From: an uncultured Pelagibacteraceae bacterium
GTDB taxonomy: Bacteria; Pseudomonadota; Alphaproteobacteria; Pelagibacterales; Pelagibacteraceae
Reading direction: 5' to 3'
Length of the DNA stretch: 43,858 nt
Assembly (NCBI GenBank): GCA_902595795.1
Contig: CACJRK010000010.1
Coordinates: 1-43,858, forward strand
Of this stretch, positions 1 through 43,858 are shown in pieces. The translations under genes were made by a program, and so were the position numbers. Within the stretch, counting starts at the first letter, position 1. Each line of letters starts with the position of its first letter. The notes beneath the pieces were generated by a model that saw nothing but the letters and a program-made list of their open reading frames with translations, was not told where the DNA came from and did no database searches.

Positions 1-199
1 GTATTTGCATACAAGCAAAACCTAAAAAATAACCCCCAGCTAACAATCCTAAATCAGCTGCTAACAAATTAAATTCTAAGGTTAATACAGGGGAAAGTGT
101 TGCGGTAATTGCACGCAACAAACATGATAAAAAATAACCAAATGCAAATACAAAAAAAACAACAATAGCCTGTTTTTTTGGTAGAATATAGTTTTCCAT
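1..199 (-). CDS. MFS transporter, N-terminal part (cut by window edge)
   Basis: This is the first 66 codons of a gene that runs off the window start. It begins at ATG 199-197, three bases after the dctM1 stop, so it is the last visible member of the dctP1-dctQ1-dctM1 operon. The peptide starts MENYILPKKQ, then has a hydrophobic segment (about 11-30), an Arg-containing turn (LLRAITATLSP), and the pattern LGLLAGGYFLGFACMQ. That pattern is typical of TM2 in major facilitator superfamily permeases. The family assignment rests on this TM1-loop-TM2 signature only. The substrate cannot be deduced, although its operon suggests an organic acid or related solute. Confidence 0.7.
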   Translation of the reverse strand, partial: MENYILPKKQAIVVFFVFAFGYFLSCLLRAITATLSPVLTLEFNLLAADLGLLAGGYFLGFACMQI

Positions 200-202
200 T
201 AA

Positions 203-2854
203 TTAAAAGTTTAAAGATATATCTCTATGAACTGAGTTACACCTTGCAACAAATTTAGCTTGTTCTTTTGTCAATCTTGACTGAAGTCTTAATCCAATAT
301 TATTTTTAATAACTTCATTATATTTTATTAACTCAGGTAATAAATTTTTATTAGCATCTTCTCTCCATGAAACTTCTTTATTAAATAAATCAAAGGTTTC
401 TGAGCTAGCAAGTAATAATTTTTGTTCATCAACTTCATCGTTATCTATAACAGTTATTAAATCATCCAATTTATTAGCAAATTCTTCAGTGCCTGAAATT
501 TCGCTTAATTTTTCAAAAAGACTATCAATTATTGAAATTGAATTTTCATAGTCTTTATTATCTATTAAATATTTTAATTCTTTTATTTCAGGTGAAAGAT
601 TTTTTAACTTTTCATGGTCATTAATAAACAGTGCTATTTGATCTAAGTTATCATATGCTTCATCAACATTTTTTCTGTAACGTTTTGTCCTAGTATTTTT
701 CGCCTTTTGAAGTATTTCAAATTCTTTATTTCGAGATTTCCAAGCTTCAGGTATTTGGTTTTTAATTTCAGTTATTTCTAATTTATAATTTTCTATTTTA
801 AGTTCTAATTTATTTTTATTTGATGCATCATCCTTGTCTAAATTTCTAATTTCTGATTTTAACTTTTTAATTTTATTATCAATTTTTCTAATTTTCTTCT
901 GTTTTTTCCTAACAGAAAAATGAAGATCTCTATAATCCTCTGCAAATAAATTATATTCCTCCTCAGTTTTTTGAAGTTTTTTAACTATTGCAAAAGTTCC
1001 AAGTGCATTATCAAAATGTTCTTCAAATATATCTAATTTATCTACTGGTAAATTTGTAGGCATTAGTTTTTGAAAATTATTTATTGCACTTTTAATTTGA
1101 CTCTCATTATTATTATAAATAGCAAACTTATACTCTTGTAGACAGTATTGTAATTTTGGATTCATTGGTGGTGGAGCAACATTGGAGGTCAAATAAGTAC
1201 GTGCTGGCAAATAGTTTACTAATGACGGATAAAAACCAACAATTCCTAGACCAATAAGTTGAAGAATTATAAATGGAACAACTCCTTTCCATATATTCAA
1301 CGTAGTAACTAATTTTGATGCAACTCCTTTTAAGTAAAATAATGCAAACCCAAATGGTGGGGTTAAAAAAGATGTTTGTAAATTAACTCCTATCATAACT
1401 CCTAGCCAAATTGCACTTATATTTGCACCTGGTTCGGCTAATAATATTGGTGCAATAATTGGAACAACAACTACCGCAATTTCAATAAAATCAAGAAAGA
1501 ATCCTAATAAAAAGATTACAGCCATTACAACAACAAACTGTGTCCAAAATCCTCCTGGTAAATCTTGTAAAAAATCTCTTACTAACTCTTCACCTCCAAA
1601 AGCTCTAAAACCAGAAGTTAACATTGCTGCACCTAAAAGAATTATAAATACCATTGAAGTAGTTACGCATGTTTCTGTAACAACTTCTTTCAAGACATTG
1701 TCGATCTTATACGATCTCCAAAAACTCCATACAATTCCAATTAAAAACGTAAATGTGAAAAATCCTGTAATCAATATTGCTGTTAAATCTCTCGTATCAA
1801 CAGCTTTAATATTTAAATTATAATTCTTTGCGAGAAGAAATATAGGTATTACTGAAACAACTGAAATTATTATTGGGTAATATGCATCTTTCCTACCCTT
1901 ATGAAGACGGTAACCTGCCATCATAGTTGCTCCAATTGCTCCAATAGAACCAGCTTGATTTACTGTGGCAATACCCATCAATATAGATCCAAGCACAGCA
2001 AATATTAAGGCAAGAGGTGGAATTATTACCCCAACAACTTTTATCCAAAATTTAAAATCAAAACTTCCTTTAAATGTTACTGGTGGTGCAGCTTTTGGAT
2101 TTATTCTTGCATAAACAAAAACATACAGCATATATAATCCAACCAAAACTAATCCAGGTAACAATGCTCCTAAAAACATATCACCAGCACTAGTTGAACC
2201 TACTCTAAACTCTCCAGGCATATTAAATTCACCTGTTAAAATTTTATAATCTGTCTGCCGAATTGTATTAGCTACATCAGACGCACTAGCTAATTGATCT
2301 GCAATAATAATTAAAACAATTGATGGAGGTATTATTTGACCCAAAGTTCCTGACGAGCAAACGATACCGCTCGCAAGACTTTTGTCATATTTATTATTTA
2401 ACATGGTTGGTAATGAAATTAGTCCCATGGCAATAACTGTTGCCCCAACAATGCCTGTAGTTGCTGCTAGCAATGCTCCAACAAAAATTACTGAAATACC
2501 CAATCCTCCAGGAATTGGACCAAAAAGTTGCCCCATTGTAACCAAAAGATCCTCTGCGATCTTAGATTTTTGGAGCATAATTCCCATAAAAATAAATAAC
2601 GGGATAGCAATCAAAGTATCTGTTTCTACATCCCAATAATTACTTCTGAAATTTGTAATCCCAGCAGTCAGCCATTCTTTAGGACCATCTGTTGCAAAAT
2701 AAGCGCTTACATCTCCTTCAAAAAGATATCCGAAAAACGCTGCAAGACCTATTGAAATAATTGCTGAACCAGGTAAAGCAAAAGCTACAGGAAAACCTGA
2801 AGCTAATGCTCCTATCATTATAATCACAAGTAAAGCTAGAAATAGATGTTCCAT
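203..2854 (-). CDS. dctM: TRAP transporter large permease DctM with ~330-residue C-terminal coiled-coil extension
   Basis: This 883 aa protein is the sodium-coupled large membrane subunit of a TRAP importer in the inner membrane. Residues 1-550 are a DctM-type permease with many hydrophobic helices and the family segment NLQTSFLTPPFGFALFYLKG (about 491-510). An inserted multi-helix region lies at about 325-380, and an extra loop at about 192-225, as in the long DctM proteins that accompany TakP-type binding proteins. From about 552 it changes abruptly to a soluble, Lys/Glu-rich tail. Residues about 621-725 look coiled-coil, followed by mixed helices to 883. Ordinary DctM proteins are about 430 residues, and the longer type still ends after the last helix. 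It lies 3 bases downstream of dctQ1. The tail's role is unknown. Confidence 0.92.
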   Translation of the reverse strand: MEHLFLALLVIIMIGALASGFPVAFALPGSAIISIGLAAFFGYLFEGDVSAYFATDGPKEWLTAGITNFRSNYWDVETDTLIAIPLFIFMGIMLQKSKIAEDLLVTMGQLFGPIPGGLGISVIFVGALLAATTGIVGATVIAMGLISLPTMLNNKYDKSLASGIVCSSGTLGQIIPPSIVLIIIADQLASASDVANTIRQTDYKILTGEFNMPGEFRVGSTSAGDMFLGALLPGLVLVGLYMLYVFVYARINPKAAPPVTFKGSFDFKFWIKVVGVIIPPLALIFAVLGSILMGIATVNQAGSIGAIGATMMAGYRLHKGRKDAYYPIIISVVSVIPIFLLAKNYNLNIKAVDTRDLTAILITGFFTFTFLIGIVWSFWRSYKIDNVLKEVVTETCVTTSMVFIILLGAAMLTSGFRAFGGEELVRDFLQDLPGGFWTQFVVVMAVIFLLGFFLDFIEIAVVVVPIIAPILLAEPGANISAIWLGVMIGVNLQTSFLTPPFGFALFYLKGVASKLVTTLNIWKGVVPFIILQLIGLGIVGFYPSLVNYLPARTYLTSNVAPPPMNPKLQYCLQEYKFAIYNNNESQIKSAINNFQKLMPTNLPVDKLDIFEEHFDNALGTFAIVKKLQKTEEEYNLFAEDYRDLHFSVRKKQKKIRKIDNKIKKLKSEIRNLDKDDASNKNKLELKIENYKLEITEIKNQIPEAWKSRNKEFEILQKAKNTRTKRYRKNVDEAYDNLDQIALFINDHEKLKNLSPEIKELKYLIDNKDYENSISIIDSLFEKLSEISGTEEFANKLDDLITVIDNDEVDEQKLLLASSETFDLFNKEVSWREDANKNLLPELIKYNEVIKNNIGLRLQSRLTKEQAKFVARCNSVHRDISLNF

Positions 2855-2857
2855 AAT

Positions 2858-3841
2858 TTAATTTTTCAAAAGTTTGTCGCTACTGCTCATAAAATAACTT
2901 GTAAATTGAATTAACATTGAGACGGCAAATACAGCTAAATATATAGCCATCAAATAAAGTAAATATAATCCATTAGATCCTTGCTGGGTAATTTCAAAAG
3001 AAATAACTGGCCCATTAATAATGCTTGCTTTTCCTCCCATACCCAAAAATAAAACTATGAGACATAAAGGTATACCTAAAATCAATGATCCTATTGAATT
3101 AGTCCATGCTTTTTTACGTTCACTAAAACCTGTATATAAAACATCAACCCTGACATGTCCCTCATGAATTAAAGCATATGCACTAGCAAAAAGATAAAGA
3201 GCAGAATACCAAAATCGAACTAGATCTCCTTGAAATGCTTGTTCATACTCAAAAATAAATCTTGATAAAACTATAAAAAATTCACTTCCTACAACAAGTA
3301 CTGCTAACCAAATAAAACCTACAGATCTAGTAAAATATCCAACTACAAATGAAAGTAAGATTAATGGAAAATGAACAAATGTAATCCTAAAAGCTGGAAC
3401 TACTAATTTAATTTTTAAATATTCCCCTAGTAATGGTTCAACTAATTTTTCAACAACTAAAAATGAGATTAATAAATCTGCAATTCCAACAATTAAAACT
3501 GCCCAAAAAGATGAACGAATTATATATGCAGTAAATTTATTTAAAATTTCTGAATCTGCTGTCAATGTTTGTTTTATTGATCTGTTTACATAGAAAATTG
3601 AAAATAATATTGAGGCTAAATAAAAGAACAATTGTAAATATGCAAAAGTTAAAACTGTGTCTTCCAATGGTTTACTTAATTTTTTAAATCCAAACAAACC
3701 ATAATGAGAAAATAAACTTTTTACACCAGGCCAATCAAACCAAACTGTTAAAACGTTATTAAATAAAAAAACAAAAGTAGTAGCTAATATTGAGTAGCTA
3801 AATATTCTAATTATTATAGATAAATTGTTTTTTAAATACAT
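2858..3841 (-). CDS. dctQ: TRAP transporter small permease DctQ, long form
   Basis: This 327 aa membrane protein is the small TRAP subunit that pairs with DctM1. The DctQ signature lies in the C-terminal half, around residues 205-240, where a helix ends in YALIHEGHVRVDVLY and a charged stretch precedes two further helices. The N-terminal ~170 residues add several extra hydrophobic segments (about 10-30, 60-85, 110-130, 150-185). Typical DctQ proteins are 160-200 residues, so this one carries an extra membrane domain. It follows dctP1 across a hairpin at 3867-3892 and is separated from dctM1 by 3 bases. The DctQ call is firm from motif and context; the function of the N-terminal half is unknown. 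Confidence 0.87.
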   Translation of the reverse strand: MYLKNNLSIIIRIFSYSILATTFVFLFNNVLTVWFDWPGVKSLFSHYGLFGFKKLSKPLEDTVLTFAYLQLFFYLASILFSIFYVNRSIKQTLTADSEILNKFTAYIIRSSFWAVLIVGIADLLISFLVVEKLVEPLLGEYLKIKLVVPAFRITFVHFPLILLSFVVGYFTRSVGFIWLAVLVVGSEFFIVLSRFIFEYEQAFQGDLVRFWYSALYLFASAYALIHEGHVRVDVLYTGFSERKKAWTNSIGSLILGIPLCLIVLFLGMGGKASIINGPVISFEITQQGSNGLYLLYLMAIYLAVFAVSMLIQFTSYFMSSSDKLLKN

Positions 3842-3866
3842 AACTTAAATGAGTTTTTAATTTATT

Positions 3867-3892
3867 AAAAAGGGCCCTAAAAAGGGCCCTAA
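3867..3892 (-). terminator. Hairpin with T-tract between dctP1 and dctQ1
   Basis: Two copies of the 8-base palindrome AGGGCCCT (3871-3878 and 3883-3890) are separated by four bases. On the minus strand they form a GC-rich 8 bp stem followed by a short T-tract. Its position just after the dctP1 stop and before dctQ1 fits a partial terminator or 3'-end stabiliser that lowers permease relative to binding-protein mRNA. Each repeat is also self-complementary. Confidence 0.7.
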
Positions 3893-3917
3893 TTTTTAAT
3901 TAATTATAAATCTAACT

Positions 3918-5054
3918 TTAGCTAATTCCTAAAGCTCTATTTCTTTGACTGATGTATGGAGAGTCTGACAAGTTAGTCCAAGCACCAATTTCTTTTCTTG
4001 CTTTAATGAATGCTTTATGCACTCTTGCAGCAAGCTCACTGTGTTGTTGAACTTCGTCATACACTTCTTCCGCACCTTTAGCAAAAGCGTCATAAACTTT
4101 GTCATTAAACTTCTCAAGTTTAACACCATTTTCATTTACTAGTCTTGCTAATGCAGCACCATTCTTAGCATTGTACTCAGCCATTGTAATTTCATCTGCC
4201 CATGCACAAGCAGTTTTAATTATTGTTTGGTCTGATTTAGTTAAACTTGTAAACCAAGATTTATTGACACCACATGCTAACATTGAACCGGGTTCATGCA
4301 TACCAGGGTAGTAATAGTACTTCGCTGCTTCATGGAACTTCATAGCTTCATCATTCCATGGACCTACCCATTCAGTTGCATCAATTGCACCTGAAACAAG
4401 GTTTTCGTAAATTTGTCCACCAGGAAGTGAGATTGGGGAACCACCTAGTTTTCCTAGAACTTGTCCACCTAATCCTGGCATACGCATTTTTAAACCTTTA
4501 AGGTCATTAGCTGATCTAATTTTTTTATTAAACCAACCACCCATTTGCACTCCAGTATTTCCAGCTATGAAACTTTGAGTACCAAAATCATCAGTTAACT
4601 CATCCCAAAGTTCTTGCCCACCACCATGGTGTATCCACGCATTAATTTCAGAATACGTGAAACCAAAAGGACAAGCAGTAAAGTATCCAAAAGCTGGGTG
4701 TTTTTTAACCCAATAATAATCTGCACCATGATACATTTGCGAATTACCAGAAGCAACTTCATCAAATGAGTCAAATGCTTTAACTCGCTCGTTTGCAGCA
4801 TAATAAGTAACTTGAATTCTGCCATCACTCATATCAGCTATTCTTTTTGCAAGTCTTTGTGCACCAGTACCTAGGCCTGGAAAATCTCTCGGCCAAGTAG
4901 CTACCATTGCTGCTTCCACTCTTTCTGCAGCAACAGCTGGAGCAGCTAAAGATGATGCAGCTACAGCAGCAACTCCAGTTGCAGCAGCAGTTTTAAAGAA
5001 CTTACGTCTTGAAGGCGACTTAGAAGCCTTCAATGATTTTTTTTCTTTAATCAT
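3918..5054 (-). CDS. dctP: TRAP substrate-binding protein DctP (TakP-like), Tat-exported
   Basis: This 378 aa periplasmic solute receptor delivers ligand to DctQ1/DctM1. The N-terminus carries a twin-arginine signal, SRRKFFKTAAATG at about 15-27, followed by an Ala-rich hydrophobic stretch and an AVAAE-type cleavage region near 42. The mature part has the TakP-family landmarks IDATEWVGPWNDEAMKFHEAA and YYYYPGMHEPG. By family knowledge (TakP of Rhodobacter sphaeroides), such proteins bind small 2-oxo or 2-hydroxy acids, so a short organic acid is the likely ligand. A strong Shine-Dalgarno sequence (AGAGGAGAT) lies 6 bases before the ATG. The first 30 residues closely match DctP2 (8706-9863), indicating recent common origin or conversion of the signal region. 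Confidence 0.93.
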   Translation of the reverse strand: MIKEKKSLKASKSPSRRKFFKTAAATGVAAVAASSLAAPAVAAERVEAAMVATWPRDFPGLGTGAQRLAKRIADMSDGRIQVTYYAANERVKAFDSFDEVASGNSQMYHGADYYWVKKHPAFGYFTACPFGFTYSEINAWIHHGGGQELWDELTDDFGTQSFIAGNTGVQMGGWFNKKIRSANDLKGLKMRMPGLGGQVLGKLGGSPISLPGGQIYENLVSGAIDATEWVGPWNDEAMKFHEAAKYYYYPGMHEPGSMLACGVNKSWFTSLTKSDQTIIKTACAWADEITMAEYNAKNGAALARLVNENGVKLEKFNDKVYDAFAKGAEEVYDEVQQHSELAARVHKAFIKARKEIGAWTNLSDSPYISQRNRALGIS

Positions 5055-5094
5055 TAGTATCTCCTCTTCTTTGTTAATTAACTGTACAGAGTAA

Positions 5095-5124
5095 ATTACA
5101 AATGTGCGTTTAAGTCTAGATCAA
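5095..5124 (-). promoter_or_regulatory. Candidate sigma-70-like promoter of dctP1
   Basis: On the minus strand, TTGATC (5124-5119) is followed after 18 bases by TGTAAT (5100-5095). These match 4/6 and 5/6 of the consensus -35 and -10. Initiation would fall about 30 bases upstream of the dctP1 ATG, leaving room for the strong ribosome binding site. AT-rich sequence gives chance matches easily. Confidence 0.4.
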
Positions 5125-5181
5125 AATAACTGTAAACTATTGTATTACAATCTGAGGTAGTAAATTTTAGATTATATAAAA

Positions 5182-5358
5182 TTATTTTTTATCAAAAAAT
5201 GCTTCATAGACCATCATGAAGATTGCGATTGCCATCAATATATAAACTGGCAATACATCAAAAAAACCTATCATTGTTGATCTTGTAAGTGTCGTAGCTA
5301 AGCCAACTAAAAAAGCTGTTGCAAGCAAAGTTCCTAAAAATGTTGTAAATTTTTGCAT
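5182..5358 (-). CDS. 58-residue membrane protein, unknown function
   Basis: A short reading frame begins with ATG immediately after the amidase stop codon (TAA then ATG, no spacer) and ends at TAA 5184-5182. The peptide has two hydrophobic helices (about 7-23 and 34-52), a short TLTRSTMIGFF linker and a charged FFDKK end. Direct abutment to the amidase implies translational coupling and membership of the dctP2-Q2-M2-amidase operon. It fills most of the otherwise unexplained gap before the dctP1 promoter. I do not recognise a family. It could be a small accessory subunit of the TRAP system or amidase, but that is inference from position only. Confidence 0.6.
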   Translation of the reverse strand: MQKFTTFLGTLLATAFLVGLATTLTRSTMIGFFDVLPVYILMAIAIFMMVYEAFFDKK

Positions 5359-6687
5359 TTAATTATTACATTCCTTTTCTAACCAATTAGCAATACCTAA
5401 AAATCTATGATCATCGTACCTAGCACCAGTTAATTGGACTCCTAGAGGCATATTTGCATCACCTTGTAACAATGGAAGTGATATACATGGAGTTCCAAGA
5501 TAAGACCAAACTTTATTAAATTCTGCAGAACCAGTTGTTTTTAAACTTTTGGGAGCAACACCAGGACTAGCAGGTGATAAAACTCCATGATAATCTTCAA
5601 ATACTTCTTCATAAGACTCGTAACTTCTTTTCATGAAATCCAGGGCCTCAGCATACTCTTTTGCTGAATGTTTATTACCTTTAACAATTGCATCTTGCAT
5701 TGGCTTAGATAATTTTTTTTTATACTTTTTATAATATAATCCAAAATTATTTGCTAAATCAGTTTCATACATAATTTGATGATATTTATGAATATCTTTA
5801 AAATAAGAAGGGTTATCAAAAACCTCAATATTTTTTTTAAAAGATTTTATAAAATATTCAAAAGCTTCTCTGGATTTTTTTTCAATATTTTTCCAATAAT
5901 CTGTTTTATAAAAAATAAATTTAGGTTCAAACAAGGGACCTTTTTTTGTTTCCGCAAGCATATTCTCAGCTGAATAATGAACAGTTGCAGGGTCAAAATT
6001 ATCTTTTTTAATTAAGACTTTTGAAAGTAACGCAACGTCTTCTACTGATCTTCCAAATACACCTATGTGATCTAATTTTTCTGAGGTTTTAAGTACACCA
6101 TTTCTTGAAATTAACCCGTATGTTGGTTTGTAACCTACAACTCCACAATATGATGCTGGTCTTATTATTGAACCACCTGTTTGTGAACCTATTGATAAAG
6201 GCGCCATAAACGAAGCAACAGCAGCTGCAGATCCACTTGAAGAACCACCTGGAGTTCTAGAATGATCGTGTGGATTAGTTGTTTTGGGAGGGCCAAGATA
6301 TGCTAATTCAGCTGTAGCTGTTTTGCCCATTACAATTGCACCAGCTGCTAATAATAAATCAACAATTTCTGCATTTTGTGAATAAGATTTTCCCTTTCTA
6401 ATTACAGTTCCACATTCGGTTGGCATATCAAGAGTTCCAACAATGTCTTTTACAGCTACAGGGACACCATGCAATGGTCCCAAAGGTTTACCTGACCTTC
6501 TATATTCGTCAGCTTCTACTGCTTTTTCTAGTAGAAGTTTTTTATCAAAATGTGCCCAAGCCTTTACATCTTTTTCAAATTTATTAATTCTTTCTATATA
6601 CTTTTCACATATTTCTACTGAAGTTAATTGAGAGTCTTTTATTTTTAAAGCGAGCTCTTCGGCTTTAAGAGAAAAAATATCTATCAT
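5359..6687 (-). CDS. Amidase signature family hydrolase
   Basis: This 442 aa cytoplasmic enzyme hydrolyses a C-N amide bond. The Ser-cisSer-Lys triad of the family is visible: Lys80 in VAVKDIVGT, cis-Ser149 in the GGSSSGSAAAVA loop, and nucleophile Ser173 in GSQTGGSIIRPAS. Length is normal for a stand-alone amidase; GatA is longer and would sit with gatB/gatC, so I do not call it GatA. It lies 5 bases after dctM2, within the same operon, which suggests that the TRAP2 substrate or a derivative is an amide, or that ammonia is released from an imported compound. The substrate is not predictable from sequence. The C-terminal part (about 365-440) keeps the family core SPASPGVAP and PLGVQLTGARYDD. 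Confidence 0.9.
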   Translation of the reverse strand: MIDIFSLKAEELALKIKDSQLTSVEICEKYIERINKFEKDVKAWAHFDKKLLLEKAVEADEYRRSGKPLGPLHGVPVAVKDIVGTLDMPTECGTVIRKGKSYSQNAEIVDLLLAAGAIVMGKTATAELAYLGPPKTTNPHDHSRTPGGSSSGSAAAVASFMAPLSIGSQTGGSIIRPASYCGVVGYKPTYGLISRNGVLKTSEKLDHIGVFGRSVEDVALLSKVLIKKDNFDPATVHYSAENMLAETKKGPLFEPKFIFYKTDYWKNIEKKSREAFEYFIKSFKKNIEVFDNPSYFKDIHKYHQIMYETDLANNFGLYYKKYKKKLSKPMQDAIVKGNKHSAKEYAEALDFMKRSYESYEEVFEDYHGVLSPASPGVAPKSLKTTGSAEFNKVWSYLGTPCISLPLLQGDANMPLGVQLTGARYDDHRFLGIANWLEKECNN

Positions 6688-6692
6688 TTCTA

Positions 6693-8054
6693 TTAGTTAG
6701 CAAATAAAGTTTCTGGTAACCATAAAGCAATTGCAGGAAACATATACATTAAAAACATAGCGAAAATCACAATTGCTAAAAACGGCATAATTCCTCTAAA
6801 AATATCCATTAATTCAACGTTAGTTTTTTGAACTCCTTTTAAATAATAAGCCGACATTGCCATTGGCGGCGTTAAAAAAGAAGTTTGCAAATTTAAAGCT
6901 ATTAACATTGCAAAAAAATATGGGTTAACTCCAAAAATTTCTAATAGCGGTAAAAAAATTGGAACAAAAATAATTAAAATTTCAGTCCACTCTAATGGCC
7001 ATCCTAAAAGGAAAATTATAATTTGTGTAATTACTAGAAATTGCCAAGTTGAAATATTTATAGAAGTAAAAAAATGTTCAAAAACTTCATGTCCACCTAG
7101 GTAAGAAAATACTGAAGAAAAAGTCCAAGATCCAATAAATAACCACATAATCATAGCTGTTGTTTTGGCAGTTAAAAAAACAGACTCTTTAAAGTTTTGC
7201 CATTTAAGGGTTTTATAGAACCAAGATAAAATCAATGCTCCAAAGGCTCCTGCTGCCGCAGCCTCTGCTGGTGTTGCTATTCCAGCTAAAATTGTTCCAA
7301 GCACTAACATAATTAATCCAAAAAGAGGTACAAAAGAAACTAATACCTCTTTTAAAATTTCTGCACGAGGTGGAATATCTTCTTTTGGAGGTCTAGGTGC
7401 GATGGATGGATTCATCCATGCTCTTATAACCGCATAGCCAATGTACAATCCTGCCAAAAGTAAACCTGGAAAGATAGCGGCTGCAAAAAGTCTTAGAGGT
7501 GATAATTGAGCAATAACTGAGTAAACAATCAACATAATGCTTGGTGGTATTAGAATACCCAAACATCCTCCGGAACATATTATTCCTGATGCAAATTTTT
7601 TATCGTAACCAGCTTTTACCATTGCTGGCCAAGCTAATAATCCCATCAACGTCACTACTGCACCAATAATTCCTGTTGCTGTAGAGAACAGCGTACAAGT
7701 AATTAATGCAGCAACAGCCATAGATGCTGGAAGTCTATGTGCAGCTAATCTTATAGCAAAAAATAATTTTGCAACAATTCCCGCTCTCTCAACTAAATAA
7801 CCCATGAACAAAAATAAAGGTACAGCTGTCAGAACATTATTATCCATAACAGTATAAGTGTTTTGAACAAATAATTGAAAAATTCTATTATCAAAAATGT
7901 GTTCCATCATGGTCGCGTCGTAGTAAGCGTAATAACCAAACGCAATACCCATCGCCATTAATGTAAATGCAATTGGAAAACCTAAAAGAACAGCAAATAG
8001 AAATATACCCATCATTAAAATTGCAACTTCTGGATTTGAAAGACTAAATAACAT
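6693..8054 (-). CDS. dctM: TRAP transporter large permease DctM
   Basis: This 453 aa multi-helix inner membrane protein is the transport subunit of the second TRAP system. Family landmarks are GAVVTLMGLLAWPAM, GGCLGILIPPSIMLIVY (about 155-175) and LNLQTSFLTPPMAMSAYYLKG near 395-415. Unlike DctM1 it ends directly after its last hydrophobic helix (MYMFPAIALWLPE), at normal family length, so it is a good in-window control for the DctM1 extension. The start overlaps the dctQ2 stop by 11 bases, indicating coupling. An amidase follows after 5 bases. Confidence 0.94.
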   Translation of the reverse strand: MLFSLSNPEVAILMMGIFLFAVLLGFPIAFTLMAMGIAFGYYAYYDATMMEHIFDNRIFQLFVQNTYTVMDNNVLTAVPLFLFMGYLVERAGIVAKLFFAIRLAAHRLPASMAVAALITCTLFSTATGIIGAVVTLMGLLAWPAMVKAGYDKKFASGIICSGGCLGILIPPSIMLIVYSVIAQLSPLRLFAAAIFPGLLLAGLYIGYAVIRAWMNPSIAPRPPKEDIPPRAEILKEVLVSFVPLFGLIMLVLGTILAGIATPAEAAAAGAFGALILSWFYKTLKWQNFKESVFLTAKTTAMIMWLFIGSWTFSSVFSYLGGHEVFEHFFTSINISTWQFLVITQIIIFLLGWPLEWTEILIIFVPIFLPLLEIFGVNPYFFAMLIALNLQTSFLTPPMAMSAYYLKGVQKTNVELMDIFRGIMPFLAIVIFAMFLMYMFPAIALWLPETLFAN

Positions 8055-8631
8055 TTGATTTATCTTCCTCTTGTGATGTTCTCATCAGCATTTGTTCTGT
8101 TTCCTCAGCAACTACCATTCGCATAGGCCATTGTCCTGTTTTGATACAAATAATAGATCTAAAAACTTCTGCAATTCCTTGAATAACTAACAATGTACCT
8201 GCAGCAGGTATCATGGATTTAACCATGTAAATTTGTATTTGAGCTGGACTACTCCAACTTGTCTCTTTTATTTTCCAAGCAATTGCAGCGTATTCATATC
8301 CGTAAAAAGCTAAAGCAACGACGCCTGGAAAAAAGAAGACAAAATAAAGAACTAAATCTATCCAAGCTTGAGTTCTTTGTTTAAATAATCGATAAATTAC
8401 ATCACCTCTTACATGGGCTTCGGTCGCTAAACAATATGCACCCGACATCATTAGTATTGCTCCATACATTTGCATACTAAAATCAAAATTCCATAACGTT
8501 GGCTTATTAAAAACATAAGCCATAACAACTTCATAAACTGTTCCACCCATTAAAATCACAATACACCAAGAAAATGCTTTACCCATTGAAGTGCTAAGTG
8601 TATCCGCAAATTTAATGAAAGTTTCCATCAT
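8044..8631 (-). CDS. dctQ: TRAP transporter small permease DctQ
   Basis: This is a ~195 aa four-helix DctQ subunit of normal length. The family pattern appears as AYCLATEAHVRGDVIYRLF (about 65-84), the conserved region after TM2 in which a His-Val-Arg-x-Asp element precedes an amphipathic stretch. I place the start at ATG 8631 because the longer frame uses TTG at 8634; an adjacent ATG at 8628 is equally possible. No clear Shine-Dalgarno sequence is visible. It overlaps dctM2 by 11 bases and is separated from dctP2 by a strong hairpin (8655-8688). Together with dctP2 and dctM2 it completes a canonical three-part TRAP importer. Confidence 0.92.
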   Translation of the reverse strand: MMETFIKFADTLSTSMGKAFSWCIVILMGGTVYEVVMAYVFNKPTLWNFDFSMQMYGAILMMSGAYCLATEAHVRGDVIYRLFKQRTQAWIDLVLYFVFFFPGVVALAFYGYEYAAIAWKIKETSWSSPAQIQIYMVKSMIPAAGTLLVIQGIAEVFRSIICIKTGQWPMRMVVAEETEQMLMRTSQEEDKSNVI

Positions 8632-8654
8632 CAAAAAGTATATTAAATTAAACT

Positions 8655-8688
8655 AAAAAAAAAGGGGGTTTTTAAACCCCCTTTTTTT
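8655..8688 (-). terminator. G5/C5 hairpin flanked by A/T tracts between dctP2 and dctQ2
   Basis: GGGGG at 8664-8668 pairs with CCCCC at 8677-8681, with TTT/AAA extending inward. A nine-base A run on one side and a T run on the other allow the stem to extend or provide a T-tract in either direction. It sits between the dctP2 stop (8706) and the dctQ2 start, the same arrangement as in the TRAP1 and ABC operons. It is a likely partial terminator or mRNA 3' stabiliser. Confidence 0.75.
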
Positions 8689-8705
8689 GAATTTACTAAA
8701 GTTAA

Positions 8706-9863
8706 TTAGATTTTAACTTTCTCAATTGGTCCAAACTCATTTTCATAAGCTAATTTGTAGTTCGGTTGATTCATCAACAGATACTTCATGGTTCTCTTAG
8801 CGTATGCTTTTTGTGAGTCTACTACTTTCTTAAAGAAAGCATCCTTACCAGAAAACTCACTAATGATTTTATCCCAACCTTTTAATTGCTCGGCTAAGAT
8901 AGCATCAGAAGTTTGGTAAACATTTACCTTATGCTCATTCATTAACTTAGCTAAGTCAGCTGAATATCTAACTAAAGCTTTAAAGTAGTTATCTGAGTTT
9001 GCAGCGTATGCAGCATTCTTCAAAATAGCTTGATGAGCAGGTGAAAGGCTGTTTAGTCTCTTCGTATTCACTGGAATTTCAAACATTTCCTGAGATTGGT
9101 GGAAACTTCCTAAGTGATAGTGTTTAGAGACATCTTGCATTCCAAACTGTGAGTCTGACGTTGGGTTGTTAAACTCTGCAGCATCAATCAAACCAGTTTT
9201 CATTGCTGGTTGGATCTCACCACCTGGTAATTGTCTTACGACCATTCCCATAGCAGTTAAAACGTTAGTTGCAAGACCAACTGTTCTATACTTCATACCT
9301 TTTACATCAGATACTTTTGTTACGTTCTTTTTGAACCAACCAAATGGTTGTGCTGGCATTGGCATATGGAAGAAACCAGTGTAATTAAATCCAACACTTT
9401 TTACTGCTTCTTCGTATAATGCTCTTCCTCCACCATACTCCATCCATCCCATTACTTCTTGAGATGACATTCCGTATGAAGGACCAGTTCCAAAAAGTGA
9501 AGCTGCAGCATTTTTTCCATACCAATATGCAGTCACCCAGTGACCCATATCTACTACTCCTGAACTTACTGCTTGTCCAATTTCTGAAGTTTTTACAACG
9601 GCACCAACAGGCTGAAGATCAATTTTTAATGATCCTCCAGACATGTCGCTAACCATTTTTGCATAGTCTCCTGCCATTTCAAAAAAGATGTTTGCGCCTG
9701 AAGGCCAAGCTGCTTGCATTTTTAATGTTAATGGAGCACCAAAAGCAACATTAGGCATTGCTACTGCTGTAGCGGCTGCTGCACCAGTTGCTGCTGCTGC
9801 TTTGAAGAACTTTCTTCTTGAAGGAGTTTTAGAACCCTTCAATGATTTTTTATTTTTAATCAT
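8706..9863 (-). CDS. dctP: TRAP substrate-binding protein DctP, Tat-exported
   Basis: This 385 aa periplasmic receptor belongs to the second TRAP system. It has a Tat signal, SRRKFFKAAAATG (about 15-27), and a hydrophobic Ala-rich stretch ending near ...MPNVAFGAP. The mature domain shows family features: QLPGGEIQPAMKTGLIDAAEFNNP (the region that lines the ligand cleft, about 215-240) and a hydrophilic C-terminus. The TakP-like EWVGPWND motif of DctP1 is here AEFNNPTSD, so the two receptors probably bind different ligands. The ribosome binding site AGAGGA lies about 7 bases upstream. Its operon continues with dctQ2, dctM2, the amidase and the 58 aa protein, so an amide- or amine-bearing organic acid is a reasonable but unproven ligand. 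Confidence 0.92.
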   Translation of the reverse strand: MIKNKKSLKGSKTPSRRKFFKAAAATGAAAATAVAMPNVAFGAPLTLKMQAAWPSGANIFFEMAGDYAKMVSDMSGGSLKIDLQPVGAVVKTSEIGQAVSSGVVDMGHWVTAYWYGKNAAASLFGTGPSYGMSSQEVMGWMEYGGGRALYEEAVKSVGFNYTGFFHMPMPAQPFGWFKKNVTKVSDVKGMKYRTVGLATNVLTAMGMVVRQLPGGEIQPAMKTGLIDAAEFNNPTSDSQFGMQDVSKHYHLGSFHQSQEMFEIPVNTKRLNSLSPAHQAILKNAAYAANSDNYFKALVRYSADLAKLMNEHKVNVYQTSDAILAEQLKGWDKIISEFSGKDAFFKKVVDSQKAYAKRTMKYLLMNQPNYKLAYENEFGPIEKVKI

Positions 9864-9910
9864 TTATTATCCTCTTAGTTAATTAACTGAAGAAATTTAA
9901 ACATAGATTT

Positions 9911-9940
9911 AATTTAGAGTCTTTCTAAAATGTGTGCCAA
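9911..9940 (-). promoter_or_regulatory. Candidate sigma-70-like promoter of dctP2
   Basis: On the minus strand, TTGGCA (9940-9935, 5/6 to the -35 consensus) is followed after 18 bases by TAAATT (9916-9911, 4/6 to the -10 consensus). It lies about 48 bases before the dctP2 start in a 179-base spacer that holds no gene I can support. Moderate evidence only, given the high AT content. Confidence 0.35.
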
Positions 9941-10042
9941 AATGACCCATATTGAACAAATTTTTAAAAAAATTCAATTGAAAGTAGAATTAATAATACT
10001 AAACCAACTTATTATCTTCATAAACACTTGCAATAAATTTAT

Positions 10043-10957
10043 TTAATCAATTGGATAGTCCCAAGCATTACCACCTATAACTTTTGAAATCGCTGAAAAA
10101 TCTTTATCGTTATTTCCTTCTTTACAAAATTGATCATAAATTTCTAGAGCCATTTTTCCTAATGGTGTTTCTGCATTTACACTTTTTGCACAATCATTTG
10201 CAAGTTTAAGATCTTTATTCATCATTCCTGCAGAGAAACCTGGACGATAATTATTATTTGATGGTGTGTTATCAATTAAACCTGGTAAGGGTGGATAAAC
10301 AGAAATTGGCCAACTATTACCTGATGCATTTTTCATGATCTCATGAACTTTTTTAATATCTATATTTAATCTTTTAGCTAACATTAATGACTCTGAGGCT
10401 GCAATCATTGCAATTCCTAGGGCCATATTGTTACAAATCTTAGCACCATTCCCACTACCTAAATCACCTGCATGAAATATATTTTTTCCCATGATTTTTA
10501 ATAAAGGAAGTGCTTTTCCAAATGCTTCTTTTGATCCTCCAACCATAATATTTAACGTCGCTTTTTGGGCCCCCATTACCCCACCACTAACTGGAGCATC
10601 AATCATTTTAATTCCTGTTTCTGTTGCTTTATTTCCAATCTTAATAGAAGTTTGAATATCAATTGTTGAACAATCAATTAGTAAACAACTTTTTGAAACT
10701 TTATTTATAATTCCGTTTTCTCCTAAATAAACTTCCTTAGAATGTTTGCCTTCTGGAAGCATTGTAATAACTGTTGTAATATCACCTGTAATTAAATCGT
10801 TTATATCTTCAACCGTTTCAAGGTTTTTATCTTTAGCAACATCCAACATTTTTTTTGAAACATCAAAAACCTTAACATTTTTACCTGCTTTCATTAAATT
10901 TTCAGCCATTGGACAGCCCATGTTTCCAACACCGATAAATGCTATAATTTCAGACAT
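10043..10957 (-). CDS. mmsB: 3-hydroxyisobutyrate dehydrogenase
   Basis: This 304 aa NAD(P)-dependent beta-hydroxyacid dehydrogenase oxidises 3-hydroxyisobutyrate to methylmalonate semialdehyde in valine breakdown. The dinucleotide motif is GVGNMG (9-14). The substrate-binding DAPVSGGVMGA lies at about 120-130, and the catalytic Lys is K173 in GNGAKICNN. The C-terminal region (YPPLPGLIDNTPSNNNYRPG and MNKDLKLA) matches HIBADH more closely than tartronate-semialdehyde reductases. It is transcribed in the same direction as dhaK (58-base gap), so it might share that transcript. Other beta-hydroxyacids are possible substrates, since no other valine-pathway genes are in the window. Confidence 0.88.
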   Translation of the reverse strand: MSEIIAFIGVGNMGCPMAENLMKAGKNVKVFDVSKKMLDVAKDKNLETVEDINDLITGDITTVITMLPEGKHSKEVYLGENGIINKVSKSCLLIDCSTIDIQTSIKIGNKATETGIKMIDAPVSGGVMGAQKATLNIMVGGSKEAFGKALPLLKIMGKNIFHAGDLGSGNGAKICNNMALGIAMIAASESLMLAKRLNIDIKKVHEIMKNASGNSWPISVYPPLPGLIDNTPSNNNYRPGFSAGMMNKDLKLANDCAKSVNAETPLGKMALEIYDQFCKEGNNDKDFSAISKVIGGNAWDYPID

Positions 10958-11014
10958 TTTAATTACTTCGTTGATATAGTTCCACGTAAAGAAAACTCAT
11001 CAAGTTATCAATTT

Positions 11015-12007
11015 CTACATTCCCCAACGCATGGCTGCAGTATGAACAGGTGCATCCCAATTATTTAAAATTTCCTCATCACATTTTAAGAGTGTTATCG
11101 ATGCTCCTTGCATTTCAAGTGATGTGCAATAATTGCCAACCAAACTTCTTGTGATTTCAATTCCTTTAGATTTTAAAATTTCACAAGCATCATTGTATAC
11201 TAAATATAATTCAGTAAGAGGAGTTCCGCCCATACCATTTACAAATAGAAGCGTCTTTTCATTTTTTTGTGGTTTTAAATCATCAAGTATAGCTTCCAGC
11301 ATATTGTTAATTATTATTTTTGATGGTTGAATTTTTTCTCTCTTTCTTCCGGGTTCACCGTGTATACCTACTCCAAATTCCATTTCATCATTTCCAATAT
11401 CAAAAGTTGGTTTGCCTGCAGCAGGAACTGTACAACTAGTAAAAGCAACACCCATAGTTCCAGAGTTTTTGTTTACTTTTTCACCAAGTTTTTTACATTC
11501 TTCTAACGAACCTCCATTCTCAGCTAGTGATCCAACAATCTTTTCGACCAAAACTGTTGCAGCTACACCTCTTCTACCAGTTGTGAACGTAGAGTCTTCA
11601 ACAGCCACATCGTCATTAGTAATGATACTATCATTTTTACCTGAGTACATTTCTGCACCCATTTGAAAATTCATAATATCCCCAGAATAATTTTTAACTA
11701 TGAATAAAACACCAGCTCCGCTATCCACATTTTCAGCAGCAGCTTGCATTTGATCTGGAGTAGGTGCTGAAAAAACAAAACCTGGACATGCTGCATCTAA
11801 CATTCCATGACCAACAAAACCACCGTGCATCGGTTCATGTCCACTTCCTCCACCTGAAATTAAAGATACTTTTCCTTCTTTAGTTTTTGTCTTTCTAGAA
11901 ATGAAGTTTGGCTCAAAATTTACTTTAATTATATCACTATGCGCTTTACCAAATCCATTAAGACTTTCTTTTAAAAAATCATCAACATTATTTATAAATT
12001 TTTTCAT
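11015..12007 (-). CDS. dhaK: Dihydroxyacetone kinase family, substrate-binding subunit DhaK
   Basis: This 330 aa subunit binds dihydroxyacetone or a related short ketose covalently through a histidine and presents it for phosphorylation by DhaL. Key residues are visible: His216 in GIHGEPG (the hemiaminal-forming His), His57 in SGHEP, and Asp110 in NYSGD. Length is typical of stand-alone DhaK. The start ATG has a strong AGGAGGA ribosome binding site. It lies 8 bases after dhaL at the end of the ABC operon. DhaK homologues elsewhere phosphorylate erythrulose and related four-carbon ketoses, so dihydroxyacetone itself should not be assumed here. The family is certain, the substrate is not. Confidence 0.9.
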   Translation of the reverse strand: MKKFINNVDDFLKESLNGFGKAHSDIIKVNFEPNFISRKTKTKEGKVSLISGGGSGHEPMHGGFVGHGMLDAACPGFVFSAPTPDQMQAAAENVDSGAGVLFIVKNYSGDIMNFQMGAEMYSGKNDSIITNDDVAVEDSTFTTGRRGVAATVLVEKIVGSLAENGGSLEECKKLGEKVNKNSGTMGVAFTSCTVPAAGKPTFDIGNDEMEFGVGIHGEPGRKREKIQPSKIIINNMLEAILDDLKPQKNEKTLLFVNGMGGTPLTELYLVYNDACEILKSKGIEITRSLVGNYCTSLEMQGASITLLKCDEEILNNWDAPVHTAAMRWGM

Positions 12008-12015
12008 ATTTCCTC

Positions 12016-12645
12016 CTATTTATTAATTAGTGATTTGCATATTGTATCGATTATAAGTTGTGATGAACGAGCTCCTGGATCTATATGACCTTTGGCACGT
12101 TCTCCTAAAAATGAAGCTCTACCTTTGGTAGCAAGCATGTCTTTTGTTCCCAACATTCTATCTTCAGCAATTTTTATTATCTCACTTAACCCTTCTTTCA
12201 TGTCTGTATTACCACTTTTTAATTCATTCAGTTTTTCTGATACTGGAATTAAAACATCCATCATTGTTTTTTCTCCAACATCAGCTTTTCCTCTTTCCTT
12301 CATTGCATTAATTCCCGTTATAACCATTTCGCATGCTTTGTTAAAATCTATATCTTTATCTAGATCTGGTGTTTTAGCCATAGACATAAAAAAAGTTCCA
12401 AACAAAGCTCCAGAAGAACCACCAATACCTGACAAGACTTTCATAGCAATCATATTTAAACCTTTTTGCAAAGGTAGGTTTTTAATATCATCTTCAAGCT
12501 CAACTACTAACTTAAGACCTCTTTGCACATTAAATATATGATCCCCATCTCCAATATTTTGATCAAGTGCTTCGATTTCTGCTGCATTTTCATCAATGAC
12601 TATTTGAATATTTTTCGCTTGAGAAATTAAAAAATTAACGCTCAT
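12016..12645 (-). CDS. dhaL: Dihydroxyacetone kinase family, nucleotide-binding subunit DhaL
   Basis: This 209 aa subunit holds the Mg-nucleotide and transfers phosphate to the DhaK-bound ketose. The metal-binding loop reads NIGDGDHIFNVQRG near residues 30-43, and the GGSSGALFGTFF motif that caps the nucleotide lies near 85. I place the start at ATG 12645, preceded by AAAGGA and overlapping the upstream ATPase stop by 11 bases. A longer frame would need a TTG at 12669. No DhaM phosphotransferase gene follows. The pair may therefore use ATP directly, or a phosphoryl donor encoded elsewhere; this cannot be settled from the sequence. Confidence 0.9.
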   Translation of the reverse strand: MSVNFLISQAKNIQIVIDENAAEIEALDQNIGDGDHIFNVQRGLKLVVELEDDIKNLPLQKGLNMIAMKVLSGIGGSSGALFGTFFMSMAKTPDLDKDIDFNKACEMVITGINAMKERGKADVGEKTMMDVLIPVSEKLNELKSGNTDMKEGLSEIIKIAEDRMLGTKDMLATKGRASFLGERAKGHIDPGARSSQLIIDTICKSLINK

Positions 12646-13645
12646 ATATCCTTTGGTCTCCGTTATCAAATTTTAAAACTTTATTTATATTAATGTCAAA
12701 ATTAATTTTTTCATTAATTGATGATTTATAACTACCCTGAATTGAAGCTAATATTTCATTGTCTTGAAAATTAATTGCCACAACAGTCTCTGAACCTAAA
12801 TTTTCTATAGAAACAACCTTTCCTTCATAAGGTCCATCACCTAACTCTATATTTTCTGGTCTAAGTCCAATTTTTGGTATGTTGTTATCTAGTTTAAATA
12901 AATAACCAGGTAAAATATTTATTTTTGGTGACCCCAATCTTTGGGATACATAAATTGAATTTGGATTTTCATAAATTTCTTCAGGAGTTCCAATTTGAAC
13001 AATTTTGCCTTCTTTTAATACTCCAATTTTATCTGCCAATGTTGTTGCTTCAGCCTGATCATGTGTAACATACAAGATAGTAGCGTTTAGATTTAATTGA
13101 ATATTTTTCAATTCAACTCTAAGGTTTTCTCTTAGTTTAGCATCTAATGAGGATAGTGGCTCATCCATTAAATAAATATTTGGTTCACGAACTAGAGCTC
13201 TTCCAATAGCTACCCTTTGCATTTCTCCACCTGAAAGTTGAGTTGCTTTATTTTTTAATTTGTTTGTAATTTTGAGCATTTCAGCAATTTTCTCTACTTT
13301 ATTTTTTATTTCTTCCTCAGGAAGTTTTCTCATTGGAGACCTCAAAGGAAAAGCAAGATTTTCATAAACAGTATAATGAGGATAAAGAGAGTATTGTTGA
13401 AAAACAAAAGACACATCTCTTGAAGCAGGTTGATCATGAGTTATATTTTCATCATTAAATAATACGCCTCCAGAATCAATCTTTTCTAAACCAGCTATAC
13501 ATCTAAGTGTTGTAGTTTTTCCGGCACCAGATGGACCTAGTAATACAAAAAATTGACCATCTTCGATTGTGAGATTTATATCCTCCAAAGCTTTAATTTT
13601 TTTGTTATAAGTTTTAAATAATTTTTTTAATTCTACTTTTGCCAT
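12635..13645 (-). CDS. ABC sugar-type importer ATPase (MalK/UgpC family), second subunit
   Basis: This 336 aa cytoplasmic ATPase has Walker A GPSGAGKTT (about 37-45), a Q-loop FQQYSLYPH, signature LSGGEMQRV, Walker B YLMDEPLSSLD and switch-His VTHDQ. A C-terminal TOBE-like beta domain (about 240-336) follows, as in MalK/UgpC. Its start overlaps the other ATPase by one base (TAATG) and its end overlaps dhaL by 11 bases, so ATPase and kinase are translationally coupled. Two different ATPases in one carbohydrate importer is a pattern known from glycerol-type systems (GlpS/GlpT), which suggests a heterodimeric motor. Confidence 0.92.
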   Translation of the reverse strand: MAKVELKKLFKTYNKKIKALEDINLTIEDGQFFVLLGPSGAGKTTTLRCIAGLEKIDSGGVLFNDENITHDQPASRDVSFVFQQYSLYPHYTVYENLAFPLRSPMRKLPEEEIKNKVEKIAEMLKITNKLKNKATQLSGGEMQRVAIGRALVREPNIYLMDEPLSSLDAKLRENLRVELKNIQLNLNATILYVTHDQAEATTLADKIGVLKEGKIVQIGTPEEIYENPNSIYVSQRLGSPKINILPGYLFKLDNNIPKIGLRPENIELGDGPYEGKVVSIENLGSETVVAINFQDNEILASIQGSYKSSINEKINFDININKVLKFDNGDQRIYER

Positions 13646-14727
13646 TATTTTATAAACTCGCTGTTTAAAGATTTGTCTGTCTCACCATCAAAAATAATAA
13701 TATTATTATTTGAAGGTTTAACCTGAACATTTTCATTCAACTTAACGTTAACAGAAATATCTGTTTTAACTTTAATTTCACCTAAACTAGTTTTAACTGT
13801 AATTATTTTTCTTGATCCTAAATACTCTACTCCAAAAACAGAACCTTTTAGACCTTCATTATTATTTAGAGTTAAATTTTCTGGACGTATGCCAAAGAAA
13901 TTTTTACTTCCTTTTGACTCTTCAAGTTGTTTGGGAATATCAAATTTAGCTCCTTCGATATTTACAAATGATTGATCTTTAGAAATTCCCTCATTAACTT
14001 CAAAAAAGTTCATACCTGGAGATCCTATAAATGAGGCCACAAATTTAGTTTTAGGTTTATTGTAAATTATATTAGGCTCATCAGCTTGTAATATTTCACC
14101 ACCATCCATAACTGCAATTCTATCAGCTAATGACATTGCTTCTAACTGATCATGAGTTACATAAACTGTAGTTGCTCCAATATCTAAATGTAGTTTTTTC
14201 AATTCTAGACACATTAATTCTCTAAATTCAGCATCCAAAGTTCCCAATGGTTCGTCCATTAAAAATGCTTTTGGTCTTCTAACTAGTGCTCTACCTAAAG
14301 CTACCCGTTGTCTATCTCCACCCGAAAGAGAGGAAATGTTAGAATTTAAAATGTGATCAATTCTTAAAAGTTTTGCTGCTTCTTCAACTCGATTTTTGAT
14401 ATCACTTTTTTTATAACCCTGCATTTTGAGAGGAAATGATAAGTTGTTTCTTACATTCATGTGTGGGTAAAGAGCAAATAATTGAAAAACAAAAGCAATA
14501 TCTCTTTCTGATGCTCTTAACATTCCAACCTCTTCATCTCCAAGATATATCTCACCAGATGTAGGCAATTCTAATCCTGCAATCATTCGAAGTGTTGTGG
14601 TCTTTCCACAACCAGATGGTCCAAGTAAAACAAAGAACTCTTTGTCATTAATAGTTAGATTAGAATTTTTAACTGCAGTAAAATCACCAAATGATTTTTG
14701 CAAATTTACTATTTTAATTTGAGACAT
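13645..14727 (-). CDS. ABC sugar-type importer ATPase, first subunit
   Basis: This 360 aa ATPase has Walker A GPSGCGKTT (about 36-44), Q-loop FQLFALYPHM and signature LSGGDRQRVALGRAL, with Asp instead of the usual Glu or Gln. Walker B is FLMDEPLGTLDAEF and the switch region VTHDQLEAMSLAD. In the D-loop, SLDAKLR of the partner becomes TLDAEFR. A TOBE-like C-terminal domain follows. It starts one base after the 63 aa membrane protein and overlaps the second ATPase by one base. The small signature differences support an asymmetric ATPase pair. Import substrate is unknown. Confidence 0.92.
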   Translation of the reverse strand: MSQIKIVNLQKSFGDFTAVKNSNLTINDKEFFVLLGPSGCGKTTTLRMIAGLELPTSGEIYLGDEEVGMLRASERDIAFVFQLFALYPHMNVRNNLSFPLKMQGYKKSDIKNRVEEAAKLLRIDHILNSNISSLSGGDRQRVALGRALVRRPKAFLMDEPLGTLDAEFRELMCLELKKLHLDIGATTVYVTHDQLEAMSLADRIAVMDGGEILQADEPNIIYNKPKTKFVASFIGSPGMNFFEVNEGISKDQSFVNIEGAKFDIPKQLEESKGSKNFFGIRPENLTLNNNEGLKGSVFGVEYLGSRKIITVKTSLGEIKVKTDISVNVKLNENVQVKPSNNNIIIFDGETDKSLNSEFIK

Positions 14728-14728
14728 A

Positions 14729-14920
14729 TTAATCCGGAAAGTGGCTTGTGATTATGAAACCTATAGTTCCTACTAAAATTACAATAAAAGAATAAGTAAA
14801 CATCCACATTGCAAATGGCTGTAACAACATGAAAACTCCAATTAAAATTAATATCGTCGATAAGTTTTCCCAGTAAACTCTTCTAAATATTTTTCTCATT
14901 AATGACTTTTCTTCTTGCAT
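14729..14920 (-). CDS. 63-residue two-helix membrane protein of the ABC operon
   Basis: This small protein sits between the permease and ATPase genes. I choose ATG 14920, which overlaps the permease stop as TAATG; a longer frame reaching back to 15034 would lie inside the permease gene and is rejected. The sequence has a basic N-terminus (MQEEKSLMRKIFRR), a helix at about 20-36, a second helix at about 38-58 and a short FPD tail. Position recalls the small DUF2160 membrane protein of glycerol ABC operons, but I cannot show homology by eye. The one-base overlaps on both sides argue that it is translated. It is probably an accessory component of the importer. Confidence 0.7.
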   Translation of the reverse strand: MQEEKSLMRKIFRRVYWENLSTILILIGVFMLLQPFAMWMFTYSFIVILVGTIGFIITSHFPD

Positions 14921-15864
14921 TATTTTCTTACTGCTCCAAAGGTAATACCTCTTAAAAGATGTTTTCTTAAAATGATTGTAAAAATCATGACTGGTAATAA
15001 AAATAAAGTTGTTCCTGCCCCAATTGCTGGCCAATCAAGACCACCTTCACCAATGATTGTAGGAATAAATGGTGGAGCTGTTTGTGCATTGAATTGAGTT
15101 AGCAAAACAGCAAAAGCGTATTCATTCCATGAAAAAATCATACAAAAGATTGCAGTTGCGGCTATACCGGTCATTGCTTGTGGAAGAACAACTTTAAAGA
15201 AAGCTTGAAGTCTAGAATATCCATCGATCATAGCTGCTTCTTCATATTCTTTAGGAATTTCATCCATAAATCCTTTTAATAACCATACTGCTAAACTTAA
15301 ATTTACAACGGTATACAATATGATCATTCCAAGGTGAGTATCCCCAAGACCTAATTTTCTATACATAATAAATATAGGAACAGCCACAGCTATTGGGGGA
15401 AACATCCTGGTCGAAAGAATAAAAAATAATAAATCATCTTTTAAAGGAACCCTAAACCTTGAAAATGCATATGCGGCTAATGCTCCCAAAAATACAGATG
15501 CAAAAGTTGAACCAAATCCAATTATCATTGAATTTGAGTATCTACCCAAAAATTTAGATGGACCTGTTATAACCATCTCTCTACTTCTAACTAGTTCTTC
15601 ATACCAATTTTCCGGGGGAGGTAATGAATCAAGGTATTCTTGTGATTGTCTTGACCTATTAGTAAATAAGTTAACATATCCTTCTAGTGATGGTTCAAAC
15701 AGAACTTCGGGTGGATATGAAATAGCACTATCAACATTTTTAAAACTTGTCATTACCATCCAAGATATTGGTATCAAAGTAATTACAGCGTAAACTATGA
15801 TAATAGCAGCAGCCATTTTTTTTGAAAAAGAAGAAGGTTCCAAATATGATCTAGAAGTATCCAT
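14920..15864 (-). CDS. ABC sugar-type importer permease (MalG-like)
   Basis: This 314 aa inner-membrane permease has about six helices. The EAA loop that contacts the ATPase is EYEEAAMIDGYSRLQAFFKVVLP at about 210-232, and the MalG-type ending is ILRKHLLRGITFGAVRK. A periplasmic insertion at about 55-110 (RSRQSQEYLDSLPPPENWYE) is longer than usual. Its start overlaps the preceding permease stop (TGATG) and its stop overlaps the 63 aa gene (TAATG). It pairs with the MalF-like permease at 15864-16763 to form the translocation channel. Confidence 0.92.
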   Translation of the reverse strand: MDTSRSYLEPSSFSKKMAAAIIIVYAVITLIPISWMVMTSFKNVDSAISYPPEVLFEPSLEGYVNLFTNRSRQSQEYLDSLPPPENWYEELVRSREMVITGPSKFLGRYSNSMIIGFGSTFASVFLGALAAYAFSRFRVPLKDDLLFFILSTRMFPPIAVAVPIFIMYRKLGLGDTHLGMIILYTVVNLSLAVWLLKGFMDEIPKEYEEAAMIDGYSRLQAFFKVVLPQAMTGIAATAIFCMIFSWNEYAFAVLLTQFNAQTAPPFIPTIIGEGGLDWPAIGAGTTLFLLPVMIFTIILRKHLLRGITFGAVRK

Positions 15865-16763
15865 CAGCGTTCCTTTATTTTGTTCATTACTTTTACGTAG
15901 ACATTTCCGAAACCAAATATGGTAACAAAAAGAATAACAGCAAATGCTGAGCTATAACCTGTTTTCCATTTTTCAAATGCTTCTCTTTTTAAGTTAATTG
16001 AAGCAAGCTCTGTAGCAGAGCCCGGACCACCAGAGGTTAGCTCAACAACCATGTCAAACATTTTGAAATTCTCAATCCCTCTAAAAAGTAGAGCTAGTAA
16101 TAAAAATGGTAAAACGGAAGGCAATGTAATATATATGAATTGCTGCCATTTACTGGCTCTATCAACCTCTGCAGCTTCATATAAATAATTTGGAACAGAT
16201 CTTAGACCTGCTAAGCAAATTAACATTGTGAAAGGTGTCCACATCCATGTATCAACAATAACAATAGCCCAAGGAGCAAGTGTACTTGAACCAATCATGT
16301 CAAAGCTTCCTAAATCATAGAAGAAATTAACAACATAATTAAATAAACCTACTTGAGGATTGTAAAGGTAAGTCCAAAATACTCCTACTACTGCAGGTGA
16401 CAACATCATAGGTAAGACAATTAATGTGGTTAGTAGTTCATTACCTTTAAATTTCCTGTTTAATAGTAAAGCTAAGCCCAAACCTATTATTGCTTGAAGC
16501 AACAAAGTCCAAAACATAAAGCTTGCTGTAACTTGCATTTTTTCCCATATAGCCTCTTTGTTAAGAACTTTAATATAATTTTTTAAACCAACAAACTGAG
16601 GTTCTCTTCCAATTTTATTTGCGTAAAAATTTGTAAAAGACATTTTAATTGCATAGACCAATGGATAAATATTTATAGCCAGTAGCAGAAGTACAGTTGG
16701 TCCAATAAAAAGCCAACCTACAGCTTTATCAGAAAGTCCCTTGAATTTTTTTTTAACGCTCAT
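15864..16763 (-). CDS. ABC sugar-type importer permease (MalF/UgpA-like)
   Basis: This 299 aa inner-membrane subunit has about six helices. The first follows a basic cytoplasmic N-terminus (MSVKKKFKGLSDK). The EAA coupling loop is visible as LYEAAEVDRASKWQQFIYITLP near 195-216. Typical MalF-type features include YPLVYAIKMSFTNF after TM1 and a short basic C-terminus. It follows the binding-protein gene across a hairpin (16777-16803) and overlaps the MalG-like gene. No fused extra domain. Substrate is not inferable from the permease. Confidence 0.92.
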   Translation of the reverse strand: MSVKKKFKGLSDKAVGWLFIGPTVLLLLAINIYPLVYAIKMSFTNFYANKIGREPQFVGLKNYIKVLNKEAIWEKMQVTASFMFWTLLLQAIIGLGLALLLNRKFKGNELLTTLIVLPMMLSPAVVGVFWTYLYNPQVGLFNYVVNFFYDLGSFDMIGSSTLAPWAIVIVDTWMWTPFTMLICLAGLRSVPNYLYEAAEVDRASKWQQFIYITLPSVLPFLLLALLFRGIENFKMFDMVVELTSGGPGSATELASINLKREAFEKWKTGYSSAFAVILFVTIFGFGNVYVKVMNKIKER

Positions 16764-16776
16764 ATGAATTTTTAAT

Positions 16777-16803
16777 AAAAAAAGGGGAGGTTTAACCCCC
16801 CCT
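16777..16803 (-). terminator. Hairpin with T7 tract between SBP and permease genes of the ABC operon
   Basis: On the minus strand, a G7 arm (16802-16796) pairs with CCTCCCC (16790-16784) around a five-base TTAAA loop, including one G-T wobble, and seven T follow. On the plus strand the wobble would be an A-C mismatch, so the structure is built for the minus-strand RNA. It has the same position and presumed role as the hairpins after dctP1 and dctP2. Confidence 0.75.
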
Positions 16804-16829
16804 AATTTTTAATTTTTTAACTATTTATG

Positions 16830-18134
16830 TTAAAGTTTTCCGTCTGCTTCGAACACTTCAACCCACTCTTCGATAATTTTATCTAGAGCGCCTTTAGCAG
16901 TTCCTTTTCCATTAACAACATAGTCATGGATTGCTTCTTGCATAGGAAGCATTAACTCAACGAATGTTGGTTCTTGCCAAAAATCTTTGACAATTCCCAT
17001 TGAGTCCAAGAAACCTTGCGCATAAACAGTAGATGTTGGAAATGATGGTGAATTTAAAACATCATTATGACATGAGTACCCACCTAGATCCCACCATTTT
17101 TGCTGTACATCTGGTCTTGCAAACCACTTAATGTATTCAAGAGCAAGATCTTGTTTATCTGAGTATTTAACAACAGATATTCCTTGTCCACCTAAAGTTG
17201 CAGCTGCAACATTTTGTTTTGGATTTGCAAAGAATCCACTAACTCTTCCGTCACTGTCTTCTTTAGAAACACCAGGCCAGAAAGCATACCAGTTCATTTG
17301 GAATGCCACTTGTCCTGATTTGTAAGCATCTAGGTTTGCAACCATGTAAGCATCAGAGTGTCCTGGAGGTGCGCAGTCTTCATATAACTTTCTATAAAAC
17401 TCAACTGCTTCTACAGCTTGTGGTGAATTGAAATATCCTTCCATATCGTATGGCTTGTTAGGATTCTCATATTCCATACCCCATGCGTACATAGCAGCTG
17501 TAACACCCATTGTTATACCTTCTGATCCACGCTCTGTATTAATTGCAGCCCCATATCTTTTTTGACCGTCAATTTCTCTTCCTTGGAAGAACGAACACAT
17601 ATCGTGCAACTGGTTCCAGTTTGCAGGAACACCTAGATCATATCCATGTTTCTTTTTAAATTCAGATCTAAGCTCTGGTCTATCAAACCAATCTTTTCTG
17701 TAAGCCCATGCTAAAGCATCTCCCATAGCAGGTAATGCATAGTAGTTTTTACTGCCTTTTGGCCAAGTAGAATATGCATAAACTGTAGCTGGTGAGAAAT
17801 CACTCATTGAAATTCCCTCTTTATCAAAGAAGTCATTCAATTTTACATAATGCCCATAAACAGCTCCAGCACCAATCCATTGCGAGTCACCAATTAATAG
17901 GTCAAATGTTTTACCTTTGTTGTTAAGTTCATTTAACATACGGTCGGCAAAATTTGGCCAAGGCACAAACTCAAAATTAACTTCTATTCCAGTTTCTGCA
18001 GTAAATTCTTTAGTTAATTCTTGTAAAGCATTAGCAGGGTCCCAAGCGGCCCATCCTAAAGTAATAGATTTAGCATTTGAATTTACAGAGAACGAAAATA
18101 GAGAAACAAACAATAAAATCATTATTTTTTTCAT
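16830..18134 (-). CDS. ABC importer periplasmic solute-binding protein (family 1, sugar type)
   Basis: This 434 aa protein has a Sec signal peptide (residues 1-21, MKKIMILLFVSLFSFSVNSNA). The mature domain begins KSITLGWAAWDPANALQELT, typical of family 1 solute-binding proteins: a beta strand, then a helix with the pattern F-x-x-E-T-G-I-x-V. Many aromatic residues (ALPAMGDALAWAYRKDWF, MNWYAFWPG, QQKWWDLGG) are suited to stack on a sugar or polyol. It is the first gene of the operon, with AGAGGAGA 5 bases upstream of ATG, and is divergent from the isomerase gene at 18251. It delivers substrate to the two permeases. Identity of the ligand is unknown. Confidence 0.93.
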   Translation of the reverse strand: MKKIMILLFVSLFSFSVNSNAKSITLGWAAWDPANALQELTKEFTAETGIEVNFEFVPWPNFADRMLNELNNKGKTFDLLIGDSQWIGAGAVYGHYVKLNDFFDKEGISMSDFSPATVYAYSTWPKGSKNYYALPAMGDALAWAYRKDWFDRPELRSEFKKKHGYDLGVPANWNQLHDMCSFFQGREIDGQKRYGAAINTERGSEGITMGVTAAMYAWGMEYENPNKPYDMEGYFNSPQAVEAVEFYRKLYEDCAPPGHSDAYMVANLDAYKSGQVAFQMNWYAFWPGVSKEDSDGRVSGFFANPKQNVAAATLGGQGISVVKYSDKQDLALEYIKWFARPDVQQKWWDLGGYSCHNDVLNSPSFPTSTVYAQGFLDSMGIVKDFWQEPTFVELMLPMQEAIHDYVVNGKGTAKGALDKIIEEWVEVFEADGKL

Positions 18135-18184
18135 TTTATCTCCTCTTAGTTTATTTATTCTAATAATAGTCTATCCAAGATGAG

Positions 18185-18213
18185 TTGAGGCTGCTAGTAT
18201 TTTTTTATATAAA
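18185..18213 (+). promoter_or_regulatory. Candidate promoter for the isomerase-dehydrogenase operon
   Basis: TTGAGG (18185-18190, 4/6) is followed after 17 bases by TATAAA (18208-18213, 5/6). The start of transcription would be near 18220, 30 bases before the ATG, and a very strong GAGGGGGAG ribosome binding site lies at 18239-18247. The 116-base divergent spacer must also contain the promoter of the binding-protein gene, so shared regulation is plausible. No regulator gene is nearby. Confidence 0.45.
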
Positions 18214-18250
18214 ATAAATTGTTGATATATTTTAAAGAGAGGGGGAGATT

Positions 18251-19306
18251 ATGAACAATATTAAAGGTCCTGCAATTTTCCTAGCACAATTTGTAGGTGA
18301 AGATAAACCGTTTAATTCTCTAGAAAGTATTTGTAAGTGGGCATCTTCTTTGGGATATAAAGGTGTACAAATTCCAAGTTGGGACAGCAGATTAATAGAT
18401 CTCAAGAAAGCATCTGAAAGTAAAGATTACTGCGATGAAGTCAAAGGTATAACCAAAAAATATAATCTTGAGATAACAGAGTTATCAACTCATCTTCAAG
18501 GACAACTGGTTGCAGTGCATCCAGCATATGACGCAGCTTTTGATGGATTTGCTGTACCTGAAGTTAGAGGCAATCCAAAAGCAAGACAAGAGTGGGCAGT
18601 AAATCAATTAATGATGGCAGCTAAGGCCTCAAAAAATCTTGGACTAGATAGGCATGTTACTTTCTCTGGAGCACTAGCTTGGCCTTATGTTTATCCTTGG
18701 CCACAAAGACCAGAAGGATTGATTGAAAACGCATTTAATGAACTTTCAAATCGATGGAAACCAATTCTTGATCAATTTGATCAAAATGGAGTTGATCTTT
18801 GTTATGAAATACATCCAGGTGAAGATCTTCATGATGGTATTACATTTGAAATGTTTTTAGAAAAAGTTGGTAATCATAAAAGATGCAATATGCTTTATGA
18901 TCCTAGCCATTATGTTTTACAGAATCTAGATTACTTGGCTCATATAGATATTTATCATGAAAAAATAAAAATGTTTCATGTTAAAGATGCAGAGTTAAAT
19001 CCTACTGGAAAACAAGGGGTGTATGGTGGTTTCCAATCTTGGGTTAACAGAGCAGGTCGATTTAGATCTCTTGGCGATGGACAGGTAGATTTTAAATCAA
19101 TCTTTTCAAAGTTTACTACTTATGGTTATGATGGTTGGGCAGTTCTAGAATGGGAGTGTTGTCTGAAACATCCAGAAGATGGAGCAAGAGAAGGAGCTGA
19201 ATTTATCAAAAATCATATTATAAACACTACGGAAAAAGCATTTGATGATTTTGCGGAAAGTGGTGCTGATATTGAAGCTAACAAAAAAATGTTGGGTATA
19301 AACTAG
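18251..19306 (+). CDS. Sugar phosphate isomerase/epimerase (xylose isomerase-like TIM barrel)
   Basis: This 351 aa cytoplasmic protein belongs to the AP endonuclease 2/xylose-isomerase-like barrel fold. Metal-ligand candidates appear in the expected order at strand ends: Glu186 (CYEIHPGED), Asp217 and His220 (LYDPSHY), His243 (FHVKDAE) and Glu300/Glu302 (VLEWEC). Such enzymes isomerise or epimerise sugars, ketoses or inositol-like rings. It is coupled to the following Gfo/Idh/MocA dehydrogenase through a TAGTG overlap and divergent from the ABC-DhaKL operon. Together this suggests it acts on the imported compound. The exact reaction cannot be read from the sequence. Confidence 0.88.
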   Translation: MNNIKGPAIFLAQFVGEDKPFNSLESICKWASSLGYKGVQIPSWDSRLIDLKKASESKDYCDEVKGITKKYNLEITELSTHLQGQLVAVHPAYDAAFDGFAVPEVRGNPKARQEWAVNQLMMAAKASKNLGLDRHVTFSGALAWPYVYPWPQRPEGLIENAFNELSNRWKPILDQFDQNGVDLCYEIHPGEDLHDGITFEMFLEKVGNHKRCNMLYDPSHYVLQNLDYLAHIDIYHEKIKMFHVKDAELNPTGKQGVYGGFQSWVNRAGRFRSLGDGQVDFKSIFSKFTTYGYDGWAVLEWECCLKHPEDGAREGAEFIKNHIINTTEKAFDDFAESGADIEANKKMLGIN

Positions 19307-20469
19307 TGCAGGGAAAAATCCGTATTGGAATGGTCGGTGGAGGAGAAGGTGCTTTTATTGGAAGTGTTCACAGAATAGCTTTGAGACTCGATGGTCATTA
19401 TGAACTTGTGGCAGGATCATTTTCTTCTAACTTTGATAATTCAAAAAAGACTGGCAAGACACTTGGTTTAGAAGAGGATCGTGTGTATGAAACTTACCAG
19501 GAAATGGCTGAAAAAGAAGCTGCTCGTCCAGATGGAATACAAGTTGTTGCTATAGTCACACCAAATCATCTGCATGTACCCATAGCAAAAACATTTGCTG
19601 AAAAAAGTGTAAACATTATCTGTGATAAACCTCTTGCTTTATCCAGTAAAGAAGCAATTGAACTTAAAAATATTATAGAAAATAAAAAAATAATCTTTGC
19701 ACTCACTCATAATTATACTGGTTATCCTATGGTTCGTCATGCAAGATCTTTAATTAAAAAAAATGATCTTGGTCCTTTAAGAGTAGTTCAGGCAGAATAT
19801 CCTCAAGATTGGTTAACTACAAAAGCTGAGGACAGTGGATTAAAACAAGCAGAATGGAGAACTGATCCAAAAAGATCAGGAGGTGGTGGTTGTATAGGAG
19901 ATATTGGAACTCATGCATTTAATCTAATCAGATTTATTACTGGTCTAGAAGTAGATGAGCTATCAGCTGATATTCATACTTTTGTAAAAGGAAGACTACT
20001 TGATGATAATGCACATATAATGCTTCGATTCAAAGGTGGCGCTAAAGGTACAATATGGTCCAGTCAAGTTGCAGTTGGAAATGAAAATAATCTTAAAATA
20101 AGAATTTATGGTGAAAATGGTGGATTAGAGTGGAAACAAGAAGATCCTAATTATTTGTATTACACAAAATTTGGTTATCCAACTCAAAGAATTACAAGAG
20201 GCAGTAATATTGCAAGTAAAGCAGCTGAAGATGCTACAAGAATTCCTCCAGGACATCCTGAAGGGTATTTGGAAGGATTTGCTAATATTTATACTGATGT
20301 TTATAGAAGATTATTTGCTCAAATAAATAAACAAAACTATGATAAATCAAATGATTGTTATCCAACTATTCATGATGGGATTGAGGGGATGAAATTTATA
20401 GAAACAATTTTAGAGTCAAGCAAAAATAATAGTAAATGGACTCAATTTAATTCCACTTGTGATATCTAG
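19306..20469 (+). CDS. Gfo/Idh/MocA family NAD(P)-dependent dehydrogenase
   Basis: This 387 aa enzyme starts with GTG, overlapping the isomerase stop by one base (TAGTG). The Rossmann motif is GMVGGGEGAFIG (about 8-19). The family catalytic Lys is K108 in CDKPLALS, and the C-terminal domain motif GGGCIGDIGTHAFN contains Asp199 and His203. Members oxidise or reduce secondary hydroxyls of sugars, inositols and sugar acids. With the TIM-barrel partner it recalls inositol-like and 3-keto-sugar pathways, where dehydrogenase and isomerase act in sequence. The end overlaps the convergent 2-hydroxyacid dehydrogenase by 4 bases. Substrate unknown. Confidence 0.9.
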   Translation: MQGKIRIGMVGGGEGAFIGSVHRIALRLDGHYELVAGSFSSNFDNSKKTGKTLGLEEDRVYETYQEMAEKEAARPDGIQVVAIVTPNHLHVPIAKTFAEKSVNIICDKPLALSSKEAIELKNIIENKKIIFALTHNYTGYPMVRHARSLIKKNDLGPLRVVQAEYPQDWLTTKAEDSGLKQAEWRTDPKRSGGGGCIGDIGTHAFNLIRFITGLEVDELSADIHTFVKGRLLDDNAHIMLRFKGGAKGTIWSSQVAVGNENNLKIRIYGENGGLEWKQEDPNYLYYTKFGYPTQRITRGSNIASKAAEDATRIPPGHPEGYLEGFANIYTDVYRRLFAQINKQNYDKSNDCYPTIHDGIEGMKFIETILESSKNNSKWTQFNSTCDI

Positions 20470-21419
20470 TTAACTTTATTTTTACAACTACCCGTATTAA
20501 AGTACTCATCAATATTATCTATTGCTAAGTTTGCCATTGCAGTTCTAGTATCTTTTGTAGCACTACCTAAGTGAGGAAGAATAAACGCGCTTTTATGTTT
20601 TAAATAACCTGAATTTAAATTTGGTTCGTTTTTATAAACATCTAAACCAACTGCATATACTTTTCTTCTATCGAGAGCATCTATCATGGCTTCATCTTCA
20701 ATAATATCTCCTCTAGCAACATTAGTAACTACAGCTCCTTTGGGTAAATATTCTATTGTATCTTTATTAATCATATCCACTGTCTCTTTAGATGCAGGAC
20801 AACATACTGAAAGAACATCTGATACTGACAACAAACTTTTTAAATTATCATGATAAATTGCACCTTTTTCTTTTTCTTCACTTAGTTTTGATCGATTATG
20901 GTAATGAATTATCATACCTAAAGACTTTGCGATCTTTGCGATTTTTTGGCCTATTCTTCCCATTCCTAAAATACCTAGCCTAGATCCAGTTAATTGTTTT
21001 CCTATCAAATAATCAGCAGACCATTTCCAGCCACCCTGTCTTGCACTCTCAATTCCCTCGGACGCTCTTCTACAAGCACCAAGTATTAATAAAACTCCTA
21101 TCTCGGCTGTTGCATCAGTCAAAACATCTGGTGTATTTGTTACCGCTATGCCCCTATTTTTAGCTGCCTCTAAATCAATATTTCCAAATCCTACAGCAAA
21201 ATTTGAAATTATTTTTATACTGTCAGGAAGCTTATTTATAGTTTCTGCATCAAGTTTATCTGTAAGTGATGATAATATCCCATCACAACCTTGACTTAAA
21301 TCCACAAGTTTTTGTTGAGAATAAAGCTCATCATTTAAGTTAAAATTAGCCTCAAATGTTTCTTTTGCTTTATCTTCGCATGATCTTAAAAGTCTTCTGG
21401 TTATTAAAATTTTCTTCAT
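20466..21419 (-). CDS. D-isomer-specific 2-hydroxyacid dehydrogenase (glyoxylate/hydroxypyruvate reductase type)
   Basis: This 317 aa NAD(P)-dependent enzyme interconverts 2-oxo acids and D-2-hydroxyacids. The dinucleotide motif is GMGRIG (152-157). The catalytic set is Arg236 (NVARGD), Glu265 (VYKNEP) and His283 (LPHLGSAT). The HLGSAT form is typical of glyoxylate/hydroxypyruvate reductases (GhrB-like). It is followed upstream on the same strand by the GlcD-type flavoprotein (12-base gap), so the pair could oxidise and reduce the same 2-hydroxyacids in opposite directions. Alternative substrates are D-lactate and other D-hydroxyacids. Confidence 0.88.
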   Translation of the reverse strand: MKKILITRRLLRSCEDKAKETFEANFNLNDELYSQQKLVDLSQGCDGILSSLTDKLDAETINKLPDSIKIISNFAVGFGNIDLEAAKNRGIAVTNTPDVLTDATAEIGVLLILGACRRASEGIESARQGGWKWSADYLIGKQLTGSRLGILGMGRIGQKIAKIAKSLGMIIHYHNRSKLSEEKEKGAIYHDNLKSLLSVSDVLSVCCPASKETVDMINKDTIEYLPKGAVVTNVARGDIIEDEAMIDALDRRKVYAVGLDVYKNEPNLNSGYLKHKSAFILPHLGSATKDTRTAMANLAIDNIDEYFNTGSCKNKVN

Positions 21420-21431
21420 AGATTAGTTAAA

Positions 21432-22805
21432 TTAATTTAGATCAAATACTTTTCCAGGATTCATAATATTGTTTGCATCTAAACTTCTTTTAATTGCTTT
21501 CATTACAGGAAGGTTATCAAGATGTTCTTTTAATAGGTAATGTTTTTTTTGTAGTCCTATTCCGTGCTCTCCAGTAATAGTTCCCTCTAGCTCTAAGGCC
21601 TTATTAATTAAATCATCACTATATTGTCTTATTTTTTTTTGTTTTTCATTATCCTGTGGATCATACAATATTATTGAGTGAAAGTTTCCATCACCAACAT
21701 GACCAACCATTGGAGCAGTAAGACCCAATTTTTTAACTTCTTTTTCTGCCCAGGAAATACATTCAACTAATCTTGAAATAGGAACACAAACATCTGTTGA
21801 ATAAACCTTCATATTATTACCTAATGCTTTTACAGAATAATAAACATCATGTCTTGCTTTCCATAATTTTTTTTGCTCTTCTGGCGAAGATGCCCATTGG
21901 AAATCACTGCCATTGTTATTTTTAGAAAGTTCCTCCACAATTCCTATTGCCTCATTATTACTAGTCTCACTTCCATGAAATTCAAAAAATAAGGTTGGAG
22001 AAGCTTTAATATTTTCAAGTTTTGAATATTTTATACTTATTTCCATTTGATCTTTGTTTAACATTTCAATTCTTGCAATTGGCACACCATATTGTATTAC
22101 CTCTTGGGCAGTTTTAACTGCTGAGTCTAAATCTGGAAAATAACATACAGCACTCATTATACTCTCAGGTATCGGTGAAAGCCTTACTTGAACTTCTGTA
22201 ATAATTCCAAGTGTGCCCTCTGAGCCAATAAACAAGTTTGTCAAATTATATCCTGCGGATGTTTTTTTTGTTCTTGATCCAGTCCTAATAATATCTCCAT
22301 TTGGCAAAACAACAGTCAGTCCTGATATTACAGTCCTCATAGTGCCATATTTAACTGCCATAGTTCCTGAAGCTGAGGTAGATGCCATACCTCCTAGCGC
22401 AGCATCTGCACCTGGATCAATTGGAAAAAAAACTCCATCCTCCCTCAAATATTCATTTAATTGTTTTCTTGTTACATTCGCTTGAACTCTGCAATCAAAG
22501 TCTTCAGCATTTACTGATAAAACCTTATTCATTTTTTCAAGTGAAATTGTTATGCCATTAGAATTACCAACAGCATTTCCTTCCAAAGAAGTTCCAGTTC
22601 CAAATGGTACTACTGGTATTTTATTATCATTACATATTTTTAGAACTTGGGAGACTTCTTCATTAGTTTCAGGAAAAACTACTGCTTGTGATAAAACAGG
22701 ATCATAAGTATCTTCACCTCTCGCATAATTCGCTCTTGTTGAGACTGATGTAGAGAATCTTCCATTAAATATTTTCTTTAAATCACTTTGGACTTGTTCA
22801 TTCAT
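21432..22805 (-). CDS. FAD-binding D-2-hydroxyacid dehydrogenase (D-lactate/glycolate oxidase GlcD type)
   Basis: This 457 aa flavoprotein has an N-terminal PCMH-type FAD domain (PFGTGTSLEGNAV at about 62-74, then AALGGMASTSASG and KYGTMRTVISGLTVVLPNG). The C-terminal cap carries the metal/substrate motif GHVGDGNFHSIILYD and ends with GEHGIGLQKKHYL. This full architecture is shared by GlcD and by mitochondrial D-lactate dehydrogenase (DLD/LDHD). No GlcE or GlcF partner is adjacent, so the single-chain D-lactate dehydrogenase (cytochrome) type fits better. Electrons probably go to cytochrome c or quinone. It lies just upstream of the D-2-hydroxyacid dehydrogenase. Confidence 0.88.
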   Translation of the reverse strand: MNEQVQSDLKKIFNGRFSTSVSTRANYARGEDTYDPVLSQAVVFPETNEEVSQVLKICNDNKIPVVPFGTGTSLEGNAVGNSNGITISLEKMNKVLSVNAEDFDCRVQANVTRKQLNEYLREDGVFFPIDPGADAALGGMASTSASGTMAVKYGTMRTVISGLTVVLPNGDIIRTGSRTKKTSAGYNLTNLFIGSEGTLGIITEVQVRLSPIPESIMSAVCYFPDLDSAVKTAQEVIQYGVPIARIEMLNKDQMEISIKYSKLENIKASPTLFFEFHGSETSNNEAIGIVEELSKNNNGSDFQWASSPEEQKKLWKARHDVYYSVKALGNNMKVYSTDVCVPISRLVECISWAEKEVKKLGLTAPMVGHVGDGNFHSIILYDPQDNEKQKKIRQYSDDLINKALELEGTITGEHGIGLQKKHYLLKEHLDNLPVMKAIKRSLDANNIMNPGKVFDLN

Positions 22806-22843
22806 ATAAGTAATATTAATAAAGATTTTTTAAAAAATACAGC

Positions 22844-24010
22844 TTATTTAGTAAGCATTTTTTTAATGTTTTCTAAAGCATTAGAAATATTATCTTGTGA
22901 AGCAGCAAAACTAAATCTTACATAATCGTTGCAAGTTTTTCCAAACGCAGTTCCTGGGACTATTGCTACACCTGCCTCGTGCATAGCTTTTTTACAAAAT
23001 TCAACACCATTCATTCCAGTATCTATTACTTTTGGAAATGCATAGAAAGCACCTCCCGGTAAACTACATTCCACACCAGGTAAACTATTTAAACCCTCAT
23101 GAATTAATTTTCTTCGCTGAGTGAATTTATCCATCATTTCATGTATTGAGTCATCTGGGCCATCTAAAGCTGCGATACCTGCAAATTGAGCAGCAGCATT
23201 TACACATGAAACACTATTTATAAGAAGTTTATTTACATGCTCAACTAAATGCTCTGGCCAAAAACTCCACCCCAATCTCCAACCTGTCATTGAGTAAGCT
23301 TTGCTCCAACCTTCTAAAACAATTAATCTGTCTCTTAACTCTGGGTAATTGAAAAAAGTTGGCATCTCCTTATCATCAAAAATCTGTCTACTATAAATTT
23401 CATCACTTAGAATTGTTACATGTGGATGCTTCTTTAATCCCTCAGCTAATTTATCTATCTCTGGTTTTTCAACAAAACTTCCTGTTGGGTTATTAGGATT
23501 AATTAAAATTAACAATCTAGTTTTATCAGTGATTAAAGATAAAATTTTGTCTGCATTAAATTTTAAATCTTTATCCTCTGTCAGATCATAAGGTACTGCT
23601 GTAGACCCTGTATAATTAATCATAGACTCATAGATTGGAAATGCTGGAGTAGGATGAATTATTTCAGCTCCTGGTTCTCCAAAACATTGTATTGCATAAT
23701 GCATAGTTGGTTTACCACCTGGCATAATTAAAATTCTTTCAAAATCAATATCAGCGTTGTAACGCTTCTTAATCCATCTTGTAACTGCTTGCCTACACTC
23801 AGGTATACCGTTTGACATAACATAACCATGATGACCATCATCTAAAGCTTTCTTAGCTGCTTCAACTACATGCTTAGGAGTTTTGAAGTCTGGTTGACCT
23901 AAGCCCAAATGTATCATTGGATGTCCCTGTGCTTCTAGCTTCTTTGCTTCTGCTAAAACTGTAAAAGCACTTTCGGTTCCTAGTCTATCTAGAGATTGAG
24001 CAAGTTTCAT
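22844..24010 (-). CDS. Class I/II PLP-dependent aminotransferase
   Basis: This 388 aa fold-type I aminotransferase moves amino groups between an amino acid and a 2-oxo acid. PLP-site residues are visible: Asn174 in NPNNPTGS, Asp203 and Tyr206 in LSDEIYSRQ, Schiff-base Lys237 in EGWSKAYSMTGWRLGW, and Arg245. The N-terminus (MKLAQSLDRLGTESAF) fits the aspartate aminotransferase-like Ib subgroup. In this neighbourhood it may supply or drain a 2-oxo acid made by the hydroxyacid dehydrogenases, for example pyruvate or glyoxylate. That is inference from position; the specificity is not determined. Confidence 0.88.
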   Translation of the reverse strand: MKLAQSLDRLGTESAFTVLAEAKKLEAQGHPMIHLGLGQPDFKTPKHVVEAAKKALDDGHHGYVMSNGIPECRQAVTRWIKKRYNADIDFERILIMPGGKPTMHYAIQCFGEPGAEIIHPTPAFPIYESMINYTGSTAVPYDLTEDKDLKFNADKILSLITDKTRLLILINPNNPTGSFVEKPEIDKLAEGLKKHPHVTILSDEIYSRQIFDDKEMPTFFNYPELRDRLIVLEGWSKAYSMTGWRLGWSFWPEHLVEHVNKLLINSVSCVNAAAQFAGIAALDGPDDSIHEMMDKFTQRRKLIHEGLNSLPGVECSLPGGAFYAFPKVIDTGMNGVEFCKKAMHEAGVAIVPGTAFGKTCNDYVRFSFAASQDNISNALENIKKMLTK

Positions 24011-24084
24011 AATTGTGAAAACCTAACGGAAAACATATTTATTGTCTATTGTTGATTAAGTAAAACTATTTATAATTTATATAA

Positions 24085-25236
24085 CTAATTACGATAAATA
24101 ATTTTTGTTCTATCTAGATCTTTAACACTTTTACACCCCATAAGTATCATATTTCGTCTTATTTCTTTATGCATATTTTCTAAAAGTCTCTCAACACCTT
24201 GCTGACCACCTGCTCCCAAACTAAAAAGAAAAGCTTTTCCAAAACTACAAGCTGTCGCACCTGCTGCTAACGCTTTAAGTACATGTGTTCCTCTTCTTAT
24301 GCCGCCGTCTAAAATAATTTCTAATTTATCCCCAACAGCGTCTGAGATTGCTTTTACTTGATCAAATGGGGACCTGGATCCATCTAATTGTCTTCCTCCA
24401 TGATTTGAAATCATTATAGCAGTACAACCAATATCAATTGCTTTTTTAGCATCTTCAACTGACATGACGCCTTTTAATGCCATAGGCTTATTCCATTTTT
24501 TAATACAGTATTCTGCATCCTTCCAATTCATTGCAGGATCATATTGCTCATTGATATATTCCATAACTGATTTAGCAATATTTGTTCCTTTGTCAGTCTT
24601 GTGCTTTATATTAGCAAGTTCAAATTTTTTATTAGTAAAATAATTAAAAACCCATCCTGGTCTCATTGCGAAACTAAGTAAACTGTCTAATGTAAATTTT
24701 GGAGGTGTTGTGAAACCAGTCCTATGGTCTCTCTCTCTATTGCCAGCAACTAAAGTATCAACAGTTATACACATGCCGTCAAAATTTGCTCTGCTGCACC
24801 TTTCAATTAAATCATCAGTAATTGATTTATCTTTATGAATATACAATTGAAAAAGTTTGGGACCACTTGATACATTTGCAACTTCCTCTATCGAAAATGA
24901 TGCCATAGTTGACATACTATAAAAAGTATTAAATTTTTCAGCAGCTCTTGCAGAAGCCTTGTCACCCTCTGGAGTATACAAACTTTGCATTGCTGTTGGA
25001 GATAAAAAAAGAGGCATACCAATCTTTCTTCCAAATATAGAAGTAGATAAATCTGGCTCACCAACACTATTCAAAATATTTGGAACTAAATCGCAGTCAT
25101 TAAATGCATTTGTATTTCTATTTAATGTAACCTCGTCATCAGCACCACCATCAATATAATGAAAAATTGGAGCTGGTAATTTTTTTTTTGCTAATTTTCT
25201 AAAATCATTAAAATTATAACAATCATTTATATTCAT
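24085..25236 (-). CDS. lldD: FMN-dependent L-2-hydroxyacid dehydrogenase (LldD family), copy A
   Basis: This 383 aa TIM-barrel flavoenzyme oxidises an L-2-hydroxyacid such as L-lactate to the 2-oxo acid. Family residues are present: Tyr27 in FHYIDGGADDE, Gln130-Leu-Tyr132, the VDT...RERD region (159-170), Lys255 in LKGV, and the catalytic base His279 in SNHGGRQLDG. The phosphate-site motif is the canonical DGGIRRGT (310-317). It lies 6 bases after copy B, and the two align without gaps over most of their length, so this is a tandem duplication. Substrate could be lactate, glycolate or another hydroxyacid. Confidence 0.9.
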   Translation of the reverse strand: MNINDCYNFNDFRKLAKKKLPAPIFHYIDGGADDEVTLNRNTNAFNDCDLVPNILNSVGEPDLSTSIFGRKIGMPLFLSPTAMQSLYTPEGDKASARAAEKFNTFYSMSTMASFSIEEVANVSSGPKLFQLYIHKDKSITDDLIERCSRANFDGMCITVDTLVAGNRERDHRTGFTTPPKFTLDSLLSFAMRPGWVFNYFTNKKFELANIKHKTDKGTNIAKSVMEYINEQYDPAMNWKDAEYCIKKWNKPMALKGVMSVEDAKKAIDIGCTAIMISNHGGRQLDGSRSPFDQVKAISDAVGDKLEIILDGGIRRGTHVLKALAAGATACSFGKAFLFSLGAGGQQGVERLLENMHKEIRRNMILMGCKSVKDLDRTKIIYRN

Positions 25237-25242
25237 GATGTA

Positions 25243-26391
25243 TTATCTAAATCTTAAATTATTTCTGTTAAGGTCACTTATTTTAGTACAACCCATTAGT
25301 TTCATATCTCTTTCTAATTCAGCTTTATACTGTGATAAAGCTCTTTCTACACCCGCTTGACCAGCTGCCGCCAATGCATACAAATACAATCTTCCTCCAG
25401 AACAAGCTTTCGCACCTAATGACAACGCTTTAAGCATATGTGTCCCTCTATGAATTCCGCCTTCGCAAATTACATCAAGTTTATCGCCAACCGCATCTAC
25501 AATTTCTGCTAATTGATCAAAAGGAGATCTAGAACCATCAAGTTGTCTTCCACCATGATTTGAAACCATTATACCTGTACACCCTATATCAACTGCTCTT
25601 TTTGCATCTTCCACACTCATAACGCCTTTCAAAGCGAAATGGCCTCCCCATTGGGAACAAAGTTTTTCAGCATCTTTCCAATTCATAGATTGGTCCAGCA
25701 TGGTAGAAAAATAATTTCCAATTGAGGTGTTGGTATCAGTACCTTCTTTCACGTAATCTTGGAGATGAGGTAATTCAAATTTACCTTTTGTTAAATAGTT
25801 AATTCCCCACATTGGTTTTATGGCAAAACTAAATAAGCTAGACAATGTTAATTTAGGAGGTGACGTAAATCCAGTTCTTAAATCTCTTTCACGATTTCCT
25901 CCTGTTATTGTATCTACAGTTAAGGCCATTACATCAAAATTTGCTGCTTTAGCTCTTTCCAAACAAGAATCGTTTAAGCCCCTATCTTTGTGAAAATAAA
26001 ACTGAAACATTTTTGGCGTATCTATCATAGAAGATATTTCTTCCACACTCACTGTAGCTAAAGCTGATACACCAAACATTGTGTTAAATTTTTTTGCAGC
26101 TTTTCCAACTGCTCTTTCACCATCATAATGAAACAATCTTTGCAAGGCAGTAGGGGCTAAATAAAATGGTAAGTCCAATTTTTTTCCAAATATTGTAGTT
26201 GATAAATCTACATTTTCTACACCTCTTAGAACATTAGGTACTAGATCGACATCATCAAATGCACTTGTATTTCGCGCATAAGTAATTTCATCATCTGCTG
26301 CTCCATCAATATAATGAAATATAGGTGATGGTAATTTTCTTTCAGCTAGTTTTCGAAAATCACTAAAATTATGACAGTCTTTTAGATTCAT
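25243..26391 (-). CDS. lldD: FMN-dependent L-2-hydroxyacid dehydrogenase (LldD family), diverged copy B
   Basis: This 382 aa protein is a tandem paralogue of the gene at 24085-25236. Catalytic positions are kept (Tyr27, Tyr132, Asp160, Lys255, His279 in SNHGGRQLDG). The FMN-phosphate loop, however, is EGGIHRGT where copy A has DGGIRRGT (Asp310 to Glu, Arg314 to His), and QLYIHKDK becomes QFYFHKDR. These changes sit next to the flavin and substrate sites, so the two copies may have different substrates or electron acceptors. It is 9 bases downstream of the PagL-like gene's start side, on the same strand. Confidence 0.88.
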   Translation of the reverse strand: MNLKDCHNFSDFRKLAERKLPSPIFHYIDGAADDEITYARNTSAFDDVDLVPNVLRGVENVDLSTTIFGKKLDLPFYLAPTALQRLFHYDGERAVGKAAKKFNTMFGVSALATVSVEEISSMIDTPKMFQFYFHKDRGLNDSCLERAKAANFDVMALTVDTITGGNRERDLRTGFTSPPKLTLSSLFSFAIKPMWGINYLTKGKFELPHLQDYVKEGTDTNTSIGNYFSTMLDQSMNWKDAEKLCSQWGGHFALKGVMSVEDAKRAVDIGCTGIMVSNHGGRQLDGSRSPFDQLAEIVDAVGDKLDVICEGGIHRGTHMLKALSLGAKACSGGRLYLYALAAAGQAGVERALSQYKAELERDMKLMGCTKISDLNRNNLRFR

Positions 26392-26400
26392 TAGTTTTTA

Positions 26401-26901
26401 TTAAAAGTTTTTCAAAAAATTAAACATATAACTATTTGCCCCAGGGTTTTTGTCTCCTAAGCTGGCATTAGATACATGATTATAAGATATCCCTAAACTA
26501 GAGGTTTTCGAAAGTTTATAAGATAGTTGAACTTCAGACTTAAATTCAAGAACATGACCTAAATCTTTACCATCACCTCTGTGATAAAGACCGGGCGCAA
26601 AACTTGGTGTAAAAGTTAGGGCACCCATATCTACATTCCATTCAAATCCAGTATAAATATATACTGCAGAATTTTCAGTTATAAATCCTCCGGTAATTGG
26701 AGAAATATTTCCTATAAATGTATTTCTCTCTAAAGTTTCATTTTGATGTTGTAAACCCAATAAAAGTGCGGACTGTTTGTCATCACTAAAATCGAAATTT
26801 CCTGTAAAAAAATTATATTGATGTGAGCTATTTTCTAAAGCTAAAGCCTTAACGCAAAAAAATAATGAGAAAATAAATATATTTAATTTTTTTAAATTCA
26901 T
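26401..26901 (-). CDS. Outer-membrane PagL-like lipid A 3-O-deacylase (acyloxyacyl hydrolase family)
   Basis: This 166 aa small beta-barrel precursor has a signal peptide (MNLKKLNIFIFSLFFCVKALA). Alternating hydrophobic strands end in an aromatic-terminated segment (NFLKNF). The PagL motif is YNHVSNASLGDKNPGANSY (140-158). His142 and Ser144 align with the catalytic His and Ser of Pseudomonas PagL. The position of the third catalytic residue (Glu, His+14) is Asn156. PagL removes an acyl chain from lipid A in the outer membrane. The Asn substitution may weaken or alter activity. Similar barrel families without activity are possible. Confidence 0.72.
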   Translation of the reverse strand: MNLKKLNIFIFSLFFCVKALALENSSHQYNFFTGNFDFSDDKQSALLLGLQHQNETLERNTFIGNISPITGGFITENSAVYIYTGFEWNVDMGALTFTPSFAPGLYHRGDGKDLGHVLEFKSEVQLSYKLSKTSSLGISYNHVSNASLGDKNPGANSYMFNFLKNF

Positions 26902-26917
26902 AACTCTTAATATCTAA

Positions 26918-27283
26918 TTAATTTTGTTTTTTTTTAAGTTTTCCAAGGATTATTGCACCACCTAGAAGGAAGATCAATAGAGGCATTAACCAAAGAATAT
27001 AAGTGTTTTTATTTAATTTTGGATCGTACAATATCCATTCTCCATACTTATTTTCAAAATATTCATAAATTTGAGCCTCGGTTAATCCTTCATCAATTTT
27101 TTTATCAACTAAAATTTTTAAACTATTTGCAAACTCAGAATCAGAATCATAAATTGACTGACCTTGACAAACTAAACAACGTAAGTTTTTAGTTATTTTA
27201 TTTTGTATGCCTGAATCATCACCTTTAAGACTACTTAACGGTAAAAATAAAAAAAAAATTAAAAAAAAACTTAAAACTTTCAT
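26918..27283 (-). CDS. ccmH: Cytochrome c maturation protein CcmH
   Basis: This 121 aa protein is the periplasmic thiol reductant for the haem-binding cysteines of apocytochrome c. It has a signal peptide (1-21), the CcmH motif LRCLVCQGQSIYDSDSEFA with Cys36 and Cys39, a helical segment, and one C-terminal transmembrane helix (about 95-115). This is the short form lacking the CcmI-like tetratricopeptide domain. Its start overlaps ccmG by 4 bases (ATGA). It is the last gene of the ccmCDEFGH operon. Confidence 0.94.
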   Translation of the reverse strand: MKVLSFFLIFFLFLPLSSLKGDDSGIQNKITKNLRCLVCQGQSIYDSDSEFANSLKILVDKKIDEGLTEAQIYEYFENKYGEWILYDPKLNKNTYILWLMPLLIFLLGGAIILGKLKKKQN

Positions 27284-27798
27284 TTTATCAATAATTCCAT
27301 TTCATTAACTGAGACTTCATTAAGTGGTCCAATATATTTTTTAATAATCTTATTATTATAAATTAAAAATGATTCCGGAACCCCATAAGCACCCCACTCA
27401 ATTGCAATTGTACCATCCAAATCTATAAATATATCTTTATAAGGGTTTCCTAATTCTTTTAAAAATTCTTCAGCATTTTTTAAATTGTCCTTATAATTCA
27501 TACCAATAATTTTTATATTAGTTCTTGAATTTAAACTCATTAATAAAGGATGCTCTTGTCGACATGGGACACACCAAGATGACCAAATATTTAATAAATA
27601 CATTTTATCTAATTCAAAGATGCTTGATGACTCTACACTTTTTCCAGAATGAAAGTTTTTGGAGTTAAAAACTGGAATGTCATTATTTACTCTTAAATCT
27701 GGAGTATATATACTTGAATCTTTTAAACCTTTATAAAAAACATAAAATATTACTCCAAAAACTACAACAAATGAAAAAGGTAATAATTTATTTTTCAT
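27280..27798 (-). CDS. ccmG: Periplasmic thioredoxin-like protein CcmG/DsbE
   Basis: This 172 aa membrane-anchored thioredoxin-fold protein has an N-terminal helix (about 6-22) and the active site SSWCVPCRQEHP with Cys76 and Cys79. The cis-Pro region is GAYGVPESFLI. The CcmG-specific acidic surface is represented by the segment FIDLDGTIAIEWGAYG. It reduces CcmH or apocytochrome for haem ligation. It overlaps ccmF by 4 bases and ccmH by 4 bases. Confidence 0.94.
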   Translation of the reverse strand: MKNKLLPFSFVVVFGVIFYVFYKGLKDSSIYTPDLRVNNDIPVFNSKNFHSGKSVESSSIFELDKMYLLNIWSSWCVPCRQEHPLLMSLNSRTNIKIIGMNYKDNLKNAEEFLKELGNPYKDIFIDLDGTIAIEWGAYGVPESFLIYNNKIIKKYIGPLNEVSVNEMELLIK

Positions 27799-29669
27799 AA
27801 TCTTTTTTGTAAAAAACTAACAATTCCACCAAAAGATATCAGTATTACTGATAACCAGATCCATAACATAAATGGTTTAACTTGAAATCTTACATTAAAA
27901 AAATCTTGATTTTGAACAAGATTAATTACAATAAATTTATCTGACATTAGAGTTGTTTTAATATCAGCTTCACTAGTGGCAATTATGGGTTGATTATAAA
28001 TTCTCAACTCTGGTGAAAATCTGTCTTCTTCACCGTTCGAATTACTTATAGAAAAATTTGCAATAATAGCATTATAATTTTGTTCTTTTTTCTGATCAAC
28101 ACTTTCAAAAACTATCTTAGTTTTTGAATTTTCAAAAGTTTCACCAACTTTAAGATTTGTTATTATTTCGCTTGAAAATAAATTGTTAAATAAAATGCTT
28201 AAAATTAATAAACTAAAACCAAAGTGAGCTATATTTTGTGAAGTATTTTTATATTTTTTTATAAAAAAATCTCTTAGGGTAATAAAAAATAGATAAAGGG
28301 CACTCGATATCAAAATTGTATTAATTAAAATATTTTGATTAAAATTTTTTAATATTAAAAGTGTTAACAAAATTGAGATAATTAAAAAGGAAATTAGATA
28401 TATTTTGTCTTTTAATTGAGATTTTATCCATTTTAATTTTGGACCAATAGCCATCATTAATAAAAATGGAATTAGAAAGGGGACTATTAACTTATGATAA
28501 AACGGAGGTCCAACTGATATTTTTTGAGATGAAATTACATCTAAAAAAATTGGATATACAGTACCAATTAATACAACTGATAAAAAATACATCATAAACC
28601 AGTTATTAATTAAAATTGAAGTTTCTTTGCTCAACCAAAAAAAACCATAAGATTTTTTATCATCATCTTTGTGAAAAAAGAAAAAAATTAAAATAGATAA
28701 AAAAATCAAAATAAATAAAAAAACCAAAATAAATAAACCTCTTTCAGGATCATTAGCAAAAGTATGAACTGAATTTAAAATTCCTGATCTTACTAAAAAT
28801 GTTCCACACATACTAAGCGTAAAAGTTGCTATAGAAAGAATAATTACCCATGAAGTTAAAATAGATTTTTTTTCTAAAACTAAAATACAATGTAAAAGTG
28901 TAGTTAATGCAAGCCACGGCATTAAAGAAACATTCTCAACAGGATCCCAAAACCAAAAACCTCCCCAGCCTAATTCATAGTAGGCCCAAATTGATCCAAG
29001 CAGTATTCCTAAAGTCAAAAATATCCAAGAAATTAAAATCCATTTTTTTATATGCGATGCCCAACTAATAGAAATAATTTTTAAACTCGTTGCTGCTAAA
29101 ACAGAAGAAAAAATAATTGAAGAACCTACGTAACCTAAATATAAAATAGGTGGATGAATTGCTAAAGCTGGATCTTGTAAAATAGGATTTAATCCAAGAC
29201 CTTCCATAGGTGTTGGAAAAATATAATTAAATGGATTTGATGTTTTGATTAAAAATAAAAAGAAACCAACTATTATTATTTGTTGAAAAACTAAAGTTAA
29301 AATTTTGTACTTAACTGGTTGATTTTTGGTCCTAACTAAAAATAAAAAAATAAATAAAGTTAAAACAAGTAACCATAACAACAAACTTCCCTCATGATTT
29401 CCCCAAGTTCCACTAATTTTATAAATTAATGGTTTGGTAGTATGAGAATTATTAAACACCGTTTCATTGCTAAAATCTGAGAAAACAAAAGACAAGATCA
29501 AACATAAAAAACTAATGACAACAAAAAATAATTGTAAAAATGCAAAAGATAATATTTTGGTATCTAATATATTTGAATTATTAAAATTTTTATATGAAAA
29601 ATAAAATAATGATAATCCAATAATTAATCCTAATATTAATGAATAATATCCAACGAGACTATAAATCAA
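27795..29669 (-). CDS. ccmF: Cytochrome c haem lyase subunit CcmF
   Basis: This 624 aa polytopic inner-membrane protein is the core of the haem ligation complex. The WWD signature is GWGGFWFWDPVEN (234-246). Further conserved blocks are ISGTWGNHEGSLLLW (about 85-99, with the family His) and LQDPALAIHPPILYLGY (164-180). Length matches CcmF (about 640). It joins haem delivered by CcmE to reduced CxxCH motifs. It is 1 base from ccmE and overlaps ccmG by 4 bases. Confidence 0.96.
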   Translation of the reverse strand: MIYSLVGYYSLILGLIIGLSLFYFSYKNFNNSNILDTKILSFAFLQLFFVVISFLCLILSFVFSDFSNETVFNNSHTTKPLIYKISGTWGNHEGSLLLWLLVLTLFIFLFLVRTKNQPVKYKILTLVFQQIIIVGFFLFLIKTSNPFNYIFPTPMEGLGLNPILQDPALAIHPPILYLGYVGSSIIFSSVLAATSLKIISISWASHIKKWILISWIFLTLGILLGSIWAYYELGWGGFWFWDPVENVSLMPWLALTTLLHCILVLEKKSILTSWVIILSIATFTLSMCGTFLVRSGILNSVHTFANDPERGLFILVFLFILIFLSILIFFFFHKDDDKKSYGFFWLSKETSILINNWFMMYFLSVVLIGTVYPIFLDVISSQKISVGPPFYHKLIVPFLIPFLLMMAIGPKLKWIKSQLKDKIYLISFLIISILLTLLILKNFNQNILINTILISSALYLFFITLRDFFIKKYKNTSQNIAHFGFSLLILSILFNNLFSSEIITNLKVGETFENSKTKIVFESVDQKKEQNYNAIIANFSISNSNGEEDRFSPELRIYNQPIIATSEADIKTTLMSDKFIVINLVQNQDFFNVRFQVKPFMLWIWLSVILISFGGIVSFLQKRL

Positions 29670-29670
29670 T

Positions 29671-30090
29671 TTATTTTTCTCCCAATGCCTCTTTTACTTC
29701 TGGTGGCATATAATTTTCATCATGCTTAGCTAAAATTTTTGTTGCAGAAAAAAAATTTCTATCTTTTAAAAAACCTTCTGCAACAACCCCTTTTCCCTCA
29801 ACAAATAAATTTGGCACTGCCCCCGAATAAGCAACATTTATTTCATTTTTAAAGTCTGTAATTATAAAGTTAACTTCATTTGAATTTATAGATATTGAAT
29901 TCTTTTTAACCATGCCCCCAACCCTTATTTTACTTTTTTCTATTTCAGTTAGTAATTTTATTTCAGTGGGTGATTGAAAATAAACAACGTTTTCCTCTAA
30001 TGATTTTAAAATTAAAAATGTTGTTAAAATTAAAGTGATTAAGATTATTACAATTAACAAAAATCTTAATTTAACTTTACGACCATACAT
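29671..30090 (-). CDS. ccmE: Haem chaperone CcmE
   Basis: This 139 aa protein has one N-terminal anchor helix (about 8-28) and a beta-rich OB fold. The haem-linking motif [12 protein letters not shown] includes His123, which forms the covalent haem bond, and Tyr127. The VGGMVKKNS segment (about 57-65) is the family's first strand. It carries haem from CcmC to CcmF in the periplasm. Placed between ccmD (10-base gap) and ccmF. Confidence 0.95.
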
Positions 30091-30100
30091 GGTTTAAAAG

Positions 30101-30328
30101 TTAATTATTTGTTGCGTTTGCTAAAATTTCTTTGTTTATTCTTTGTGATTTTGCAGTTCTAGCTTGCTCGTTAGTAAGAGATCCAAATTTAGCAATAAAT
30201 TTGTTTTGTTCTCTAACAAATTGCATTTTAGTTACCAAATATAAACTAAGGAAACTTAATAGAGTAAAGCTAAACGCAGATAACACATATACTGCATATC
30301 CATTCATAAAAAGTGTTTCATTTATCAT
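30101..30328 (-). CDS. ccmD: Haem exporter small protein CcmD
   Basis: This 75 aa protein has one hydrophobic helix (about 10-32, NGYAVYVLSAFSFTLLSFL) followed by a basic, soluble tail, as in CcmD, which stabilises the CcmC-CcmE complex. CcmD is poorly conserved, so the assignment rests on size, topology (the Tyr-rich start of the helix is typical) and position. It overlaps ccmC by 4 bases (ATGA) and is followed by ccmE. The tail here is somewhat longer than average. Confidence 0.8.
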   Translation of the reverse strand: MINETLFMNGYAVYVLSAFSFTLLSFLSLYLVTKMQFVREQNKFIAKFGSLTNEQARTAKSQRINKEILANATNN

Positions 30329-31032
30329 AATCTATCTAAACCTTTATTTTTTATTTTTATCAGTTCTGTATTATATTTCATTAAGAAAATTAACAATGAA
30401 AAAAGAGCAAATGCCGCAGTCATCATAAATAATGGATAAAGCATTGATGAATGAATTGAGCTTTTTGACAAAATATTAATAGATGCAGGTTGGTGGAGTG
30501 TGTTCCACCAATCAACAGAATATTTTATTATTGGAACATTAATAATTCCTAAAATGGTTATAAAAGTTGAAATCTTATAAACTTTTTCTTCTTTATCATA
30601 AATTCCCCATACAATTAAATACATTGCATAGAACAGTGCTAAAATTAACATTGAAGTAATTCTTGCATCCCAAGCCCACCAAGTTCCCCAAGTTGGTTTT
30701 CCCCAAATTGATCCTGTGACTAAAGCAATAATATTAAAAACAAATCCTGAAGGAGCTAAGCTTTTAGACATTAAAAAAAAGTTTTTATTTTTAAAAACAA
30801 AACCAGAAATTGATAGTAAAGTTATAGATGAAAATATTCCAAGTGTAATCCAAGCAGCAGGAACATGAACGTACATAATTCTGACCGCATCACTTTGTTT
30901 GTAATCTTTGGGAGATAAGACTAATGCTTCTACTAAGCCTATACTTAATACGACAATAAACAAAAATAAAACGTACTTTGGTGCCTTTGATGTGATTTTG
31001 TAAATTTTGTTGGGCTCAAAAAGTTTAAACAT
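30325..31032 (-). CDS. ccmC: Haem exporter/handler CcmC
   Basis: This 235 aa protein has six transmembrane helices. The WWD domain is WGKPTWGTWWAWDARITS (110-127), with flanking haem-ligand His candidates in YVHVPAAW (His56) and near LHQPASI (about 180-186). It loads haem onto CcmE. It is the first gene of this ccm cluster. The usual upstream ccmA and ccmB genes are not adjacent here. It lies 177 bases after hspQ, across a candidate structured RNA. Confidence 0.95.
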   Translation of the reverse strand: MFKLFEPNKIYKITSKAPKYVLFLFIVVLSIGLVEALVLSPKDYKQSDAVRIMYVHVPAAWITLGIFSSITLLSISGFVFKNKNFFLMSKSLAPSGFVFNIIALVTGSIWGKPTWGTWWAWDARITSMLILALFYAMYLIVWGIYDKEEKVYKISTFITILGIINVPIIKYSVDWWNTLHQPASINILSKSSIHSSMLYPLFMMTAAFALFSLLIFLMKYNTELIKIKNKGLDRL

Positions 31033-31057
31033 ATTTTAATTTAGAATTTTTTTTGTG

Positions 31058-31155
31058 ATTTCTATTATGAAATAGTTTTCTGATCAAGAATGCAGAGGGG
31101 AGATAATGTGATTGAAATTAACGTTTAACACTCTTGACCAGAAGATAATGAAAAT
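31058..31155 (-). ncRNA. Candidate structured RNA element between hspQ and ccmC
   Basis: The 177-base gap 31033-31209 has no convincing reading frame but can fold into a long rod on the minus strand. The inner stem pairs 31143-31129 with 31078-31092 (15 pairs, two as G-U) around a 36-base loop containing TTAAACGTTAA. The outer stem pairs 31155-31145 with 31058-31068 (11 positions, one G-U and one C-A mismatch). A one- versus nine-base asymmetric bulge lies between them. All three wobbles are valid only in minus-strand RNA. The rod-bubble-rod shape could be a ccmC leader, an intercistronic element, or a 6S-like RNA. There is no T-tract, so it is not an ordinary terminator. Confidence 0.35.
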
Positions 31156-31209
31156 ATAGCTAATTTATATGGCCTAGATTTGAGCTAAATGTGGTTGAAT
31201 AATGTTGCC

Positions 31210-31530
31210 TTAATTAGAAAGCTTAAAATAACTAGAGCCTTTTTTCCCTGAAAAAATCTCTTCAATTAAAGGGTGTTTTATTGGCTCATCAGAATCATCT
31301 ATAAGCAAGTTTTGCTCTGAAACATAAGCTTCATAAGTTATCTCATCATTTTCCGCTAATAAATGATAAAATGGCTGATCTTTTCTTGGTCTCACATTTT
31401 TTGGAATAGATTGATACCATTCCTCAGAATTATTAAATTGAAAATCAACATCATAAATCACACCTCTAAATTCAAAGTGTTTATGTTTAACAATATCTCC
31501 AATTGAAAATTTTGCTTTTTGAACTGGCAT
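31210..31530 (-). CDS. hspQ: HspQ / YccV-like hemimethylated-DNA-binding domain protein
   Basis: This 106 aa single-domain protein has the characteristic opening KFSIGDIVKHKHFEFRGVIYDVD (a GxVV/Y beta barrel), then PFYHLLAEN and EAYVSEQNLL, then HPLIEEIF at the end. This order is typical of HspQ. E. coli HspQ is a heat-shock protein and Lon specificity-enhancing factor, and it also binds hemimethylated oriC DNA. The small residual C-terminus (GKKGSSYFKL) is slightly longer than usual. It stands alone upstream of ccmC. Confidence 0.9.
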   Translation of the reverse strand: MPVQKAKFSIGDIVKHKHFEFRGVIYDVDFQFNNSEEWYQSIPKNVRPRKDQPFYHLLAENDEITYEAYVSEQNLLIDDSDEPIKHPLIEEIFSGKKGSSYFKLSN

Positions 31531-31617
31531 TGTTCTCAGTATGGGTATTTAAAAATAAAAATCAATGCTAAAAATATAAATGTTTTGTGATGTGGCAAAT
31601 ATGTTAATATCTTTAAA

Positions 31618-32169
31618 GTGAATAAATCTTTTTTAAAATTTGTAACTGATTTTGGTCCTTTGGCGATTTTTTTTTTCTATTATTACAATAGTGGAAAAAA
31701 TTTATCGGTAGCAATACCTCCACTGATAGTTGCAACATTAGTTGCATTAGCGGTTGTTTGGTTTTTTGAAAAAAAAATTCCCCCAATGCCTTTGGTGAGC
31801 GGAATTCTAATTACTTTTTTTGGAGGATTAACTATCTACTTTAATGATCCTATATTTATATATATAAAACCAACTATCATTAATATCATGTTTGCTCTTG
31901 CATTATTTTTTGGAAAATATTTTACCAATGAACCTATTCTTAAAAAAATTATGGGTAAATCTATTCCACTGAGCAATCTTGGATGGGAAATTCTCAATAA
32001 ACGATGGATGTATTTTTTCTTTGGTCTCGCTTTATTAAATGAATTTGTTTGGAGAACTCAAACAGAGGAATTTTGGGTAAATTTTAAAGTTTGGGGGATG
32101 CTTCCAATAACAATAGTATTCACAGGTTTTCAAATACCATTAATTAATAAACATAAAGTTGATGCGTAG
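31618..32169 (+). CDS. yciB: Inner-membrane spanning protein YciB (IspZ, intracellular septation protein A)
   Basis: This 183 aa membrane protein has five to six helices. It opens KFVTDFGPLAIFFFYYY, contains FEKKIPPMPLVSGILITFFGGLTIYF, and has the family core GWEILNKRWMYFFFGLALLNEFVWR. It acts in the cell envelope and is linked to septation. The start is GTG at 31618, the first start before KSFLKFVTDFG; no in-frame ATG lies closer. It overlaps the DUF2794 gene by 8 bases. Confidence 0.92.
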   Translation: MNKSFLKFVTDFGPLAIFFFYYYNSGKNLSVAIPPLIVATLVALAVVWFFEKKIPPMPLVSGILITFFGGLTIYFNDPIFIYIKPTIINIMFALALFFGKYFTNEPILKKIMGKSIPLSNLGWEILNKRWMYFFFGLALLNEFVWRTQTEEFWVNFKVWGMLPITIVFTGFQIPLINKHKVDA

Positions 32170-32506
32170 TAATTTAAAATTAGTAGTAAATAATACTAAC
32201 AATAAGACAGAAGAAAAACATTTTTTTGAAAAAGATGAGTTAAAAATTATACTAGACTTATATGCAAAGATGGTTTCTGAAGGTTCTTGGAAAGATTACG
32301 GTTTAAGTATTTCAAGTAAACAAGTGGGATTTAGTGTTTTTAGAAATGCTACTGAAAATGCCCTTTATAAAATTTGTAAAAACTTTAAACCAAAAAATAA
32401 AAATCTTAAATATTTGATTACTGATACTAGCGGTAAAATAATGAAAAATTCTTACGATCTTAGAATTTTATTAAAAAATACCAACTGGAAAAAACTTCAA
32501 AAATAA
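32162..32506 (+). CDS. DUF2794 family protein (alphaproteobacterial, unknown function)
   Basis: This 114 aa soluble protein is recognised from its order of motifs: FEKDELKIILDLYAKMVSEG, WKDYGLSI, VGFSVFRNATENALYKICK and ending DLRILLKNTNW. That is the DUF2794 pattern seen across Alphaproteobacteria. The start is ATG at 32162, overlapping yciB by 8 bases; a TTG one codon upstream is less likely. Function unknown. It ends three bases before the convergent BI-1 gene. Confidence 0.85.
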   Translation: MRSNLKLVVNNTNNKTEEKHFFEKDELKIILDLYAKMVSEGSWKDYGLSISSKQVGFSVFRNATENALYKICKNFKPKNKNLKYLITDTSGKIMKNSYDLRILLKNTNWKKLQK

Positions 32507-32508
32507 AT

Positions 32509-33270
32509 TTATCTTCTTTGACCAAATAATCTTAACAACATTATAAATAGATTAATAAAATCTAAGTATAAAGTTAATGCACCCATCACAGCTTTCTTGC
32601 CCATAAGCTCACCTGAATCTGAAGCTGAGTACATATTTTTGATTTTTTGAGTGTCATAAGCTGTTAAACCAACAAATATTAAAACACCTAAAATTGAAAT
32701 CACAAAATACATCATAGAAGATTTCATAAAGATATTAACAATTGAAGCTATAATTATTCCAATTAGACCCATCATTAAAAAAGATCCAAGTTTTGTAAGA
32801 TCTCTTTTAGTTGTGTATCCGTAGATACTCATCGCTCCAAATGTTGCGGATGTAATGAAGAAAACTCTTGTTACACTCATTCCAGTATAAACTAACAATA
32901 TTGAAGATAGAGATAGACCCATCAAAGCTGCAAAAACCCAGAACGTAGTTTGTGCTTTTGATGCACTCATCTTATTAATTCCAAAACTCATGTAAAAAAC
33001 GATACCTAATGGTGCTAACATCACAAGCCACTTAAGGCCTGATAAATAAATTGCATTACCCATCTGCGTTAGACCAACGATTGCGCCCGCATCATTAGTA
33101 ACAACCGACATTTTGAATGTTAACAGTGCTACTATTCCAGTTAACAATATACCTGTTGCCATGTAATTATAAACTTTTAGCATGTAGGCTCTTAAGCCTT
33201 CATCCATTACAGCTGCCGTTTGTTGTGCTGCTTTTGCTCTATTTAGTATTCCGTTTTTATCAAATTCCAT
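32509..33270 (-). CDS. Bax inhibitor-1 family integral membrane protein (YbhL/YccA type)
   Basis: This 253 aa protein has seven hydrophobic helices. The BI-1 family pattern is visible: an N-terminal soluble stretch ending DEGLRAYMLKVYNYMATGILLTG, FFITSATFGAMSIYGYTTKRDL in the middle, and the C-terminal VGLTAYDTQKIKNMY with the following FINLFIMLLRLFGQRR. Bacterial members bind FtsH or act in proton/calcium leak. It is a single gene, with convergent yciB-DUF2794 downstream and divergent tas upstream. Confidence 0.93.
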   Translation of the reverse strand: MEFDKNGILNRAKAAQQTAAVMDEGLRAYMLKVYNYMATGILLTGIVALLTFKMSVVTNDAGAIVGLTQMGNAIYLSGLKWLVMLAPLGIVFYMSFGINKMSASKAQTTFWVFAALMGLSLSSILLVYTGMSVTRVFFITSATFGAMSIYGYTTKRDLTKLGSFLMMGLIGIIIASIVNIFMKSSMMYFVISILGVLIFVGLTAYDTQKIKNMYSASDSGELMGKKAVMGALTLYLDFINLFIMLLRLFGQRR

Positions 33271-33348
33271 AATGAGTAATATATATATTCTTTTACTAAT
33301 TATTCAAGATACCTTAAAAGATAACAAAAATTTAACTTAATATTTCTA

Positions 33349-34383
33349 ATGAATTACAAAAATTTAGGTAATACCAACATTAAAGTAAGTACAATTTGTC
33401 TCGGCACCATGACTTGGGGAGAGCAAAATACTGAGCTTGAAGCATTTGAGCAAATGGATTTTGCTTTAGATCAAGGAGTAAACTTTTGGGACACCGCCGA
33501 ATTATATGCAGTACCTCCTAGAAAAGAAACCTATGGTGATACAGAGGAAATTATTGGGGACTGGTTTGAAAAAACAAAAAAAAGAGACAAAGTCATTCTA
33601 GCAACAAAAGTTGCTGGTCCAGCAAGAGATTATCTAAGAAGTGGAGAAAATAGTTTTACAGGTCCAAATTTAAAATCTGCTTTAAATAATAGTCTCAAAA
33701 GACTCAAAACTGATTATATTGACTTATATCAACTTCACTGGCCAGAAAGAAATGTAAATAATTTTGGAAGACTTGGTTATGTTCATAAAGAAAATGAATG
33801 GAATAAATTTGAAGATGTTCTTGCAGAATTAAATAAATACATTGATCAGGGAAAAATAAGACACGTTGGTTTATCAAATGAAACCCCTTGGGGAGTTCTA
33901 AATTATCTTCAATTATCTAAAGATAAAAAATTACCAAGAATGATGTCTATTCAAAATCCTTATAGCTTATTAAACAGATCTTACGAAGTTGGATTGGCAG
34001 AAGTTTCTATAAGAGAAAATATTGGTTGCTTAGCGTATTCCCCACTTGCAAGTGGATATTTAACTGGAAAATATAGAGAAAAAAATTTTCCTAAGGGATC
34101 AAGAATGGAAAGAGATTTCGATTTCTGGACGCGCTATAGAAAACCAAATACTGAGGATGCAGTAGAACATTATTATAAAATTAGTGAAAAATTTGATCTA
34201 GATATGAGTCAAATGTCTATAAAATTTTGTGAAATCCAAGACTTTATGACTAGTGTAATAATTGGAGCAACTACAATGGAGCAGTTGAAAACAAACATAG
34301 AAAGTGTAAATGTAAACTTATCTGATGATGTCATTAAAGAAATTAACCAAGTACAAACAATTTATCCAAATCCATGTCCATAA
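33349..34383 (+). CDS. tas: Aldo/keto reductase, Tas-like
   Basis: This 344 aa NADPH-dependent oxidoreductase has an N-terminus (LGTMTWGEQNTE) and blocks DTAELYAVPP, LYQLHWPER, SNETPWGVLNYL, QNPYSLLNRS and GATTMEQLKTNIES that match E. coli Tas. Catalytic candidates are Asp, Tyr and Lys in DTAELY and LATKV, and His in QLHWP. Tas is implicated in tyrosine-auxotroph complementation, and the physiological substrate is unclear. Its end overlaps the IalB-like gene by 10 bases. Confidence 0.92.
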   Translation: MNYKNLGNTNIKVSTICLGTMTWGEQNTELEAFEQMDFALDQGVNFWDTAELYAVPPRKETYGDTEEIIGDWFEKTKKRDKVILATKVAGPARDYLRSGENSFTGPNLKSALNNSLKRLKTDYIDLYQLHWPERNVNNFGRLGYVHKENEWNKFEDVLAELNKYIDQGKIRHVGLSNETPWGVLNYLQLSKDKKLPRMMSIQNPYSLLNRSYEVGLAEVSIRENIGCLAYSPLASGYLTGKYREKNFPKGSRMERDFDFWTRYRKPNTEDAVEHYYKISEKFDLDMSQMSIKFCEIQDFMTSVIIGATTMEQLKTNIESVNVNLSDDVIKEINQVQTIYPNPCP

Positions 34384-34886
34384 TTAAAAAAATTACAATA
34401 TTTTTAGGAATATTTTTTATAAGTGGTATTACCCAACTTTCAGCCCAAGAAATTAAAAAAATAGGCAAATATAAAGATTGGGAGGCAATGGTAGTTTCTG
34501 ATGCTGATGGGAAAGTATGCTTTGCTCAATCACTACCTATTTTGCAAGCACCAAAAATAAATAAAAGAGATGCAAAATTATTTGTAGCTTTCAGACCAAA
34601 TGACAATATTAAAAATGAAGTAAGTGTTACCCCGGGTTATGAATTTAACAAAAGTAATTCAGTGGTAGCTACTTCAGGGAAAAACAAATTTAAATTTGAT
34701 ATTAAAGAACAAGGTTTTGCATGGATTGCTGACAATAAAATTGAATTAAAAATGATAAAACAAATGAGAAAAGGATCTAGAATTATGATTACTGGATACA
34801 ATCAACAAGGTTCTCAAACAATTGATCATTACTCATTACTAGGATTTACTAAAGCTTATAACGCTTCAAGAAAAGCTTGTAGTTAA
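34374..34886 (+). CDS. Invasion-associated locus B (IalB)-like exported protein
   Basis: This 170 aa periplasmic protein has a signal peptide (about 1-25, ending SAQE). The mature domain pattern KIGKYKDWEAMVVSDADGKVCFAQS and a C-terminal ...YSLLGFTKAYNASRKAC with two cysteines (Cys45 and Cys169) form the likely disulphide. This is the common alphaproteobacterial IalB fold. Despite the name from Bartonella, these proteins are widespread in free-living relatives. Function is unknown, perhaps envelope integrity. Starts within the tas end and is followed by argG after 4 bases. Confidence 0.82.
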   Translation: MSIIKKITIFLGIFFISGITQLSAQEIKKIGKYKDWEAMVVSDADGKVCFAQSLPILQAPKINKRDAKLFVAFRPNDNIKNEVSVTPGYEFNKSNSVVATSGKNKFKFDIKEQGFAWIADNKIELKMIKQMRKGSRIMITGYNQQGSQTIDHYSLLGFTKAYNASRKACS

Positions 34887-34890
34887 TTTA

Positions 34891-36078
34891 ATGAAATCAA
34901 AAAAAAAAATTGTTCTAGCTTATTCTGGAGGTCTCGATACCTCTATTATTTTAAAATGGCTTCAAGAAAATTATGATGCTGATGTAATTTGTTATACAGC
35001 AGATGTAGGCCAAGAAATTGATAGAAAAAAAATTATCACTAATGCAAAAAAATTTGGTGTTAAAAATATAATAGTTAAAGATTTAAAAGATATTTTTGTT
35101 AAAGACTACGTTTATCCTATGATAAGAGGACATGCGATATATGAAGGTGTTTATTTATTAGGCACATCGATAGCAAGACCTCTTATTGCAAAAGATCAAA
35201 TAAAAGTAGCAAAAAAATTCAAGGCCTATGCAGTTTCGCATGGAGCAACTGGTAAAGGTAATGATCAAGTTAGATTTGAATTAGGTTATCATTATTTTGG
35301 ACCTAAAATTAAAATCATAGCACCATGGAGAATTTGGAAATTAAAATCTAGAACAGATTTAATTAATTATGCAAAAAAACATGGCATAGCTATACCTAAA
35401 GATAAAAAAGGTGCACCTCCTTTTTCAGTAGATGATAATTTATTTCACACATCAACAGAAGGTAAAGTTTTAGAAAATCCAAAAAATTCTGCACCAGAAT
35501 TTATTTTTCAACGAACTGTTTCTCCAGAAAAGGCTCCTAATAAAGCTTCATTCGTTACTATAAATTTCAAAAATGGTGATCCCTATGGAATTAATGGAAA
35601 AAAAATGTCACCTGCTAAATTATTAACAAAGCTAAACGATCTGGCTGGTAAGAATGGAATTGGAAGAGTCGACTTAGTTGAAAATAGATTTTTAGGCATC
35701 AAATCTAGAGGAGTATATGAAACACCTGGAGGAACTCTCTTGATAAACGCCCATAGAGCGATTGAGTCAGTTACTTTAGATAAAGAAACCATGCATAAAA
35801 AAGATCAGGTAATGTCTAGATATGCTGAATTAATTTATAATGGTTATTGGTATTCAAAAGAAAGATTTAAGCTTCAAAATATTGTGGATTTAAAAAGAAA
35901 AAAAGTTAATGGCTCAGTTAAGCTTAAATTGTACAAAGGGAATATTACAATTCAATCAAGGGTTACTAATAGTAGCGCCTATTCAATGAAAAGAGTTTCA
36001 TTTGAAGAAAACAAGTCATTTAATAAATCTAACGTAGAGAGATTTATTAATTTTCATAAAAAAAAGCTTCGTTCTTAG
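34891..36078 (+). CDS. argG: Argininosuccinate synthase
   Basis: This 395 aa enzyme condenses citrulline and aspartate with ATP in arginine synthesis. The N-type ATP pyrophosphatase loop is AYSGGLDTSII (Ser12-Ser18). Other family blocks are HGATGKGNDQVRFE (about 117-130), PWRIWKL and a C-terminal SVTLDKETMHKKD. Length fits ArgG. The C-terminal ~60 residues are unusually Lys/Asn-rich. No other arginine gene is adjacent. Confidence 0.96.
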   Translation: MKSKKKIVLAYSGGLDTSIILKWLQENYDADVICYTADVGQEIDRKKIITNAKKFGVKNIIVKDLKDIFVKDYVYPMIRGHAIYEGVYLLGTSIARPLIAKDQIKVAKKFKAYAVSHGATGKGNDQVRFELGYHYFGPKIKIIAPWRIWKLKSRTDLINYAKKHGIAIPKDKKGAPPFSVDDNLFHTSTEGKVLENPKNSAPEFIFQRTVSPEKAPNKASFVTINFKNGDPYGINGKKMSPAKLLTKLNDLAGKNGIGRVDLVENRFLGIKSRGVYETPGGTLLINAHRAIESVTLDKETMHKKDQVMSRYAELIYNGYWYSKERFKLQNIVDLKRKKVNGSVKLKLYKGNITIQSRVTNSSAYSMKRVSFEENKSFNKSNVERFINFHKKKLRS

Positions 36079-36136
36079 GTAATTTAGGACAAATTGACAT
36101 TTGTTTAAATTGCAAAAAAAATTATATCCTTGATTT

Positions 36137-36595
36137 ATGGATTCGATAAAAAACTGGATGATAGATGCTGCAAATATTTTATTTGATGATAGTAAAAATG
36201 ATCTGCGTGCACTTCCAAAAACAGTTAGACTACAAATTCTTTTAGTTTTAAGTTTTATATGGACTACAGTTTTTAGCTTATACGTATTCTCTTACACAAC
36301 TTTTGCTTTTGGTTGGGCAGGTCTTTATGTGGCTCACATAGGGTTAATATTTGCTGTCTACATGACGTTTAAACAATTTCATAAAGCAGAAGCAAAATCA
36401 GCTAATGTTTTTCAAACAAAAAATTTTGATCCATTTAAAATAATGGTTATCGTTTTTGTAGTAGTATTTATATTTATATTTTCAAAAGGAATTGAGGTTT
36501 TAACTAGTCCAAACCCAAACTCTTATTCAATCCCTTATGATGGTCCTTTAAAATCTGCAATTGAAAAATGGCTACCATTTAGTAAAGATAAATAA
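36137..36595 (+). CDS. Unknown three-helix membrane protein
   Basis: This 152 aa protein has three hydrophobic helices (about 30-55, 57-78 and 98-118) and a hydrophilic C-terminus with prolines (SPNPNSYSIPYDGP). The N-terminus is amphipathic (MDSIKNWMIDAANILFDD). I do not recognise the family. It is translationally coupled to the PsiE-like gene (TAATG overlap), so both may act together in the membrane. A TTGACA box at 36094-36099 lies upstream, but a well-spaced -10 is not apparent. Confidence 0.7.
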   Translation: MDSIKNWMIDAANILFDDSKNDLRALPKTVRLQILLVLSFIWTTVFSLYVFSYTTFAFGWAGLYVAHIGLIFAVYMTFKQFHKAEAKSANVFQTKNFDPFKIMVIVFVVVFIFIFSKGIEVLTSPNPNSYSIPYDGPLKSAIEKWLPFSKDK

Positions 36596-36975
36596 TGGAT
36601 AAGATAGCAAAAAACTTACAGTTAGCATTAATGGTTATTATCTTAATCAGTACAGTTATTGCTGTTGGGATTGAAATGAAAAACATGTTCTTAAATCAAT
36701 CTGTTACATTAGCTGATTTGCTTTTAATGTTTCTTTATTTAGAAGTTCTTGCAATGGTGAGAGTTTTTTGGAACCAACAATCTATTAGTATTACCCTACC
36801 ACTTCTTATTGCAATTACTGCTCTTGCACGATTTATTATTCTACAAGGTAAAGAAATGGATCCTACTGCACTAGTTTATGAAGCAGTAGCTATTTTGTTA
36901 ATTGCTGGAGCAATTGTTGTTTTAAGATTAAGACATAGTGACAAATTGGGTCTTAAGAAAAAAAAATCAAGATAA
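36595..36975 (+). CDS. psiE: PsiE-like small membrane protein
   Basis: This 126 aa protein has four helices. It matches the PsiE (phosphate-starvation-inducible) pattern: VTLADLLLMFLYLEVLAMVRVFW near 37-59, then a short polar stretch, LIAITALARFIILQGKEMDP, and a last helix ending with a basic tail. It shares one base with the preceding gene. In E. coli PsiE is induced by phosphate starvation; no PHO-type box is visible here. Biochemical function is not known. Confidence 0.8.
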   Translation: MDKIAKNLQLALMVIILISTVIAVGIEMKNMFLNQSVTLADLLLMFLYLEVLAMVRVFWNQQSISITLPLLIAITALARFIILQGKEMDPTALVYEAVAILLIAGAIVVLRLRHSDKLGLKKKKSR

Positions 36976-36981
36976 TTTAAA

Positions 36982-38121
36982 ATGAAATTTGAAGCTTCAA
37001 GGGCTAAGGCCTTAAATCAATTAGATAATTTTGTTGATAATAATCTTGAAGAATATTCAAAATTAAGAAATTTTGATTTTGGACCTGAAAACAGAACTAA
37101 TATATCTTGCCTATCACCATACATAACTCATGGAATAATTAATGAAATAGAAGTAATTCAAAAATCACTAAATAAATTTTCTTTCTCAAAGAATGAAAAG
37201 TTTATTCAAGAAATTCTGTGGCGAACTTATTGGAAAGGTTGGTTAGAACTTAGACCGAATGTTTGGTCAGATTATCTTGTTGAATTAAATCAAATTAGAA
37301 ATGAATTTCAAAATAATCAAGATTATCTTGATGCAATTGAGGGAAAAACAAAAATAGATTGCTTTAATGAATGGGTAAAAGAGCTAAAAGAAAATAATTA
37401 TTTACATAATCACACAAGAATGTGGTTTGCTAGTATTTGGATTTTTACTTTAGAATTACCTTGGCAATTAGGTGCGGAATTTTTCATGCAAAATCTTTAT
37501 GATGGAGATGCTGCATCAAATACTCTTGGATGGCGATGGGTTGCAGGTGTTCAAACTCAAGGAAAACATTACCTTGCAAGTGAATGGAATATCAAAAAAT
37601 TTACTAACAATAGATTTCAAAATATAAAATTAAATGAAAATGCTCCTCCAAAAATAACTGAAAAATCTTATCAAATAATGAAACAAAATTTTAATAACCC
37701 AACAAATATTGAAGAAAAAAATCTTTTAATTTTTGAAAACAATCTATCGTTTGAAATTACTGACTTTAAAGAAAACAACTTTAAGAAAATTTACTTAGTT
37801 TCTAACAAAAATGAAAATAGATCCATAAAACTCAGTGAAAAATTAGTGAAATTTAAATCTCAGTTAATAGAAGACCAAGGACAGAGATTAAAAGATCAAT
37901 CTATTAATTGCCAGGTTGTGGATATAAGTGAATTAAGAAGTATTGAAAATTGTTACGGTTTGTATCCAACAGTAGGTGAAAATTTAGATTTTTTGAATTA
38001 CAATAATTTAAAGATAGATTTTTTATATAGAAATCTTGATCAATTAGCTTGGCAATACTGCAATAAAGGATTTTTTAATTTTAAAAATTATATTCCCAAA
38101 ATAATTTCAACTTTTAACTAA
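36982..38121 (+). CDS. Cryptochrome/photolyase-like FAD-binding protein with C-terminal second domain
   Basis: This 379 aa protein begins directly with the helical FAD-binding domain (residues about 1-215). The cryptochrome landmarks are LSPYITHGII, ILWRTYWKGWLELRP, HNHTRMWFASIWIF and DGDAASNTLGWRWVAG. It has no N-terminal alpha/beta antenna domain. Instead, about 150 residues follow (220-379), rich in strands and helices (LLIFENNLSFEI, KKIYLVSNKNENRSIKL, NCQVVDISELRSI). These might be the photolyase alpha/beta domain in permuted order. DNA-repair ability is uncertain because the usual TGYP-DA-M region is replaced by KTKIDCFNEW. Overlaps the convergent small gene by 4 bases. Confidence 0.8.
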   Translation: MKFEASRAKALNQLDNFVDNNLEEYSKLRNFDFGPENRTNISCLSPYITHGIINEIEVIQKSLNKFSFSKNEKFIQEILWRTYWKGWLELRPNVWSDYLVELNQIRNEFQNNQDYLDAIEGKTKIDCFNEWVKELKENNYLHNHTRMWFASIWIFTLELPWQLGAEFFMQNLYDGDAASNTLGWRWVAGVQTQGKHYLASEWNIKKFTNNRFQNIKLNENAPPKITEKSYQIMKQNFNNPTNIEEKNLLIFENNLSFEITDFKENNFKKIYLVSNKNENRSIKLSEKLVKFKSQLIEDQGQRLKDQSINCQVVDISELRSIENCYGLYPTVGENLDFLNYNNLKIDFLYRNLDQLAWQYCNKGFFNFKNYIPKIISTFN

Positions 38122-38339
38122 AACCAACGAACCATCCCGATAATTCCAGCTGTTGCATAAAAAAATTGTAATAACAAAATTCCTCTATGACCACCCCTAT
38201 AAGCCCAAATTCCTATTAAAATAGCTGACAAAAGCAATAGACAAAAACCAAAAAATTCTATTCCTATGTTTAAAGCAACAAACAAAGAATACAATATTGC
38301 AGTTATAACCCCTGCCCATTCAATAATTTTATTATTCAT
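38118..38339 (-). CDS. 73-residue three-helix membrane protein, unknown
   Basis: This short, highly hydrophobic protein has three probable helices (about 8-26, 28-46 and 55-70), joined by a loop with YRGGHRG. It overlaps the amidotransferase stop by 4 bases (ATGA) and the convergent cryptochrome-like gene's end by 4 bases, consistent with a real gene in the photolyase operon. I do not recognise the family. Confidence 0.65.
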   Translation of the reverse strand: MNNKIIEWAGVITAILYSLFVALNIGIEFFGFCLLLLSAILIGIWAYRGGHRGILLLQFFYATAGIIGMVRWF

Positions 38340-39055
38340 AAAAGTTTTTTAAAATTATTATAAAGGATTGTAGAATAGTTATTCATATCTTTCATATTAT
38401 CTTTTGCAGCTTGATCAAACTTTTCTAATGCACCATTACCAAGCTGATCCTCTAAAGCTTTTTTGTATTCTGGAACACAGCCCCACTCATTGACTGTAGT
38501 ATCTTTTATTTCTATATGAAATTGAATTCCATAAGCATGGTTTCGATATTTAAAAATTTGACACTTGGTGATTGGGGAAGAGGCTAATAAAGTTACATCT
38601 TTATTATTCTCAATACCTTGAACCTCATAAGAATGCCATTGTAAACTTTTAATCTTATTAGGAAATTTTGAAAATAATTTATCTTCATCTTTTTTATTAG
38701 AGAAATTAATATCCATAATTCCTATTTCTGCTGGATTGGATTTAACCACTTTTCCTCCGACTACTTCTCCTAAAAGCTGACAACCTAAACAAAAACCTAA
38801 ATAAGGTTTTTTTAGATTAACAACAAATTCTTTAATTGCTTTTTTTTCCTCTATTAACCAAGGATATTCTTGTTCCATATAGGTATCCATTGGACCCCCC
38901 ATGCAAAACATTCCATCAAATTTACTTAAATCATCTGGTATTTTTTCACCTTCATCTAACTCAATGGTAGTTAAGTTAAATCCATCAGCTAACATTAAAT
39001 CTTTAATATAACCTGGGTCTTCTATTTTAATATGCTGTAAGACTATTATATTCAC
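38336..39055 (-). CDS. Class I glutamine amidotransferase-like protein (GMP synthase GATase type)
   Basis: This 239 aa single-domain protein has the GATase1 nucleophile elbow GFCLGCQLLGE with Cys89, and the His/Glu partner motif YGIQFHIEI with His180 and Glu182. No synthetase domain is fused, so it resembles free-standing GuaA-like amidotransferases or gamma-glutamyl hydrolases. It starts with GTG at 39055, 5 bases after the DUF2256 gene, in the same unit as the photolyase-related protein. The ammonia acceptor is unknown. No strong ribosome binding site is visible. Confidence 0.85.
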   Translation of the reverse strand: MNIIVLQHIKIEDPGYIKDLMLADGFNLTTIELDEGEKIPDDLSKFDGMFCMGGPMDTYMEQEYPWLIEEKKAIKEFVVNLKKPYLGFCLGCQLLGEVVGGKVVKSNPAEIGIMDINFSNKKDEDKLFSKFPNKIKSLQWHSYEVQGIENNKDVTLLASSPITKCQIFKYRNHAYGIQFHIEIKDTTVNEWGCVPEYKKALEDQLGNGALEKFDQAAKDNMKDMNNYSTILYNNFKKLL

Positions 39056-39060
39056 TAAGC

Positions 39061-39189
39061 TTAGCTTAGCTTAGAACACTTCTTGGAACAATATTTTACT
39101 CTATCCCAATTCAACTTCCATTTTTTCCGCCATGTAAAAGGTCTTTTACAGACTGGACATGTTTTAGTGGGTAAATTTTCCTTTTTCAT
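39061..39189 (-). CDS. DUF2256 zinc-binding small protein
   Basis: This 42 aa protein is easily missed by gene finders. It begins at ATG 39189, overlapping the photolyase-related stop as TGATG, and ends at TAA 39063-39061. The sequence carries two Cys pairs, CPVC (11-14) and the later YCSKKC (Cys34, Cys38), around [16 protein letters not shown]. That is the DUF2256 signature. DUF2256 genes are commonly found beside photolyase/cryptochrome-related genes. Four cysteines suggest a zinc site. The role is not known; the coupling here supports a joint function. Confidence 0.88.
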
Positions 39190-40679
39190 CAAATTGTATT
39201 TTGTTTAATGAATTTATCGGCTTCTGATAAAATTAATTTTTTTCTTTCAGATTTCATTTTGTCAAATATCCTCACCATCATCGACAAACGAGGATTTTTT
39301 AAAAAAAATTTTCTATTTCTATCGATGAACCTCCAGTACAAACCATCCATGGTGTTACACCAATCACCTTTCTTAAAGTCCATCATTTTCATAAAATATG
39401 CAGATCCACAAATATAAGGTTTGGTTGCAAAAATTCCTCCATCACTAAATAATCCCATCCCATATACATTTGGAACCATTACCCAATCTGAGGAGTCTAC
39501 AAACATCTCCATGAACCACTTATAAACAATTTTTGGCTTTAACTCACAAAGGTTCATTATGTTTGATAAGATCATTAATCTTTCAATGTGATGTGACCAA
39601 CCATTATTAACCGCATTTTTAATTGCATAATCTAAAGGTGGAAGACCAGTGGTACCATCATACCAAGAACTCTTCATTTTTCTATTTTGTTTAAAAAAAT
39701 TTCCAGTTTCCATTTCTTTTGAATATGACTGATAAATTCCACGCATAAATTCTCGCCAACCAATCACCTGGCGGATGTAGCCCTCTAAAGAATTAATTCT
39801 AATTTTATTTTTCTTATGAAAGTCTAAAACTTTTTCGATAACGAATTCAGGAGTAATTAAACCTAAATTTATATAAGGACTTAATGCGCTATGGAACAAA
39901 ATATTATTTTTCTGATCAACTGCATCCTCATAATCACCAAAAAGATTAGATTTTTCTTTTATAAAAAAATTTAAAAGTTTAACTACGTCTTCAAATTCTG
40001 TTGCAAACCAAAAATTATCTGTGCTTCCTGGATGATTTTTAAATTCTTTTTCAATAATAGTCTTTAATTTTTTTGTATGACTAGTTTCATTGATTTTTGG
40101 AAATTTAGGAATTGAAATATTTTTAGGTAATTTGTTTCTGTTATCTTCATCAAAGCTCCATTTCCCCCCGATTGGATTACCGTCTGAACCCATCAATATT
40201 CCAGATTTTTTTCTAACATCTTTGTAGAAAGTTGCCATAAAAGGTTTTTTTGATTTTGATAAATAATTTTTAAATTCAGCTCTTGAATTTAAAAACATAG
40301 GAGTTTGAACAACATTCCAGTGTATTTTTTCTTTTTTTAAAAATTGTAAAATTTTTTTTTCAAAAAATTTATCCTCTACTTCAAAACTTGAAATTTCATT
40401 TACTTTTTTTTGTGTAATTGTTTTTTTTAATTTTTTTAAATAATCAGCATTAAATTCTTTATCTTCGATTTTAAGATAATCTAATTTAAATTTGTTTTTT
40501 CTTAACCCATCGGCATAAGAACGCATCGAAGATAAAAATAATAAAATTTTTTGTTTATGATGCTTTTCATAAGTGCATAAACCCTTATCTTCAGCCATAA
40601 AAAACAGGTGGTCTTTTTTGAAGCGGTCTAGGTATTTTATTGGAAATAATTGATTACCAAGTATAAAAAATAACTTCAT
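39189..40679 (-). CDS. Cryptochrome/photolyase-related protein (FeS-BCP-like family, lacking CxxC cluster ligands)
   Basis: This 496 aa flavoprotein has an N-terminal alpha/beta domain (about 1-190, opening [10 protein letters not shown]) and a helical FAD domain. Landmarks in the second domain are [54 protein letters not shown] and [11 protein letters not shown]. This is the deoxyribodipyrimidine photolyase-related (PhrB) family. In iron-sulfur members a C-x-x-C and a further Cys lie in the loop before LYW. Here only Cys441 remains and the loop is shortened (KKGDWC), so a [4Fe-4S] cluster is unlikely. It may repair (6-4) photoproducts or act as a light sensor. Coupled to DUF2256 and the amidotransferase. 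Confidence 0.88.
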
Positions 40680-40706
40680 AGTTAAATATAACTAATAAAA
40701 TTTTTT

Positions 40707-41417
40707 ATGTCAGAAAAATATGTAATTTTTGGTGCGACAGGTTCTATTGGGTCAAGTTTAGCGGAACAATTAAAAAACTCTGGAAACGATATTCATTTAG
40801 TTGGAAGAAATGAAAGTGAACTTAGTTCTGTCTCTGAAAAACTTGGATGCTCACATACCGTTGCAGATGTTTTAGAAGATGGGTTTATAGAAAAAGTTAA
40901 ATCAGATATTTCTGAAATTAAAGGCCTAGCTTATTGTGTAGGTTCAATTGATTTGAAACCATTAAGAATGGTAAATGAACAAGACTTTCAGAAATGCATG
41001 AAACTTAATCTTTATTCTGCTGTAGAAGCTATTAAAGGATATCAGGAAAGTTTAAAAAAAAATAAAGGTTCAATAGTGTTATTTTCAACTGTTGCCGCAC
41101 AAAGAGGTTTTACCAATCATGCAATAATAGCTTCAGCAAAAGCAGCTGTAGAAGGTTTGACGGTTTCTCTTGCAGCTGAATTTGCTCCAAACATTAGAGT
41201 AAATTGCGTAGCACCAAGTTTAACAAAATCCAAAATAGCAGAACCAATGTTAAAAAATACTGCTATAGCTGAAGGTATTGCAAAAGCACATCCCCTTAAA
41301 AGATTAGGCGAAGGTAAAGACTCTGCTGCTCTTGCTAAATTCCTACTAACAGAAGATAGTTCTTGGGTTACAGGTCAAATAATTGCTGTAGATGGTGGTA
41401 GATCTAAACTTTCATAA
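40707..41417 (+). CDS. Atypical short-chain dehydrogenase lacking the catalytic Tyr
   Basis: This 236 aa SDR has the dinucleotide motif GATGSIG (9-15), Asn101 and Ser127, and the usual C-terminal Pro-Ser loop (NCVAPSLTKSKIA). In the YxxxK motif the Tyr position is Ile141 (HAIIASAK with Lys145). Related sequences of this type exist, but without Tyr a standard SDR reaction is doubtful. It might still bind nucleotide or act differently. It is divergent from the photolyase gene (27-base gap) and followed by the PQQ-type dehydrogenase. Confidence 0.88.
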   Translation: MSEKYVIFGATGSIGSSLAEQLKNSGNDIHLVGRNESELSSVSEKLGCSHTVADVLEDGFIEKVKSDISEIKGLAYCVGSIDLKPLRMVNEQDFQKCMKLNLYSAVEAIKGYQESLKKNKGSIVLFSTVAAQRGFTNHAIIASAKAAVEGLTVSLAAEFAPNIRVNCVAPSLTKSKIAEPMLKNTAIAEGIAKAHPLKRLGEGKDSAALAKFLLTEDSSWVTGQIIAVDGGRSKLS

Positions 41418-41418
41418 A

Positions 41419-42486
41419 GTGATCAAATATTTTTTATCGATATTTTTCTTTTTATTATTTTCATCAAAAAGTTTTTCTGAAAATTTTACTTTTAAAAAAT
41501 TGGCAGATTTAAGTGACCCATGGGGATCGTCTTTTATAAGTGATAATGAGCTTATTATCACTGAGAAAACTGGAAAAATAAAAATAGTAAATATTAATTC
41601 TGAAGAAGTTTATGTAGTTGAACATAACTTAAATTATTTTGTACACGGACAAGGAGGTTTATTAGATATTATTTATCAAAATAATTACTTATGGATTTCT
41701 TACTCAGAAAATAGAGGGGATTGGAGAACTAGTACATCAATTGCAAAAGCTAAATTAAATAAAAAAAATTTAGATTTCAAAAATATATTTCAAGCTGAGC
41801 CACCAATAGAATCTGGTTATCATTTTGGTTCCAGAATAGCTATAAAAGATAATTATCTTTTTGCATCCGCTGGTGAAAGAGGTGGTGGCATGATTGCTCA
41901 AGATCCAACCAACCATCCTGGAAGTATTATCAGAATTCATTTAGATGGCAGTATACCAAAAGATAACCCTAAGTTTGAAGGTAAATCAAATTGGTTACCA
42001 GAAATTTATCAAATTGGTGTTCGTAATCCTCAAGGTCTAGCCTACTCCTCTTTTGATGGTAAAATTTATGCAAGCAATCATGGTGCAAAAGGTGGTGATT
42101 GGTTTGGTGAAATAAAAAAGGGAGAGAATTATGGTTGGAAAATTTTAGGTTGGGGTGGAACAAATTATTCAGGGTCACAGATAGGACCTAAATGGAAACG
42201 AGGTTTTACTAAGGCAATCCATTACTGGGTGCCCTCAATAGCTGCAAGTGCAATAACTATTTATAAGGGAAAAGAATTTAATGAGTGGAATGGTGAAGCT
42301 CTTATTACTTCTTTAAAAGATAAATCAATGAGAAAATTAAACTTTCAAAATTTATCTAACATTGAAGAAACAATTATTTTCAAAGATAAAATTGGGAGAA
42401 TAAGAGATATACAAGTTCACCCAGTTAATGGAAAAATATATTTTCTTGCAGGAAATAGCTTATGGTTAATGGAGAAAAAAAAATAA
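41419..42486 (+). CDS. Exported PQQ-dependent aldose sugar dehydrogenase (YliI/GDH-B family)
   Basis: This protein is a periplasmic six-bladed beta-propeller. I choose GTG 41419 (just after the SDR stop), giving a signal peptide MIKYFLSIFFFLLFSSKSFSEN; an ATG at 41392 inside the SDR gene would add nine polar residues and spoil the signal. Family blocks are HFGSRIAIKDNYLFASAGERG, DPTNHPGSIIRI, YQIGVRNPQGLAYS, ASNHGAKGGDWFGEI and NYGWKILGWG. It oxidises aldose sugars to lactones with PQQ (soluble GDH-B/YliI type). No PQQ biosynthesis genes are here. Confidence 0.87.
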   Translation: MIKYFLSIFFFLLFSSKSFSENFTFKKLADLSDPWGSSFISDNELIITEKTGKIKIVNINSEEVYVVEHNLNYFVHGQGGLLDIIYQNNYLWISYSENRGDWRTSTSIAKAKLNKKNLDFKNIFQAEPPIESGYHFGSRIAIKDNYLFASAGERGGGMIAQDPTNHPGSIIRIHLDGSIPKDNPKFEGKSNWLPEIYQIGVRNPQGLAYSSFDGKIYASNHGAKGGDWFGEIKKGENYGWKILGWGGTNYSGSQIGPKWKRGFTKAIHYWVPSIAASAITIYKGKEFNEWNGEALITSLKDKSMRKLNFQNLSNIEETIIFKDKIGRIRDIQVHPVNGKIYFLAGNSLWLMEKKK

Positions 42487-42487
42487 T

Positions 42488-43471
42488 ATGAAAGAAAGAC
42501 CTTATCATCATCTGCCTGATGGTACTTTCAGGAATCCAAAAGGATCTCCAGTTATAATATCTAGGTCAGGAAAATTTTCTTATAGAACTTTCAGTAAATT
42601 AAGAAAAAAAGTTAATTTATCATATCCAAAAGAACATGTGATTGAAAAAGAAAAAGTACTAGCTGATTTAGAAAAATATAAAGATAATGATTATATTGCT
42701 TGGATAGGTCACGCGACGTACCTTATAAAATTAGGTAAAACCACTATAATAACAGATCCTGTATTTTCAAAGAACGCTGGACCACTTATCTTTGGTCCAA
42801 AAAGATTTACTGATCCCGCAATAAAATTAAATGAGATACCCCAAACAGATGTATTTTTACTCACTCATAATCATTACGATCATCAGGATATGTCAACAAT
42901 TAGAAATTTTCCTTTTAAGGGGGCAAAAGTATTAACACCATTAAACCTCGGTAAATATTTTAAAGGATATAAAGATGTAAATGAAATGGATTGGTATGAT
43001 CAAACAATTATAAATGAGGATTTGAAAATTTCTTTACTTCCTGCAGTTCATTGGTCAAAGAGAAGTTTAACGGACACTAATAAAACTTTGTGGGGTAATT
43101 TTTTAATAGAATATAAAAATAAAAGAATTTTATTTGCATGTGACACTGGATATGGGGAAATCTACAAAGAACTAGGTGAAAAATATGGTCCTATAGATAT
43201 GACAATGATTAATATTGGGGCTTATAATTTCAAACCAATGTTTGATAAAACTATTTATCATACTACACCAGAAGAAGCCCTGAATGTTGCACAAGACCTA
43301 AAAAGTAAAAAAGTATTAGGAATGCATTGGGGAACATTTGTTTTGTCATTAGAACCAATTATGGAACCCCCAATTAGATTTAAAGATAGTGCTGAAAAAT
43401 ATGGTTTTAATAAAGAAGATGCAATTATTTTTAAAATTGGAGAAGTTAGTCCTCTAGATAGATTGTTATAA
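42488..43471 (+). CDS. Metallo-beta-lactamase-fold hydrolase (UlaG/NAPE-PLD-like)
   Basis: This 327 aa enzyme has the metal site THNHYDHQD (His127, His129, Asp131, His132), then His in PAVHWS, Asp in FACDTGY and a last His in GMHWGTF. The preceding WIGHATYLIKLG is the typical opening strand of the family. Homologues include UlaG lactonase and NAPE phospholipase D, so a lactone or phosphodiester substrate is likely. Directly following a sugar dehydrogenase that makes lactones is suggestive. Ends 6 bases inside the convergent transporter gene. Confidence 0.88.
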   Translation: MKERPYHHLPDGTFRNPKGSPVIISRSGKFSYRTFSKLRKKVNLSYPKEHVIEKEKVLADLEKYKDNDYIAWIGHATYLIKLGKTTIITDPVFSKNAGPLIFGPKRFTDPAIKLNEIPQTDVFLLTHNHYDHQDMSTIRNFPFKGAKVLTPLNLGKYFKGYKDVNEMDWYDQTIINEDLKISLLPAVHWSKRSLTDTNKTLWGNFLIEYKNKRILFACDTGYGEIYKELGEKYGPIDMTMINIGAYNFKPMFDKTIYHTTPEEALNVAQDLKSKKVLGMHWGTFVLSLEPIMEPPIRFKDSAEKYGFNKEDAIIFKIGEVSPLDRLL

Positions 43472-43858
43472 AGTTAAATACTTAATTGCAAAAAATATAG
43501 TCCCTATAGATGCAATAGTAGATACAAAAATTGCTTTAATTATATTTTCAGGACTTACATTATAAGCGGCACATAAAACTATAGCAGTAACTCCACAAGG
43601 TGCAACACTCACAAAGAAAGCACCTGGTATTTCAGCTGGCAATCCCGCATTAAAAAACACTAATCCAATTAACAATAAAATTATCGGGGAAATGACTAAT
43701 TTTAAAACTGAAATAGAAACAGATAATTTATTAATTACATTTTTAGTATAAAACGAAAGAGTTATGCCAATTGCAAACAATCCAACTGGTGAAACACATG
43801 CTGCAAGTTTAGACAAAGTGTATTCAATCGGTGTTTGATCAATATTAAAATTTAATAA
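43466..43858 (-). CDS. AEC (auxin efflux carrier) family transporter, C-terminal part (cut by window edge)
   Basis: The reading frame is open from the window end (43858) to the stop at 43466. The visible 130 residues form the C-terminal portion of a permease: hydrophobic segments with SPVGLFAIGITLSF, LLLIGLVFF, VAPCGVTAIVLCAAYNVSPENI and a final helix near the end. The small-residue-rich SVAPCGVTAIVLC segment and order fit the AEC/mem_trans family, which exports organic anions. The start lies outside the window; an internal TTG at 43816 is not the true start. Confidence 0.72.
   Translation of the reverse strand, partial: LLNFNIDQTPIEYTLSKLAACVSPVGLFAIGITLSFYTKNVINKLSVSISVLKLVISPIILLLIGLVFFNAGLPAEIPGAFFVSVAPCGVTAIVLCAAYNVSPENIIKAIFVSTIASIGTIFFAIKYLTL

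What the first reader, a model, noticed from the sequence alone, without database searches (positions are those of the whole stretch)
31033..31209. Extended rod-like RNA structure between hspQ and ccmC
Seen: 15-pair inner stem and 11-position outer stem separated by an asymmetric 1/9-base bulge. All three wobbles are legal only in the minus-strand RNA, a hint of selection on the RNA. No T-tract. Inference: a regulatory leader of the ccm operon, or a small RNA with a 6S-like rod-bubble-rod layout.
Basis: partly seen in the sequence, partly recalled or inferred. Interest (0 to 1): 0.52.

Follow-up and report, generated by a model that had tools for sequence, protein, structure and literature searches.

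The report
Conserved RNA hairpin before ccmC
The gap between two genes of an abundant ocean bacterium carries an RNA hairpin whose shape and loop have been kept through evolution while the letters of its stem changed, so it is very probably a real but, as far as I could find, undescribed control RNA.

Summary
The inner hairpin is real and selected as RNA on the minus strand. It lies in the hspQ–ccmC gap of all 109 close-relative loci holding both genes (99 distinct gaps, 73 distinct hairpins, each forming 14–16 of 16 pairs). Two-sided changes occur in 13 cells; wobbles are 171 G-U against 1 A-C. In four other genera all 36 usable loci have a 12–19 bp hairpin at the same place, many with unrelated stem letters, and CUCCCU (one CUCACU) at the 3' side of the loop. 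The outer stem is not conserved in divergent relatives, Rfam gives no credible match, and 6S is not supported.

Best reading: a regulatory hairpin near the 5' end of the ccmC mRNA, below a promoter-like block and 47–48 nt (medians) before the ATG, showing its C-rich loop to a partner in trans. A separate anti-Shine-Dalgarno small RNA remains possible. No partner was found, and Hfq was not found in 14 SAR11 genomes. Published arrays show ccmC mRNA rising about tenfold in sulphur-limited stationary phase (PMC5069961, passages); the passages seen name no RNA upstream of ccmC.

The parts
31078..31143 (-). Conserved RNA hairpin: 16-bp stem (31143-31128 with 31093-31078) and 34-nt loop (31127-31094)
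   Evidence: MFE fold; letters checked; 97.3% of cells paired and 6 pairs with two-sided changes in 73 distinct homologues; 171 G-U against 1 A-C
31094..31108 (-). Loop motif CAUUAUCUCCCCUCU on the 3' side of the loop; core CUC(3-6)UY, complementary to Shine-Dalgarno-like GGGAG
   Evidence: 96 of 99 distinct gaps of close relatives carry CUC(3-6)UY, the other 3 differ by one letter; 34 of 36 loci of four other genera carry CUCCCUY, the other two CUCCCUA and CUCACUC
31168..31196 (-). Conserved upstream block AACCACATTTAGCTCAAATCTAGGCCATA (promoter-like; DNA role inferred)
   Evidence: Conserved in an alignment of 122 distinct upstream sequences from five genera although stems change; a GACA-like end within 22-45 nt of the stem was not matched in 1 of 86 and 7 of 36. 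Best match of its profile in genome G012 is this locus (27.1 against 17.2 for the next)
31151..31158 (-). TATATTTT, possible -10 element ending 7 nt before the stem (inferred)
   Evidence: Conserved T/A pattern at -15 to -8 in close relatives and -17 to -10 in other genera; no start site measured
31058..31155 (-).
30325..31032 (-). ccmC, first gene downstream; ATG 45 nt after the hairpin
   Evidence: TIGR01191 213.6 bits over cut-off 186; PF01578
26918..30328 (-). Genes following ccmC: ccmD-like, ccmE, ccmF, a thioredoxin-like gene (in the place where ccmG is usual, recalled), ccmH
   Evidence: PF03100, PF16327, Redoxin/AhpC-TSA and PF03918; ccmD only below its cut-off, 19.6 against 25.95 bits
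31210..31530 (-). hspQ, gene upstream on the same strand
   Evidence: TIGR02097 123.6 bits over cut-off 38.05

Best explanation
A family-wide regulatory RNA hairpin of Pelagibacteraceae (SAR11), read on the minus strand as the 5' part of the ccmC mRNA leader. Transcription probably starts just before the stem, under the conserved block (inferred). The stem is a scaffold whose letters may change as long as they pair (shown). It holds open a 17-36 nt loop whose 3' side shows CUC(3-6)UY (shown). Because no matching GGGAG is conserved in hspQ, ccmC or at the ccmE/ccmF junction (tested), the loop is most likely read by something in trans: a GGGAG-bearing RNA or a pyrimidine-binding protein, for example a cold-shock protein (inferred). 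Binding would change stability or translation of the ccmC mRNA (inferred).
For: Covariation and strand asymmetry: close relatives; 21 distinct hairpins of genus g8: 99.0% paired, 9 cells with two-sided changes, 0 of 500 shuffles; two other measures reached by 11 of 500. Stem turnover with constant loop motif in four further genera. Strict place: 109 of 110 loci had both genes with the gap between (L028 had neither); 36 of 39 further loci had both genes on the stretch and all 36 have the hairpin; 31 of 31 covariance-model loci examined carry both genes. The 15 model-negative genomes listed for the window's genus also give no HspQ or CcmC match (the CcmC query rang in 10 other genomes and the HspQ query in 4), so the whole locus is unassembled or lost there, not the element alone. 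Spacing hairpin end to ATG: 29-55, median 48, in 93 distinct gaps (6 of 99 dropped: 5 without ATG at the inferred start, 1 not matched by the pattern); 41-52, median 47, in 36 loci of other genera. Not coding: no frame is open through all 99 cores on either strand, and core length varies 66-75. ccmC mRNA rises about tenfold in sulphur-limited stationary phase of HTCC1062 (PMC5069961, passages).
Against: No transcript, start site or partner has been seen. Promoter spacing is odd: the GACA-like end of the block lies only about 11 nt before TATATT, too short for an ordinary -35. In streamlined genomes gene order may be kept anyway, so strict linkage and spacing are weak proof of a cis role. In the four ccmC loci of family f2 looked at, an open frame of over 200 codons ends 8-31 nt before the ccmC frame, leaving no room for the hairpin, so ccmC can do without it. 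Shuffle controls do not remove relatedness, as the tool warns. The published ccmC induction was not tied to any leader in the passages seen, and that HTCC1062 itself carries the hairpin was not checked.
Confidence: 0.5

Rival explanations
1. A separate trans-acting small RNA: the hairpin presents an anti-Shine-Dalgarno loop that pairs with GGGAG ribosome-binding sites of other mRNAs and lowers their translation.
For: C-rich motif kept in loops of 17-36 nt, within 4 nt of the 3' arm in the 34 other-genus loci measured, as expected for a pairing seed. Promoter-like block just upstream. In genome G012, GGGAG ends at -18 to -4 of 13 genes (3.6 expected) and AGGGAG of 7 (1.0 expected); by my reading of the proteins they include proteorhodopsin, two ammonium transporters and an alcohol dehydrogenase with a 12-nt perfect match.
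Against: AGGAG, an ordinary SD, is enriched by a like factor (53 against 11.9). Over 694 ortholog pairs the real loop has no more conserved complementarity than decoys: 57 pairs at 6 nt or more (decoy means 92 and 85), 7 at 7 nt (19.5 and 19.5), 3 at 8 nt (2.2 and 4.5). The best G012 target has close homologues in only 7 of 31 genomes and its site drifts. No terminator-like site; no Hfq in 14 SAR11 genomes. Steady spacing to ccmC.
Confidence: 0.3
2. A structural boundary only: a 5' stabilising stem or a cutting site for a double-strand nuclease separating hspQ and ccmC messages.
For: Long, near-perfect 12-19 bp stem with free sequence turnover; located between two co-directional genes.
Against: Does not explain the loop motif, kept in 130 of 135 (96 of 99 gaps and 34 of 36 loci), the other five differing by one letter.
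Confidence: 0.12
3. Intrinsic terminator of hspQ.
For: Stable stem-loop 41-84 nt after the hspQ stop in 93 gaps, and a run of 4-6 T within 15 nt after the stem in 24 of them.
Against: Loop of 17-36 nt; T run 3 or less in 69 of 93 close relatives and in 36 of 36 other-genus loci; no terminator-like site in the window.
Confidence: 0.04
4. A 6S-like RNA or another known Rfam family.
For: Rod-like layout in the window's letters with the outer stem, which over all 99 gaps pairs slightly above shuffles; 6S not found elsewhere in the window's genome by RF00013 (genome 84% complete).
Against: No Rfam match at gathering score in the window and only chance-like ones up to E 10; outer stem at shuffle level in divergent gaps; about 70 nt without a central bubble.
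Confidence: 0.01

Closest known systems
alphaR8 small RNAs (Caulobacter SisA-D), PMC12559287, passages seen
   Same: A short single-stranded C/U-rich stretch (UUUCCUCCCU in SisA-D, AUUAUCUCCC(C)UC here) of the anti-Shine-Dalgarno kind; alphaproteobacterial.
   Different: SisA-D have a Rho-independent terminator, carry the stretch downstream of a weak hairpin, come in four copies and work with Hfq. Here one copy was found in G012, no terminator-like site, the motif sits inside the loop of a long stem, and Hfq was not found in 14 SAR11 genomes.
RsaE/RoxS C-rich-motif small RNAs of Firmicutes (recalled; titles and abstract starts seen)
   Same: C-rich motif used for pairing in organisms where Hfq is not the hub (recalled).
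   Different: No sequence or structural relation tested; different phylum, independent genes with terminators (recalled).
Structured leaders and motifs described in SAR11 (rpsB, rpsL, ffh, SAM-V; rhtB, pntA, bablM, SAR11_0636 elements), PMC2704228: abstract, section 5 part 1 of 2 with Table 1, sections 10 and 18 read
   Same: SAR11-confined structured intergenic RNAs found by comparison, several of them leaders.
   Different: None of the Table 1 gaps adjoins ccmC (SAR11_0287, tag), and none of the motifs in section 10 is at this locus; the single bulged hairpin of the rhtB element is elsewhere.
6S RNA (RF00013)
   Same: Rod-like drawing in the window.
   Different: No model match; outer half not conserved in divergent relatives; far shorter conserved part.

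Membership tests
6S RNA (RF00013) | Covariance-model match | tested here: not met
   No match at gathering score in the window, none up to E 10 in 30900-31350, none in the own genome (the same search rings in E. coli, B. subtilis, Caulobacter and two others of 14 controls)
6S RNA (RF00013) | Closing stem, central bubble and terminal stem all conserved | tested here: not met
   Outer stem at shuffle level in 43 divergent gaps, 30 G-U and 30 A-C; over all 99 gaps 74.3% against a shuffle maximum of 73.2%
alphaR8 / SisA-type small RNA | Single-stranded anti-SD stretch | tested here: met
   C-rich motif in the loop; the exact SisA 10-mer is not present in the window's loop
alphaR8 / SisA-type small RNA | Rho-independent terminator | tested here: not met
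   No terminator-like site in the window; T run of 4-6 within 15 nt of the stem in only 24 of 93 close relatives and 0 of 36 others
alphaR8 / SisA-type small RNA | Works with Hfq | tested here: not met
   PF17209 in 0 of 14 SAR11 genomes, controls ring in 5 of 14 including E. coli and Caulobacter; a very divergent Hfq is not excluded
cis-acting mRNA leader | Constant position upstream of one gene in divergent genomes | tested here: met
cis-acting mRNA leader | Same transcript as the gene; effect on its expression | not testable with these tools
   No RNA data available
Riboswitch | Conserved ligand-binding core with multi-helix or pseudoknot fold | tested here: inconclusive
   The consensus fold of the hairpin alignment has a single stem; the rest of the gap was not folded as an alignment
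Intrinsic terminator | Stem directly followed by a T-tract | tested here: not met
   (see the 24 of 93 gaps with a run of 4-6 T nearby)

The most novel reading that the evidence does not exclude
An Hfq-free anti-Shine-Dalgarno RNA: the first about 70 nt of the ccmC transcript act in trans as a mimic of the 16S rRNA tail and damp translation of mRNAs with GGGAG ribosome-binding sites when ccmC transcription rises under stress, which would help explain the reported mismatch between SAR11 transcriptome and proteome (PMC2864753, passages).
Probability: 0.1. Interest if true: 0.8.

Novelty: new variant of a known kind. Interest (0 to 1): 0.5.

Why it matters
SAR11 bacteria are among the most numerous cells in the sea and have few regulators (recalled) and very short gaps between genes (PMC5069720, section 9), so a gap of about 150-195 nt with a selected RNA hairpin in every locus of the family that held both genes is likely to do real work. 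It is a well-defined target whose function can be asked with existing metatranscriptomes, it adds a candidate RNA family, and the apparent absence of Hfq makes the conserved anti-Shine-Dalgarno-like loop worth explaining. It also offers a possible cause for the stress induction of ccmC mRNA.

Tried and rejected
Rfam at gathering score and at E up to 10: three chance-like hits only, two eukaryotic snoRNA families and a scattered psRNA6 match (E 0.26).

Element outside the hspQ-ccmC locus: covariance-model hits outside the window's genus, in G137 and G155, fall inside long open frames and were rejected. Of the weak extra hits inside the genus, four are this locus on the other strand and the rest (L150, L151 and the other strand of L150) lie inside long open frames.

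Pairing of the loop with its own message: no conserved GGGAG in ccmC or hspQ in 109 loci. GGGAG at the ccmE/ccmF junction is in 16 of 101 close-relative loci and 0 of 36 others. A second TTATCTCCC inside ccmC of the window (30910-30918) is not conserved.

Targets in trans: ortholog test negative. Energy ranking: shuffled loops reached the best real energy in 1 of 30 (window), 9 of 30 (part of G110) and 17 of 30 (part of G101) trials. The alcohol dehydrogenase of G012 and the sugar-isomerase-like gene at 18251 (names by my reading) were followed as leads and are patchy, with close homologues in 7 of 31 and 7 of 37 genomes.

Upstream block as a shared promoter: two other profile hits in G012, one coding and one non-coding at 1181781 with nothing found there that bears on this.

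Literature: PMC2704228 abstract, section 5 part 1 of 2, sections 10 and 18; PMC6429828 sections 7 and 12 and two sets of passages. The HIMB5 list of PMC6429828 (one small RNA, two unexplained candidates, five protein-binding candidates) is in a supplementary table not held, so overlap with this gap cannot be excluded. PMC8632094, PMC11109978 and PMC2864571 by find only; PMC12559287 and PMC2864753 passages only; PMC5069961 passages only; PMC5069720 outline and section 9 only.

Full report
What is there. The finding is the 177-nt gap between hspQ and ccmC, both on the minus strand. After ccmC come a ccmD-like gene, ccmE, ccmF, a thioredoxin-like gene and ccmH. The 80 CcmC relatives kept by the genome scan are all titled Pelagibacteraceae or Pelagibacterales. 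On the minus strand the gap folds into one strong hairpin of 16 pairs with a 34-nt loop; the plus strand gives nothing unusual.

More than chance. The best helix of the gap beats 299 of 300 dinucleotide shuffles. Over 135 distinct gaps, 0 of 1350 shuffles reached the real value.

Selection on the RNA. I collected 110 loci, 30 by DNA search in genomes the tool labels as the window's genus (the window itself included) and 80 by CcmC. 109 have hspQ, gap and ccmC, giving 99 distinct gaps and 73 distinct hairpin cores; each core forms 14-16 of the 16 pairs. Over 1168 cells, 97.3% pair, 6 pairs have two-sided changes and 13 cells carry them; 0 of 500 shuffles reach any of the five measures, and sliding the partner by 1-3 columns drops pairing to 37.5-47.0%. 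The tool warns that shuffles do not remove relatedness. The cells are 965 Watson-Crick, 171 G-U, 1 A-C and 31 other. If the plus strand were the RNA, the G-U cells would be mismatches, so the minus-strand RNA is what selection sees.

Beyond the genus. Four other genera of the family (labelled g5 to g8 by the tool) keep the hspQ-gap-ccmC order. Of 39 loci put to the test (38 from these genera, one from family f2), 36 had both genes on the stretch, and all 36 contain a 12-19 bp hairpin at the same place: 29 in g8, 4 in g7, 2 in g5, 1 in g6. Many stems share nothing evident with the window's, yet the loop carries CUCCCUY in 34 and CUCCCUA or CUCACUC in the other two. In close relatives the C run is 3 to 6 long: CUC(3-6)UY in 96 of 99 gaps, with one letter changed in the other 3. 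Within g8, 21 distinct hairpins pair in 99.0% of cells, with 9 two-sided changes; for two measures 11 of 500 shuffles reach the observed value, so that set is weaker. In family f2 the arrangement differs: in G061 hspQ is followed 10 nt later by another gene, and in 4 of 4 ccmC loci an open frame ends 8-31 nt before the ccmC frame, so there is no room for the hairpin.

What is not there. Over all 99 gaps it pairs in 74.3% of cells, just above the shuffle maximum of 73.2%, with 97 G-U and 47 A-C; in the 43 divergent gaps it pairs in 60.6% against a shuffle mean of 58.0% and maximum of 62.9%, with 30 G-U and 30 A-C. I read the overall excess as near copies sharing letters. No Rfam family matches at its gathering score in the window, and the three matches up to E 10 look like chance. 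RF00013 finds no 6S RNA in the window's genome, which is 84% complete, while control genomes ring. No terminator-like site was found in the window, though 24 of 93 relatives have a run of 4-6 T within 15 nt of the stem. No reading frame is open through all cores.

Place and copy number. A covariance model of the core matched 185 of 297 genomes of the order at E up to 0.1; 183 belong to the window's genus, and the hits in the other two lie inside long open frames. The 15 negative genomes listed for the genus give no HspQ and no CcmC match either, so the whole locus is unassembled or lost there. In 31 of 31 hit loci examined, hspQ and ccmC are present. In the complete genome G012 it is the best hairpin with CTCCC in its loop (score 34.5 against 26.0 for the next).

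Upstream and downstream. A block close to AAACACATTTAGCTCAAATCTnnGaCA ends about 25-28 nt before the stem and is kept across genera although the stem is not, followed by a TATATTTT-like stretch; in 1 of 86 close relatives and 7 of 36 others its GACA-like end was not matched by my pattern. This looks like a promoter with a start close to the stem, but the distance between the GACA end and TATATT is about 11 nt, too short for a usual -35, so the reading is inferred. The distance from the hairpin to the ccmC ATG is 29-55 nt, median 48, in 93 of the 99 gaps and 41-52 nt, median 47, in the 36 others.

How it may work. The constant features are the stem as scaffold, the loop motif, the upstream block and the distance to ccmC. 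I therefore favour a 5'-leader hairpin of the ccmC message read by a partner in trans. The loop has no conserved complement in hspQ, ccmC or at the ccmE/ccmF junction, which argues against a simple cis switch. The motif is complementary to GGGAG ribosome-binding sites, so a trans-acting RNA is the main rival. In G012, 13 genes have GGGAG at -18 to -4 (3.6 expected) and 7 have AGGGAG (1.0 expected), but the ordinary AGGAG is enriched by a like factor, 53 against 11.9. Across 694 ortholog pairs of G012 and the 800 kb held of G110, the real loop shows no more conserved matches than decoys: 57, 7 and 3 pairs at 6, 7 and 8 nt or more against decoy means of 85-92, 19.5 and 2.2-4.5. The best single match is neither widespread nor stable. 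Hfq was not found in 14 SAR11 genomes.

Published expression. In HTCC1062, ccmC mRNA shows fold changes of 10.35 in sulphur-limited and 2.18 in control stationary phase (Table 1) and 4.74 for limited over control stationary cells (Table 2); no CcmC peptide was detected (PMC5069961, passages). The authors explain this by haem c need; the passages name no upstream RNA. I did not verify that HTCC1062 carries the hairpin. Its gap is not in Table 1 of PMC2704228, which lists gaps above about 26% GC, while gaps here run from 22% to 34% GC, so it may have fallen below that cut (inferred).

Novelty. The listings (titles and abstract starts) of the searches show no paper on an RNA between hspQ and ccmC; subscription journals are mostly not held. 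The supplementary list of HIMB5 candidates in PMC6429828 could include it and was not available. I rate it a new candidate RNA family of a known kind, with the mechanism open.

Noticed in passing
14 SAR11 genomes searched: Pfam Hfq (PF17209) is found in none of them, including complete or nearly complete genomes of several genera, while E. coli and Caulobacter controls ring.
   Followed up: partly
window 18236-18250 (+): The sugar-isomerase-like gene at 18251 (name by my reading) has a very G-rich ribosome-binding site (AGAGAGGGGGAGATT) nearly complementary to the window's loop; close homologues are in only 7 of 37 genomes searched, all with G-rich sites.
   Followed up: yes
window 30910-30918 (+): GGGAGATAA, the same nine letters as in the hairpin loop, recurs inside ccmC; it is not conserved in relatives.
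   Followed up: yes
window 31096-31102 and homologues: The C run of the loop varies between 3 and 6 letters among close relatives: 28, 59, 9 and 3 of 99 gaps.
   Followed up: no
L323 (G012:C1:1325673-1326734): A zinc-type alcohol dehydrogenase (name recalled from its sequence) has a 12-nt perfect complement of the loop at its start in G012, but the site drifts in its 6 close homologues.
   Followed up: yes
L065, hspQ-ccmC gap: The start of the gap holds a short near-tandem copy of GCAACCATCATT, making it the longest gap listed (195 nt).
   Followed up: no
loops of genus g8, for example L182, L190, L195: A second stretch ACTTCTT lies a few nt before CTCCCTC in many g8 loops.
   Followed up: no
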